Origin: Rhizophagus irregularis | Taxonomy: Eukaryota; Glomeromycota; Glomeromycetes; Glomerales; Glomeraceae | DNA length: 64,000 nucleotides | Direction: 5' to 3' | Assembly (NCBI RefSeq): GCF_026210795.1 | Contig: NC_089458.1 | Coordinates: 496,001 to 560,000, forward strand | In this document: positions 1 to 64,000 of the stretch, piece by piece | Layout of the letters: each line of letters opens with the position of its first letter | Numbering within the stretch: the stretch's first letter is position 1 | The notes under the pieces: model-generated | The model's database searches: none | What the model was told of the DNA's origin: nothing | Seen by the model: the letters and a program-made list of their open reading frames with translations, nothing else | Made by a program: the position numbers and the translations under genes

Positions 1-348
1 AACATTTTTTATTGGTAAAAATGTAAGCAATTTAATAAAAGAAAACATTTTTAGGCAAAAATGAGTGTTTATATTTAGGACTTTATGGTATTAATAATTT
101 GAACTAATGTAATTGTATTTATAAAAAAAATAATATGAAATAATTATAAAAAAAAATAATTGTATTTTTAAAGAATTTTACAGTTTTTTTAATAATTAAT
201 CAAATTCTTTTCTAAAATTAAATAAAAAAAACAGTAAAGTAATATATTAGAATATTGCTATTATAGGGATATTTTTTAAATAAAATCTATAAGATTTTAC
301 TTGTATAGAAAAATAGCCAATAGATAAAGTATTTATAGAATGCTTTTG
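1..348. other. AT-rich sequence, no gene seen
   Basis: Runs of A and T with no open frame of useful length, no splice-like pattern and no recognised repeat end. It is the left flank of the nested transposon that starts at 351. Confidence 0.6.
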
Positions 349-420
349 TACAGATGGTGGCCTAAATGATCTGGCCAGTTTATTTTGCCAAAATTACACA
401 GATCATTACATGTTGATATA

Positions 421-1741
421 CAGATGGTGATCAAAAGTATGCGGACATTTTTTAAAATAAAAATTTCATATAAAATAATATAATAAAAATAAAATTTATT
501 AAGTAAATATATTAATCTGATTGTCCTTTATTAATTTTATGTAAAAAAAAATTATATATTAATAATTAATACTATATCCATTTGCAGCAATAACTGCCTC
601 AATTCTCTGTGGCATGCTATCAATTAATTTTTTATAATATTCTGGAGGAATATCATCCCACGCATCTTTAACATATTTCTCAAGTACTTTCGATATTAGA
701 TGTGGCGGGTCACGTCGACGCACCATTGCTTTCATTTCTTTCCGCCCACATGTTCTCTATGGGGTTCAAATCGGCATGCTGGCCATCAAGCACCACAATT
801 TTGGCATCTTCACGGGTGGCCATAGCGACTTTTGAACGATGTGGTGGAGCATTGTCTTCTTGAAAAATTCCATTACCCTGTGGAAAATGCTCATCCAAAG
901 TAGGTACAACATAGTTTTCAATAATTTTAGCATGAGTTTGACCTGTAACTGAGCCTTTTAACGGAACAATTGGTCCAAGCCCCACGCCAGGAGAAACAAC
1001 CCCAAAACATTCTGCTAGGACAGTGTTTAACGGTAACTGCAATACAATCAGGATTCAATTCTTCTCCTGGTTCACGCCAAACCCTTCCCTGACGACCTTT
1101 CTGAAATTGTGTAAAAGTGCTTTCATCTGAAAAAAGCACTCTTCTCCATTTTCTTGTTGTCCAATCTCTGTGCGCAAGAGCCCATTCAAGACGAGCCTGA
1201 CGATGTGCTTCTGTCATTGCAGGTTTATGACGGGGAATACAGGCACTTAAGTCCAACCTTTTGAGGTTTCGGCGTATGGTACACACAGAAATAGGTTGCT
1301 TTTTACGAGCTGTCCAAACAGTTGCAAGCTTTTTTGAACAAAGTCGACGATTTTCACCATTTTCTTTAACAAAAGCTTTGAGTTCTTGTCGTGCTGGTGA
1401 GTCAAAGAAAAGTGGAGGGCGACCTGATTTTTTTTTTGGTGTGAAAGAGCCAGTTTCACGAAAATGTTTAAGTACATCATAAACAGCAGTTTTACTACAC
1501 CCCAAGTGTTCTGCAATTAAACGGCCCGATTGTCCACAATTATAACCATAAATAATCGCATATCGGGTTTTTGGGGTGAGTGGCTTCATATTTGGTGAAT
1601 GTTTACTAAAAAAAAAACATTGGGGAGGTTTTTATTATGATATAAGGCGTTAAATGACGTATTGTTTATATTACGTCATCACGTGATGATCGGCATAATT
1701 TTGGCAAATTAAAATGTCCGTATACTTTTGATCACCATCTG
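421..1741 (-). mobile_element. Tc1-like DNA transposon, 1321 bp
   Basis: Terminal inverted repeats of 31 bp differ at a single base (CAGATGGTGATCAAAAGT at the left end, its complement at 1711-1741). TA flanks both ends (419-420, 1742-1743). The interior is filled by one transposase gene on the minus strand. The element sits inside the 351-2508 element and its first nine terminal bases are identical to that host element's. Near-perfect TIRs suggest a fairly recent insertion although the transposase is already frameshifted. Confidence 0.93.
559..1589 (-). pseudogene. Tc1-family DDE transposase, broken by two frameshifts
   Basis: The N-terminal half reads from 1589 with a helix-turn-helix DNA-binding region (KTRYAIIYGYNCGQSGR..., then GRPPLF) and the first catalytic Asp in SDEST. 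Reading changes frame near 980 in a run of four G, then continues with the second Asp in QEDNAPPH and the third acidic residue in NPIEN. A second shift near 735 is needed to reach the C-terminal part, which ends at 559. The interval between second Asp and Glu is 32 residues, where Tc1 enzymes normally have 34; the loss falls in the block before DLNPIE, so a small deletion is likely. Family assignment is firm; the product cannot be functional as it stands. Confidence 0.9.
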
Positions 1742-1904
1742 TAATATAAAAAACATATAATTTTGTATTAATAATAGCAATAAATAAATTTCCATACTTC
1801 AATTCCTTCATGAAATTTCAGAATTTTTTTAGAAATATGGAACCATTTACTGCATGAATTTTTACAATTACACAACAAAAAATTTATAAGATTAAAAATA
1901 TTGT

Positions 1905-2115
1905 AATTCAGTCAATATCGATCAGATAATCATGAATTTACCACCATCTGAATCGTCTCAATAAGGCAAATCTAATGAGCCAACAATTATGAAAATCCAA
2001 TTATTAAAAACAAAAGATATTATAAGGTGTAATTACATGCCAAAGATTGAATCCTACAAATGCAAAATTTTTATAATTCTAATCCTCTTAATGAGACAAA
2101 TATAATAAATCCAAA
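1905..2115 (+). repeat. Degenerate internal module shared with the 43.4-kb tandem repeat
   Basis: At 1911-1975 the series TCAATATYGATC, then TTACCACCAT, then a CGTCT-type pyrimidine block followed by AAT-AGGC and TAATGAGCC resembles the 148-bp unit repeated at 43355-43877. A weaker second copy follows near 2045-2115, ending in the CAATCACTGGAT motif that also ends the other unit. Similarity was judged by eye only. Confidence 0.45.
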
Positions 2116-2510
2116 ATCATGAAAATTCAATCACTGGATGATTTTTAAATTTAAATTATATGAACTTACAAAGCTTGCATAATAATTACATTTGCATAGA
2201 ACCTATAATTATAAAAGACATTGTTCTGTAAGACTTATCTTATTAAATTTTATGTTAAAGTACTTAGGAAGAACATTGAAATCACATGGAAAAATATTTT
2301 TCTAGAATATTATAAAAATCAATTAATAGCATACTATCTCAGTATTGATGAGCCATTATTGCAAATAGAGATAGAATTTATTATTAATAAATTTTTGTTT
2401 AAACTAATAAATAAAAACGTAATAATTATATTTAGCTTAAAATTTTATCTTTAATATATAATATTTTTTTGCATTGAAAAGTGGCCGGATCATTTAGGCC
2501 ACCATCTGTA

Positions 2511-3324
2511 TATAAATTATTCTTATATACAAATAAGAATTACTTTTATTAAATTTAATTTTAATTAAACTGGCTAATAAATTAAAAATTATTAATTTAA
2601 AATTTGTTTTATATGTGGGACAGAATCAGGAGTACTATATGTGGCAGATAGATTTAGTTGAGAAAGGTTTCGGAAATGAATTAAGACTATATATCATTCC
2701 ATAAACGAAATCAATTACAAAGATACAAAATTCTTTTATTTAAAAAATCGGGTTAGCGGATCTTCATGATGCAATGTTACACATGTACATAATGACAACT
2801 TTAAAGTATAATTAGATGCAATATTTGGCATCAGAAGAGTTGCAAACTATTCTGATTTCCTTGTTTAAAGATAATACGTAAGGATGATTTACGCGTTAAC
2901 GCGTTTACAAATAACTGCGGTAATCCATTTAACCCATAACAGTAAATGTAATCGATTATCAAAAATAGCATATATGAAGGAAAGGATTGCCGGAAAAACT
3001 CGTTTTTAGCAATCTATTAAATGAAAACGAGAATGGGAATTACATTACCAATGAAATTTCAACTCTACGATCATTATAAAAAAATGATAAGCTATGTGGA
3101 GTTTTTAATCCGACTACGGACTTACGGTAAAAATATCCGATAGACAGATTATATTGATAACCTTGTAATTTTTGCTCTGTTCTTCTTATTTTAGAAGCTT
3201 TTTTGTAAAAATTCTTTTTTTGTTTTCCTATTTAACTATTTATTATTAAAAAATATAAATATAAACAAAGTATTTGTATCCTAAGTGTCAATTTTTTTTT
3301 ATTCGCATAATTTATCAATTAAAA
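2511..3324. other. Intergenic sequence upstream of the 3325 gene
   Basis: No convincing coding region. It should contain the promoter of the gene starting at 3325; a pyrimidine-rich tract runs at about 3170-3240, but no specific element can be named. Confidence 0.4.
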
Positions 3325-4983
3325 ATGAGTTCAACGAAAAGGCCTTATAATGAAACGATATCTTCTAATTCTTCCATTTCTACTACTTTAAATGACACAA
3401 ATGATTATATTGTATTGGGAGAACAACAAGAAGTTGAACAAGAAATGGATATTGAAGAACAAATTCAACAAGTTGAAGAAGAGAATTTTGTTAGTAGAAG
3501 GAAAAGAGCAAATACTGATAAAGATGATTTATTTAAGTCAAATACAAATGACCATCCATTTCAATCGTCAACCCCAATTTCTTCAACGAAAGATACTTTA
3601 AATTATCCTTCGAGTAATACATTTTCTAATACTCCAGATTCTATTGCTAATTCAAGGAAAACTGTTTCTTTTACAACAACAACATTTCTAAATAATTACA
3701 TTTCTCCGAAAGATTCTTTTAATAATAATATGCATGATAACAATTCTACGTTAAAAGTGTCGGAAGATACAAAAGCACTAAGTCCAATTGATTTGTTAAT
3801 GTCATCACCTCCAATTTCCACTTCAACACCAAAAACAAGTCAAACAAAAAATACGTCAAATTCTTCACTAACTTTAACAACTCAAAATTCGGATACATGG
3901 GACTTTAATTATACTGATTCTTCTTGCAATACTGCTTCAAATTCAAATGACAATAAGATCAACAGCCATTTCCCTAGTGATGCTAATATAATTCATACAA
4001 ATTTAAACATAGATTCAAGTCATGGACCATTTAGTCCGATTTATTCACAAATTTATGATAGTGAAGGAATTGTATTCGCTACAGAATCATTTAATTATTT
4101 AGTACAATTATATGAATTTTGCGATAATAATTCAACAAATTTACAATCAAAAATAACTTCGATATTAGGAGATTTAGTTTTATTGATAAATAATCAACTG
4201 GATGGGTTTGATATACCATTTATTGAACATCATAAATGGAATGGGTCACATTTTTACGGCTCTGTTGATGTTGAATATTTATTAGATCAATTAGACGATG
4301 GTTTGGGTATATCATCTGCTAAATATGTTTGGTATGATTATAATAATAATATGAGAATTAGCGGATCCGTTTTACAATGTGGTTGTCGTAGAACACATCG
4401 AACACATCGTAGAACATGTCGTATAGATGAGAACCAAAGCTCATCTTCTTCCTCTGCATCTTCACCTACGTTATCTACGTCTTTTACTTCGGACCTTCAA
4501 CGGCCAGCCAATAATACTAATGATTTACAGGATAATGATTTGAGACACGCCGTATTAAACAGAGACGCTGAGAGAGAAGCTCAAATTTTTTTAGAATTAT
4601 TAGCTGAAGAAGAAGAGAACGGAGAAGATAATGATATCGAACAAGAAGAAGAAAGTGATTCTTTCACTGAAATTTCCAAAGAAAGTGATGATGACGATGA
4701 TTTTCTTATTCAAGGTCTTGCTTCAACTAGTATTCGTCAACGCACTGATACATTCGGTAATCCTATTATAAATCAGACTAGAACAACTTCTGCTCGTCAT
4801 ATATCAAGACCTTCTGCTGATAATGACGGTAACGATACTGATGATTCTCTTGACGATTATTTAGCCGAAAGCGGTAATTTAACTGAATCCACTTATGAAG
4901 AGATTGACTTCTCTGATGTTGAAAGTACTGCAACTGATTCTACTATTGAAGATGGTTGGCATAATGTCTCAAGAGATAATTAA
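3325..4983 (+). CDS. Unknown Ser/Thr/Asn-rich acidic protein (552 aa)
   Basis: Single open frame; I chose the ATG at 3325 (MSSTKRPYNE) because the frame upstream of it lacks an ATG. Residues 1-230 are low-complexity Ser/Thr/Asn with an early acidic Gln/Glu stretch. Residues about 235-375 are the only globular-looking part: hydrophobic helices (FNYLVQLYEF, LGDLVLLINNQL), an aromatic segment (KYVWYDYNNN) and then a Cys/Arg/His cluster (CGCRRTHRTHRRTC). The C-terminal third is strongly acidic with runs of Asp, Glu and Ser. I recognise no domain. The layout suits a nuclear regulatory or scaffold protein, which is inference only. Its 3' end faces CSN4 tail to tail, 192 bp apart. Confidence 0.7.
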   Translation: MSSTKRPYNETISSNSSISTTLNDTNDYIVLGEQQEVEQEMDIEEQIQQVEEENFVSRRKRANTDKDDLFKSNTNDHPFQSSTPISSTKDTLNYPSSNTFSNTPDSIANSRKTVSFTTTTFLNNYISPKDSFNNNMHDNNSTLKVSEDTKALSPIDLLMSSPPISTSTPKTSQTKNTSNSSLTLTTQNSDTWDFNYTDSSCNTASNSNDNKINSHFPSDANIIHTNLNIDSSHGPFSPIYSQIYDSEGIVFATESFNYLVQLYEFCDNNSTNLQSKITSILGDLVLLINNQLDGFDIPFIEHHKWNGSHFYGSVDVEYLLDQLDDGLGISSAKYVWYDYNNNMRISGSVLQCGCRRTHRTHRRTCRIDENQSSSSSSASSPTLSTSFTSDLQRPANNTNDLQDNDLRHAVLNRDAEREAQIFLELLAEEEENGEDNDIEQEEESDSFTEISKESDDDDDFLIQGLASTSIRQRTDTFGNPIINQTRTTSARHISRPSADNDGNDTDDSLDDYLAESGNLTESTYEEIDFSDVESTATDSTIEDGWHNVSRDN

Positions 4984-5175
4984 TTTATATAGATTTATCT
5001 TCTCTTATTTCTTTTGCTTTTTTTGTATTTTTATTTCTTATTTCTGTTTGAAAATATAACATAAATAACATAAACATTCAAAAATAAATAAAAAGTATAT
5101 TTTAGTAAGCAAAATTTATAAATAATAAACTTTTATTAATATTTTAATTCCATTAAAAGACAAGTAACTAGGGGT

Positions 5176-6649
5176 CTAAAAAGTTGATTTTTGCATAAGA
5201 TCAGGATATTTTGCTCCTATGGCAATTACAACTTCTTCTACGTGATGACAAACATTCTGTATAGATAAATCCCATTTAGCTCCCAGCACACCTCCAACAG
5301 ATTTACCATGGCCACCTCCGTAACTACTTTCAAAGAATATTAACCTTTCGATTTGGTCAATTGTACCTTGCATACGACCCTGTTCAATCATTGAGCTTGC
5401 AATTTGTTCTGCTTGATCGGGAGAAATTGCAAGTAAAGAGCCGAGTTCTTCAAATGTAATATTATTATAAATCATTGAAGCCGATAAAAGGTTATGTTCA
5501 ATGACAGCCCTATCAAGCACTGTTGTACCATCTGCTAATCTTGCTTTTTGATGATCTTTAAGTGTTTCTGCAAATCCTTTAACCTCATTTGGTCTTAATA
5601 CTCGATCAAGGTACATTTTCTCAAGAATTGGAAAATGTGGTAAGCGTTGAACACGTTCATCCTTATAAAGTGTTGCCAACATGCGTGAACGTTGTGGCCC
5701 TGCTCCTGCCAACACCGCACATGTTATGGCTGCATTCCTTTTATGTGCGGTAACAAATTAAAATTAAAGTCATGCTATAAAAAAAAGAAAAAAATTCCAT
5801 GGAACTTTATTTCAAGTTTAGATACTTACAGACAATTTGTGCGATCCTCCGGTGCCAACTCCGAAACATAACTTAATTCATGATATTTTGAACTGGCTTC
5901 CAAGAATTTTCTTTTGAAATCAAATATCTTGGCTTGTGAAAGTTTAAATGTAAGATTAATCACTTGATCTTTACAACTAGGAATTAATAAAGCAGCACGG
6001 CTAAGATATGTTTCAGCTGATACTGCTTCATCTTCTTCCAAAAGAAGTTGGACAATCTTGATATAAATTTTTAATTTATATTCTTCAGGTATCGTTCTAA
6101 AATGGAAGTGAAGATAAAATTAAAAAATTTATTAACAAAATAATTAACATAGATCATTAATCTTTAAATTACCGATGTCCAGAATCTAGTGGAATTCCTT
6201 GTAATACTTTTGCTGCTTCAACCCAGTCTTCCTCATTTTCATAGATTTCTGCCAATTTCTCGCGAAGTGCTGAAATCTACAAACAATAACACGTGAATAT
6301 AATTAGTTATAATAGAATTGAATAAATCGCAAAATATACACCTCACCTGTTCTTCAAAACTAACAACTCTAGGTTGAACTTTATTTAAAGCAAAGTGAAG
6401 AACACGTTTCTTAATTTCCGGATTACTAATTTTATCGACACCTTGTACAAAATCACTTAATACTTGACGAGAAATTACCAAGCCAACTTGTTCTTGTACA
6501 ATATGTTCGACGAAAGCTTCTAAACTATCTGCGAGTAAAGCGTCATTTGAAGGTAAAATATTTTCAAGTAAAGAACGATATTCTGCAGTTTTATCCTTTT
6601 GAGAAGGGATTGTTGCAATGTTTGCAAGTTTTTCATTAATATTAGACAT
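5176..6649 (-). CDS. CSN4: COP9 signalosome complex subunit 4
   Basis: Four exons on the minus strand: 6649-6347, 6276-6173, 6096-5830 and 5737-5176, all GT-AG, giving 411 aa (animal CSN4 is about the same length). The start [12 protein letters not shown] and the block [17 protein letters not shown] with a following PCI/winged-helix region ([20 protein letters not shown]) match CSN4. The family is a structural subunit of the COP9 signalosome, which removes NEDD8 from cullins and so controls SCF ubiquitin ligases. The intron after CAG at 6346 has a GTGAGG donor. It shares a 265-bp upstream region with the divergently transcribed urease accessory gene. No damage is seen. Confidence 0.95.
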
Positions 6650-6914
6650 TTTTTTTTTTACTGTGATTGAGCTTAATAAAAAAAAAAAGAAAGTAGATTT
6701 TTTTCGTCGAAAGAGCCGGAGTTATTTTTATTATACAAATTTTCCTATTTATATAAAATTAGATGTATTACAAATCATGTGATTGTGAGATCGTGCCTAA
6801 AATTTTTTATTTTAGTGATAATCACTACTATTCGAAACCGAAGATCCTCCATATAAATTTTACCCGATTTTTTTTTTCTTTTTCTTGTTGCCACTTTCTT
6901 ACCATTAGTAATAA
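6650..6914. promoter_or_regulatory. Shared divergent promoter region of CSN4 and UreD
   Basis: The 265 bp between the two start codons contain only AT-rich sequence with several homopolymer runs. Both genes must start here; no specific factor site is evident. Confidence 0.5.
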
Positions 6915-7865
6915 ATGGCAACTTTAAATCAATATGATAAAACGAATTCAAAATCACCACCGGGACATGGTCATATAGTATGTCATTTATCTTCTTCAAC
7001 AACCAGACCTTCCTTTTCAACTTTTCGTGCTTCATATCCAATAAAACTTTTAACACCTAAAGTACATAGTCCATATTTAGCAGCAGCTTATATTATAACA
7101 TATGGAGGAGGAATGGTGTCAGGAGATTCTGTTTTTCTTTCAGTCGAAATCCATCCAAATGTTAATTTAATGTTATTAACACAAGGTTCGACTAAAATAT
7201 ACAAACAACGCCCAGGAAAGATGTTTGTTAATAACAATATTCTACAAAACGGCGAAGGATTGAAAATCTCAGAAGGAACTCGACAAAAGCTTAATTCTTT
7301 CATACATAAGAATGCTTTATTGCTTCAGTTACCTGATCCAACAACTTGTTTTCGTGATGCTGATTTTACTCAACGACAGGTATTTACATTACAAGATGTC
7401 ACTTCCTCTGTCATTATACTTGACTGGTTTACTTGTGGCAGAATGTCCCGTGGTGAGCGTTGGGATTTTTTTAAATATGATTCTGGTATTGATTTAATTC
7501 TTAGTGATAAATTAATTTTTCGTGATGTTGTATTATTAAAAAATGATAATCAAAATAATATACTAAAAAAACGATTGGAACCTTATGAATGTTATGCTAC
7601 TTTAGTTTTATATGGACCAAAAGTTATACCTTTAATTAATTTTATAATAGAAGAATTTAATAAAATTGTTATTGGTAAAATCGATAAAATGCCTGAATTA
7701 GTTTGGTCCGCATCTATCCTTAATGAAAAACAAAGTATAATAAATGGTGTGGTTGTTAAAGTTGCTGGAATAACAACTGAACTTGTAAGAAATTTTTTAG
7801 TTAAATTTGCTCTTAAAGATCTTAAAGATATAATCGGTGAAAATTTATTTGAACGAGCTTTATAG
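6915..7865 (+). CDS. ureD: Urease accessory protein UreD
   Basis: Intronless frame of 316 aa. The family signature is clear: an N-terminal beta-rich region with YGGGMVSGDS followed by LTQGSTKIYKQRPG, then the central RQVFTLQDVTSSVIILDWFTCGR segment and a C-terminal helical part. UreD works with UreF and UreG as the chaperone that delivers nickel to apo-urease in the cytosol. In arbuscular mycorrhizal fungi, urease is known to act in releasing ammonium from arginine-derived urea, so this gene belongs to the nitrogen-delivery side of the symbiosis (established for the lineage, not shown here). The ATG at 6915 gives a start consistent with an N-terminal extension before the conserved core. Confidence 0.93.
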   Translation: MATLNQYDKTNSKSPPGHGHIVCHLSSSTTRPSFSTFRASYPIKLLTPKVHSPYLAAAYIITYGGGMVSGDSVFLSVEIHPNVNLMLLTQGSTKIYKQRPGKMFVNNNILQNGEGLKISEGTRQKLNSFIHKNALLLQLPDPTTCFRDADFTQRQVFTLQDVTSSVIILDWFTCGRMSRGERWDFFKYDSGIDLILSDKLIFRDVVLLKNDNQNNILKKRLEPYECYATLVLYGPKVIPLINFIIEEFNKIVIGKIDKMPELVWSASILNEKQSIINGVVVKVAGITTELVRNFLVKFALKDLKDIIGENLFERAL

Positions 7866-8655
7866 ATTATTGACTTATTTGTTTATGGAAAACATTCCCT
7901 TCATGTTTAGCCTTAAATTCCGAAATACATATTAAAAGTACATAATAAAGTACATTATCTTTTAATAAGTTTTGATAATTATAATTAGTTAACTTTAAAT
8001 TTTGGAATAACTTAAAGGATTATGAAGAAAGATTAATCTTTTAAATGATTTCAAAGGTTAAATTAAATATCACTGTATTTAATTCTTATAGCCATTTAAT
8101 TCTTTCTCGCATTTAGAGGACGCAAGTTGTAATCTGAATTAGAAACAAATGCAGAAAGTTTCTTGATCTAAAGTTGCCGAAATAAAAAAAAACTAAAGTA
8201 TTAGTCATAAACAAAAGGGGAAAAATTAGAGACATACAAATGATTATTTCATCTGAATTTCTCAATACGTGTTCTAGCAGAGACATAAATTAGAAAAAGC
8301 GAATTTTATAAATCTCCAGTTAAAATAAAATTTCCGTAAGCGATTCGGGATACGTCTTCCTTAGCAGCATTTTTTGAAATTTGAGGTGTCCCATTGAAGA
8401 ATTCCCGAATAGAAGAAATTATCTGTTATAATCGCCGCTAGAACTCACATATGAACCAATATCCTTAACATTATATAATTAATTACCACCGTTTCTAGAA
8501 TGATATTCATAATTTATTGGCCAATGCTTCTTTTTCGCCGCATCGTGAAGCAATATGATGTACTTTTTTATAAGTAAATATGAAAATAGATGAAAAATTG
8601 TAAATTGATTAATCGAATACAGTTCGAATGGTCATAAACATTATTTCTAACTACC
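7866..8655. other. Intergenic, no gene seen
   Basis: About 790 bp of AT-rich sequence between the end of UreD and the decayed gene below. No open frame, TIR or tandem repeat was recognised. Confidence 0.5.
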
Positions 8656-9362
8656 TTAGTTTCTCCTTTTAAGCTGGGCACATTGATCTTTTATTAGTTC
8701 ATTTTCTTTCTTAATTTTCTCCTCTTCACGAATTTGAATTTTAAGGAATAAACTGTTGAAAGTGTGGGTTGCCACATGATCTTTTGCATCAGATCTTTTT
8801 GAGAAACTCGTGTCAGGTTCCCATGATTTTTGATTAACTTTACAAGTGATGTAAGTCAATTTATTATTAGACCCGCTCTTTTGATGAAATCGGGGATAAG
8901 AAAAGCCATACTTTTGACAAAGTTCAAGAAGCAAGACTTGCATTGGTTTTGGGAGTGTTCGCATTCGTTCTGTATTATACCATTTAACGACTTCAGGAGT
9001 TTGATCGATCAGACGCATATTTTTTGAAATTCCAGTCTTTTGAGAACCAACTTTTTCCAAAACTCGCATAACTCTAAAAAATTATAAGAATGTTTGGACT
9101 CTATGAATTCAGCACACAAAGTCGCTACTTCTTCTTTCGCCTCCTTTTTATTACTTTTTGTATTCGATTTCCAAGATTTATCTAGATAATTAAGTTTTGT
9201 GTCATAACCTTTTGGTCTCTTAATAATAGAATTTTGTAAATAGTTGCGAATTGAGTTTTAATCACTTGCAGTAGAACGCGTAGCAGGAGCGGAAGGAACA
9301 TTTCTTGTATTAGAAACAAGAGGAGCATTTCTTATATTTCTTGTATTAGAATTTATTGGCAT
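8656..9362 (-). pseudogene. Decayed gene with a dsRNA-binding-like domain
   Basis: Reading the minus strand from ATG at 9362 gives a low-complexity Asn/Thr/Arg/Ala start, an in-frame TAA after about 36 codons (near 9255), and further open reading to about 9075, where the frame must change to reach the conserved part (9069-8656). That part has the dsRNA-binding look: PMQVLLLELCQKYGFSYP, then YITCKVNQKSWEP, then SKRSDAKDHVATHTFNSLF, followed by a Lys/Glu coiled tail. Placement in the dsRBD fold is by pattern only. An intron ending in TTTTTTAG at about 9078 could remove the frame change, but the upstream stop remains, so I call it broken with moderate certainty. Confidence 0.5.
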
Positions 9363-9652
9363 TTTTAATATTATTTTTTTTTGTTTTTGTGTTAGTGAAC
9401 CTGGTACTGAGCGCGTATTTATTTTTTACGTCATACGTCACAGTCGTCACATACTTACAATCAGCTAACTTTTAAAGCAACCAATGACACCATTTCGAGT
9501 CATTTTAATTGCCGATTTGCCGATAATTTTCCACGATCATATGCTGGTACATGATATCATATTTTTAATATTTTAGATAAAAATGAATTTTTTTTCAAAA
9601 TAATTATTTTCTTTAAAATAATTATTTTCTTTTTTTTTCGAGGAAAATAAAA

Positions 9653-10147
9653 ATGAGTCAAGAAAATACAACTGCTACAACAAGTGAAGGAAAAAATATC
9701 AGCTTTAGTGTACCTAAAGTTTCTAATTCTGAAACAAAAGACATAAAATGTAATGAAAATATTATTTTTATTTTATTTTTCTTTCTTATAATGTATATAA
9801 ACGAATAATAAATGTTTATTTTAGCCAACACAGAATCATCAGGGTTTGATCGATCACCTAATAATGATTTAGAATTATCAACATATGAAACTCATAGCAT
9901 CGATGAAAATGTTGAACCACATTCTGTTTCTTGGTATAAAGATCCTACTAAAAGAAAATGGTTCACTTATGGTGTAATTGTAACATTGATAGTCGTTATC
10001 ATTATTGTTAGTGAGTATCATTTTAACGAAAATTTGAAATTGAAGGAATTTTTTCGATATTGAATTAATTTTCTTTTTTTTTTTATTCATTTTCCATTAG
10101 TTCCCGTATCCGTCGCTAACGCATTGAAAAATAATAATAATAGATGA
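9653..10147 (+). CDS. Small single-pass membrane protein (109 aa), unknown function
   Basis: Three exons, 9653-9749, 9825-10010 and 10101-10147, with donors GTAATG and GTGAGT and acceptors TTTTAG and CATTAG. The summed length is divisible by three. The N-terminal 75 residues are polar (MSQENTTATTSEG...), then WYKDPTKRKWFTYG leads into one hydrophobic helix (VIVTLIVVIIIVIPVSVA) and a short Asn-rich tail, which suggests a type II or tail-anchored protein. If the second intron is retained the protein ends at 10063 after a different tail. No family is recognised. Confidence 0.65.
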
Positions 10148-11497
10148 ATAAATAATAATGATATAGATAGTAATTTTACTTATAAAGACGTTACACTATT
10201 TTGTTTGTCTTTCCGAATCTAATTTTTAAAATTATTTATTTTACTCAATCGCGTTTAAATTACACTAATAAAGTATTATATTAATTTATTTACTCGCAAC
10301 AAGCTTGATTTGATGACCTGAAACCAGTAATCAATATCATGTAATTAACCTGTACAATAATCAATTGTAAATAAACCTGCTTATTTAAAGTGCCAAGTTG
10401 ATGAAGACTCCTTCTTATTATAATTACTTGATTACCTTGTTATTTGTAAAATCTTTCCGTTTTGTACCTACTGCCCGGTAATTCGTATTATATTACAATA
10501 GCAATTTTACCTTTTGTACAAAAGTTTTTCGGTTTTTTTATACGGATAATGATTGATAAGTACACGGAAGACCTGAAAGATTTTTTCAGTTCGATTCGAT
10601 TTAAATTTGAAACCGAAAATCTGAATATTATAAATGAATATTTACACTAAATGAAAAATTTTTGTGAGGGTCGCCGAGTTATTAGAAAAGAAATTTTTTA
10701 AAGCCCTTGGCATTTTGTACCTGAAGTTTTGCGCGACAAATTTTTTTCCCGTGTCACCGGGTGGGTGAGACTTCTTTTATCTAGCCAATTATATTTCAGA
10801 AATCTAAAATTTTCAGAATGATTTTATCTATATGGCCTTACACTTTACTGGGAAAGGATGTAAACTCGTTCAACCTTTTCCACTCTCTCACCTCTTTCCT
10901 CGGTTCCTATCAGATGTACCATCGAAACCTTTCAAAATATTTCCAACGGAGTAATTTGATGCTTTGAGGCGTTATTATTTAGAAAAGACTCATTTCATTC
11001 CTAAAATAGAAGCTCTCCTTTCTCCCGCCATCCTCGTCGTTTCGGAAAGACACTATTCCCTTTCTACTTTGTCCTCTTACTATGACGTAAAGAACAGAGA
11101 ACAATTTAAATATCGGAAAAAATCCTACTCCATTAGCGTCTGAGTTCCTCGTTCTCAATCTCACTTTTGCTGACGAAATTTTTAAAGAGGACTTTCACGG
11201 AAGATTGAATACAGATATATCAAAGTTTATATTTTGATATAAACAAGAGTTAGGACAGTATTTCAGACTTGTTGACGGAAATAAAAGTACTATGGTGAAT
11301 TTTAAGATGTTACTGGACATGATGGAATTGAGTAATAACAAGGTATTTTGTCCTTCACTTAGTCATAATCTCTATTCAAAAAGTACTAAGCAAATATTCT
11401 TATGCATCTTTAGCTCTATGTTTTCATCAATGAATATGATTGTAGATAATTCTTGCATTTTATTATTTTTTTCTCTTAAATTTAAAATATTTGAAAC
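10148..11497. other. Intergenic with no supported gene
   Basis: Contains only short spurious frames. A pyrimidine-rich, slightly GC-richer segment lies at about 10860-11160, with no recognised coding or repeat signature. Confidence 0.45.
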
Positions 11498-12300
11498 TTG
11501 AATCAATTTTGTCCAATTATTATGCAAGAATATTGTCCAGAACATAACAAAAAACAATATTTCTTGGACAATAGTTCATCCAAGATGGTTCAACCCTGCC
11601 AACCTCTTGGAAAAAAATCAGTAATTGAAGGTTGGATAACCTTAAATAATCCAACCATAAGTTACTTAGCAGACAAGCTTACCACAATCTTTAACTATGA
11701 ACAAATAAAGCCCTTAAAAATGAAACACTCCTCCACGTCTCACCAATCATCACAAAAATGAAGGTGACTCCACTAAAAATAAAATCCAATTAATTGAAAG
11801 TTTGTTCAAACAGTCCTTCAGTATATTGAAGATTGTTTGTGATGAAGATGTAGCTCATGTTTTTCTAACTGGTGTGACTCCTGCCATTATAACTGAGGTT
11901 TTAACATTTTGGAAGAATCAGCATTAAATGAAAAATTTTGGGACTTGTGTGGATTTAAGGAATGTGAAATTGAGTTTCTCTTGAATAAGGCTTTTGGAAA
12001 CAATTTATCATGTGTTATAAAGAAAATAATGTCATGGTTAAAGGAGAAAAATGATGGGTATTTTTTTCATCATAATCAATTTAAAGGGATTTTCAATATA
12101 CATGTATCCTGTACTGTATCAAGAAGTTGATAGAACTGGGTGATAGTTGGGATATTTTCCCCTTGGAAAATCTATCCTTACTGAAGCATTCAATTGATAT
12201 CCATTCAATTCTTCAAATAGCATAGAACAATGATTTTAACTCACCAATGTTCATGAACTAGTAACTGATTATACCTGTGTATTTTTAGGGCTTGAATTTT
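11498..12300 (+). pseudogene. AAA-ATPase-like (DUF1703-neighbourhood) gene remnant
   Basis: Recognisable pieces occur in shifting frames: VFLTGVTPAIITEV near 11870, then KFWDLCGFKECEIEFLLNKAFGNN and MSWLKEKNDGYFFHHNQFKGIFN at about 11933-12100, then a segment ending in FLGLEFWW-like sequence near 12290. Such blocks are typical of the AAA-ATPase-like/PD-(D/E)XK proteins that are greatly expanded in Rhizophagus genomes. The copy is interrupted by stops and frame changes and is not expressed as a whole protein. Assignment rests on my recognition of the family, not on a search. Confidence 0.6.
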
Positions 12301-13418
12301 GGTGGAAAAGCAGTTGAATTAATGAAGACAAATACCAGAAAAATAATAACAATTGAATTTGATAATATCAAAATGAAGAATGTTAAATTGGATGGATGCA
12401 TTATTAGAAAAATCAGAGAATGAAATTTTAAGCCTTGAAATTAGTCATTAATATCAGCCAAATCAAAAGACAGTTTGTGAAACTTTGGAATGGAAGATTA
12501 AAAGAAAAGCAATAAGTATATAGGTCTGTTAAAAAAGCAACACAATGCAGAATTAAGCTGTGTAATCTTTATCATAAATAAATTATGGCACTATAAGGAG
12601 AACTGCCAGCTTTCTATTTGCAGTGGTCTAATAATACTGCCAAAACTTTAATCAGGTGTTGTTGAATTTACCAATATTTATTCACAATAACTCTAATTCG
12701 TTTTCAAAGGAAAATCTGGATAAGGATCGTTCATAGCGTATCCAAATTATACATCAACTAAAGATCAATGCTGCACAAAATGGAATTTATTGGTCAGGTT
12801 ACAAAAATCTTGAGTGCTTATTAAATGGAAGTTTACAAGGATTTCTGATACATACTTCAACTTTATATGACAAGCTATTCTATAAAAAACTCTCTGATAA
12901 GTTTTGGTTAACAGAATGTAAGTATTTATTATTTAACTAATTTTTATTAATTTATTGCATTTATATTAATTTATTGTTTATTTCTAGCACAGATTTGAGC
13001 TGCTAAAAGAATATGTACAGATTATAGAAAATACGAGTATAGAGAACACAAGCATTCTTGCTCTTGATTTTGATCTCTTTATAAATTTCATTACTATTGA
13101 GAGTATAGACACTTTTGTTCCTTATTTCAGTAATATCATAAATATTAGATTTATTTTTATATTTTATTTTATATAAGAATTAATTTAAAATTCATCCTAG
13201 ATTATTTCAAATTTTTAATCACCTAAAGTGATTTTAAATAATTTTCATGTTTTATTTACTGGTGGTGAATTTAATATTTTTTACTTTTTGTTTCATCTCA
13301 GGTGATTTTCATTTTATTTGTATTATGTATTTTTAGTACAAATTTCTGCTTACAGAAATAAACTTTTTTATATTATTAAAAGTGCAAATTTATACTGTAA
13401 TGTTATTCACTCTTTACC
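12301..13418. other. Decayed sequence between two pseudogenes
   Basis: Short coding-looking fragments (about 12770-12920) interrupted by stops; no family recognised. Confidence 0.35.
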
Positions 13419-14125
13419 ATGTGTTTGATCTTTACTATAATGGAATTAAACTGTAAGTCCTTTATAAATCTTCCCAAAAATATTGAGGAAGTTGTTATGC
13501 CTTTTTTTACTGAAAGTTTTGAAAGCCTTGATGTTGAAAATGCCAAAGTTGCTAAAAGTTCTGAAATTGCTAAAAGTGCCAAAATTGTTATTAGCGAGTT
13601 AGAAGATATTATTATGTCTCCTAAGTCCTAATAATTCTTTTATTGGGTTAGAAATAGAATTTATAGAACCTTTTACTAATAATACAAATACTTCTAATAT
13701 AAACACTTTTAACTGTTCTACTTATCAATACAATCTTTGTATTGGAAATAATTTTGATGATTGGGAATCCATTGATAGGTTTATAAATGCATATTGTTTA
13801 GAAAGAGACTTTAGGTATTAGGTTTATCATAATAATAAAGACCTAAACAATCATACTATTACACGTTATAAATCATTTTATTGCTCTTTAAGTGGTAATT
13901 ATAAAACTTATAAGGAAGTTAATTAGAATGTACATTATTGTGAAAGGGATTGCTAAGAACAAGAGCAAGATCTTGAGTAGTTATTATTGGTAACATTTGC
14001 ATAAGAACGTTGATGATGGTCATAAGAGAGACAAGTAAAGCTCTAATAAAACAAGTTGTAAATGGCATTGCAACTTCAAATTACCAAAAACAGAGCAGTA
14101 AATAAGATGTACAACATTGATAGAT
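13419..14125 (+). pseudogene. FAR1/MULE-type DNA-binding protein remnant
   Basis: After an acidic leader (MELNCKSFINLPKN...) one frame runs past the stop at 13629 and contains the FAR1-like block: FDDWESIDRFINAYCLER at about 13756, then RYKSFYCSLSGNYKTYKEVN. TAG stops sit at two places where the family has Gln (after FRY and after KEVN). FAR1-domain proteins derive from Mutator-like (MULE) transposases and are common in this fungal lineage. The zinc-binding Cys/His end of the domain is degraded and no catalytic domain follows, so this is a fragment. Confidence 0.65.
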
Positions 14126-16157
14126 ATATATAATTATAAGTTAAATCTCACACTTTTTTTTATCACATTTTGACATTTAGAAAAGTAACTAAATAAACAC
14201 AAAAAGATAAGCACTTCAATATAGAATTTGATATCCAATTAGGTGTAGGAAGTCAATATTCTCAACATAAAATCAGGTATTTAAACAGCTACAAAAGGTT
14301 AACAACCTATTATAGAATTTAGCATATAGACTAAACATAGGGCCTGAAACCTTTATAAAGATTTTCAAAAGTTTTGGATTTTAGAATATACAAAACGAAA
14401 TTTCTTCTAAAATCCTAAAGTGTTTCTGAATTCTGAAACTAATTCTGAATTCTGAAACTAGCTTTGATTATTCTGAAATTTCTTTTAAAATCTGAAATTA
14501 TTATCAAATTTATTTACTAATGATAATTGTAAATAGGATTCATTTTAAAATGACTTAGGATTTAGAAATCTTAAATGTACTTAATTTAGATTTAATATTT
14601 AATGTTAAGAATAAATCAGATGATTTAATGAATAGGATAACAGGCAATTAGAACAAGATATTTAATTACTCAATAATTGTATGAAGGAGATGATTTTAAT
14701 ATAGTTTTATAAATGTAATCATAAAATAAGGTTTTAGTATAATTGAAACTAATTTTAGATTTCAGGCTAGATTTTGGGTTTCAAATTTCAGAAAATAAGT
14801 ATACATCCTGAAACTAAGTTTTGGTATATACAGAAACTTAAAGGATTTTGAAAAGTTTCAATTTTGAACCCATGTTTAATGTAGACAACTTAGAAATAAG
14901 AAAAAAAGCATAATATTTAGATTATATAATGCATAATTAAGTTAAATGGTGAATGATAAGTAAATTATATGGTGATAAAAAATACAAATAGCAGAAAAGG
15001 TTTAAAAAGATAGCTAGAATATAAAAAAAAATATCTGATATGTAAAAATATATAGATTATATAGTGGTAATTAGATTATATTATTTAGATTATATAGTAA
15101 TATAAATTAGATTATATTATTTAGATTATATGATGATAATTACTGTAAAGTCCTGATTATAAGCATCCCTGAATATAAGCACTCCCAGATTTTTATATTA
15201 CCTGAAAGTAAGCACCCTTAACCAACACTATGATAATTTTAGCCAATACTACAATATACCAAATATATAAATTTACTTAAATATAAGTACCTTTATAACA
15301 AAAAAAGTTTGCTTATATTCAGGACTTTATAGTAGATTATATGGTGATACTCAGATTATATAATGATAATTAGAATATATGGCAGTATTTAAATTATATA
15401 GTACTAGTAATATAATCTAAAGTAAATGGGATATCATTATATAATATAATTATATTATATGGTGATATTTTACTAATGACAAAAATTATATTATATGGTG
15501 ATATTCTACTAATGATAAAAATCATTTTATTAAAACTATTTTTATAAACAAATTTTAAGTATAGAATCAACTAATAAAAGTTAAATCACTTTTATTAACA
15601 ATATATTTTATAGTAAAATAAATATAAATTATTATAAAGTATATCAATTATTATTATATTATATATAAAATTTGCAATTTTTAGTATAAAAAATTTACAT
15701 TAGATTATATATAGGATAATTACAAATTTTCAATTACAGTCCCTGGTGAAAGTAATGGCAGTGAGTTATAATGCTATTACTATTCTGATTAGATCATTAC
15801 TTGTTATACTAAATTGAATAGTAGAATGATCATTTAAAAAGCAACAAAAAAAAAGAATTTTAAATACTGACATTATTTTTATTTTGTTACCTAAAATGGC
15901 TTTTATTACAATTAAATTTATTTATAAAGCTGCTAACTTTTTCTTGAAATAAAATTTAGGTAATGTTTAATTAAACTGGAAATTTTCTGCCTTTTTGTAA
16001 GCAATGCACCTTATTCTTTAAAAACATGGCAAAATTCTAAATATTTGTTATTCTAAATGTTACACTAGAACTAAAATTAAAGTAACAATCATAAAACTCT
16101 AAATAGTTTGGATTGGTTTAAGTTAGAGAGTAATCCAGAACTGAATCAGGGACGATG
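14126..16157. repeat. AT-rich region with degenerate short tandem repeats
   Basis: No gene. Around 14395-14510 a CTGAAACTAATTCTGAA-type motif recurs. Around 15060-15510 the motif TTAGATTATATGGTGATA recurs many times at irregular spacing. One MITE (15143-15332) lies inside. Confidence 0.6.
15143..15332. mobile_element. 190-bp MITE with TA target duplication
   Basis: Inverted ends CTGTAAAGTCCTGATTAT (left) and, reading from the right, CTATAAAGTCCTGAATAT, extending to AAGCA, with TA at 15141-15142 and 15333-15334. No coding capacity. The size, TA duplication and CT(A/G)TAAAGTCC ends fit a Tc1/mariner-derived MITE. Confidence 0.85.
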
Positions 16158-16399
16158 CACTGGTCAAAAACCAATATATCGGGTAGCAGATATGTATCAG
16201 ATATGTACCCAATATGTGTAGTATTAATGCAGAAAATTGGGTACCCGATATATGTAAAATATGTGTAAATATATATATCGTCTATATATCATTTACATAT
16301 CATATACATATCAGTACTCAATTTTCTGCATTAATACTACATATATTGGGTACATATCTGATACATATCTGCTACCCGATATATTGGTTTTTAACCAGT
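16158..16399. mobile_element. Fold-back MITE with TATCGGGTA-type arms
   Basis: Two arms of about 84 bp (16160-16243 and 16316-16399) are inverted copies with only a few differences, starting CTGGTYAAAAACCAATAT and carrying TATCGGGTA and ATATGTACCCA motifs. The centre is a short AT spacer. The same motif set makes up the sub-terminal regions of the 24.5-kb element at 27983 and 52529, so this is probably a related deletion derivative. Its right end is duplicated by the LINE insertion that follows. I could not define a target duplication for the fold-back itself. Confidence 0.8.
16385..16399 (+). repeat. LINE target-site duplication, left copy
   Basis: TGGTTTTTAACCAGT here is repeated exactly at 19748-19762. 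The 15 bases are also the end of the fold-back MITE. Confidence 0.85.
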
Positions 16400-19300
16400 T
16401 TATCTCCTATTACTTTTAATTTAGATTTATCTTCATTAAATAGTGTTCCTTCCATTACCATTACCCCAATTTCTATGACAACTTCTTTTCGTTTTTTAGG
16501 TGTTTGGTTTAACATTAAAAGCTCCCGGGATTTTGTCAAGAAACAACTCAAACGTGAATGCTGCTCCTTCGCTGCAACCATCCGCCCTGCAAAGCTCTCA
16601 TCCAAACAAGTTGTTTATTTACATAATGCTGTCCTTATACCGAAACTTGAATACCGGATGCAAGTTACTCACTTGTCTGAATCTGACTGCCACCTAATAA
16701 CGAGAAGTATACGATCTGTTGTAAAGCATAAAGCAAATTTTTCTCGCTCTTTACCAAATCCCATTTTATTTTTATCTCAAGCCTTGGTTCGATAAATTTA
16801 TTTGCTCATCAACGACAATGTCATATTACTAATTTATTTTTAATGGCTAATTCTTCCTTTTCTTTTATTCAATCTCTTTTTATTTATAGATTGAGTTTGA
16901 TTCAATATAATTTTTTAATTCCTATTTCTCCCCTTTTAATTAAGGATTGGTCTATATGGTCTTCTTTTTTCTTTTAAGAAAGATTATATCGCATGCACTA
17001 TTGCTCTCTTATCCTCTACTCCTTTTCGTTTGCTTCATACTCAACTTTCGAAGCTTCCGAACCTGACTTTGATGGATGGACGCGTTCCCTTATTTGAATG
17101 CATGACACCTAAAGCGTTTAAAGCCTATTTCCCTATTTTGCGAAAACGGCATTTGCTTTATCTATCTCAGCTTGTTACTCCCCAAGGGACTCATTTAATT
17201 TCTTGGAAAGCCTACTATGACAATTTGGTTGGACGACGTGGCCCTGGCTGTATCCCTTATTGGTATAAAGATATCCAACAAGCTACTACCATTCCTGACA
17301 CCAACAATCGTTTGCTGACCCAGTTCATTACTACGCCTACGATTGACTCTTCATTTTATGAATTGACTCCTTGCCTGTCCTCTCCTACCACTACGAAAAA
17401 TTGGATTGTCACGTTAGACGACTACGGTTCTCCCATCTTTGGCAAACAACTTTTAGTCCAAGCAAGTCGTGGTACTTGTTCTATTGTTCACTGGGTCTCT
17501 CCTGATTGTGAATCTTCGCCTGGTGATCTCATTAGACTCTCTCCTTGCCCTGGTTGCGCTGCTCATACTCCTTTGCCTCCTTCCAAAAAACGGAATGCTG
17601 ATTTAACCCTTTGTACGCCTACGGTTTCTCTACAACATTCGCTTATTCTGCCCACCATCAATGAGCGCATTAGACGTAATACTTCTGTAGTATCCTCTCC
17701 TTTTACCTGGGCTGATATAGAAGATGGTGTCCGTCTTTATTACAGTCGATTGGATTTTGATTTTGACTCTCCTCCTGACGATATTGTTGAAGTCTCCGCT
17801 CCTCTTATCACTATTGAATCCTCAGCTGCTGCTGTTTTTGCAAATTCGCCGTTCGGCCTGCTGTCTTCAGACTCACGTTATATCTTTTTCACTGATGGGT
17901 CTCTTATTAATCTAGGCACTCCTAATGTTTCTATGGGCGGGCTGGTCTTGGATGCAAATCGTACCTGGTGCTGGTTTTCCTAATTCCATTGCTACTTATG
18001 CACATGGCATCATTCGAGATAATCCTTCTTCTTCTCGTGCTGAAGCTGCCGCTATTTACGCAGTTTTAACCATTTCTCCTCGCGACTCAGAAGTTACTAT
18101 TTATACTGACTCGCAAACTGCCATTGATGGCCTTCGAAGTTGCTCTTCCTATGTCTACTCAAATAGCCGTCTTTACTACAAAACAACAAATTTTGAGCTT
18201 TGGGCCATTATTGAACGAACTATCCTTACCAAGAATTTGACAGTTCTTCCTGTTAAAGTTAAAGCTCATTCTGGCAATTATTTGAACGATTTTGCTGACT
18301 CCTTGGCCAATACTGCCCATACCGCATCATCCAGTATTTTGATTTCTGGAATGGACCTTGCTTCTGCCCATGATTTCGTCTTGACTTACGACAATGACGC
18401 CGTTTGTGAATCTAATCCACGACACCTTCTTAAACAGTATTATCAAACGCAGTTAATGCGTGATTTGTTAAATTTAACGCGATTTCACTTTATTTCTTTA
18501 TTATTATCTAATATAGAATATATTGTCGACTGGAAACTTACTTGGTTTACCTTGAATTTCAAGCCTTCTCATGATGCATCTTTTACTCTTGAGCATGCTT
18601 CAAGACACTTAACCTTCAAATTCAAACTTTTCTTGGACGACTTACCCACATTGGAAAAGCTTAAGCGGACTCGACCAGACTTATACATGGACGAATTAAC
18701 TTGCCGTTCTTGTATCGATCGCATGGAAGACCTGATGCACCTTTTTATGTGCAAAAAACGTCGTCTACCTATGCAACAAATTCTCCAATCTTATCAAAAT
18801 CATTTGATTTCTAAAATTCAAGAAGCTGGAAAATTGGCTAATATTGATCCTACTCCCTTTATTGCTAAACTCACTTCTCTTTCATGCTGGCGTCCTTTTC
18901 TTCTACAAATTGGTCCTCATACGCCCTTGTCCGTGGTTGTTTACCTACACTTTTTATTGACATCTTAGTCGATTTGTCTATTCCAAGAATCTCTGCGATT
19001 AAGGTTATCGCTGCTATTCATAATAATTTTGTCCAAAAATTCAGAAAACGAATTTGGAATCTGCGTTCTTATGAGAAAAGTAGATGGGAAAACGCGATGA
19101 ATATTACTTATAAGTTGAAAACTACTCCGAAGCCTTCTAATTTGCCATTGTCAACGTACATACCTTACTCCAGTGATGTGCATTTGTACTTCCAATGACA
19201 TAAAAATTTGGTTGGAAACTTCCAATCCAAATGGTTTTATTAGAAAATTATGCTTCCAATTTTTCCAAAGGTGCTTCCAATAGTGCTTCCAATATTCCAA

Positions 19301-19747
19301 GAGCACATCACTGCCTTACTCATCTTTACCACCTCCGACCCTACACGATTCACGTGACTCTGGAACCGATTGGTTGATGAACTCGATGAAATATGGTTTG
19401 CCTTGGTTTAATCACTTTTCGGGTTTTATGGGTCGTCTAATGGTGCTACTTAATAACAGCTTTTGCAGGATGGAGTGTCGATTTTTATAGTGGGCGCGCT
19501 ATTCGTTATTTCGTTAGCATAGTTGCTTCTACTTTGGTTGGAATATATCAAGGGGAAGATCTGGGGAAATTTAGTGTAATGCGATTTTTCTTTTTTTAGA
19601 TTAATTTTTTACTTTATTTTTTCTTAGGAGACTATATAGCTTTGTTTTTAGTTAGTTTTATTTTTTATATTTTCTTTTTATTTTTTTGTAAATTGTAAAA
19701 GTTCGAATAAATTTAATAAAGATAAAGGCTACTATGCCACGTTTGCC
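16400..19747 (+). mobile_element. 5'-truncated LINE (non-LTR retrotransposon)
   Basis: Bounded by a 15-bp direct duplication (16385-16399 and 19748-19762). It begins in the middle of the reverse transcriptase and ends with an untranslated region that finishes in an AATAAATTTAATAAAG-like tail, so the 5' half was lost at integration. Codon use is C/T-rich and the GC content is well above the surroundings, as in the element at 43878. Confidence 0.88.
16403..18968 (+). pseudogene. LINE polyprotein fragment: reverse transcriptase thumb, RNase H and Cys-rich tail
   Basis: From 16403 the frame reads LSPITFNLDLSSLNS to FRFLGVWFNIKSSRDF and KLSSKQVVYLHNAVLIPKLEYR, the C-terminal reverse transcriptase region; it stops at 16795. 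A second frame (17030-17983) covers the linker and reaches FFTDGSLINLG, the first catalytic block of RNase H. A frameshift near 17930-17985 moves to the frame that holds the Glu block (SSSRAEAAAIYAVL), the Asp block (TIYTDSQTAID) and AHSGNYLNDFADSLA, completing the D-E-D-D set. A Cys/His motif (LTCRSCIDRMEDLMHLFMC) follows. The copy is dead by truncation, stop and frameshift. Confidence 0.88.
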
Positions 19748-19762
19748 TGGTTTTTAACCAGT
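19748..19762 (+). repeat. LINE target-site duplication, right copy
   Basis: Exact 15-bp copy of 16385-16399. Confidence 0.85.
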
Positions 19763-21010
19763 AGAACTGATGATCGTACTTTCTCCCCCGTTGGGCTCTG
19801 CCCATTTTTTCCCATGAAGTTATGTATGAAAAATATGAGGATTTTTTGCCTTGAGTGATAGTAAAAGGACTTTTCGACGTTATATGAAGTTATTACTGAG
19901 GTCTTTAGTTTCACCTGAACTCCTTATGGCTTATATTGAGTTAGGACCGTTATCATGAGTTTTGGAGTTACCAATAATACTGTAAGATGGCAGTTCCATA
20001 CGAACGTTCCCCTGGGCTTTCTGAAAGGTTGAAAAGTAGTGCGTCTTGGTTCCTACGCCTTTAAAGTCTAACTGGCCAAGTGGTTCGCAGGTCGGACCGG
20101 TATTTCTTGAAAGGAGCTCCTAACCAACGTATTTCTTGCTAGTTGATGTTGTTAACTGGGGAGTTAGTTTTCTAAAATAAGGAGACAGAGTTGAGGTGTA
20201 TGTTTGGTGAATTTTACTCAGGGTTTTCTCATTGCACTTCGAGTTTTCCTGAGGTTTATGTCTTTATTTTTTGCTTTTTGTTTTTCTTGGTTGCTTTTTT
20301 CAGTGTAACCTTATTTTCTTTGGGACGTGGGGGGATACTGGAAAATTTGATTGTCATGGTGGTTTGGTGTTACAATTTTCAAAATCGATCATCATTCGGG
20401 TTGATAAGGGGGGTGACAGGTTGGGTACCGCAGTTTTGTAAGTATACCGGATCACAGGTGGTCACATGTTGAACTTATCATTGGATTGACTTGATCATAG
20501 GTAGATCTTAGGTCGAAGGATCGTTCGCAATGAGGGCGGGCGTCCTCTGCTTCGCATCACCTGCAATGAGCGCGTTTCTTCGTATCCGTACAACACTAAA
20601 AAGTTCCCCATCGGCTGGACTGCATGACACTAAAAAGTTCCTGGAGGTCTTTGTGAAATAGGTTTGTTATCCATAGTATGTAGTCAAATAGGGGAAGTTG
20701 AATTTTATGCGTTTTTGATAGTGCTAATGGTAGCTCGGAGGTTCTTTACCGATTCTAGGAGTGGGTACGGCGCTGGATGGGTTACGTATAGCATAGTCGA
20801 CTTTACCCATTTTGAGATATATTTGGGGGGAGTAGCCGTAGTTATTTATATAGAGAGGGTGGGTTATTAATCTTAGCTTTTCTTATATGTAATTTTGGAA
20901 GATTATTTGTTCTTTGTTTTTCTATTAGTTCTGCACTTGTTGCGGTGCTTTTAGATCACTCTGTGTTTCTCTAAAGTCAATTCGGCATTAATTAATAAAA
21001 TTCAAGCTCA
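19763..21010. other. GC-richer unexplained segment
   Basis: Clearly less AT-rich than the DNA around it, with varied, non-repetitive sequence but no conserved reading frame. Frames of 60-90 codons exist (for example 20191-20472) but look random and Val/Phe-rich. The segment ends in TTAATTAATAAAATTC, resembling the tails of the two non-LTR elements in this window, so a 3' fragment of a further LINE family is the likeliest explanation. Confidence 0.4.
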
Positions 21011-22482
21011 GTTATGTTTACAGCTTTTACCTTTTTAATAAGTATGATTTTTTGCGGTGATATAAAGTAAATTTTATGTATAATAAAAGTAAATTTTGTG
21101 AAATTTTGTGATTTGACCAGAATTATGCAAGGTTGGCCAACATTACGATTCATAAATTCTGGCCAAATTTTGTGTCTGCCAGAATTATAATGATTTCAAA
21201 TCCTAAATCAGGCCAAAAACTTGAAATTATCAACATTTTATAGCCAAATTTTGTGATTTTCTGTGAAATTCTGTGATCACAAAAAATCATCATCCTTGAA
21301 CTGAACTGAAAAATTAGTTTATTTCAGTCCAGTCCAGTTTATATTAAAAAGATAATTTAGGATTAAACTAAACTAGACCAGTTATTTTGGTTCAATCTGA
21401 TTCAATTTATAATAAAAAATATTGTGAAAATTATAATTACTTTAAAAAATGGTTTGTAGTATTTTTTTGTTAAATTAATTAAAATAATATTGCAAAAACA
21501 TTTTTTAATTAAAATTACTTTGAAAAAATATTTTACATTTTTTTAATTAAAATTACTTTGAAAATCATTTTGCAATATTTTTTTATGAAATTAATTATAA
21601 AAACATTTTTTTTTATAATAATGTATTAAAAAAAATATGAGAATTACTAAACTTAACCTGGGAAAATTTTCCTCTCTTCTCCCTTTATTTCAATTTTTAA
21701 TTAAAATATTGACTTACATAATAATTTAAAAATAAGATTATATGTAAATTTATGAGAAGAAAAGGTTTTATTAAGTTAAAAAAGGTAGTTATTCAGATGG
21801 TTTTTGAGAAAAGTACATAATTTTGATTTTTATAGTTAAATTGTATTTTTCATGATAAAAATTTTTTTTAAAACCAAGAATTGCCAAATTTTTATGCGAT
21901 TAATATCCAATTATATTTATTTTGTATATTTCATAAAAAAAGTTTATTTTTTTTAAATTCTTAAGGGAGGGAGGAATTATCCTCTCAGTTAAGATTAGCA
22001 ATACTCAAAAAATATTTTGCAACATTTTTTTATTTAATAATTAAACAATCACAATGGTTTTAATAAAAACTATTGTGAAAATAATTATTCAGTTTGGTTC
22101 AGCCCTAACTTGTTTAATTCAGTCTGAGTTAAATTTATAATCTAAAACTGAATTAGATCAGATTGAATATTTTGGTTTAATCAATCAGACTAGACCAATT
22201 CTAATTTTTAGTCTAGATTGTCAAATTAGAATCAGACTGATTAAAGCTTTAGATGATCATTTTATATATTTTAATTTTTATTGAGAAAACTTTGGAATAT
22301 ATATATTCTTGATTAATAAAATAATTTTTTAGATTATTGATGAGTTTTTATTATAATAAATATATAAAATAACAACTTCCATAATGTTTGAGTGTTTTCT
22401 TCTAATAATGAGTTTTTTTTGGCTATTTAAAGTTCAGATTTCAAGTTCTAATGGGAAATTTAGATTTTTTTTTGAAGTAATA
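21011..22482. repeat. AT-rich region with degenerate repeated motifs
   Basis: No gene. AATTAAAATTACTTTGAAAA recurs at about 21430-21600, and CCAGTCCAG/AACTGAACTGAA/CAGACTAGACCA-type motifs recur in both orientations between 21300 and 22240, suggesting an old inverted-repeat element that I could not delimit. Confidence 0.4.
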
Positions 22483-22520
22483 CTAGTTGCTGCCCGTTGC
22501 TTTGCAATAGAGTAAGTATC
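22483..22520 (-). other. Candidate Helitron 3' terminus
   Basis: On the minus strand TTGCAAAGCAACGGGC is followed by AGCAACTAG and then T. Helitron 3' ends carry a small hairpin followed by CTRR. The CTAG is exact; the hairpin here is weak (TTGC/GCAA). Confidence 0.65.
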
Positions 22521-23169
22521 ATGTAAGACCCTAGTGTATGTGATTGAAATGTAAGAAAATGCGAAACTTATTAAACGCATAATAATTTTGGCAGAAAATT
22601 TGAAAATCTTTTCAAAATTATCATCAACTTGAGAACCTCAAAGTTGGACCCAATCGGTCCAACTTAAACTAATTAACTTAATATAACAAATTTTTATTAA
22701 AATTCAAGATGTTAGTAAAAGTTATGCAATCTGAATAAAATTTCAGATTTTTCTAATAAATCTGGAATATAATTTGTAAGAACGCAGTAGGTTTCTGAAA
22801 TAAAATGCAACTGCCAGAGATTTTATATAACATTCATAGTTCGTTTTACATAAAGAGTGGTGAAAATTACTAAAAAAATTGAAAAGATTTTCAATTTCGG
22901 AACATATCGGCAGATTTGCGTAGTTACATGTCAGCCGAACATAATAAATTAATTAAAGCCCATATCTATAATAAATTTATTATAGTCAAATAACATGTAA
23001 ATACACAAACTTGCCAATAATAGTTTTTATTTTATAGTGGGTAACACAGGCACAGGGCCGGTGAAATCGATTATTTTTTTTATAATGGTATAGTTAGCTG
23101 AAAAATGGAGCTACCGATCATCTAGACCTGGTTTAATCGCAGAAAAATCCCCTGGAATTCCATGACGAT
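22521..23169. other. Helitron 3' untranslated region
   Basis: Between the end of helicase coding similarity and the CTAG terminus; AT-rich with no open frame. Confidence 0.5.
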
Positions 23170-25012
23170 CTATACTTGAATCACGTTACAGCTAATTATT
23201 TTTCGGCCGACTAAACCATTATTTGAAAAATAATTGCTCATGCAAAATAATATTATCATTATACACAACATTTTTTGTTTGACATCCGTTATTTTCACCA
23301 GTAAGAATTTTGATATACCGGTACGAAGTAACTCTTGAGAGTGCAATGTATAATTGACCATGTGAAAAAACTGGTTGTAATAAATAAAGAAACACTCTAT
23401 TCAATGTCTGGCCTTGCGACTTGTTAATTGTCATGGAGAATGCAATACGCACTGGAAATTGTCGTCATTTTAGAATAAACGGGAGATTACTGTCAGAAGG
23501 TATTAATGTGATCTGGGATATGAAGGTATGTCAGCCAATGTTAGAATCTGTCATAATCTCTGCATCAATCACTTTACTTTGAAGTCCACAAATAATTAAT
23601 CTTGTTCCATTACAAAGGCCTTCTGATGAGTTCAAGTTTCGCAAAAGTATTATTGGCACTCTCACCTTCAACTTCAATTTACCAGGAGGAAGATCAGGAA
23701 TTTTCAATGATCTTAAAAATTCGGGTGAATATATTTGAGGTTGTTCTGCACTGCTATCTTCTGTCAATTCTACTGAGTCTGCACTGGGATACACATTAAC
23801 ATTGCCTGGAAATCGATCCATTACTATAGTTGAAATTGCTTCAACATCAATGTTCTTTGGAGTTAAAATAGCTCTTCCAACCAAGTAATTTGCATTCCCA
23901 GAATTTTCAACCAAGTTTGGATAGACAAAATCAATAAGGTTTGTCAAATTTCCATTAGGTATTACAATATCTGCAGGAAGATTTATCATGTTTTCTGTGT
24001 TTGGATTTATTGGGTACTTGCCATCTCCAATTTTTAGGAGAATTTCTGCAAATTTTTTTTGGGTTTGATTCACTTGGGAATTATCAGTGTGACAAAGTCT
24101 CATATTTGTTATTAATTTCATCATTTTCATGTATTTCCATACAAATGATCTACTTAAGCTTGCTGAGACAATATCAGCGTGAGATGCACGTGGTATAACA
24201 GGCAATACTTGATGAAAATCTCCTTCAAAAACAAAGGTTTTTCCTCCAAATGGTCTATCTACTTATGTAATATCTCAGAATGTTCAATTAACTGCTTCAA
24301 ATGCAAATTTATGCATTATTGGAGCTTCATCCCAGATAAAAAGCTTTGTTATATTAATCAAATGGGCCTTTTTACTCCTTCGTGAAATGTTGCATGTTGA
24401 GGATTCATTTAATTTAATTGGAATTTTGAATTGAGAGTGTGCAGTTCTACCACCACTTATTAAAAGTGCTGCAACTCCAGAGGATGCTACTGCCAATGCA
24501 ATTTTACCATGTGATCTAACACTTGCTAGCAAGGTATTATATAGAAATGTCTTTTCAGTACCACCTGGTCCATTCACAAAAAAACACATGCCATCTGTAT
24601 GTTCAATTTCCTGCATTACAGCATCATATATAGCATGTTGGTCATTATTCAACAGAGGAACATTTTGATGTAGTTCATTTTCCAGCTGTATGATGCTATA
24701 TGATCTTTCTTCACAAATTAATTGATCTAATTCATCACCACTTTTATCAATTCCTTCTGAAGGAAGTGGCATATTTGGAAAATTTTTTAGTGATGTTCCA
24801 TTTAACAGCAGGTAATGTTCCAGTTGATTAAGTGCTTGATTTTCAATTGCATCATGCATAACTTGTTGATTATGATGATACATTATGTCTTTACATAATG
24901 CTAATTTGTAATTATTCCATAGCACTTCAGGTATTGCTGGTTGACAAAAAAGAAGAATCATTGCAAAAAGATGTCGTAGTTGTTGACCTGTCTTTATCTC
25001 ACTTGTCTCACA
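23170..25012 (-). pseudogene. Helitron Pif1-like helicase, C-terminal part, decayed
   Basis: Reading down from 25012: RHLFAMILLFCQPAIPEVLW, then Walker A region FVNGPGGTEKTF (normally GTGKT, so Gly is replaced by Glu), Walker B FIWDEAPIMHK, motif GDFHQVLPVIPR, a long linker, and the final helicase motifs MTINKSQGQTLNRVF and FSHGQLYIALSRV near 23260-23440. Three stops fall within about 8 codons at 24284-24286, 24275-24277 and 24263-24265, at places where the family has Arg, Arg and Gln. More frame changes separate 23531 from 23452. Pif1-type helicases of Helitrons unwind the strand during rolling-circle transposition; this copy is inactive. Confidence 0.9.
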
Positions 25013-25014
25013 TA

Positions 25015-26335
25015 CAGTTCACGACATAAATATCCAGAATTTTATCACAATATGTAAAAACATAATAAATTTTATTTTTTTTATTTCAAATTTATACCAT
25101 TAATAGCTTAAGATGTGCAGATAAACATACTTTAAAAGTTAGTAATTTATCGTATAACCATTATTTTCTATGACCATGTTAATCCGATCTGACATGCTAT
25201 CTGCTAAACTAAAGAAGAGATTTTTATCAATATTATCCCATTCTTGCTGAATTATGCCTTGAAAATCATTAGCACCAAGTGATTTTTTTTTCATAACCCA
25301 ATTATTAACCCTTCTTTCTACATTTCCTTTAAGAATCGCCCATAAATTTTTGATGGGATTCAAGTCAGGTGAGTTTGCAGGCCAATCAATAACCGGAACA
25401 TTATTAATCACAAAAAATTGATGAGTAAGCTTCGCGGTATGCATTGGCGCATTGTCCTGCTGAAAATTCCATCCATAACCAGCATGATAAGCATTAGGAA
25501 GTAGTTGAGATTGAAGGATTTCACGGTATTTAGCAGAATTCATGTTTTCTGTAAATAATGCAACTCCAATTGGCCCTTGGCGGCAAAATGCACCCCAAAC
25601 ATGAACCTTATATGGATGTTTTACCATAGGATGTACTGGATGTGGGTTTTCAGTCTTGTAACGTACAATTTGAGTATTACGAAACGTCTGAAATGTACTT
25701 TCATCCAAAAAAATTGTGTGAGTCCAGTCATCTTGGATGTGATTTAAGGCCCATTGAAGACGAGCTTCAACATGACTTTCTTTAAGAAGAGGAACAGACC
25801 ATGGTCTACAAACAATATAATTAAGTTTATTTTTAAGAGTACGTTGTACAGTTCGGGTTGATACATTAAGATCTGGATACAAATTATTCAGCTTTGTTGT
25901 CATTAAAGCTGAAGTTGTTGCATTATCATTTTTAAGAAGACGGCCAAGATATTGACGTTTTTTTTGTGTCAGAACAAGAGGACGACCAGGAACGGGTAAG
26001 TGTTCAACACTTTCTGTTTTTTTTAGACGATTGATAATGTCATATACTGTAGACTTTGGAAAACCAGTCATTTTAATTATTTCAGAGGGTTTTTGTATAT
26101 TATTATCCCATAGCTCCTTAACAGTCAACCTTTGCATTTCAAATACCGAAGTGGGTGCCATGATTTTATTTTGCTGCTGATAAACAATCAGGTGAGAATT
26201 TTTCACGCTATATTTATGTTTAAAAAGGGCTGATCAACTTCCATTTTAATTATTATTTTGGTTGCACAAGACTTGGTGTGACAGCACTCCTTTATGCATA
26301 AAAATAAAAATTCTGAATATTTATGTCGTAAACTG
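25015..26335 (-). mobile_element. Second Tc1-like DNA transposon, 1321 bp, inside the Helitron
   Basis: Inverted ends CAGTTCACGACATAAATA (25015) and, from the right, CAGTTTACGACATAAATA, about 29 bp with two differences. TA lies at 25013-25014 and 26336-26337. The Helitron protein is continuous across it (GLL... on one side, SEIKTGQQLRHLF on the other). The size equals that of the element at 421-1741 although termini and proteins differ. Confidence 0.95.
25139..26206 (-). CDS. Tc1-family transposase, intact frame but third catalytic residue changed
   Basis: A full-length open frame (355 aa from 26206; the ATG at 26161, MAPTSVFEMQRL, gives 340 aa and is equally likely). N-terminal helix-turn-helix (IIKMTGFPKSTVYDIINRL), GRPLVLT linker, then the DDE domain: Asp in FLDESTF, Asp in QQDNAPMH, and 34 residues later the block SPDLNPIKNLWAIL, in which the expected Glu is Lys. 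The codon is AAA at 25349-25351 on the minus strand, one G-to-A step from GAA. Tc1 enzymes need all three acidic residues to bind metal, so this protein should bind DNA but not cut. It could still act as a dominant-negative repressor, which is speculation. Confidence 0.9.
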   Translation of the reverse strand: MKNSHLIVYQQQNKIMAPTSVFEMQRLTVKELWDNNIQKPSEIIKMTGFPKSTVYDIINRLKKTESVEHLPVPGRPLVLTQKKRQYLGRLLKNDNATTSALMTTKLNNLYPDLNVSTRTVQRTLKNKLNYIVCRPWSVPLLKESHVEARLQWALNHIQDDWTHTIFLDESTFQTFRNTQIVRYKTENPHPVHPMVKHPYKVHVWGAFCRQGPIGVALFTENMNSAKYREILQSQLLPNAYHAGYGWNFQQDNAPMHTAKLTHQFFVINNVPVIDWPANSPDLNPIKNLWAILKGNVERRVNNWVMKKKSLGANDFQGIIQQEWDNIDKNLFFSLADSMSDRINMVIENNGYTINY

Positions 26336-26337
26336 TA

Positions 26338-27982
26338 AACATGCATCTTATTCAGCATCATCTTAAAGAAGACCTAGTAGAATGCAAGCTTCTTTAAAGT
26401 TTCTACACATATGTCCATTAACAGTTTTTAAGTCATCAAAGCTGGTTGCACCTTTAACATGAGTAAGTAAGATTCGCAAATAATATCTTTCTCCTTCTGA
26501 AGGTTGTACCATATATAATCTTCCAATTGCTTCTGTTGTAATTTTTCGAAGATTCCATGTGTGATTAGATAAATCCCAAGTATAGCGAATAGGAAAATCA
26601 GTATATTTATATTCACGTGCTGCAGTACTTTCTAAATTTTCTTGGAACCAAGCTATTAAGGTTGTTGGATGTATATTAATATGTTCAATAACATCCTGCA
26701 GATTTTTTCACTCTTGAAAAGAAATATATTGGTGATCTGGAAAATGAACTGCTAGTCTTTGTACATTTGGAGAACGGCCATGCATTTTATAATGGAAAAT
26801 TCTCCAGATACTTTCAGAAGCTGAAACATACCTTGCATCCAGGTACATTTTTATTTTATCAACTTCAACTGGTACTGATGTTTGCTGATCACCAATATTA
26901 TCAGATTGTGAAAGAGCAATAGTTGCCCAATCATGACCCTTATAAACATACTTGTATAGGTATTTTACTGCTAAAACAAAATTGCAAATCTCAACATTAA
27001 TGTGAGCATTATATTTTGTAACTAACTTTACATTATGTGGCACAACCCATCTGTTATCTAATTGAATGCCCTCTCTAGTTTCAACAAAATGGCCAGTATC
27101 CCTTTTGTGATAAATAGGATATCCATTATTACATTCTTGTATATTTTTCTGAAATCTTTTAGAATAATGTTTCTGGCATACACCATCCTTTATACATGGT
27201 GCAGATGGATTTATTACACCACATGGGCCATGCATCATAACGGCTGCTACTATCTTATAAGCAAGAGGATGTGTTGCAGGGTCTGGAATTTCAGTAGAAA
27301 CAATGGAGTCATAATCATCTGTTGATCGTAATTTATCCTCTGGTTTTAATATCAATAGAATATGTGCATGAGGTAAACCACGCTTCTGAAATTCTATCAC
27401 ATAAACATATGCAATAACTTTACCAAGCCAATATTTTTCACACAGATCTTTTAGCAGCTTCCGTAGCTTTATATGAAAGACACGAGCTGTCAAATCAGGC
27501 CTATCAGCTGCATTCTGTTGAGGTAGCAATTCTCTAGTGATTTCTGGCCACTTAGGATTATATGTAAAAGTAACAAAAAGATCAGGCTTTCCAAAGTGAC
27601 TTACAATGGCCATTGCATCCTGATACAGCTAATACATATGACGTAAACCACCAATAAATGACAATGAAAGAATTATACGATATCCAATATCCCTGCTACT
27701 ATCTCCAGCATGTATTGCATCTACAGCACCATTATACAATTCAGTTCTAAGTGATGATTGGTTGAATTTAAGGTAATTCAGACGATTCTGCTCTATTTTT
27801 GCATATTGATCAACAATATATTGCTGATATAAACGTCCTGCACGTTGCAGCCAATCACCATTCTTAATCTGTAACCTATAGGAATAATATTGCATTGGAG
27901 TAACATTTTTTTCTTTCCTAGTTCCTATAAGTGGTATATTCAGATGCCAACTGTCATTACCATTTGGAAATAGCAATACATA
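26338..27982 (-). pseudogene. Helitron Rep (HUH) domain region, decayed
   Basis: Starts directly at the junction with the 24.5-kb insertion: YVLLFPNGNDSWHLNIPL at 27980, then HAGDSSRDIGYRI. After a stop and frame change near 27625 it continues MAIVSHFGKPDLFVTFTYNPKWPEI, with the HUH motif in GLPHAHILL and the tyrosine block KYLYKYVYKGHD. It runs to about 26428 through AREYKYTDFPIRYTWD and GRLYMVQPSEGERYYLRIL. In Helitrons the HUH motif and paired tyrosines nick and join single-stranded DNA. The upstream portion of the same protein is at 52533-53828. Confidence 0.9.
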
Positions 27983-28310
27983 CACAGATCAAAATCGAGG
28001 CTATCGGTTGCATATCGGGTACCAGATATATGTAAGATATGTATATGATATGTATACGATATGCAACAATTACACACATATCGGGTACCTGATATCTGTA
28101 ATGTTTATGCAGAAGTTCAGTAATATATATTATAGATATCATGCACATATTACACATATATCGGGTAGTATAATATCGGGCACATATCTTATACATGTCG
28201 TATAAATATCATATTATTGGTCAGTATAATATCGGACACATGTTATATAGATATCGGGTAAATATAGGATACATATCGTACATTTATCTAACAATACGAT
28301 AGATAATTTT
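27983..28310. repeat. Left terminal and sub-terminal repeats of the 24.5-kb element
   Basis: Copies of ATCGGGTACC or close variants occur near 28015, 28080 and 28158 with further ATATCGG(G/A)CA motifs to 28270, in both orientations, interspersed with ATATGTA/ATACATAT. Sub-terminal motif clusters are where CACTA DNA-binding proteins dock. Confidence 0.75.
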
Positions 28311-28700
28311 TTCATATAATATTATAATTTAATCTGGGCAAAATTATAATTTCAGATTAATTTTTAATTTTAATTCAGGCTAAAGTAAAATTTTATTACA
28401 CAAATTTTATTATTTTCAATTAAACTAAAAGTTTTATTGTTTTTTAATTAATAATAAAAAAGATTACAAAAAAATATATTATTCTATATAGCTATATAAA
28501 TAATTAGATATCTGTTATCTACAAATAGCGCTTATTTTTATCTGTTTAATATTTAAAAGAAAGAAATAGTATTTTAGTAATAAAGATATTAGTATGAATA
28601 ATGTATTCGTAAAAGAAAAAGAATAGTATTAAAAAAATGTTAGTAAAAAATGGTTAGTAATAGAAAATGTTATTAGTATGTTTAGTAGTAAAATATATTA
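28311..28700. other. AT-rich spacer, no gene seen
   Basis: Only A/T runs and degenerate TTAGTA motifs (about 28570-28720). Confidence 0.5.
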
Positions 28701-28714
28701 GTAAAAACAAACGT

Positions 28715-29110
28715 TAGTAGGTTAGAAAAAAAGAAAAGAAGTGTATAATATAAATAAAAATTAGTAAAAAATATACCTTTGTATTTATTTCACCTCTTTT
28801 TTGAAGTTTGCTGTTTAAAGAGAAAATAGATCTTATTAATTATTTTTCTTTAATAAATAAAAAAAATAAATATTTAAATTACCTTGATGTGCGTTACTCT
28901 CATATTCTTCTGAAGATATATGATTAGATCTTCTTTTTCTTGAGTTTACTATATATAAACCAAATTAATTTTTGATTAAATTTTTTTAAAAAGAATGCTT
29001 AGATTACCTTGATATGTGTTGCTTCTAAATTCTTTTGATTTAGAGTTTTTTTTCTTGAATTCGCAGATATAGAATTACTATCTTGACGCACAGTATCAAA
29101 AAATGTTCAC
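28715..29110 (-). other. Remnant of a spliced gene with a duplicated exon
   Basis: On the minus strand three exon-like blocks are separated by GT-AG sequences: one ending ACACATATCAAG before GTAATC (about 29005), one ending GCACATCAAG before GTAATT (about 28885), and one ending ATACAAAG before GTATAT (about 28775). The first two look like duplicates (both run from an AATTCAAG/AACTCAAG-AAA start to the CATCAAG end and encode Asn-Ser-Arg-Lys-rich peptides). No larger gene is recognised. Confidence 0.35.
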
Positions 29111-29340
29111 CCTTGATGTAGAAGGTACTTAGAAACCACCTCGTCTCCCGATTAATGAGACTCTAAGTCAGAGGAGGCTAGCCTATTGGGTACAAGTACC
29201 TTACAACTTCATCTTTAGGTAGTCAAAAATCTCGGGTGGTTCCAGACCACAGCGTACTACATGATTAGTCTTTGGACATGTTGGGATTTGATAAGTGAGA
29301 GAAAAAATAACTCCAGCGCCAGCGTTTTGTAAAGAATAAT
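29101..29340 (+). other. Complex-sequence island with pol III-like boxes
   Basis: A balanced-composition stretch in otherwise AT-rich DNA. GGTTCCAGACC (29238-29248) resembles a tRNA B box and sits in a GTGG/CCAC stem; TAGCCTATTGGG (29179-29190) resembles an A box at plausible spacing. No acceptor stem could be built, so it is not called a tRNA. Confidence 0.3.
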
Positions 29341-29554
29341 AAAATAATATTTTTAAGTTAGTTCTTTCTTTATTAAATTTTTGAAAAAGTTTTGTTTCTT
29401 AAAATTGTAAAAAAATGCTGGTTGCTACAACTGACGGACAACGACAAATTGTCAGGCTACCCCTGGACAAAGTAATTGGAAGGCAGAAAATGTCATAAAA
29501 TATCCAGCCCTATTTCATAACATTTTCCTCCAGGCTAAAGCAAATATTACAAAA

Positions 29555-29803
29555 GAAATTGCAAATATATTTAACAAGCAATAGATACATAACCGTTGAA
29601 AAATATATTCACACTTCATATTGTAATACCACAGTCTAACAAAGAAAGACAAGAAATTGCAAATATATTTAACAAGCAATAGATACATGGCCGTTGAAAA
29701 ATATATTCACACTTATACCACAAAGAAAGACAAGAAATTGCAAATATATTTAACAAGCAATAGATACATGGCGTTGAAAAATATATTCACACTTATACCA
29801 CAA
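29555..29803 (+). repeat. Three tandem copies of an 81-97-bp unit
   Basis: GAAATTGCAAATATATTTAA begins copies at about 29555, 29652 and 29733; each contains AAGCAATAGATACAT and TTGAAAAATATATTCACACTT. The fourth copy start is interrupted by the element at 29804 and resumes as AGAAAGAC at 34318. Confidence 0.85.
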
Positions 29804-29859
29804 CACAGGTCGAAGGGGCACCATTGTCCAAAATTCAAAAAATGCAAATTCCACATTTT

Positions 29860-30470
29860 CCTGGAAAATGGTGGGAAATTGTGGAAAATGCTGCATTACA
29901 CTGAGCAATTTTTTGGAACAGCATTGCTACAACATCATTCCGATTTAGCAAATTTTATGAAAATTTGGGAAAATGCTACATTATATCTCAAATGTAACAT
30001 TTCGTAACATTGTTATAACATTGTCATTAAAATCAAATTTTGCTTTTTTTTTGTCAAATGTTCCAATTTTCTTGCAAATGGTGCATTTTTATGAAAATTC
30101 CACATTTTACCTCAAATGTAATAACATTTCATAAAATTGTTATAAATTGTCAATTAAAATTAAATTTTGCTTTTTTTTGTCAAATGTTGAATTTTAACTT
30201 TGCAAAATGGTACATTTTTATGAAAATGCTACATTTTATCTTCAATGTGACATCATTGTAACAACATTTCATAAAATTGTTGTAACATTGTCAATTAAAA
30301 TTAAATTTTGTCAAATATTCCGATTTTCTGGCAAATGGTGTATTTTTTTATGAAAATTCTATATTTTCTGTCAAATGTTGCATATTTCCAGCAAATTTTA
30401 AGTTTTTTTGGTCAAAATGTTTCATTTTCGTCAGAATGTTAAAATGTTGCATTTTTTTTTTGAAAATGCT
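29860..30470. repeat. Degenerate left sub-terminal repeats (ACATTTT-type)
   Basis: Many variants of TGCTACATTTTA, TGTTGCATTTT and GTAACATTG-CAATTAAAATTAAATTTTG; the TGTAACATTG / TTTTTGTCAAATGTT block recurs about three times between 30010 and 30310. Confidence 0.6.
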
Positions 30471-30479
30471 CAATAATAT

Positions 30480-30950
30480 AGCATTACACTGGAAAATGTA
30501 GCATTTTACCAAATTACACTAAAAAGCATCACAATTATTACATTTTTTGGAAAATTCCACATTACATTAAATTACACTAAATTACACTAAAAAATGTAGC
30601 ACTATACTAAATTATGCGGCATTGCACTAAAAAATACCGCAATTGCACTAGACAATGTAGCATTACACTAAAAAGTACTACAATTAGTATATTTTTTAGA
30701 AAATTTCGCGTTATACTGGAAAATGTAACATTATGCTAGAAAATGCAGAATTGCACTAAAAAACGCGGAATTGTGCTAAAAAACACGGAATTGCACTAAA
30801 AAATACGGAATTGCACTAAAAAACGCGGAATTGCACTAAAAAAATGCGGAATTACACTAAAAAACGTGGAATTGCACTAAAAAACACAAAAAAATACTAC
30901 AATTACACTGGATAATGTAGCATTACACTTAATTACATTAAAATTGTTAG
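30480..30950 (+). repeat. 17-18-bp tandem repeat, TTGCACTAAAAAACGCGGAA type
   Basis: At 30730-30890 the unit TTGCACTAAAAAACGCGGAA (17-20 bp with variation) repeats about nine times; degenerate copies extend to both sides. Confidence 0.85.
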
Positions 30951-31374
30951 GGTAATTTTTATTTATTTGTAAAAAACATGAACATTATTTAATTTACAAT
31001 ATTTATAATCACGTTAAAATATGCATTATTTAACACTAAATACACTAAACACATCAGTATATTCAACATACACGATGTGTTGTTTAATTTAATACTAAAC
31101 CTTACTACTGAAGACTCCCTCTTTTTGTCACTATAAACAGGCGGAGGGAGCAGCAATGGCTCTCCCCCTATAGGTACTTTATGGCCTCTACCTGTTTACA
31201 GAGGAGGGGCTTTTCGTAAAGTATTAGTTAATAATAGATATATATATATGTATATATAAGCATATATATACATCTATTTAAAATTAAAATAAAAAAAAAA
31301 ATTCGGGGCGGGGGAAAGCCCCTATTTATATAAAATTATATATCACGTGCATCACGTGATATTACTTAATAATT

Positions 31375-31394
31375 ACCGCAGCTTTAGCTGCGGT
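31375..31394. promoter_or_regulatory. Perfect 9-bp hairpin upstream of the intron-array unit
   Basis: ACCGCAGCT-TT-AGCTGCGGT folds into a perfect stem. Two CACGTG-type palindromes lie just before it (31344-31360) and another A/T hairpin just after (about 31410-31440). This is the expected promoter position for the unit that starts near 31467; the function is not known. Confidence 0.4.
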
Positions 31395-31466
31395 AAAACG
31401 AAAAAAAAATTAAGTTTTTTTTAGAAAAAGCTTAATTTTTTTTTCTCACGTCCCCTTTCTTTCGCC

Positions 31467-33360
31467 ATGTCTTTATCTCACCTTCCTTTTCCCCTTTTCC
31501 TTTCGTTCTCCTCCTCCCTTTTTGTTCCATTTTCCCTTTCCCTTTCGTTATCACCCTCCCTTTTCGTTCATTTTCCCTTTCCCTTTCGTTATCACCCTCC
31601 CTTTTCGTTCCATTTCCCCTTTTCCCTTTTCGTTCTTCTTTTTCCCTTCCCTTCCACTTTTCCTTCCCGGAATCTTCCTTTCAGAAAAATGAAATGGTAA
31701 GTTTCGAAGCGAAACGCTTCGAAACTTTTGATTTTTTTTTTAATTCTCTTTTGTAAGGAAACGTTTCTAACGTTTCCTATTTTTTTTTATCAGCTTTTCC
31801 AATAACGGGAATTACAATGACGCGTGGACTAAGACGCTTCATTAATTCAATGTCAATCTCACGAAGACTAAAAGTTATCAAAAATAAATAAAATATTAAA
31901 ATTACACAACATAGGTAAGTTTCGAAGCGAAACTTATTAATTTTTTTTTAAATTTCTTTTAGGAAACGTTTCTAACGTTTCCTTTCTTTTTTTTTGTAGG
32001 ATTTTCGATGTGTTGTGTTATATGCGTAAATAAAAGAGATTTCTAATGACACTTTAGGGGTTTACTTTTCAAAGCAGTGAAAATCACAATATACTTTTTG
32101 TTTTTTTTGACAGGAAACAGGTGACAGTTTTGACTTAGGAACGAAATGATGGTAAGTTTCGAAGCGGTTCGCTTCGAAACTTTAAAAAAAATTTTTTTTT
32201 TTTAATTTTTTGTAAGGAAACGTTTCTAACGTTTCCTATTTTTTTTTGTATAGATTTTTTGACTTTGGAAGGCTAATCGGTAAGTTTTGAAGCGTGTTGC
32301 ACATTTCGAAACTTCTAAAAAAAAAAATTTATTATTTTTTTTTTATTAAAAGAAACGTTTATATTAACGTTTCTTTCCTTCTTTTATAGTCGGACGTTAA
32401 CCGATGGAAACGATTGGTAAGCTTTCGCAAACTTAATTTTGTTTTTATTGTAAACGTTTATATTAACGTTTCTTTTTTACTTTTTGTAGGTTCCGGACGT
32501 TTGGATAATGGAAATCGAAACGAACCGGTGAGTTTCGCAATATTGTATTGCGAAACTTATTTTTTTAATTATTTTTTTTTAAAGAAACGATACTAAACGT
32601 TTCTTTCTTTTAATTTTTGTAGATTCTGGACGTTTGGATAATGAACTTCGAAACGAACCGGTAAGTTTTGCAACATTCTGTTGCGAAACAATTTTTATTA
32701 ATTTTTTTTAAAGAAACGATACTAAACGTTTCTTTCTTTTAATTTTTGTAGGTTCCGGACGTTAGAATGATGGAAACGACCAGTAAGTTTCGCAATGTTA
32801 CATTGCGAAACTTAATTTTTTATTTTTTTTATTAAAAGAAACGTTTATATTAACGTTTCTTTTTTACTTTTTGTAGGTTCCGGACGTTAGAATGAATGAA
32901 ACGACCGGTAAGTTTCGCAATGTTACATTGCGAAACTTAATTTTTGTTTTTTTATTAAAAGAAACGTTAACTAACGTAACGTTTGACTTTTTACTTTTGT
33001 AGGTTCCGGACGTTTGGATAATGGAAATCGTAACGAACCGGTAAGTTTCGCAACATTGTGTTGCGAAACTTAATTTTTATTTTTATTTTTTTAAAAGAAA
33101 CATTACCTAACGTTTCTTTTTTACTTTTTGTAGGTTCCGGACGTTTGGATAATGGAAATCAAAACGAACCGGTGAGTTTCGCAACATTGGTTGTGAAACT
33201 TAATTTTTATTAATTTTTTTTTAAGAAACGTTAACTAACGTTTGTTTACTTTCTTTTTTGTAGGTTTTCACCAGCTTCTACTTTGGCATTGGACATTAGA
33301 TACATGAATGAATTAGAGATGCGGATTACCCATAGATCATTGGATATCTGATGAATATAG
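31467..33360 (+). other. Candidate transcription unit with eleven hairpin introns (array A)
   Basis: A pyrimidine-rich first exon (31467-31696, containing two copies of a CCCTTTCCCTTTCG block) is followed by introns at 31697-31793, 31915-31999, 32152-32253, 32280-32389, 32417-32489, 32528-32622, 32661-32751, 32783-32876, 32908-33002, 33041-33133 and 33172-33263. All begin GTAAG or GTGAG and end in AG after a T-rich tract. Exons 4-11 are only 26-38 nt, several of them near-copies starting GTTCCGGACGTTTGG and ending ACGAACCG. In most introns the bases from +3 onward form a stem (AAGTTTCGCAATG-TTA-CATTGCGAAACTT type) and a second stem (AAACGTT-AACGTTT type) contains the branch-site-like CTAAC. 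Exon lengths are not multiples of three and frames close quickly, so a non-coding RNA is more likely than a protein. Whether the RNA is made or spliced is unknown. Confidence 0.7.
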
Positions 33361-33830
33361 ATTAATATAGATTCTCATCGTTAAATAATAATTGTGCATT
33401 TTTAATAAATAATAATGTAATAAATTATGTAAAATTATTAAATCAATGTTTTAAATTGTTATAACGTTTACACTAAATTGTTTAAAATTATTACTAAATT
33501 TCACTCAATTGTCCAAAATTATTGCAAAATTTCACTAAATTGTCTCCGAAAATGTTGCGTTTATACTGTTTACACTCAATTGTCCAAAATCAGTAAAACA
33601 TTTTCACTCAATTGTCCGAAATTATCCTAAATTTCACTAAATTATCAAAAGTTTAGCTAACATTTACCGAAAAAATGCAAAATTCACCACAATTTTCCAC
33701 AATTTGTATTACGTTTGCACAACATTGCTGGAAAATTCACCTAAATTTTCAACAATTTATATAACATTACTAAAAATACACTACAATTTACCACAATTTG
33801 CATTAAAATTACTAAAAATTTAACTAAATT
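33361..33830. repeat. Degenerate right sub-terminal repeats
   Basis: Imperfect repeats of CACTAAATTGTCCAAAATTAT-type sequence between 33470 and 33660, then CACAATTTGCATTA-type copies that merge into the 52-bp array. Confidence 0.6.
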
Positions 33831-33834
33831 CACC

Positions 33835-34095
33835 ACAATTTGCCACAATTTGCACTTCGTTTACATAAAATTACTAAAAATTTGACTAAATTCACCACAA
33901 TTTGCATTACGTTTACATAAAATTACTAAAAATTTGACTAAATTCACCACAATTTGCATTACGTTTACATAAAATTACTAAAAATTTGACTAAATTCACC
34001 ACAATTTGCATTACGTTTGCATAAAATTACTAAAAATTTGACTAAATTTTACACAATTTACATTACATTTACATAACATTACTAAAAATTTACCT
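33835..34095 (+). repeat. 52-bp tandem repeat, about five copies
   Basis: The unit TTACGTTTACATAAAATTAC...ACTAAATTCACCACAATTTGCA repeats with near identity at 33899-34055 and more loosely on each side. It forms the right sub-terminal zone of the element 29804-34314. Confidence 0.9.
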
Positions 34096-34317
34096 AAAAT
34101 TTCCCACAATTTAATGATAATTACTGAAAAATTTCTCAACATTTGAATTAGGAATTTTGTAGGATTGACGCCATTGTGACAAAATTTGCCAAATTGTAAG
34201 TCCTCCATTATCCTAAAATTGTAACACAATTTACCCCAATTTACCGGGATAATTCTCAATTTGCCAGAAAAATTCCAGGCAAATTTTGCGACAATGACAT
34301 CTGTTCGACCTGTGCAA

Positions 34318-34839
34318 AGAAAGACTCAAACCACTATTGTAAAAAAAAATATGAAAAATACGCATATATCCTATTTTCATACCTTGCTTAACAGTTCCAC
34401 TATTTATTTAAAAGAGACTTTTCTCTTTTTTGTATGTGGGTAGGGGTACATTTTTTCCTTTTTTTTATTCTTTTCTTTTGTATATGGTAAATGAGTACGT
34501 CTTACTATATTAAATATATAAACTAAAGTGCCAAAGTATTGTTAATATTGTAAAAGATAAGTAAAGTATACTTGGATAAAAGAGAAAAGAAGAGACGAAC
34601 CATAAAGCGTTAATAAAAGATAAGTAAGAAGAGAAAAGTGTATTTTTGAAAATAAACAAAAAAAATCGTGCATTAATTTTAGATATCACATGTATGTAAT
34701 CAAAGCGATTTTAATTGGTTATTAATATACATGCATAAATGTCATGTGATTTTAGTGATCTATACAAAAGATAAAAATTATTTTACAAAAAATACGTTTC
34801 CAACCTTCCAACCAATGTATAAAATCTGAAAAAAAAAAT
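34318..34839. other. No gene seen
   Basis: AT-rich sequence that resumes the interrupted repeat unit (AGAAAGAC) and continues to the hAT element. Confidence 0.45.
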
Positions 34840-37620
34840 GTGCACACGTGCACATAAGAATTTTTTTTTTATGCACGTCACGAACTCAATTTTTAAAAAT
34901 TTTTGTGCACAAAAATGTGCACTATATTAATTTATAATATAAAACATCCTAACTTTTAAATCCTAAATTCCTAATTATATTATAGATTTTATTTATAAAA
35001 TATAATTAATTACACTAAAATGTTCCAAAAAAATAAAAAATAAATCACTATAATTATTAAATTGCCCGATCTTTAGAAGCCCAATGATTGTAAGCTGCTA
35101 AATAATTGAAATTTTCAAAATTTTGAGGGACATTTAAAGAAACATGTAAATGCATATTAAGAGTATCAATATGCACTCTGTTTCGAATGTCAGTTTGTTT
35201 TGATTAAATTTTGCCTAGAAAATACACGCTCCACCACAGTGTTAGAAAAAGGTATAATTAATGACAAATCAATAAGAATAATAAGATTAGGGAATTAGTT
35301 TCGGAAATGAGTAGTATTAAAGATCTTATACCAACATTCAGTAAATTTACATCCTTTGGCAAATCTATATGACGCAATTAGATTTTTAGCCAAATCCCAT
35401 TCTTTCTTAACTTCTTCGCCATCAATTAATGAATGCTCATCATTATTAATTCTTTTTTTCTTTCCATAAAAATGTATAAGATCTGAAAGTTCTTCTTCAC
35501 ATAGTTTTGTAAAGCATTTTTATGCATTTTTATCAAGCGGCACTTCATGAGGATCAAAAATTCGTAAAGAATAATATAAATTTTCATTAGGAAATCTTTT
35601 TCACAAATTTGTAATAACTTTTTCAGCATAATGTTTAATAAAATCTAATTAACAAACATAATTGAGCAAAAATTTATTAGTAATTAATTTAATAAATAAG
35701 TTAAAAATAAACTAGCCTGGCAAATCTTCAGGGTGTAATTCTAACTCATCTATTAACTTTCGCAAATGGGTACCATACTTCAGTAAGACATCTGCAGATT
35801 CAATAAAATTTGCGGTTATAGATTCATATGCCATTTCGAGTTGTAATCATAAAGAAATATAATCAAATTGAAAAACCAATATAATTTTTTTTAAAATAAA
35901 AAAAAATATCAGCAAAAAATTTCGTAATAATAAGAAATTCAGTATCCATTGCGTTAAATAAGAATTTAGCCGTATTAAATGAATTAACATCACGTTGTAA
36001 TGCTTTTTGAATGGGTTCAATTATTTGGTGAAAATTGTTAATTACATTAGACCATAATAGCCATCGCGTATCACATACATTAAGAATTGTTAAATCAGAA
36101 ACTTCCATATCTTCTTTGATTTTTTTTAATTCATACATTCGCTTATATGAATTAGAAAAATAAGAATAAATTCCTTTAATTATAGTTTTATAATGTGCGA
36201 AATATGGTGTTTCATTTGCAGCTTCTTCTGAAGCTAAGTGTAAGCGATGTGCAACACAATGTGTTGATGTAATAAAATTATTAAGTTTTTTTAGTTGAGT
36301 TGCAACACCATTACGAATGCCTAAGTAAAATGATAAAATATATACTGTATATATATATATATTATTAAATTATATATTTTTGATTAATTAATTATTATTT
36401 AATAATTACCTGTTATGGTTGCAGCTCCGTCACTACCAAAATGTCTTAATTTTGTTATATCCAGTTCTTTTTGAGTTATAAAAAGGTTTATTACATTCAT
36501 AATTCCATCAGCCGATGCATCTGTTATTTGTGTCAATCCAAGAAAATGAAAATAGGTTCACCATTTACTAAATATTTCGAAACTAATGTAATAGTTTTTT
36601 CAGATATAACATTTGTATTGCTTTCATCAATAAGTAAACTCTAACATGATGATTCTTTAACCTCAGCAACAACGCTTTCTTCAACAATAGTAAATATAGA
36701 AAAAAGTAATTCTCTTTCTGCAACTGCATTTTTATAAAGTGCATAATTATTAGTTGAAGATGATGAAGTTGTAATTTCAGAATGATTTTGAAGAAGAGGT
36801 GGACGAAGATTTTGGATAAAAATTTCATCCCCAGTTTGATATTGATAATTAATTTGATATGTAATTAAATCACAAAAAGATCCATAATTATTAAGTGCTA
36901 TATTACGTTGTGTTAAATAATATATATTACGCATACAACAAATAATTAATGCTTGATTATGGTTCATTTGTTGCATAAAGCCTTCTTTAATTGTCAACTG
37001 ATTTGAATTTTTTGCATTAATTGCTTTTATATGTTTTTTTGATTGTTGATGCCTTTTAATACAATCTTCCTTTAACCACTCCAAACCAGTAGTTGTCCAC
37101 ACACTAGAACTATTTGCATTTTTGCATATTTTACAAAACATAACTTCTTTTCCATTTCTTTTTTCACAATATAACCATGGATATTTGAAAGGCCAAGATG
37201 GATTCCATTTAAGGTTATCTTTTTCTAAACGTGAATATTTATTTTTTTTTATTTTTATTTTTCACCTTAAATAATCTCATTTAATTCTCCTTCACTATTA
37301 ATTTCATTATCTTCAACATCACTAATTTGAATAACCTCTGTATTTTTATCATTTCGACTTCTTTTTTTTGTTGGTTTGTCAGTTTTTTTCTCTTGAGAAA
37401 TATAATTATTTAGATATTTTGTGATATCTTCCATTCTTATTACGCTTAAAAAAAAAGAAAAATTAGATTATCATATCGTTTATCTAATACGAATATATAT
37501 ACGATGCATATCAAATTTTTTTGTGCACAGAATAAAATTTTTTGTGCACGAAAATGTGCACAGAATAAAATTTTTTGTGCACGAAAATGTGCACTATTAT
37601 TTGTGCACTATGGATAAACC
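34840..37620 (-). mobile_element. hAT element (boundaries approximate)
   Basis: A hAT transposase on the minus strand lies between two clusters of GTGCAC motifs: four at 34840-34925 and six at 37520-37612, typically TTTTTTGTGCACGAAAATGTGCAC. Clusters of short motifs near both ends are usual for hAT elements, where the transposase binds. I could not fix the exact ends or an 8-bp duplication. Confidence 0.7.
35057..37434 (-). pseudogene. hAT-family transposase (zinc-finger/C17orf113-like type), decayed
   Basis: Likely start at 37434 (MEDITKYLNNYISQEKK), then a frame change, then PSWPFKYPWLYCEKRNGKEVMFCKICKNA, a BED/TTF-type Cys-His finger that ends in HQQSKKH. Further down, ASADGIMNVINLF and LRHFGSDGAATITG precede an intron (about 36408-36322) with a TA microsatellite. 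THCVAHRLHLASEEAA and NVCDTRWLLWSNV follow, and the C-terminal dimerisation block SNTVVERVFSRQNLIK with a terminal NHWASKDRAI ends at 35057. Several stops and frame changes separate these blocks, so the gene is inactive. Confidence 0.85.
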
Positions 37621-38319
37621 ACGTGTGAAAAAAAATTGGTGTATGGCAGTCTGCCAGATGATCAATAATTGAAAAGGACCAATAAATTAATTAGCATAAC
37701 GAAAACAATTTTTAAGAGCATTGGATATCATTTAAGGATCTTATAGAAAAGGCTTTAATTTTTAGCGACGCTGAAAATTTTGATAATAGTCATGTATCAA
37801 TTATTATTATTTGATTCTTGCATCAAATCATACTAATTTTATATAATTACAGAGATTTGTTAGGAAGATTTTAAAGCTCCAGAATAGTGCGTACCTATTA
37901 AAGCTAATGTATTAATATTTGAATGGGACGTAATCACGTAAGTACCAAAATACAAGATATTCAAAATTTTAGAATTACCACAAATATTTTTTGCTTGTAA
38001 TTCTTATCAAAGTTACAGTTGCTAATAGAGCTCAAATTATTAATAATTATACATTTTAAAAATATTCCGCATTAAGTTTAGCATTATTTGAAGACTTTTT
38101 TATTTGGTAATACCCTCCCCTTAACTTTTCCTTGCCACTTTTATAAATGATAATAAACGATTGTAAACTTGTGAACGAGGTGGTGTGTGTATTAGTGATA
38201 TTATAATCAATGGTGTATAACAAAAAGCTAACAAATGATAATAAAATGATAATGATAATAAATGATAATAAACAATTGTGAAAAAATGATAGAAAATAAA
38301 AACTCATTCATCATTATCA
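37621..38319. other. No gene seen
   Basis: AT-rich; includes AATGATAATAA-type short repeats at 38230-38275. Confidence 0.45.
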
Positions 38320-39215
38320 TCATCGATTAAAAAAGGAAAAGAAATTAATAAATTTTGTATTTACGACTAAAAAAGAAAAAAAAATTAATAAATTTTGTAC
38401 TTACTATTACGATCTTCTGTATTTTGAGTATCCGTATTCGTATTTTGAGTATTCCGGTTCCCACGTGCTATAAAATATTAAGAAAATCAATAAAAATTTA
38501 TAATTTGATTAAACTTTTATACTTTACATACCATTCCTTCTATTGTTTCGTTTGCGTTGAGTTCTATTAACACCAATTGAAGCCTGTACAAACTGATCAT
38601 CTAGAAACATATTAAATCATATTAAATAAAACAATTTACCTCTTTAATATAATCATTTTGTTGATTATGTAATGTTGTTAGATTTAAAAGTTCTTACCTG
38701 GTTTCTCCCAAAACCGTGTATTCATGACTTCAAAAAAAATGGCACCAGCACAGCTTCTTGCCCCTCTCGGATCGTTTGCAATCACTAATAATTGATCCTA
38801 AAGTATTAAGTGTTAAATAAGTATTAAAATTACTATTACAACAAATTTTTATTAATATTTAACTCACGTGATAATCGGTCACTAATCCATTGAATTTTGT
38901 TTGGCATTGTTTGCCCGAATAATTGCTCCTACACCTCTCATTTACTTTATTCGCAACGGAATTCCAGAATTTTTTTCTACTTCTTCCTGCAATTTGATAA
39001 TAGTACTCGAAGTTTCTTGACCTCCGCTGCTCAATCAAAGCAGCGATTTGGTTATCCGACCACTCCACCCGGCCGGAAGAATAAGTTATAGTGTCGAAAA
39101 TGGAGGTAGTATTGACATTAATGGTATTGGTATCATTGACGGTGGTTGAATCAGTTGAAGATGAGGATATTGTTTGAAATTTTGCTAAAAAATTGTTTAG
39201 AATATTTGGAAACAT
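38320..39215 (-). CDS. Myb/SANT-like (trihelix-type) DNA-binding protein, 208 aa
   Basis: Five exons: 39215-38868, 38797-38698, 38600-38532, 38467-38405 and 38366-38320, all GT-AG with preserved phase. Residues about 48-116 form a trihelix/Myb-like domain: VEWSDNQIAALIEQRRSRNFEYY, then KFWNSVANKVNERC and GKQCQTKFNGLVTDYH. The following exon reads NDPRGARSCAGAIFFEVMNTRFWEKP; the tail is basic and Asn/Thr/Gln-rich. Such proteins bind DNA and often occur as the second gene of PIF/Harbinger transposons, so it may be transposon cargo and not a host regulator; no nuclease partner is seen nearby. The last intron is only 38 nt and is followed by a near-copy of itself. Expression is unproven. Confidence 0.6.
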
Positions 39216-40026
39216 ATTTGATAAAAAAAATATGTATTGATTATAAAAAAAAATATGTATTGATTATTAATTAGTATTGATTATCAAAAAAATGCGAGAA
39301 AGTTCTTGTAACAATTCTAATTATGCCATTCAATTATCATGATATTACATCATTTCATTTTTTAATTATTAGTACAATTTTTAATGTTACGCCATTCAAT
39401 TATCGCGATATTACATCATTTCATTTTTAATTATTAGTACAATTTTTAATGTAACACCATTTCAAAATGATTTTGTTGATTCATGATATTATATCATAAA
39501 ATTCACAAAACATAGAATTCGTAAAACTCCGTCTCTTGTCCATTAAAAGTGATTAAAATGTCGATCTTCCATTGTTTTCCATCGTACAAAAAAAAAAATT
39601 AGCCATTAAAAGTAATTAAAAATTTTGTAAATTAGGCCCAGTATTATTCTTACGTAAAAATTAACATTTATTTATTACGACTTACTAATGCGAAAAAAAA
39701 TTAATTAATTTTATTAATTTTACATCTCAGATTGATTTAATGTTAATTTTCAAATGTTGAATTAATGTTGAGCACGTTAAACGAATTCGTTGAGCAAAAA
39801 TTATACTTATGTAATACGCGATTAATAATTTTTCATTTGATGAAAGTCACGAGACATGCTATCTTCTTGCTTATTATACACGATTATCACTAAGCTTGAA
39901 ATGGAAATCAAATGTGTCATCATTTTCTTTATTTGGTATGGCATACTACAAGTTAAATCTTCTATTCAAAGGTATAATCGACAAATATTTTTGTTTTCCT
40001 ACCGTAATATTTCTAAATTTTGTAGC
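39216..40026. repeat. No gene; short direct duplication
   Basis: A block of about 68 bp (GCCATTCAATTATCATGATA ... TTTTTAATGTTAC) at about 39325-39394 is repeated at about 39395-39462; ATATGTATTGATTAT is duplicated at about 39229-39265. Otherwise AT-rich. Confidence 0.6.
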
Positions 40027-43000
40027 TCAACATAATATCCTATGAACCGCTAACAGGGAATCACAACCTTCTTGAAAGTATTCGGCTTTCCATAATTCGG
40101 TATTTGATATTTTTGGCTCCATAAAACTATGTTTAAACCGAATACTAGAAGAAGGTGCAGGTTTATACCACTTGACATATGCTAGAAGGTGAGTTTTCGT
40201 TCCTTCTGGAAATCTAAGGGCATGCTCGAAATAATATTGGACTTCACCCGGATAAGTGTCAACTGAATCATCATTAGCTGCTTTCCATTTTGCAAATATA
40301 TTCGCATTTTTTTCATGGCGACCAGAAATCATAGATCCAAATATTTTGGCGCCAATTTGTAGTCTTGCATGCTGATTCATATGCAAATCCATAAATCCTA
40401 ACACATCTTCTTTTTCCCTTTCATATAATATTGCATACCATTCACATAGAAATCCTCGCAACTCCAAAGTCATAACAATATTGATATATGATGGGTTAAG
40501 CATTTGGCCAGGTAATGGTTCAGTGCCATATATTTTGGAAATCATAGACATATTATGTCTCATGAATAGAAAATGCTGCAGTTCCTCCCTTTCTGCTGTG
40601 ATTGCTAAACTTCCTACAGCTTTTTTTGGTACAAGAAGATGGAGAGATTCATCTAGAAGGCCAGATGTCCATTTACATGATAAGTGATAATCCACCAAAG
40701 TGTTTTTAAGAACAATTTTTATTAATTCGGGTTCTATTTGTCGGTTACTATTAGGATATGATCCTAAATAACAGGAATTTTTTTAATAAAGGTACTAAAG
40801 ACAATTGAAAGACACTGAAGTAAATTTATCTATATATCCATTAAGTCTTTCAAACGGGAAAAGCCAAAAACTATATATAGGACCATAATCACGACAGCAA
40901 TCAGGGATATGAAGTGTGAGATGTATATTGCTTGTTATAAATTCTGGTCCATATGTATATTCTATAAGGTAGGCCATATCTTTTAACCTTTCTTGCGCCT
41001 CCTTCAAATCATCATCTGTAATAAATCTTGCTACTAAAAGATTACAAGGCTCGAACAAAATGCCCTAAGATCTTTCTATCATTATCATCTAGCATATCCC
41101 ATAATATAGATGTAGAATAAATCATAATAAAGGTCTTCCATTGATCAGCAGTTAAGTTAGAAAACCCATCATTTCCGATTGCAATCTTTGGAGGAATTCT
41201 ACCAATGTTAGAAGGTAAATCAATATTATCCATTCTGTTTTATGCTACACGAAGTTGTTCCATAGTTAATTTTTTTTGGTTTACAAAAATGGATTTGATT
41301 ATCCATTTTGCAACACCGAGGAAAAGACAATGCATAGGATCCACTACAGCAAATCGTATAGGATCCATGTATGGTAGGTGAACGACTTCAGTCCATCTTA
41401 TACCATGTACTTTAAAATGTGCTTCTCTGGAGGACTTTGAGTTACATTGCAAACATTCATGTGGCATATTGCCTATGTAATAAAAGATCTGCAGGCTTTG
41501 TTACCCATTCATTATAGTCTTGCATTCCTCTGTAATGAGTTTTTCTAAATTTCTCGCTATAAGTGGTACGTTTATCACACCTATAGCATTTCATTACTGC
41601 AGATCCATGACCAAATAACTTTCGTGTAGCTGGAGTATCAGATGATCCAACAATTAACGCAACTTTTATTTCTAAACCATTGGAAAATTGGTGAGTTTTT
41701 GGTACTTTCCACCCCTTCCAAAGTTCTAATAACTCATCTACAATAGGAGCTAGATAATGATTAATGCGTTCCAACCCTGCCTTTTTTGGTCCTGGTAAGA
41801 AACCCAAATATATAATATTTTTGGGCTTATTCCTTTCTGACCTTGGAAGATTGCAAATAGACACATAAATAGCGCCAGTACTATGCTGCGTGTAGGAGAA
41901 TGGTTGGAACCAATCAAGATTAAGGAGAAGACCTAGATGGGTTGTGGTAGTCTCTGTTGTAAAAAAGGTACTACCATCAAATGGAAAATTTTTCCATACC
42001 TTACCATCGTAAATATCTGAATAGATATTATTTTCGTTTCTTTGAGTCCTTGATAATTTTAACATGTTCTCAAAATCTGGTCGTTGATATAAAATGCTCA
42101 ATTGCTGACGAATGTTTGGCTTAGAATAAAGCATGCGAAGTACCGCAATTGTTGCATCTTTATTTTTTTTGAGAATGGAAAGTAGATTATTGCATTGGTG
42201 ATTACGATTTGATATTGGATTATTTGGATACTCTTTATACGAGCAATTCATTATAGCAACTTTTCCTTCTTATAATATCTTTAACATTATGCAATTTATG
42301 GCAATCGGTACATGCAGCTAATTGCATTTTCGGTTGAAAAATGTTTAACCATATTTTTGCCATATATAATGAGGTAGGAAATTTTTAAATTGCAACTTAT
42401 CAAAGCGCATAAGAATTATATGAAAAAATTTTATTAAAGATTCAAGTGCAATATCAGGCAATTGAAATCTTTGTTGAAATTTAAATAGCCATATTATAAT
42501 CTCAGTATTAATAGAATCACTTAAGCTTTCCACTATAAATGCTTCTTTATTGTCATTGTCAATCTTAGGAGATGTGAAAAAATCTTCTACATCATCATTC
42601 TCCTCTCCTTCATCCACATCATCATTCTCTTCCTCATTTATATTATCTACATCATCATTCTCCTCTCCTTCATTGACATCATTATTCTCTTCCTCATCCA
42701 TATTATTTACATCATCATTCTCCTCTCCCTCATCTACATCATCATTCTCTTCCTCATCCATATTATTTACATCATCATTCTCTTCCCCCTCATTTATATT
42801 ATCTACATTATAATTCTCACCAAAATAATTGATTTCATTATTATTTTCATCAATTGTAGGTGCTGGAATATGAAAACATGAAGGTTTTGATGAAAATAAT
42901 GTTATATTTTCTTCAATATATTGGAAAGAGGGACCAGGATGGGAAGAGTCGATCCGATTTAGATGTACCGGAGTAATTATTTCTTTCTCACTTTTTTGAT

Positions 43001-43195
43001 ATGTTCAATTTTATTTCTGTATTTATATATGTATTATTAACAGATGATGTTTTTTTCTTTCTTATCATGATGGTATTTTCCTGATTTTTTCTAGAATCTT
43101 TTGATCTCGATTCCCACAAACTATCATCATACGTATGTTTCTCTTGAGTGCGAGAATCAACTTCTGTACCTTTGCAACGAGCACAATTGCAAATA
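40027..43195 (-). pseudogene. CACTA/Plavaka-type (Tnp2-like) transposase, decayed
   Basis: Pieces in order from the N-terminus: a Cys-rich finger (CICNCARCKG at 43190) cut by the insertion at 43196, a long acidic Glu/Asp/Asn repeat region (42761-42590), FKFQQRFQLPDIALESLIKFF, a second Cys/His stretch (MQLAACTDCHKLHN in another frame), NIYSDIYDGKVWKNF with LGLLLNLDWFQPF and FLPGPKKAGLERINHYLAPIV, then RFAVVDPMHCLFLGVAKW, DYGPIYSFWLFPFERLNGYI and the C-terminal part ending at 40027. These are the landmarks of the large CACTA-superfamily transposases of fungi. At least five frame changes separate the pieces. It is the likely former transposase of the 27983-52529 element. Confidence 0.85.
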
Positions 43196-43354
43196 CAGTC
43201 AACTCTCTTTATAGTCACACATTTAGGACAGTCCATATTTGGTGATTATAAAGAGATGTGACTATATAAAAAATTTCTTATATTAGTATATCATAATTCC
43301 GGCCAAAAATTAACATAATTTTGGCCAAAATTATACTTAAAACTTTATTGTATC

Positions 43355-43877
43355 GTAACTCCTCCAATATTAATCGTAGAGAGATGATCTTACCGCCATT
43401 CGATTCGTCTTGATGAGACGGTTCTAATGGTATAAAATACATCGAAATCCAATCACTAGATTAATTTCCGAAATTAAAAAAATATTAATGGTTTTTGTGT
43501 AATAACTCTGCCAATATTGATCCTAGAGAGACGATCTTACTACCATTCGATTCGTCTTGATGCGACGAATCTAATGGTATAAAATACATCGAAATCCAAT
43601 CACTAGATCAATTTCCAAAATTAAAAAATATTAAATGGTTTTTAAGTAGTAACTCCGTCAATATTGATCATAGAGAGATGAGCTTACCACCATTCGATTC
43701 GTCTTGATGAGGCGATTCCAACGAGCTATTAATCGTCTTTTTACAATCACTAGGTACCGAGATATTTAGCAAAATGTTAAATGGCGCAGTAAACGTAAAT
43801 CAAGGAATATAATAATGCCGATGCTTAACATTTTGTTGAATAACTCATCAGCCAGTGATCGTAAAAGGATAAAACTA
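43355..43877 (+). repeat. 148-bp tandem repeat, three copies and an interrupted fourth
   Basis: Units start at about 43355, 43503 and 43650 with TAACTC(C/T)..CAATATTGATC, then TTACCACCATTCGATTCGTC, then TGATGAGACG. The fourth unit starts near 43830, is cut by the retroelement and resumes at 47114 with CCACCATTCGATTCGTC. Confidence 0.88.
43861..43877 (+). repeat. Retroelement target-site duplication, left copy
   Basis: GTAAAAGGATAAAACTA, repeated without change at 47099-47115. Confidence 0.92.
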
Positions 43878-46800
43878 AAAACTAACTCTCTCCCGTTGCC
43901 CTCACGACATTATTTACATAAAAATAAAAAATTTTTTCCAAAGTTTTTTATTACTTTTTCTTTTATTTTTATCTTTTCTATTCTTATTCTGGCCTATGGC
44001 CTCTTCTCACGACTTCTCAACCTTGAGTTGGGATGAAGTTCTTTCCAAACTTCGCGAAGTTGAGGACCTTTGCGCTAAGTGCGCCCTTAAACAAGAAACT
44101 CTTTTTGCTCGTTACAACTCTCTTCCTGATAACTCTTCCGCCAAGTCACGTGCTTACCTCGCTTTTGGCCCCCTCCGCCTTCTAGACGACTCTCTTTCTG
44201 AACAAAAACGCCTTTTACACTTGCGTTTGGACTCTCTTTTGTCTACTGCGGATTCAGAAAAGGATTTCGCTATCCCCCCTGTTGACGATCATCCATCACA
44301 TGATGATCCATTGATTGATAATCTATCTCCTCTTCCATTAGCTATTTGGGCTTCTAAACACGAGGCTGATCCTAATCTCATCTTAGATTTATGTACCCCT
44401 TCTACACGACGCACCAATTGTTTACGCCCTTCACGGCATACTCATAAATTTCTTTGTAAACGCGTATCCTCTATGATTTCCCCTGCATCTTTTAAGCGCG
44501 CACAGAAAATTAAGACTAACTTGTCTTTTACGCGTCTGGTTTTATCTCCTTCTACAATACGTTTATTGATTCCACCTTTATCACGTTCTTCCGAACCTAT
44601 AAGTCCCTTTCAAAATACATTCCTAGACTCCTCTCTTATTACTTTCCGAATTTCAGTTTCAGAAGATACTGCTGATTATGACATTAACGTCCCTTCTCCA
44701 GTCCTTTATTTGAATTGTACACCTGCGGAACCTTTACCGGCAACTTCTACTTCAGCCCATCTTCTTCATGATAATGTACAGTGTTCATCTTACACTTTCA
44801 TAATACGTACCATCTTGGATGGACGGATATGTCCTGCTCGAAATGTTGGCTCTAACCGTTTATATTCTATTCGCCGAGGCAACTGTTACTTTCTTTTGGA
44901 TCCCACTCCTGATTCGGATAATTGTTATTCAGTTCATACCAATTCTCCTCTCCTTTCAACTATGGATCTATTTCAATTTACATCTGACCGCCCTTCTCCT
45001 AATTTGAAATTTATTTTATCAAAATTTTTAACCTTTTTCTTTTACCGACAAAACCGTATTCCCTCCCATGCTCGACGTAAATATTTTAATAGGTTACGCC
45101 AGCTTTTATTAACACAACGGGTTACCTCTCTTGCCCGTTGGTCATCTTCTCATCGTAATAATAGACGTACTCGTACCTTTATTCAATTTCGATACCAACA
45201 ATCTTGTTTTTACCTTGGCCTTTATTTTGGTTGCCCGTTTTGCAAGACTCCTGCTGCCTATGTTATGTCTCAATTTCGTCATGCTTGTCATATTCATGAC
45301 AAAAAACTTGTTCACACTCCTTCCCCTCCTCCTTGTCCTCCTTTCACTTTACCTTGTAATCGTGTGTCTAAAAGACACGCTGATGGTTTTTATAAAGACG
45401 TTACTTCCCGACGCCTAGGAGTTTCCTACCGCAAATCCTATGCTTTCCATCATGTTCTTGAGGACGACAGTGGTTCACTCTCTGCCCGAACTCTTATCTC
45501 ATATTCTGCTCACAAATCTATCTCCCACCCTACGAAGAAACAACTTGCTCGTGAAGTACGCCATAAAGACCTTTTATCAGACCAGAGCAAATTTTCACGA
45601 CATGTTGTTCACCCCGATCTTCTTGACTCTTCTATGTGGATGGCCACTAAGGATCCTGCTATAGTCATTCCTCCTACCTCCTATAATTTGACTATGTCTA
45701 CTACTGATTACTTAATTGTCCAGAATATACGTAATCTTGTATCCTCACGTCCTGACGTTTCCTTCTGTTTGAAAGAACGTTCACATCAATCTTCTGTTGC
45801 GTTCGTGTTTTCTAAGTTTACGGGTTCTATCCAAAAAGTGGTTTTGAATCTTTCTTCTGTAGTTGCAAGTCATTTTATCACTGACAAACCCACCTCTGGT
45901 CCTTTTGTTGGTCCGAACTGCCCTGCTATTGATTATCAAGATTTCAAAACTCTTGGCTTTAGTCGTTCCATTATTGATATGGTCCGAATGATACTCTCGA
46001 ATAGTGCTTCCATTTATGTACCTTCTCACAATTTCCTTTGGTTATTAATTTCCAAGCACAACACTTCCTCAGTATCAAAGAAGTATCTTCGAGATGCCAT
46101 TCAATCTGTTATCACCAAATCGGCTTCCTCTTCGACATTTTCACATCTTTGGAATAGTGAAACACGGTTTTCTTTCAAACTAGGTCGTGTTAAACCTTGT
46201 GATATCTTAATGTTATTGGATGTTTGTGCACCTTGGTTTGATTCACATCCTTACCCTGCTCCTTCGATTTCCGAACATCGTGGGAATTACCCGCTGATTT
46301 TGTTCATCCTGTTTTTTTAATGCGCTAATTGCGCTGGTTTCTTATTAATTAATTACCTTCCTTTTATTATTCTCCTTTTACACTTCATTTCTTTCATGCT
46401 TATTTTAAGCTTTCCTATTTCCTTTCCTCTTTCTTTATGAATACAAATTTTATCATTCTGTATCGGAAATTTATATACAGCGCTTTAGCGATTGATGAAT
46501 TTACTCTATTGAATTACAAAATTTTACAACATTTTATGTCAGCCAGAATTTACACATAAAACTTCGGTTAAAGATTAATTCGACTAGCTTGCTAGTGAAT
46601 GTTCTTTTCCATGCTTGGGAAGAGTCGCAGGGTATCTCGGCTGCTTCCAAATTACGTGGCCCATCTATAAATTCTTCTCCTATTGTTTCTTCTCCACATA
46701 CAAATAACTCTTCTTTTGCGACAGTTTCTCAGGATTTCTGGATTTCTTGGATATCCTCTTCTATAATTCGGGGTGGATCATGGATCTCGCACTTGGATTT

Positions 46801-47098
46801 TCTGCGCCGCTTAACAGTTCAACCTCTTAGGATTTCTTTCTGGTAACGGACTGGATTTTTGGATGTTGGATAGTTGATTTCAATCTGGCCTTCGGGTAAA
46901 GTTGGGGTATGCGATTCTGTAATAGTCTAGTTTTTCTTTGCTTTAAATTTATTTTAGTTTAGATTTCTTTACTTGTATGAGTCGTGAAGCTACTCTTTTA
47001 TTTTTATTAGTTTATTTTCTTATTTTTGTAATATTGTTCGTTTGAATTTTCGATGTTAAAATATAAATAAAAATAAAGTCATAAGACTGTTTGCACAG
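43878..47098 (+). mobile_element. Non-LTR-type retroelement with 17-bp target duplication
   Basis: Flanked by a perfect 17-bp direct duplication, no terminal repeats, and a 3' end of TAAATAAAAATAAAG followed by about 20 bases. It has the C/T-rich coding style of the LINE at 16400 and contains one long intact ORF but no reverse transcriptase, so it would depend on another element for copying. The perfect duplication and open frame point to a recent insertion. Confidence 0.8.
43996..46320 (+). CDS. 774-aa LINE ORF1-like protein, unknown function
   Basis: One uninterrupted frame from ATG 43996 (MASSHDFSTLSWDEVLSKLREVEDLCAKC), 118 bp into the element. Residues 1-100 are helical and probably coiled coil (SKLREVEDL...). 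The middle is Ser/Thr/Pro-rich. Around residues 350-440 a basic stretch (RKYFNRLRQLLLTQR, RNNRRTRTFIQF) leads into a Cys/His motif (LYFGCPFCKTPAAY ... FRHACHIHDKK) suited to nucleic-acid binding. No reverse transcriptase, endonuclease or RNase H motif is present. By position and composition I take it as the ORF1-type RNA-binding protein of a retroelement; the family is not recognised. A short frame at 46589-46846 lies in the 3' part and may be the start of a lost ORF2. Confidence 0.6.
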   Translation: MASSHDFSTLSWDEVLSKLREVEDLCAKCALKQETLFARYNSLPDNSSAKSRAYLAFGPLRLLDDSLSEQKRLLHLRLDSLLSTADSEKDFAIPPVDDHPSHDDPLIDNLSPLPLAIWASKHEADPNLILDLCTPSTRRTNCLRPSRHTHKFLCKRVSSMISPASFKRAQKIKTNLSFTRLVLSPSTIRLLIPPLSRSSEPISPFQNTFLDSSLITFRISVSEDTADYDINVPSPVLYLNCTPAEPLPATSTSAHLLHDNVQCSSYTFIIRTILDGRICPARNVGSNRLYSIRRGNCYFLLDPTPDSDNCYSVHTNSPLLSTMDLFQFTSDRPSPNLKFILSKFLTFFFYRQNRIPSHARRKYFNRLRQLLLTQRVTSLARWSSSHRNNRRTRTFIQFRYQQSCFYLGLYFGCPFCKTPAAYVMSQFRHACHIHDKKLVHTPSPPPCPPFTLPCNRVSKRHADGFYKDVTSRRLGVSYRKSYAFHHVLEDDSGSLSARTLISYSAHKSISHPTKKQLAREVRHKDLLSDQSKFSRHVVHPDLLDSSMWMATKDPAIVIPPTSYNLTMSTTDYLIVQNIRNLVSSRPDVSFCLKERSHQSSVAFVFSKFTGSIQKVVLNLSSVVASHFITDKPTSGPFVGPNCPAIDYQDFKTLGFSRSIIDMVRMILSNSASIYVPSHNFLWLLISKHNTSSVSKKYLRDAIQSVITKSASSSTFSHLWNSETRFSFKLGRVKPCDILMLLDVCAPWFDSHPYPAPSISEHRGNYPLILFILFF

Positions 47099-47115
47099 GT
47101 AAAAGGATAAAACTA
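47099..47115 (+). repeat. Retroelement target-site duplication, right copy
   Basis: Exact copy of 43861-43877; continues directly into the interrupted fourth 148-bp repeat. Confidence 0.92.
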
Positions 47116-47398
47116 CCACCATTCGATTCGTCTCAGTGAGACGATTCTAACAAGCTATGGTATATCTTTGTACGATTATTAGATGCCAAGTTATTTAATA
47201 TATTCTTTATATAACTGTGATTATAAACGGTTCTTTTTAATATAAGATTTTTGAGGATAGGTGTGATAGTGACTATAGATAGATTGTGACTATATAGGAT
47301 AGATTTTAATAATAAAGTGTTTTGAACATTCAACTGGTGTGACTATATAGTAGAATGTGACTATAACGGGAGTGACTATAGAGGGAGTTGACTGTATA

Positions 47399-47829
47399 CA
47401 AATACTTTTTTTTTGGGCTTTATTAAATCAGCCACAAAGGTTTCAGAGGTTTCAACTTTACGTTTTTTATTACTCTTTATTAATTCAGATACAGAGTTAC
47501 ATTTTTTATTACTCATTTTTATTAAAATGTATAAAATATATTTTTTATTCTATCACTTTTAATAGTTAGTAATCAAGACGTTCAGAAATGAGCTTTTAAT
47601 AATCCTTATCATACATAAGAATTGCACAAGAATTTTATGAGCGTGTTACTTTTACCTGGTGAGAATTGCGCAAACGCGTTGCTACCTCTGAGCCTTGATC
47701 TGCATCCTGAAATCTCCGAAATCATTATAAATTTGCACACAATCAACTTTTCTTGCATTCTGAAATCTCTACTTTATACGGGATTTTTTTATTTTACAAA
47801 ATAACAAAAAGATTTTATACTTCGTAACA
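47399..47829. other. No gene seen
   Basis: AT-rich; GAGTTAC/CTTTACGTTTTTTATTACTC is repeated twice near 47460-47520. Confidence 0.4.
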
Positions 47830-49018
47830 ATGAATAGTGATAATGTATCATCTAGTGATGAATCATCATCATCCTCCTCCTCCTCCTCCTCCTCCTCCTC
47901 CTCTTCTTCTTCTTCCTTTTCTAAAAGTTCTTATAACACGATAAAAGCAAGTATTTGATTATTTTATATATTATTTCTGCTTTTATCCTATTTACATTTA
48001 TCTATTATTTTACAGAAAGAAGTGTTTATTTGGAGCGACTCCAAGCTAAAAGACGTATACAGTATTAACTATGAGCTCACATGGGCTGAGTAAAAAGATA
48101 ACATAGTCACCAAGTTGCTTCCACCACTTTATAAACTTGTAAATAAAAAATATAAAGTCTCAAATAGTGATTTATTAAAGATGTTATATGGACGTTGGCA
48201 ATCTTGCCATCGCGTTAGTAATATTAGAAAGCAAGGGGAAGCCCAAATAAAACATAACAAAAGAAGAGCAATGAAGAATTCAAGGATACAGGATGTAAAT
48301 TATTTAATTAACAGAAGCTATTAAATTTAGTTTTTTTTTTAAATTAATTATATTGTGCTTTATAATTAACATTGTTAGAAAAAAAAAGAAGAACAAACGC
48401 GGCCAATTACCTAATACAAAACAAAGATAAGTACATTTGCCGATATTCTGAAAAGGATCTAGTTCAAATTTTAAAAGATTCAGGCTACTATTCCAAAGAA
48501 TGGGAGGAAATCGACGAAGATGATGAAGATGATGAAAATGATGAAGAAGAAGTAGTCACAAAAAAAAATTCGATATATATTTATGAAAGATGGTGGAGAT
48601 CTCCTGCTGTATGTATATTTTATTATTTTTTATCAAAGTATAAACACTAATTTATAGTTTAATTTCTTTATTTAAGCTTTAACGTTTATTACATGATCGT
48701 ATTGATCCAACGGTAGAGTTATTAAGGAAAAAACCACCAAACTTAAAATGTAAAAGAGTTCCAGACAAAACAGAAACAGCTAGTGTGCCACCTGCCGGCG
48801 CACCAAGCTGGTGTTTGAATAGAGAAGCACTTGAAAAATTCAACCGTTTAACCAAAAATATCCCGGTTTATGATTATGATACTGATGAAAGCATCATTCA
48901 AGACAACAATGGTGCCGATGATGATGTTGATAATAATGTCGTAAATAACAAAAATAACAACAAAAGGAAAAAAAAGAAAAATAAATCTAAATCAAAAAAT
49001 AAAAAATCAAAAAAATAA
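47830..49018 (+). pseudogene. Spliced gene remnant, lineage-type unknown protein with basic tail
   Basis: A poly-Ser start encoded by a CTC/CCT microsatellite (47874-47915) precedes an intron (47951-48015). Exon 2 reads EVFIWSDSKLKDVYSIN, hits TAA near 48090, and continues LLPPLYKLVNKKYKVSNSDLLKMLYGRWQSCHRV. A third exon after 48380 reads RRTNAANYLIQNKDKYICRYSEKDLVQIL with an acidic run and WWRSPA; the fourth (from about 48677) has a second TAA before RLLHDRIDPTVELLRKK and ends in a Lys-rich tail at 49018. Both stops fit Gln codons changed by C to T. Exon 1 phase does not match exon 2 cleanly. The family is one I associate with repeated Rhizophagus genes; the function is unknown. Confidence 0.55.
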
Positions 49019-50427
49019 ATTTTACAATTATTACACTTTTGTCTAAATAGGTTTATCGTCAAAAATACTAATCAGACTTTAATAAAAATCAGAATTCAAA
49101 CATTTTCATTTAATTTTTTTAAAAATTGATTGATTAAATTAAAAATATCATGGTTTGATAAAGCTATAGATTACAGTTTATTTTTTATTAATAAACAAGT
49201 TACGGTACTAATTACTTTATTACAGTAACAATTTAATTACGGATAAGGTATTTAATAAGATATCAAAAACTGATTAATAAAATTTTCTATATTAACATAC
49301 AATAAATTAGATTAATGAGCTAAATACGATAATATTATTTTTTCAAAAAAATTAAAATGAAAATATACACAAATTTTTGTTTTTGGTATGTAAGTCAAAT
49401 TAAATTACTATATGCTTAAATCATAACTCATAACCCAAAGTTGAGGATTAACCGGGTACCTTGCTTTAGATTCAGCAATACTTCCCAAGTCAGATGAGGT
49501 GCCACAGGTACGCTTTAAGAAAACTCGCTATGATAATAAGGATAAGTATATTTGAAAATACCAGATATGAATGAACATAGGATACGATGAATAATCTCAA
49601 ATAGAAAAATAAAAAATAAAAAAATAAAATAAAATAAAAATAAAAATATAAAAAATAAAATAAAATAAAAAAAATATTTTCAATTAGACAAAGCATCCTC
49701 GTTCCTTCCTGGAATTCTCATTTGACTAAATTATTATTGTTTGTAATTTGATCCATTTGAATCCACCATAAATTGCCAGATAGGGCGAACCCTTATTAGA
49801 CAATTATAGCTTCATCACCAAATGGCTGCGATGTGTTTAATGATATGGCAACCTGTTTAATTCATTTTTAAATAAGCAAACGTGGCCATAAAACTCATTA
49901 AAAAGGTAGGCTACAGAGTGCAATGCAACCTACCTAACCTAACAAGTAGGTCTAAGGGTTAGGGAATAAAATATACCCTAAACCCACGCAGTTGGTATGA
50001 AAATAAAAGTTTACAAACGGAAGTTTCAGACTGTGCCTGACGACAAAATGGGTGAGGTGCAATCAGGACTTTTTCCTCTAATCCAGCCCAGAATTATAGA
50101 GGCAACATTGTTATTGTACAAAGCATATCGACAAAAACGTCTCTCAAAGAAATTAATCAATAAAGAGTATACTTGAGCAATAGCCGATCTTCATTGTCAC
50201 CCTATAAACTCCAAAAGAACAGAAATCAGTGCAGGCATTTTGGCTTACGTATCTCTTTAAAGATTAATTAAATTGAAAGATAGGATCCAAATTCAATATG
50301 ACTGAATCGATCGCCTCCAGTTATCAAACTTCTATCAGAAGTGATCGCTAGAATCAAAGATACCAATAATCACCCTTATCAGTAACGATCGAACTAAAGA
50401 TGTTGGAGAAATAAAATCCGTCATTTA
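49019..50427. other. No supported gene
   Basis: AT-rich to about 49720, then a balanced-composition stretch (49740-50420) without open frames. TAGGGTTAGGG/CCCTAAACCC near 49955-49987 is an isolated inverted motif. Confidence 0.4.
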
Positions 50428-51688
50428 CAGTCCCCTCTCGATATAACGAACCCTAGGTTCCAGCCGATCAGGGCTTCGTTATAAGCAACTTCGTTAACAC
50501 TATAACGAATTATTCGGTATTGTATAACAAATTTTTCGGTATAGGAATATCGGTTATACAGATCATGTGACTTGTTGATCTGATTACCGATAATTTAACA
50601 TTTTTTTTAATCTTTTTTTTATAGGGGTGCTTTCTAAACTTCAAAATAGATGCCTAGAATGAGAAGTAAGTGGGAACTGGGGGTTTTTTATATTAATTTC
50701 GTTTAAGAACATTTACTAATGTTCTTTTTTTATTTTTTTTATTATAGGGAACTTCCTGGACTTCGAAATGGACGCCTGAGACGAGAAGTAAGTGGGGAAC
50801 TCAATTTTTTTTTATTTAAGAACATTTACTAATGTTCTTTTTTTATTTTTTTATTATAGGGAACTTCCTGGACTTCGAAATGGACGCTTGAGACAAGAAG
50901 TAAGTGGGGAACTCGATTTTTTTTATTAATTTTGTTTAAGAACATTTACTAATGTTCTTTTTTATTTTTTTATTGTAGGGACTTCGAAATGGACGCTTGA
51001 GACGAAGTAAGTGGGACAACTCAATTTTTTCTTTTAATTTCGTTTAAGAACATTTACTAATGTTCTTTTTTTATTTTTTTATTATAGGGAATGCTTCCTG
51101 AAGTGTTCTATATAAAAATGTTTATTATAATTCCTTTTTTTTGTAGGAATGCTGGTTAACAATAACTGACTATATAATAAATAAATTATTAATGATATAT
51201 TAATTTAACTAGGAGTGTCCTTACCCCTGTGATAAATATAAATTAATAACAATTCACATCGAATCCTAATACAACCGAATTAATGTAAATTAATGTAATT
51301 CTGCCTAAATATTAAATAAAATAGCCAGAATTATTAATCCTGATACGATCCTGATACAATCCTGATCCATAATTTAAATATAAAACACAGGGGTGATATT
51401 TAATGTCATAATGCATCAATATTTATTAATAATTACATTCAATTATAAACTATAGAAATTCTTCGTTATAACTGAAAAAAAATTCGTTATAAAAAAAATC
51501 CGTTATATCGAGAGGCATTTTTATATAAGAAATTCACACACTTTACTTTGTACTACGTTATACGGTAAATAAATAGTAAACTTCGTTATATCAAGGTTTT
51601 TTTCATATTTAAAATCGGTACCACACTGTATGATCTGTTATATCGTGTTATTCGCTATATCGAGGTTCGCTGTAGAGAGGGGTGACTG
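50428..51688. mobile_element. 1.26-kb pogo-like non-autonomous element carrying intron array B
   Basis: Left end CAGTCCCCTCTCGATATAAC, right end (reverse complement) CAGTCACCCCTCTCTACAGC, both followed by CGAACC and by many CGTTATA motifs; TA at 50426-50427 and 51689-51690. No transposase. The middle third is the tandem exon-intron array at 50625-51087. Confidence 0.85.
50625..51087 (+). other. Tandem exon-intron array B (four introns)
   Basis: Exons of 41, 40, 40 and 28 nt (50625-50665, 50748-50787, 50860-50899, 50979-51006) are near-copies (CTTCCTGGACTTCGAAATGG core, ending ACGAGAA). Introns 50666-50747, 50788-50859, 50900-50978 and 51007-51087 start GTAAGTGGG and end TTATTATAG or TTATTGTAG. 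Each contains the stem AAGAACATT-TACT-AATGTTCTT; the loop and first stem bases spell TACTAAT, a near-consensus branch site, about 20-25 nt from the AG. An upstream acceptor (TTTTTTTTATAG at 50624) and a later one at about 51147 suggest the array is part of a longer transcript. Confidence 0.75.
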
Positions 51689-51690
51689 TA

Positions 51691-52289
51691 TATGGAATTA
51701 GTTTGTATTACAATTTTATTACGATTTGGGTAAAAAAAATATCTCCTTAAAATTTATTTTTTTTCAGGTATCCTGGCTATATGGAAAGATTCCTAATATG
51801 GTAATAGTACAATACACCTTATACGCCATTTTGCAAATTTAGTGTAATAGTTTACAAAGAAAAAAAGAGGAACGTATTTATTTTTTTGCCATGAGAAATT
51901 TAATTACAATAAGTGAATTTCAGAAAATCGCGGTAATTTGAATAATTTGTATATGCTTTTGATAACGGGTTTGAAGTTTAGGTATTCTCTGGCCACACTC
52001 TTGTATTACTATGATCACCGAGAGTTGGCTTGCTTATATAATAATCTTATCATTCAATATTTCCTAAAAAAAGTAAATAAACATCATCTATTTATAAGTA
52101 TTCATGATTTGGAAAAACTCCGTATGAAGTTGTGAAGATAAATGATACTTGAATCAAGTACTCCATAGCAATTATCTTTTTTCGTACACTGTATTACATT
52201 TTTACAAAGTACAAAGCGTACAAAGCCAATACCAAATAGGCAGCTGTTTTCTATACTACGATAATATTAAATAAACACACAAATTTTTT
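51691..52289. other. No gene seen
   Basis: Interior of the 24.5-kb element next to its right sub-terminal repeats; only a random frame at about 51938-52135. Confidence 0.4.
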
Positions 52290-52529
52290 TTAAAGATCGT
52301 ACAAATATCGGTGACCGATATATATTAGATAACGGATCGGTGACTAATAGTTTGGATATCGAACACTTGGTAATTTACATTTTTTTAACCATATTTGAAA
52401 TTTGCGCATTATGTGACAAATCAGGTACCCGATATGTTGTTAATATGTAAAAATGCCCGATATGTACCTAATTAGTCACCGATATATAGGTATCCGATAT
52501 GTGTGAGATAGATCGTTTTTTAACCTGTG
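52290..52529. repeat. Right terminal and sub-terminal repeats of the 24.5-kb element
   Basis: ATATCGG(T/G)GACCGATATAT at about 52308, GGTACCCGATATG at 52424, GCCCGATATGTACC and CACCGATATATAGGTATCCGATATG to 52500, then AACGATC and TTTTTTAACCTGTG at the end. These mirror the left end at 27983. Confidence 0.78.
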
Positions 52530-52532
52530 ATA

Positions 52533-53828
52533 ATGAAGCGGATCATAGGATGGATGCAATTCTGATATCCTCTGGAGACCTTCATCACGTAATCTGAGAA
52601 GAATATCTCGATTAGATGGATCCACATCATAACCATCACCTATCATAATTGCTGCTACATCAGAAGCTGTAGGAGCATTATACCGACGGGAATCTTTTGT
52701 TTGATCACTATGAATAAGCATTGAAATTTCAGTGGCTTCATTTGCTTGGATGACATCTCTTATTTGATGAAAATTTTGAACATATGGATTGTATTCATCT
52801 AACATATCCTGCAAGTTCTGTAGAATATTTACATCCAAATTCTGCATTATATTATGTCTGTTTTTATTTTGATTTTCAGTATCATAGATATACAGTTGGA
52901 CAAATATCGGAGTGTGATCTTCCTTTGGCAATAATAGTTCAATACAATGGTAAACTTGGCCATGGATATAGTTGCTGCCGAAATTATTATTACAGTTACG
53001 GCACGTGCTATAATCACCGTAATTAAAAACCGTAAACCGTAATTGCTGTAATGCCGTAATGCCGTAATTTAACTTAACGCCATAATGCCGTAGTGTAATA
53101 TGCCGTAAATAAATAAGACTAAACTTAATTTCAGCCGTTCGTAATGCCCGATCAACTTTTTTTAGCGTTATATCACGTGACATTACACCAATTTCCAAAA
53201 AAGGAAATTTTGTCCCTCAATAAATCAAAGAAATGGATTGCACAAGGTTACACAAGGTTCTAAAAAAGGAGATCTTTTTGCCGATCATTTGGTATTATTC
53301 AAGTCATGTGATCATAATTAATTACGGCATTTTATTACGGTTATGGCATTATTTACGACATATGCCGTAATGCTGTAATGCCGTAATTAGTGAATTTTGA
53401 CGGCACCTATAGTCATGGATCTGAAAATTGAATACACCTTTTCTTTGGAATTCCTCATTTATTTTGGCACCAAAGAACGTGCATGCTAAAAGGCTGTTGT
53501 AACCTCTGATATTTTTGTGAAATGTATTTGCATCAGATCTTGACGAAGTGTACAGGTTTAACAAATATGGTGGTGGTTCAAGTAAAGGTTGTAAATTAAC
53601 TTTTCCACCTGCACAGCATATTGCAAATGCTGAAGATACACGGCTGCTGTTACGAATTCTTTCCTCTATCCAAAATTTGGCATCACAATGGATGCAGGTT
53701 TGTTCTATATTTTTTAATTCATGGCGTTCTTCTCTTTTTTCTGTACAATTATTCTTTTGCTTTTTCCTGAAATGACTCACTCTTTCCTTGCATAATCTTT
53801 TTTTACGTTGATCTGTTGTTTCAGACAT
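52533..53828 (-). pseudogene. N-terminal part of the split Helitron Rep/helicase protein
   Basis: Starts MSETTDQRKKRLCKERVSH at 53828, with a Cys pair (CIHCDAKFW ... FAICCAGGK), then FHKNIRGYNSLLACTFFGAK and FNFQIH. A 446-bp MITE interrupts at 53413-52968. It continues GQVYHCIELLLPKEDHTPIFVQLYIYDTEN, LQDMLDEYNPYVQNF, STRRYNAPTASDVAAIMIGD-like sequence (here DSRRYNAPTASDV) and RISELHPSYDPLHY, where the 24.5-kb element begins. The next residues of the family (VLLFPNG) are at 27980. Apart from insertions this part is well preserved. Confidence 0.9.
52968..53413. mobile_element. 446-bp MITE with 7-bp target duplication (hAT-like)
   Basis: CATGGAT flanks both sides (52961-52967, 53414-53420). Ends are ATAGTTGCTGCCG and, from the right, ACTATAGGTGCCG, with ATTACGGCA blocks inside. 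GCCGTAATGCCGTAA-type short repeats fill both halves. Removing it joins the Helitron codons into FQIHGQVYH. A 7-8-bp duplication fits hAT; the superfamily is inferred. Confidence 0.8.
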
Positions 53829-53978
53829 TTTCCTGAAAGGTTAAATGGCAATTGACTATTTTATGCGTTATAAAAGCATTATCGTGTTATATGAAAGAAC
53901 ACGTGAAGCAGTTTCTCACACATTGACATTATTTTCGCACATATTAGTTACTACCATTAAGGAATTATTTATTCATTA

Positions 53979-54155
53979 TATACATGCTGCCCAAATTATT
54001 TTAGGATGCTATAATTATAATTTGGGATGTCGTAATTTATTTAATTTATATATAATTTACTATGTAAAGTGCCAAAATAATTTGGGATGTCATAATTGAA
54101 TTTGGGATTTTACTTATAATTACGGCAGCCTAAAATAATTTGGGTGGCATGTATA
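53979..54155. mobile_element. 177-bp MITE with 8-bp target duplication
   Basis: Inverted ends of about 33 bp starting TATACATGC, then (TG/CA)CCCAAATTATTTTAGG; ATTCATTA flanks both sides (53971-53978, 54156-54163). Internal copies of AATAATTTGGGATGTC. An 8-bp duplication points to hAT. Confidence 0.85.
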
Positions 54156-54163
54156 ATTCATTA

Positions 54164-55535
54164 TATGATATTATCAAAGGTAAAATTGGTTAAATTTTTT
54201 TTGATCAATCAATTTTCATAATAATTTTTATTAATAATTTCAATCTTGTTAATTAAATTCGATAATGATTGTTACAGCCAGCTTATTTGAAATTAAAAGG
54301 TTAGCAAATTGTTGAGATTAATTGCAAGATTTCAAATTGTACAAAGAAGAATATGTGAGACAAAAAAATGTAAAGAATAATTTTCAAGTTATTGGGAAAT
54401 TAAAGGAATTTATTAACATTTATATTAATATATTTAATTAGCCGTTACTACAGTCAAAACAAATTTCTTCACTATAATTAATTGTTATCAATTGTCCTAT
54501 CACTGATTTTCGCTAAATATATAAGAAATTGTTAATTGAATTTAATGAAAAAGAAGTTGCAGTACGTAATGTATTAGCTATCATATACACAAAGAAATAT
54601 AATAAATATAACGAACCCTAAATGTAAAATGTAAAAATTAAATAATTTCTTGGGTTGTTGGCAATTGATATATATATTACATAATATAATAATACAGTTA
54701 AATTATTTGATAAATTTGCTAAATTTTGGCACTTTAATTTTAGGCAAAAATCATAATTCTTGTTAACGTACGCACTGGCCGGAGTTAAGTTTAACGCTAT
54801 CACGTGCAAGTGCATAACTCCTAAAATCTGGTTCGCACAGTGCGTATATTAAGGAACTCACAAAATCATAATGCTGGCCGTAATTCTGACCATAATTGGT
54901 GATTAGTACAAATTTCCTAATATGGAATTTGTAACCTTGTGTAATACATATCTTGGGTTTTGTTGGAAAAAAATTTCTTTTTTAGGAAATAATGTAACAA
55001 CACGTGGAAAATTTATTTATACAGGGTAATCTAAACGTTACGGTTACACAATTTTTTTTAATTATATAGATTAAGAAACAATAACACAAAAAAAAGAAAA
55101 AAAAATTTTTGGGTTGTTTCTCAATTTATTTAAGAAGGAATGAAATAATCTTGAAAATGGCATAATTGTTAATAGTGAAGTTATTTGCGATAATAGTATA
55201 TAAAGTTAAGTTGAAGCTTGCATTGATGCAAATGAAGACCAAATCAAATATTAATTAAATAATAAAATATATGCATTTTTGACTCCACTTCCCAAAAATA
55301 AAAAAAAATTCATAGTTTTATTATAAAATTTACAAGTTATATTAATAAAACTGACCACCATTACTTATGCCAAAGTCTGTATATCTATTTTTGATTTATT
55401 AAAATACAGTTTAATCTAAAACTTCAAGCAATATATTCTTAACTTGAAAAATCTAAATTTATAATTATTTTAAGACAACTTTAATTTATAAAAATATCTA
55501 ATTTTATTATTATTTATTATTATCAAATTTCTAAT
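54164..55535. other. No gene seen
   Basis: AT-rich. Should contain the missing 5' end of the Helitron, which I could not place. Confidence 0.45.
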
Positions 55536-57124
55536 TTAAAATTGTTGAGCTGCTTGTTTGATATTTTTCTGCCATCCAATTTTCACTACTCCTAATTTTT
55601 GCAATTGATCATCTGATAAATCTTTGATTACATTTACAGTGATTTCTTCTTCAAGAAAAGCATTCTCAAAGTTAGAATATACATTACAGTTATATTTTTT
55701 ATCTAAACTATTGAGAAATTCACCAATTGAAGGTAATGTATTTGGTGATGTTAAATGAATACCATTTGTATTATTAAAATTACTTGATGTTAACTGGTCT
55801 TGAAAAGTGCAATTTGGATAAAATTGTGATGGTAATTGGATAATAATAGTAGTAGAGGTAGTAGTAGGTAATGTTTGACTTACTTGTGTTTGTAAAATCA
55901 AATTAGATATACTTGATTTTACATCAAATGTTAGATAAGATGGAGGTACTTCGTAGGTAGCTCCTTTATTTATCTAAATAAAATTTTCACATCTTTTATT
56001 TGAATTTATAAATAAACAATATTTACATGAAAAAACCTACTATTTCTTGTGCCCAAAGTTGTAATCTAGCAGGATCAAGCTGTAAATGCCAATTATCTTG
56101 AATAAAACATGGTGTTGCGTGTACATTACATCTATATATTTCACATAAAGTAGAAATAACTTCAGATCTTGTTTTTTCTTCATTTGATAAATCTTCTTCA
56201 CAAATGGCACGTAATTTTTTCTTTTTTGTATATTGTAGTTCTTCAGCAGAAGAAAATCCACTTTCATCAGAACTCTAAAAATTATAAATGTTAAAAATTG
56301 ATTCGTTATATTACATAGTATATTGTATATAAATTTACCTTATTATGAAGCTTTTTTTTCTTTGTTAAATTATCTCTTACAGCTACTATCATTGACATTT
56401 TTTTGCCATCTAGAACTATCCTTTTATATTCACCAATAAATCTTTGGAAATCCAATTCATCCTTAAGTTCATTTGAGGGTCCATGTACATTTACTGCTTT
56501 GTATGATATAACATAATCCTTTGATGTAATTTTTTCTCTCAAAGTTTTTTGAACTACCAAATTTACTTTTTCCATGGCATTTTTATAACTGGTAGGTTCA
56601 ATATTCAGAGTTTTTGCTATAGGTACTTTTATATTCTTACTTTTAACAATTATCTGCACTTTTACCTCATCTTCAACTTCTACATTATCAATATCTTCTT
56701 CCTCATAAGTATCACTACTTACCAAAGAGATTGTTTGATGATCCCCTACTTTATCATCATTCTCAGCATCTTTTTCATTTGATAAATTATTTAGAGCAAC
56801 TTTTTTCTTGTCAGCACTTCTATGACGTTGAATTTGGCTATTACAGGCGCTACAAAGGGTGAAAGAAAATGTTTTTTCAAAATTACTGTTATAGCCAAAC
56901 TTGTCATTGGCATCAGACATATATTTATTTGCTTTTGGAAATGAAGAATCTGGAGTAAAAGTGCGTTGATATATTTGTTGTCCGCGTTTTGGGTGTTTAG
57001 TTCTTGATGGCTGTTTATTTTTATCACATTTACATGACTCTTCTTGTGGAAACTCAAAACAATACAAGCATTTTTGACATGAGTAACATGCGCCTAGAAG
57101 GTATTTACAATCAAGATTTGTCAT
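55536..57124 (-). CDS. Zinc-cluster protein with SAM-like C-terminus (485 aa), unknown function
   Basis: Three exons: 57124-56339, 56274-56041 and 55973-55536, all GT-AG in phase 0. The N-terminus holds a Cys-rich cluster (LGACYSCQKCLYCFEF ... CKC, later TLCSACNSQIQRH), followed by an acidic, low-complexity linker and a domain with KTLREKITSKDYVISYKAVN and DFQRFIGEYKRIVLDGKKM. The last 60 residues (LPSIGEFLNSLDKKYN ... EEEITVNVIKDLSDDQLQKLGV) have the helical pattern of a SAM domain, used for protein-protein contact. The combination resembles a family I associate with Rhizophagus; no function is known. A GTAAGT inside exon 3 (about 55886) could be an alternative donor. Confidence 0.7.
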
Positions 57125-58217
57125 TTGAATAGTTTTAAACGCGAGGAATTACTCCAACCTCTTTTTCGCGTAGTTTTCATTATAATTCTAAATCTGGAAA
57201 GCAATCATGAATTAGTGAAACACAAATAATTTGGCCAATAATCATTCAAGGAAAATTGTGACAAATCACCTGATCACCCAGTTACTGATGCGGTCAGCGG
57301 TCAGTCAAGCCGATCTACAATAAACATAAAAACAACAACTACGCCCTGATAAGCTATTATGGATATATAACCTGATTGGTTATACATTTTTTCGAATCCG
57401 ATACGATCTAGAAATGAACAGGGCTACTAATTCGAAAATAATGCGGAAATTTAATCATACCATTTTTTTTATTAACTCATTTAAAAACGTAATTTTTAAG
57501 GATAATTCAGTAATTTTACATTTGAAAATGCAAAAAAAAAGCCAAAAAATCAAAAATTGGTGTACATTACTAAATCATTAAATCTTTTGAAGCAAAAATC
57601 GCATGATTTGGATGAAAAAAACGGAAAGATATCGCATAATCGCATTTTAAAATTGCCAATTAGTAATTCTTTTCGTCAATATTACAAATTTGAAAATCGT
57701 TGTCGATGCTTGTTGCTAACCATACTATTATCTCACTGCCCACATAAATTACTTATTACGGTAAAACTTCACTTGTGGGAAAACTAGTTGAAATAATAGA
57801 TGATGTAAATTATAAATTTGGTAATTTAAACATAATTTAAGTATATTTCGTATTTGGCATATTTTAAGTAAAAAAAGTAAATTGTATGGGATTATGATAT
57901 AATACTGATTTGTAAGTATAGGTTTTGTAAAATTTAGTCCTTATGCATGATTTACTGGTTAAAGGATAAGTCCTTAAAATAATCAATCTTTTCCTTGTTG
58001 TTAAGCTAGCATGAGAGTTGATTTTCATACGATTTATTCCACGTGAAACTCGCTAAACGTAATGAAAAGAAGAATCAAATCATTTTTGGCGCAATTACAT
58101 CATATTCCACCCAAACGGTTTCTAGAATTTGCGAAAAATCCAGAATTCGTGCAAGTATAAAAACACTTGAATTTGGGTCAACGATAAAAAATTTAAAAAT
58201 ACGAAAAACTAAAAAAA
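57125..58217. promoter_or_regulatory. Divergent intergenic region between the SAM-like gene and Hsp20
   Basis: About 1.1 kb with no credible gene. GCGGTCAGCGGTCAG (direct repeat, about 57291) is the only distinctive motif near the minus-strand gene. Confidence 0.45.
58120..58127 (+). promoter_or_regulatory. Heat-shock element upstream of Hsp20
   Basis: TTCTAGAA is the inverted GAA pair bound by heat-shock factor; AGAATTC follows about 17 bp later. A TATAAAAA box lies at 58156-58163, about 55 bp before the ATG. Confidence 0.65.
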
Positions 58218-58735
58218 ATGTCTATTATCAATTACGGCTGGGATTTAGATAACAGTATTAATCGTATTTTTGATGATTTTATTAAAGATTTGAACGTGGC
58301 CAGACGTGGTGGAAATCGCACTGGAGTTACTAACTTTAATCCTGCAATTGACGTTCATGAAAACGAAAATGAATTTAATATCATTGCTGAATTACCAGTA
58401 CGTATTTTTTTTTTCAAAAAATACTTTTTTCTCCCGTTAAAAATATACTAAAAGCAATATATTTTTTATAATTTTTATAGGGATTGAAAAAGGATCAAAT
58501 TAACGTTGATATTCGTGACAATGCTCTAGTAATCTCTGGTGAACTCAAGCAAGATGAAAAACATAAAGAAGGGAATACTCATATTAGAGAACGTCGTTAT
58601 GGTTCCTTTACTCGTGGTATTTCACTCCCGCCAAATGTTAAGGGCGATGATATCTCTGCTAAATTTGAGAACGGTCTTCTTGAATTGAAGCTTCCTAAAT
58701 CCGCTCCCACTGGCAAGAAAATTACCGTACAGTAA
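58218..58735 (+). CDS. Small heat-shock protein (Hsp20/alpha-crystallin), 144 aa
   Basis: Two exons, 58218-58397 and 58481-58735, intron donor GTACGT and acceptor TTATAG. The N-terminal arm (MSIINYGWDLDNSINRIFDDF) is followed by the alpha-crystallin domain from about residue 42: PAIDVHENENEFNIIAELPG, DQINVDIRDNALVISGE, RERRYGSFTRGISLPPNV and FENGLLELKLPK. The typical GVL motif reads GLL. A short tail ends KKITVQ. These proteins hold unfolding proteins in soluble form during stress, in the cytosol. The intron lies inside the domain. A heat-shock element and TATA box precede it, so heat induction is expected. Confidence 0.96.
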
Positions 58736-59445
58736 AAAGAACGTTTAGATTAGTATAATTATCTATATTATATATAGCAAGTTTAGCTAAAATTTGTTTA
58801 TTCATTTGTAAAATTTACCATTTCCTATAAGGTAGTAATTAAATACTATAAATAAAGATTGAGATCGTTTATGCAATATCTATCATCTCGTGATATTTGT
58901 GATTTGAAATTAGGTAATTGTATCACATAAATTCGCTATAATAATATGATAAAAAAAAAATCTATCTTTAATCACGTCCTTGACGTTTAGCCTTTTTTTT
59001 AAAAAAAAAAATTCGGGTTTTTTTGAAACAAAATTTCTTTTGCCGTATCACATTTTGTCTGACTTTTTCACGTCCCTTTAAAGGGGTAAGCTTAGAGTTC
59101 AGCAAAAATTTATGATTGACGCTTAGTTATTTATAGAATAACAACAATAATAATAGTAGTTGGTGAGTAGTTATATATCAAAATTTTAATAAAAGTACAA
59201 TTATAAGCATTTCTTTGCTAGCATTCGTGTAAAATTTTGCCTTTTAGAATTATTCCGGAAAGAAACGAGGATTGTGGAATTCGTTCATAAAATAACCAAC
59301 TATATGTGAGTTTAAATTATAACGAAATTTTTTAAATTTGATTGCTATTTTCAATCACTTGAAACACCTTGCCTTAATTTTCTTTTCAATATTTTCGAAG
59401 ATATTTTTACGTACTTTATATAAATCTTTCTGTAAATAACGAATT
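58736..59445. other. Intergenic between Hsp20 and the peroxisomal enzyme
   Basis: AT-rich; holds the Hsp20 3' region and the promoter of the next gene. No further gene seen. Confidence 0.5.
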
Positions 59446-62400
59446 ATGGCCCAAGGACTTCGTTTCGACGGACGCACTGTCATTGTTACAGGAGCTGGGG
59501 GTGGTAAGTAAAAAGAAGTTTTATCGCGGAAAAAAAAATTTTTTTTCTTTGAATCAAAAAACCATCGCAAAAACGATCCTTAGAAGTTTCACAAATGTAT
59601 ATAATGTATATTCCGTGTAACTTCAAAATTCGATCTCATTAAATTAGCAAAGGTGGCGCAGGAAATAGAATAACTCGTAACTCCTTTTTCATAAAGGTCT
59701 TGGGCGTGCATATGCTCTAGCTTTTGCATCTCGTGGTGCCAATGTTGTAGTTAATGACCTTGGCGTATCTCGAGGTGGGGATGGTTCATCTTCTGCAGCT
59801 GCAGATAAAGTAGTCGAGGAAATTATCAAAGCTGGTGGTAAAGCAGTTGCCAATTATAACTCGGTTGAAGATGGTGATAAAATTGTTGAAACTGCTATGA
59901 AAGCGTTTGGAAGGGTTGATATTGTAATTAATAACGCTGGGTAAATAAATATTATGATTTTTTATTGCTAAATTTTTTTATTAAAGTCGTTAAATTATAT
60001 TATTTTGTAGTATTTTACGTGATAAATCATTCTCAAGAATGACCGATATTGATTGGGATCTTATTCAAGCCGTACACGTTCGTGGTTCATATAAAGTAAC
60101 AAAAGCAGCTTGGGATATTTTCCGAAAACAAAAGTTTGGTAGAATTATTAATACGGCATCAGCTGCTGGCATTTATGGAAATTTTGGACAAGCAAATTAT
60201 AGCGCAGGTGAGATAGATTTATTTATATCTAAATAATTTTATATTTATTTTAATAAAATTTTAAATTTTCATAGCTAAACTTGCCCTTGTAAGCTTCACT
60301 GAAACACTTGCTAAAGAAGGAGTAAAGTCTAACATCCACGCCAATGTGATCGCTCCAATTGCAGCTTCTAGAATGACAGAAACTATTATGCCACCAGATG
60401 TTCTCGCAGCTCTTAAACCTGAATATGTAGCACCTCTCGTTTTATACTTATGTCATGAATCTACTGAAGAAAATGGCAGTCTATTCGAAGTCGGAGCTGG
60501 TTTCGTTGCTAAACTCAGATGGGAACGTTCCAAAGGTGCTGTTTTCAAGGCTGATGATACTTTCTTACCAGGTTGTGTAGCCGCAAAATGGAATGAAATT
60601 ACGGATTTTATAAATCCTGATTTTCCAGCTTCAATGGGTGATGCTGACTTTATCGGATTACTTGAGAAAGCAAAATCCCTACCCTCTAATCCAAAATCCG
60701 ATGATCTTAGATTGGATGGTAAAGTTGCTGTTATAACAGGAGCTGGTGGTGGTTTAGGTCGCGCATACGCTTTGTTATTGGGAAAATTGGGAGCTTCTGT
60801 TGTTGTTAATGACCTTGGAGTGAGTACTCATGGTCAAGGATCTACTTCAAGTGCAGCTGATAAAGTTGTTGAGGAAATTAGACAAGCTGGTGGTAAAGCT
60901 GTTGCAAACTATGATTCCGTTGAAAACGGAGATAAGGTCGTTGATACTGCTATAAAAGCTTTTGGACGTGTAGACATTATTATAAATAATGCTGGTATAT
61001 TGAGAGATAAATCTTTTGCCAGAATGACAGATCAAGATTGGGATTTAGTACAAAAAGTCCATTTGCGAGGAACCTACAAGGTTACCAAAGCAGCTTGGCC
61101 TTATCTTACAAAACAGAAATACGGTCGTATAATCAACACCGCATCTTCTGTCGGTTTATATGGTAACTTTGGTCAAGCTAACTATAGCACAGGTTAGAAA
61201 TCAGTTTTATTCAAATATCAGATGTTAGGAATATACTTATTTAACATTAATTACTTTTTTTTTTGTTTATATACAGCAAAACTCGGAATCTTAGGATTCA
61301 GTAATACTCTTGCTTTAGAAGGACGCAAAAGTAATATTCTTGTCAATACAATTGCACCAAATGCTGGTACTCGCATGACTGCTACTATATGGCCACCAGA
61401 TATGATCGAGGCTTTTAAACCTGATTACGTTGCTCCATTTGTTGGTTATCTCGCACATGAGGCATGTCAATCAACTGGCAATGTTTTTGAAGTAGGGGGT
61501 GGCTGGGCTGCTCAAGTACGTTGGCAACGTGCTGGCGGAGTCGGTTTTCCGACATCTAAAGCTTTATCTCCAGAAGATATTGCTTCGAAATGGAATGCAA
61601 TAACCAATTTCGATGATGGGCGTGCCACCCATCCAGCAGCCACACAAGAAGCACTACAACAATTCTTTGAAAACTTTGCTAATGCACAAAAAGCTGAATC
61701 TGGACAATCTAAATCCGGAAGTAGTGGTAAAATTGATGTAGAGGCTGCAAAAAAAAGAAAATTTGAATCTAATGTGTTCGAATATAAAGAGAGAGATGTA
61801 ATTCTTTATGCTCTAGGGGTTGGTTCAACTCGCAAAGATTTACAATGGGTATATGAAAATAGCGAAAATTTCTCTGTTATACCAACATTCGGTGTCATTC
61901 CAGCAATCAATTTATTACATATTTTTCCAATGAATGAAATTCTTGGCGATTTCAATCCGGTATGTTCAATGTTAAAATCTCGTAAATTATGATAATTATA
62001 TTTAATTTAACAGTAAGTTATTATATATATTGTAGATGATGCTTTTACACGGTGAACAATATCTTGAGCTTAAGAAACCAATTCCTACTTCTGGAAAATT
62101 GATATCAACACCATATGTTATTGACGTCCTTGATAAAGGAAAAGGAGTATCATTTGTTTTTGGTGTAACTACCGCGGACGAAAAAGGCGAGATTATATTT
62201 GAAAATCAGATAACTTTATTCATTCGTGGGATTGGAGGTTTTGGTGGCAAAAAGAACGGTGAAGATCGTGGTGCTGCTACAGCTTCAAACAAACCACCAA
62301 ATCGCGCCCCAGATGCTGTAGTACAAGAGAAAACAAGTGAAAACCAAGCTGCCTTATATCGTTTAAGTGGTGATTATAATCCATTACATATTGATCCTAA

Positions 62401-63305
62401 TATGTCCGCAATGGGAGGTTTTGATGTTCCGATTCTTCATGGAATGTGTACTTATGGTATTTCCGGAAAACATATTTTGTCTACATTTGGTAAAAACGAT
62501 CCAAATACTTTTAAAAGTATCAAAGCTCGATTGGCTGCACCGGTATTCCCTGGTGAGACGCTCGAGACTCAAATGTGGAAGGTTAGCATTTTTATTTCTC
62601 AATTGAAGTAATTAAGGTAATTTATTAATAAATATTATAATATAAATAGGAGGGTAGTAAGGTAATTTTTCAAACTCGTGTAGTTGAACGCGATGTTATT
62701 TGCGTTGCATCAGCTGCAGTGGAATTGAAAGATTCAGCCGATTTGGGAGCTAGTTCTGGAACTTCATCAGCTGCTTCAAGCGATAGTCTCTCTGTATCTG
62801 GATTCCAAGCATCATCAGTATTTGAGCAGCTCAAAGCTGGATTAAATTCTTCTTCCCCAGCAGAACGTCAGGCACAAGTAAAGAAGGTATGTAAATTATT
62901 AATTTTTAATTACGGAATTAAAACAAAAATAATTTTAATTTTCCCAATTTTAGGTAAAAGGATCCTTCCAAATAGATGTTACAAATGCAGAAGGCAAGAA
63001 ACAATCATGGTACATAGATTTTAAGACAGGAGATGGTGCGGTTGGTGTTGGACCATCACCAAAGAAAGCTGATGCTATAATTGGAGTGAGTGATTCTGAC
63101 TTCTTGGAGTTAGCAAGTGGCAAATTGAATGCACAGAAGGCATTTATGTCTGGCAAACTTAAGGTAAATTTGATGATTTCTCTTTTCATAAATAAAACAC
63201 ATACTTATATATCATTTATTTGATTAACAGATTAAAGGTAATATGATGCTTGCTACAAAACTTGGAGATATTTTGGCTGGAGGAAAATCAAAAGCCAAAT
63301 TGTAA
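59446..63305 (+). CDS. FOX2: Peroxisomal multifunctional enzyme type 2 (Fox2-like), 1055 aa
   Basis: Nine exons: 59446-59503, 59697-59940, 60011-60207, 60275-61192, 61277-61959, 62036-62581, 62650-62886, 62954-63163 and 63231-63305, all GT-AG, phases consistent. Domains: dehydrogenase 1 (about 5-290: [39 protein letters not shown]), dehydrogenase 2 (about 308-560, same motifs: [22 protein letters not shown]), MaoC-type hydratase 2 (about 620-890, catalytic [10 protein letters not shown] near 812), and an SCP2 sterol-carrier domain (about 935-1050). The last three residues are AKL, a peroxisomal type 1 signal. The enzyme carries out the hydration and second oxidation of fatty-acid beta-oxidation in peroxisomes. 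Yeast Fox2 lacks SCP2 and animal MFE-2 lacks the second dehydrogenase; here both are present. No defects are seen. Confidence 0.96.
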
Positions 63306-64000
63306 AAAATATAATAAATTCATTAAATTATAACTTTTATAATATAAAAAAAAATTATTTAAAAATTTGTGAATGAATATTTTGTTATATAATTTCATTA
63401 TATTTGATTTAGTTCTTTTTATTTTAAATAAATATTTATATTTATTATAAATGTAAATTTTTTGGGTTGATTCTAAAATTGAAAAATGTTAATTAATAAA
63501 TTTTAAGTTTGTAATTCTCAAAATTTTATCAATGTTTAAGGTTTATTCATATTTCAAACTTGTAATCTATATGCATATTAAAGCTTTAGTTTTAAGCTTG
63601 AAAATTTAGATACTTTTAGTATAAAGTTAGGGTTTTTATTATTTTAAATAATTGGTACATGACTGAAAATTCCGTTACTAATAAAATTAAATATACTAAT
63701 GGTTTACTGGCGGATTACGAATTAAACAGTAAATAATTACAAATATGCAAATTTGAACATTAGCAACAAAACAACTTACATAAATTAAAAAAAGGTTCAA
63801 TTTGGCATTTGTTCCGTTATTTTACCAAAAGCTATGATATAAATAGCCACTAACGAACAGAATAATGCTGCATTGTGTATAATTCTCTGTTAAATGATAA
63901 AAATCATATCACATGAGCGTAATGCTGAATTATCGGATCAAATTTTTATTGGATAATAAGAAATCAAAAATTTTTTTTTGATTGATTAACTGTTAAATCT
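63306..64000. other. Right edge, no gene seen
   Basis: 3' region of the peroxisomal gene and AT-rich sequence to the window end. Confidence 0.5.

Follow-up and report, generated by a model that had tools for sequence, protein, structure and literature searches.

In a transposon of Rhizophagus irregularis, a long row of GT-AG introns is separated by exons of a few tens of nucleotides, and the question is what is kept in such an array: a protein, an RNA, a DNA structure or splicing itself. The window, by which we mean the whole stretch of 64,000 nucleotides that was analysed, holds one such array (array A) and a second of four introns (array B).

The array and its carrier transposon

An earlier note on this DNA had placed eleven GT-AG introns of 73–110 nt on the plus strand between 31697 and 33263, and all of them were located at these sizes (Table 1). 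The inner exons measure, in order, 121, 152, 26, 27, 38, 38, 31, 31, 38 and 38 nt, and the tiny exons of the note are the eight between introns 3 and 11 (26–38 nt). The stricter splice matrix keeps 10 introns in the window array (without intron 1), the generic intron model gives a run of nine, and exon 3 (152 nt), judged by eye, may contain a twelfth intron. Independently of any intron parse, Tandem Repeats Finder reports a period of 133 with 6.4 copies at 32436–33266. A stretch resembling the TATA-like sequence and CACGTG palindromes of the window also lies upstream of the array in other copies inspected, and a terminal exon like that of the window is present in several other copies.

The location of array A within a transposon is borne out by inverted ends and a 3-bp target-site duplication, which for the window element is CAA. 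Each of the two element ends lies at the same place in 23 of the 25 loci retrieved. Of 24 copies, 21 have a duplication of precisely 3 bp and one has 4 bp, while two (L010 and L034) have none. Pattern searches of the genome gave 75 left ends and 82 right ends, and for 61 of the left ends a partner right end lies no more than 16 kb away. Among the matches listed, which comprise 54 array positions, an array match lies inside at least 45 of these 61 pairings; the 45 correspond to 43 different arrays, 11 of the 54 positions lie outside any paired element, and some of the long pairings are probably nested or false. Two of the 16 pairings without a listed array match were inspected. One (L035, 4.2 kb) has the same ends and a diverged array. 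The other (L034, 8.2 kb) shares the ends and subterminal repeats of the window element and has no similarity to the array; its minus strand encodes a Transposase_21 (tnp2) domain (PF02992; E 1.4e-09, 37.9 bits against a cut-off of 28.6). Because this same-ended, array-less element encodes a Tnp2 (CACTA) transposase, the array-bearing element can be classed as a non-autonomous CACTA; judged by ends and transposase, the family is of the CACTA/EnSpm type, with the array copies as non-autonomous members. The ends of the window element start with CACAG; the textbook terminal motif of CACTA elements is CACTA. Inspection by eye also revealed an apparent second, multi-exon gene on the plus strand of L034 (4700–6900), one apparent intron of which begins in the palindrome GGTAATTGAGTATTACC. 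Directly left of the window element, at 29560–29803, an 81-bp repeat beginning ACAAAGAAAGACAAGAAATTGC stands twice in tandem, with a third partial copy seen by eye.

For 27 copies (26 retrieved and that of the window), introns were parsed with a splice matrix whose training set was the first-pass introns of this family. The parse gave 291 introns, 8–17 in each copy, all in one orientation relative to the element ends. Run on the reverse complements of 4 elements, the same matrix found no intron, and 80 shuffles of 4 arrays averaged 0.04 introns. With 8–17 introns per copy, the tandem multiplication of an exon-intron unit proposed in the note is supported. The generic intron model was much weaker, giving wrong-strand runs in several loci and three runs of at least four introns in a shuffled window, and a scan with it as a count of new arrays was dropped for its many false runs. 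The commonest exon lengths are 38 and 31 nt (63 each in the first parse), with many others, and their order differs among copies. In at least three copies (L009, L010 and L031), introns of another kind continue past the matrix-parsed array into the 3' part of the element. In this 3' unit the exon end CATTTCGAAG pairs with the intron sequence CTTCGAAATG, which places the donor in the loop.

Table 1. Features of the array A element in the window
Feature	Position	Strand	Remarks
Non-autonomous CACTA-type (Tnp2-related) element carrying array A	29804..34314	+	4511 bp; conserved ends, TSD CAA, same-ended L034 with Transposase_21
Left terminal inverted repeat CACAGGTCGAA	29804..29814	+	end comparison among loci and genome pattern search
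Left subterminal tandem repeats, 127-bp and 20-bp periods	29969..30885	.	portion to ~30441 common to L034
Promoter-like stretch (TATA-like sequence followed by two CACGTG palindromes)	31320..31362	+	putative promoter function
Pyrimidine-rich leader ahead of array	31445..31688	+	
Intron 1	31697..31793	+	97 nt; first-pass parse, absent from matrix parse
Intron 2	31915..31999	+	85 nt; first-pass and matrix parse
Intron 3	32152..32253	+	102 nt; first-pass, matrix, generic model
Intron 4	32280..32389	+	110 nt; first-pass, matrix, generic model
Intron 5	32417..32489	+	73 nt; first-pass, matrix, generic model
Micro-exons 6–11 (38, 38, 31, 31, 38, 38 nt), near-copies of one unit	32490..33171	+	
Intron 6	32528..32622	+	95 nt; first-pass, matrix, generic model
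Intron 7	32661..32751	+	91 nt; first-pass, matrix, generic model
Intron 8	32783..32876	+	94 nt; first-pass parse
Intron 9	32908..33002	+	95 nt; first-pass, matrix, generic model
Intron 10	33041..33133	+	93 nt; first-pass, matrix, generic model
Intron 11	33172..33263	+	92 nt; first-pass, matrix, generic model
Terminal exon and A+T-rich 3' end with AATAAA	33264..33420	+	putative transcript end
Right subterminal tandem repeats, 31-bp and 52-bp periods	33447..34112	.	portion from 33679 common to L034
Right terminal inverted repeat TTCGACCTGTG	34304..34314	-	end comparison among loci and genome pattern search

Splice sites and hairpins compared among copies

For the analysis of constraint, each copy was compared with the others over columns free of gaps and backed by four or more references, and every partner site entered the count a single time. 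The splice consensus (GT, +4, +5, +6 and YAG) was changed at 11 of 2066 sites and the exons at 357 of 5566 (Fisher 3e-36, a p-value that overstates independence because the copies are related by descent). In this filtered comparison, GT and AG alone were changed at 10 of 1017 sites, donor position +3 at 24 of 263, all of them exchanges between A and G, and acceptor position -4 at 20 of 254. The T at +7, +8 and -5 was likewise stable (0/264, 4/262 and 0/252 changed), and such stability exceeds the demands of a pure splice signature. When the gap and depth filters are lifted, the contrast shrinks (94/2699 against 668/8347, acceptor -1 alone being changed at 6.7%); the unfiltered profiles give the same picture of splice-site conservation. 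A branch-point motif is present, yet it is not clearly more conserved than its surroundings. The changes in the exons are largely C-to-T and G-to-A. Read from the aligned copies, this pattern of tolerance is a spliceosome-like splicing signature, with the GTRAGT donor and YAG acceptor of U2-type introns under constraint. Moreover, the unit boundaries in other copies coincide with GT and AG, the very point on which the note had said its claim could fail; both statements hold more weakly without the filters. Since the exons drift while the splice sites stay, selection seems to act on splicing itself, and splicing, not a protein, seems to be what is kept.

The introns had also been described as structured, and the hairpins and folding energies agree with this. 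A donor hairpin (stem score of at least 8) was found in 228 of the 256 distinct introns of 80–115 nt and in 2 of 256 base-shuffled ones, and a hairpin in the branch-point region in 194 of the 256 against 10 shuffled; over a wider span the counts rise to 238 and 206 of 268 introns, respectively. In frame-checked introns of other sequence, a control set that contains false introns, donor and branch-point hairpins were found in 8 and 9 of 107. Intron 8 of array A has its donor hairpin at 32784–32814 (14 bp, loop TTA) and the branch-point hairpin GAAACGTTTATATTAACGTTTC. The folding energies of 80 sampled introns gave a mean z of -5.6 against dinucleotide shuffles, with 78 of the 80 below -2. Watson-Crick changes on both sides of a stem amounted to 100 cells, whereas none of 500 shuffles exceeded 61, a count that ignores kinship among copies and was drawn from the 77 of 140 donor windows sharing a centre. 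The donor has a predicted unpaired probability of 0.16 against 0.34 with a shuffled interior, and on this model the donor hairpins should hinder U1. The hairpin positions +9 to +30 were changed at 277 of 5561 sites (5.0%), hardly below the exons (6.4%). A first wobble comparison gave G-U 35 vs A-C 28, and 16 vs 25; a second gave G-U 51 vs A-C 27 at six inner pairs, under an inclusion rule that credits G-U.

Similar arrays elsewhere in the genome

The 146.75-Mb assembly (32 contigs) was searched with the exact donor-hairpin pattern GTAAGTTTCGCAA..TTGCGAAACTT, which gave 166 matches and none for the reversed control; a branch-point variant pattern gave 94 matches and none in the control. Among the matches listed (100 of 166), about 30 sites lie outside the family, and 13 of them were retrieved. 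Chosen by one exact pattern and judged by the generic intron model without gene annotation, all 13 sites are in runs of 2–7 introns with exons of 22–56 nt, and none is a lone intron. Their 56 introns include 39 with a donor hairpin and 36 with a branch-point hairpin. Some of these sites are near-identical dispersed copies (L036–L038; L041, L042 and L044; L047 and L048, ~90%), and several groups align mutually over 150–430 bp at 75–82%, so the groups are partly related. One site read over 4 kb (L049:1-4001) contains about 17 introns and many exons of 41–42 nt, with donors inside exon-intron palindromes such as TATTTCGAAGGTAAAGTTTACCTTCGAAATA. A tRNA-like stretch was suspected at this site; ARAGORN found no tRNA.

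Array B of the window (50666–51087) has four introns of 72–82 nt and exons of 28–41 nt, with the branch-point hairpin AAGAACATTTACTAATGTTCTT. Each of its introns reaches a branch-point hairpin score of 9 and is without a donor hairpin (3–4). The carrier is a repeat at 50420–51530 with the ends CCTCTCGATATAACG and CGTTATATCGAGAGG, found in at least 40 places, the window included, and many of these are 92–99% alike among the matches listed. Tandem overlapping matches suggest that the repeat holds more units in some places.

What the array may do and what it would mean

We hypothesize, with a probability of roughly 0.7, that array A forms the main part of a transcription unit that is spliced and non-coding and lies in a non-autonomous CACTA transposon. 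Comparison among the copies provides unit duplication, splice-site constraint (GTRAGT...YAG), and donor and branch-point hairpins in most introns. One strand would be transcribed from the promoter-like stretch left of the array to the terminal exon at its right, the introns would be truly spliced, with splicing itself being kept, and the unit of a micro-exon and a ~92-nt intron would multiply and shrink via tandem duplication and loss. The spliced non-coding RNA that the earlier note had considered thus survives, as far as sequence comparison can tell. Non-coding intron-host genes, e.g. the snoRNA host genes, have frameless spliced exons and repeated structured introns as array A does. In contrast to the snoRNA host genes, the array element (29804–34314) matches no Rfam family at gathering score, although six matches were obtained up to E 1. 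The top match was to a staphylococcal sRNA model (38.6 bits against the required 90) in A+T-rich sequence just before the leader and was rejected.

As to the benefit of splicing, we tentatively propose that many efficient introns mark the transcript and the locus as a proper spliced gene, a kind of splicing 'passport', which might shield the element from small-RNA or chromatin silencing while its ends stay open to the transposase. For C. elegans, introns are described as an obstacle to nuclear RNAi (PMC5554785), and for Cryptococcus, transposon transcripts that splice poorly are described as templates that feed siRNA (PMC5851062). The hairpins fit this proposal badly because they should hide the donor; they might slow or time its recognition, or order the pairing of near-identical sites. 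More speculatively, self-masking intron arrays could be a module of their own, whose conserved unit would be an intron bearing a branch-point hairpin and, as a rule, a donor hairpin. Such arrays would by now reside in at least two kinds of transposon of this genome, their spliced, meaningless introns shielding the carrier from silencing.

About as likely as the silencing shield is that the array is spliced but purposeless, a neutral satellite in an expressed element, the splice sites being kept only because retained introns harm the transcript or the host. The wide variation in unit number and the drift of the exons agree with this, as do the hairpin stems, which among copies decay nearly as fast as the exons. 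However, only partly alignable array groups again show hairpins, built on different stems, which goes beyond neutral need.

The hairpins could also make the array a small-RNA precursor, with the hairpin introns, or long complementary leader and exon tracts, yielding siRNA or mirtron-like RNA, which we consider unlikely. Most introns do have two hairpins, and in 3 of 10 copies checked (L031, L012 and L017) a purine-rich stretch in the 3' part is 69–83% complementary to the leader, with which it could fold into a long RNA hairpin enclosing the array. Among these 10 copies, however, such long complementarity was not found in that of the window, the Rfam result also speaks against a precursor, and Dicer acts poorly on stems this short whose loops have only a few nucleotides.

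Equally unlikely is the suggestion of the note that the array is a source of introner-like elements, single units leaving it and inserting as new introns of host genes, aided by their self-complementary ends. Introns that join a spliceosomal signature, as judged by constraint only, to a stable secondary structure are indeed present, and hairpins of a similar kind are found in the introns of array groups that can be aligned only partially. The introner-like elements and symmetrical stwintrons of fungi (Dothideomycetes, Hypoxylaceae) are described as likewise multiplied, sequence-similar, self-complementary and internally symmetrical U2-type introns (PMC8469720, PMC4457414). In those descriptions, though, they occupy new positions in host genes and form one intron-long inverted repeat, whereas the introns of array A stand in tandem within a transposon and mostly have two small hairpins each. 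Furthermore, the 13 retrieved outside sites (13 of ~30, among the matches listed) all lie in other intron runs, and this selected sample contains no near-identical introns at unrelated host-gene positions.

That the micro-exons encode imperfect peptide repeats of a secreted or repeat protein is improbable, and the array exons are probably non-coding, in keeping with the view of the note that a protein is unlikely. Schistosome micro-exon genes and similar effector genes have many tiny exons in a row, as array A does, and continuous reading through some 38-nt exons yields runs such as SGRLDNGNRNEP. An open frame shared by the window, L018, L030 and L033 (4 of 26 copies) even extends across the final micro-exons and ends at a common point in the terminal exon, with 68 residues in the window version, but in other copies of that subfamily the terminal exon is read in a different frame. 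When the exons of 26 copies were joined and read in three forward frames, the longest frames (46–130 residues) lay in differing places and no reading frame was common to all copies. Exon lengths are not kept modulo three, exons of 31 and 38 nt being mixed in one array in variable order, and the many 42-nt exons of L049 are mixed with exons of 41 nt. Exon deletions were of 1 nt in 2601 cases, of 2 nt in 618 and of 3 nt in 294 (non-independent counts). Array A differs from the schistosome and effector genes in that it has no all-copy frame and that its exons drift while its splice sites stay. Repeat effectors such as SP7 do exist in R. irregularis, but SP7 is described with a conserved intron before the first repeat and not one per repeat (PMC11333574); the idea of an SP7-type effector was dropped.

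It is very improbable that the palindromes are protein-binding sites at the DNA level and the splice-like ends incidental. The hairpin palindromes contain CpG cores, and their stems show no clear wobble preference in the first comparison and change nearly as fast as the exons; against this, the AG acceptor lies outside the hairpins and the constraint follows the degeneracy of splicing, with GT, AG, +4 to +6 and -3 nearly fixed, +3 exchanging only A and G, and -4 free. Least probable of all is camouflage by removal, in which splicing would cut the element out of host transcripts, and the idea of the note that transposon sequence is hidden from the mature transcript is doubtful, too: many donors and acceptors do lie on one strand, but removal would work in one orientation only, and the outermost matrix-parsed splice sites of the 22 complete copies are 1.5–2.1 kb and 0.9–2.3 kb inside the left and right ends, so that much of the element would stay, even though at least three copies hold further introns.

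We return to the proposed spliced, non-coding unit and to how new it is. The window element resembles non-autonomous CACTA/EnSpm (Tnp2, Transposase_21) elements in its CAC-starting inverted ends, 3-bp duplication and subterminal repeats, but its cargo is tandem structured introns and micro-exons, not a deleted transposase gene. No description of such transposon-borne intron arrays was found in the open-licence literature, and the words 'intron' and 'splic' were absent in a word search of R. irregularis transposon papers. Thus, the carrier is known, an ordinary non-autonomous CACTA, and the cargo, with the caution due to a comparison with open-licence literature, is categorically new. A large unclassified share has been reported among the repeats of R. 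irregularis (PMC11075540), and it may partly consist of such arrays. Provided that splicing takes place as the constraint suggests, this would be a mobile element whose conserved cargo is splicing, and not protein or exon sequence. It would then be a natural system in which to ask whether fungal transposons gain protection from silencing through introns, and how near-identical introns are paired correctly across 30-nt exons when the donor is folded away. The array also bears on the origin of families of similar introns.
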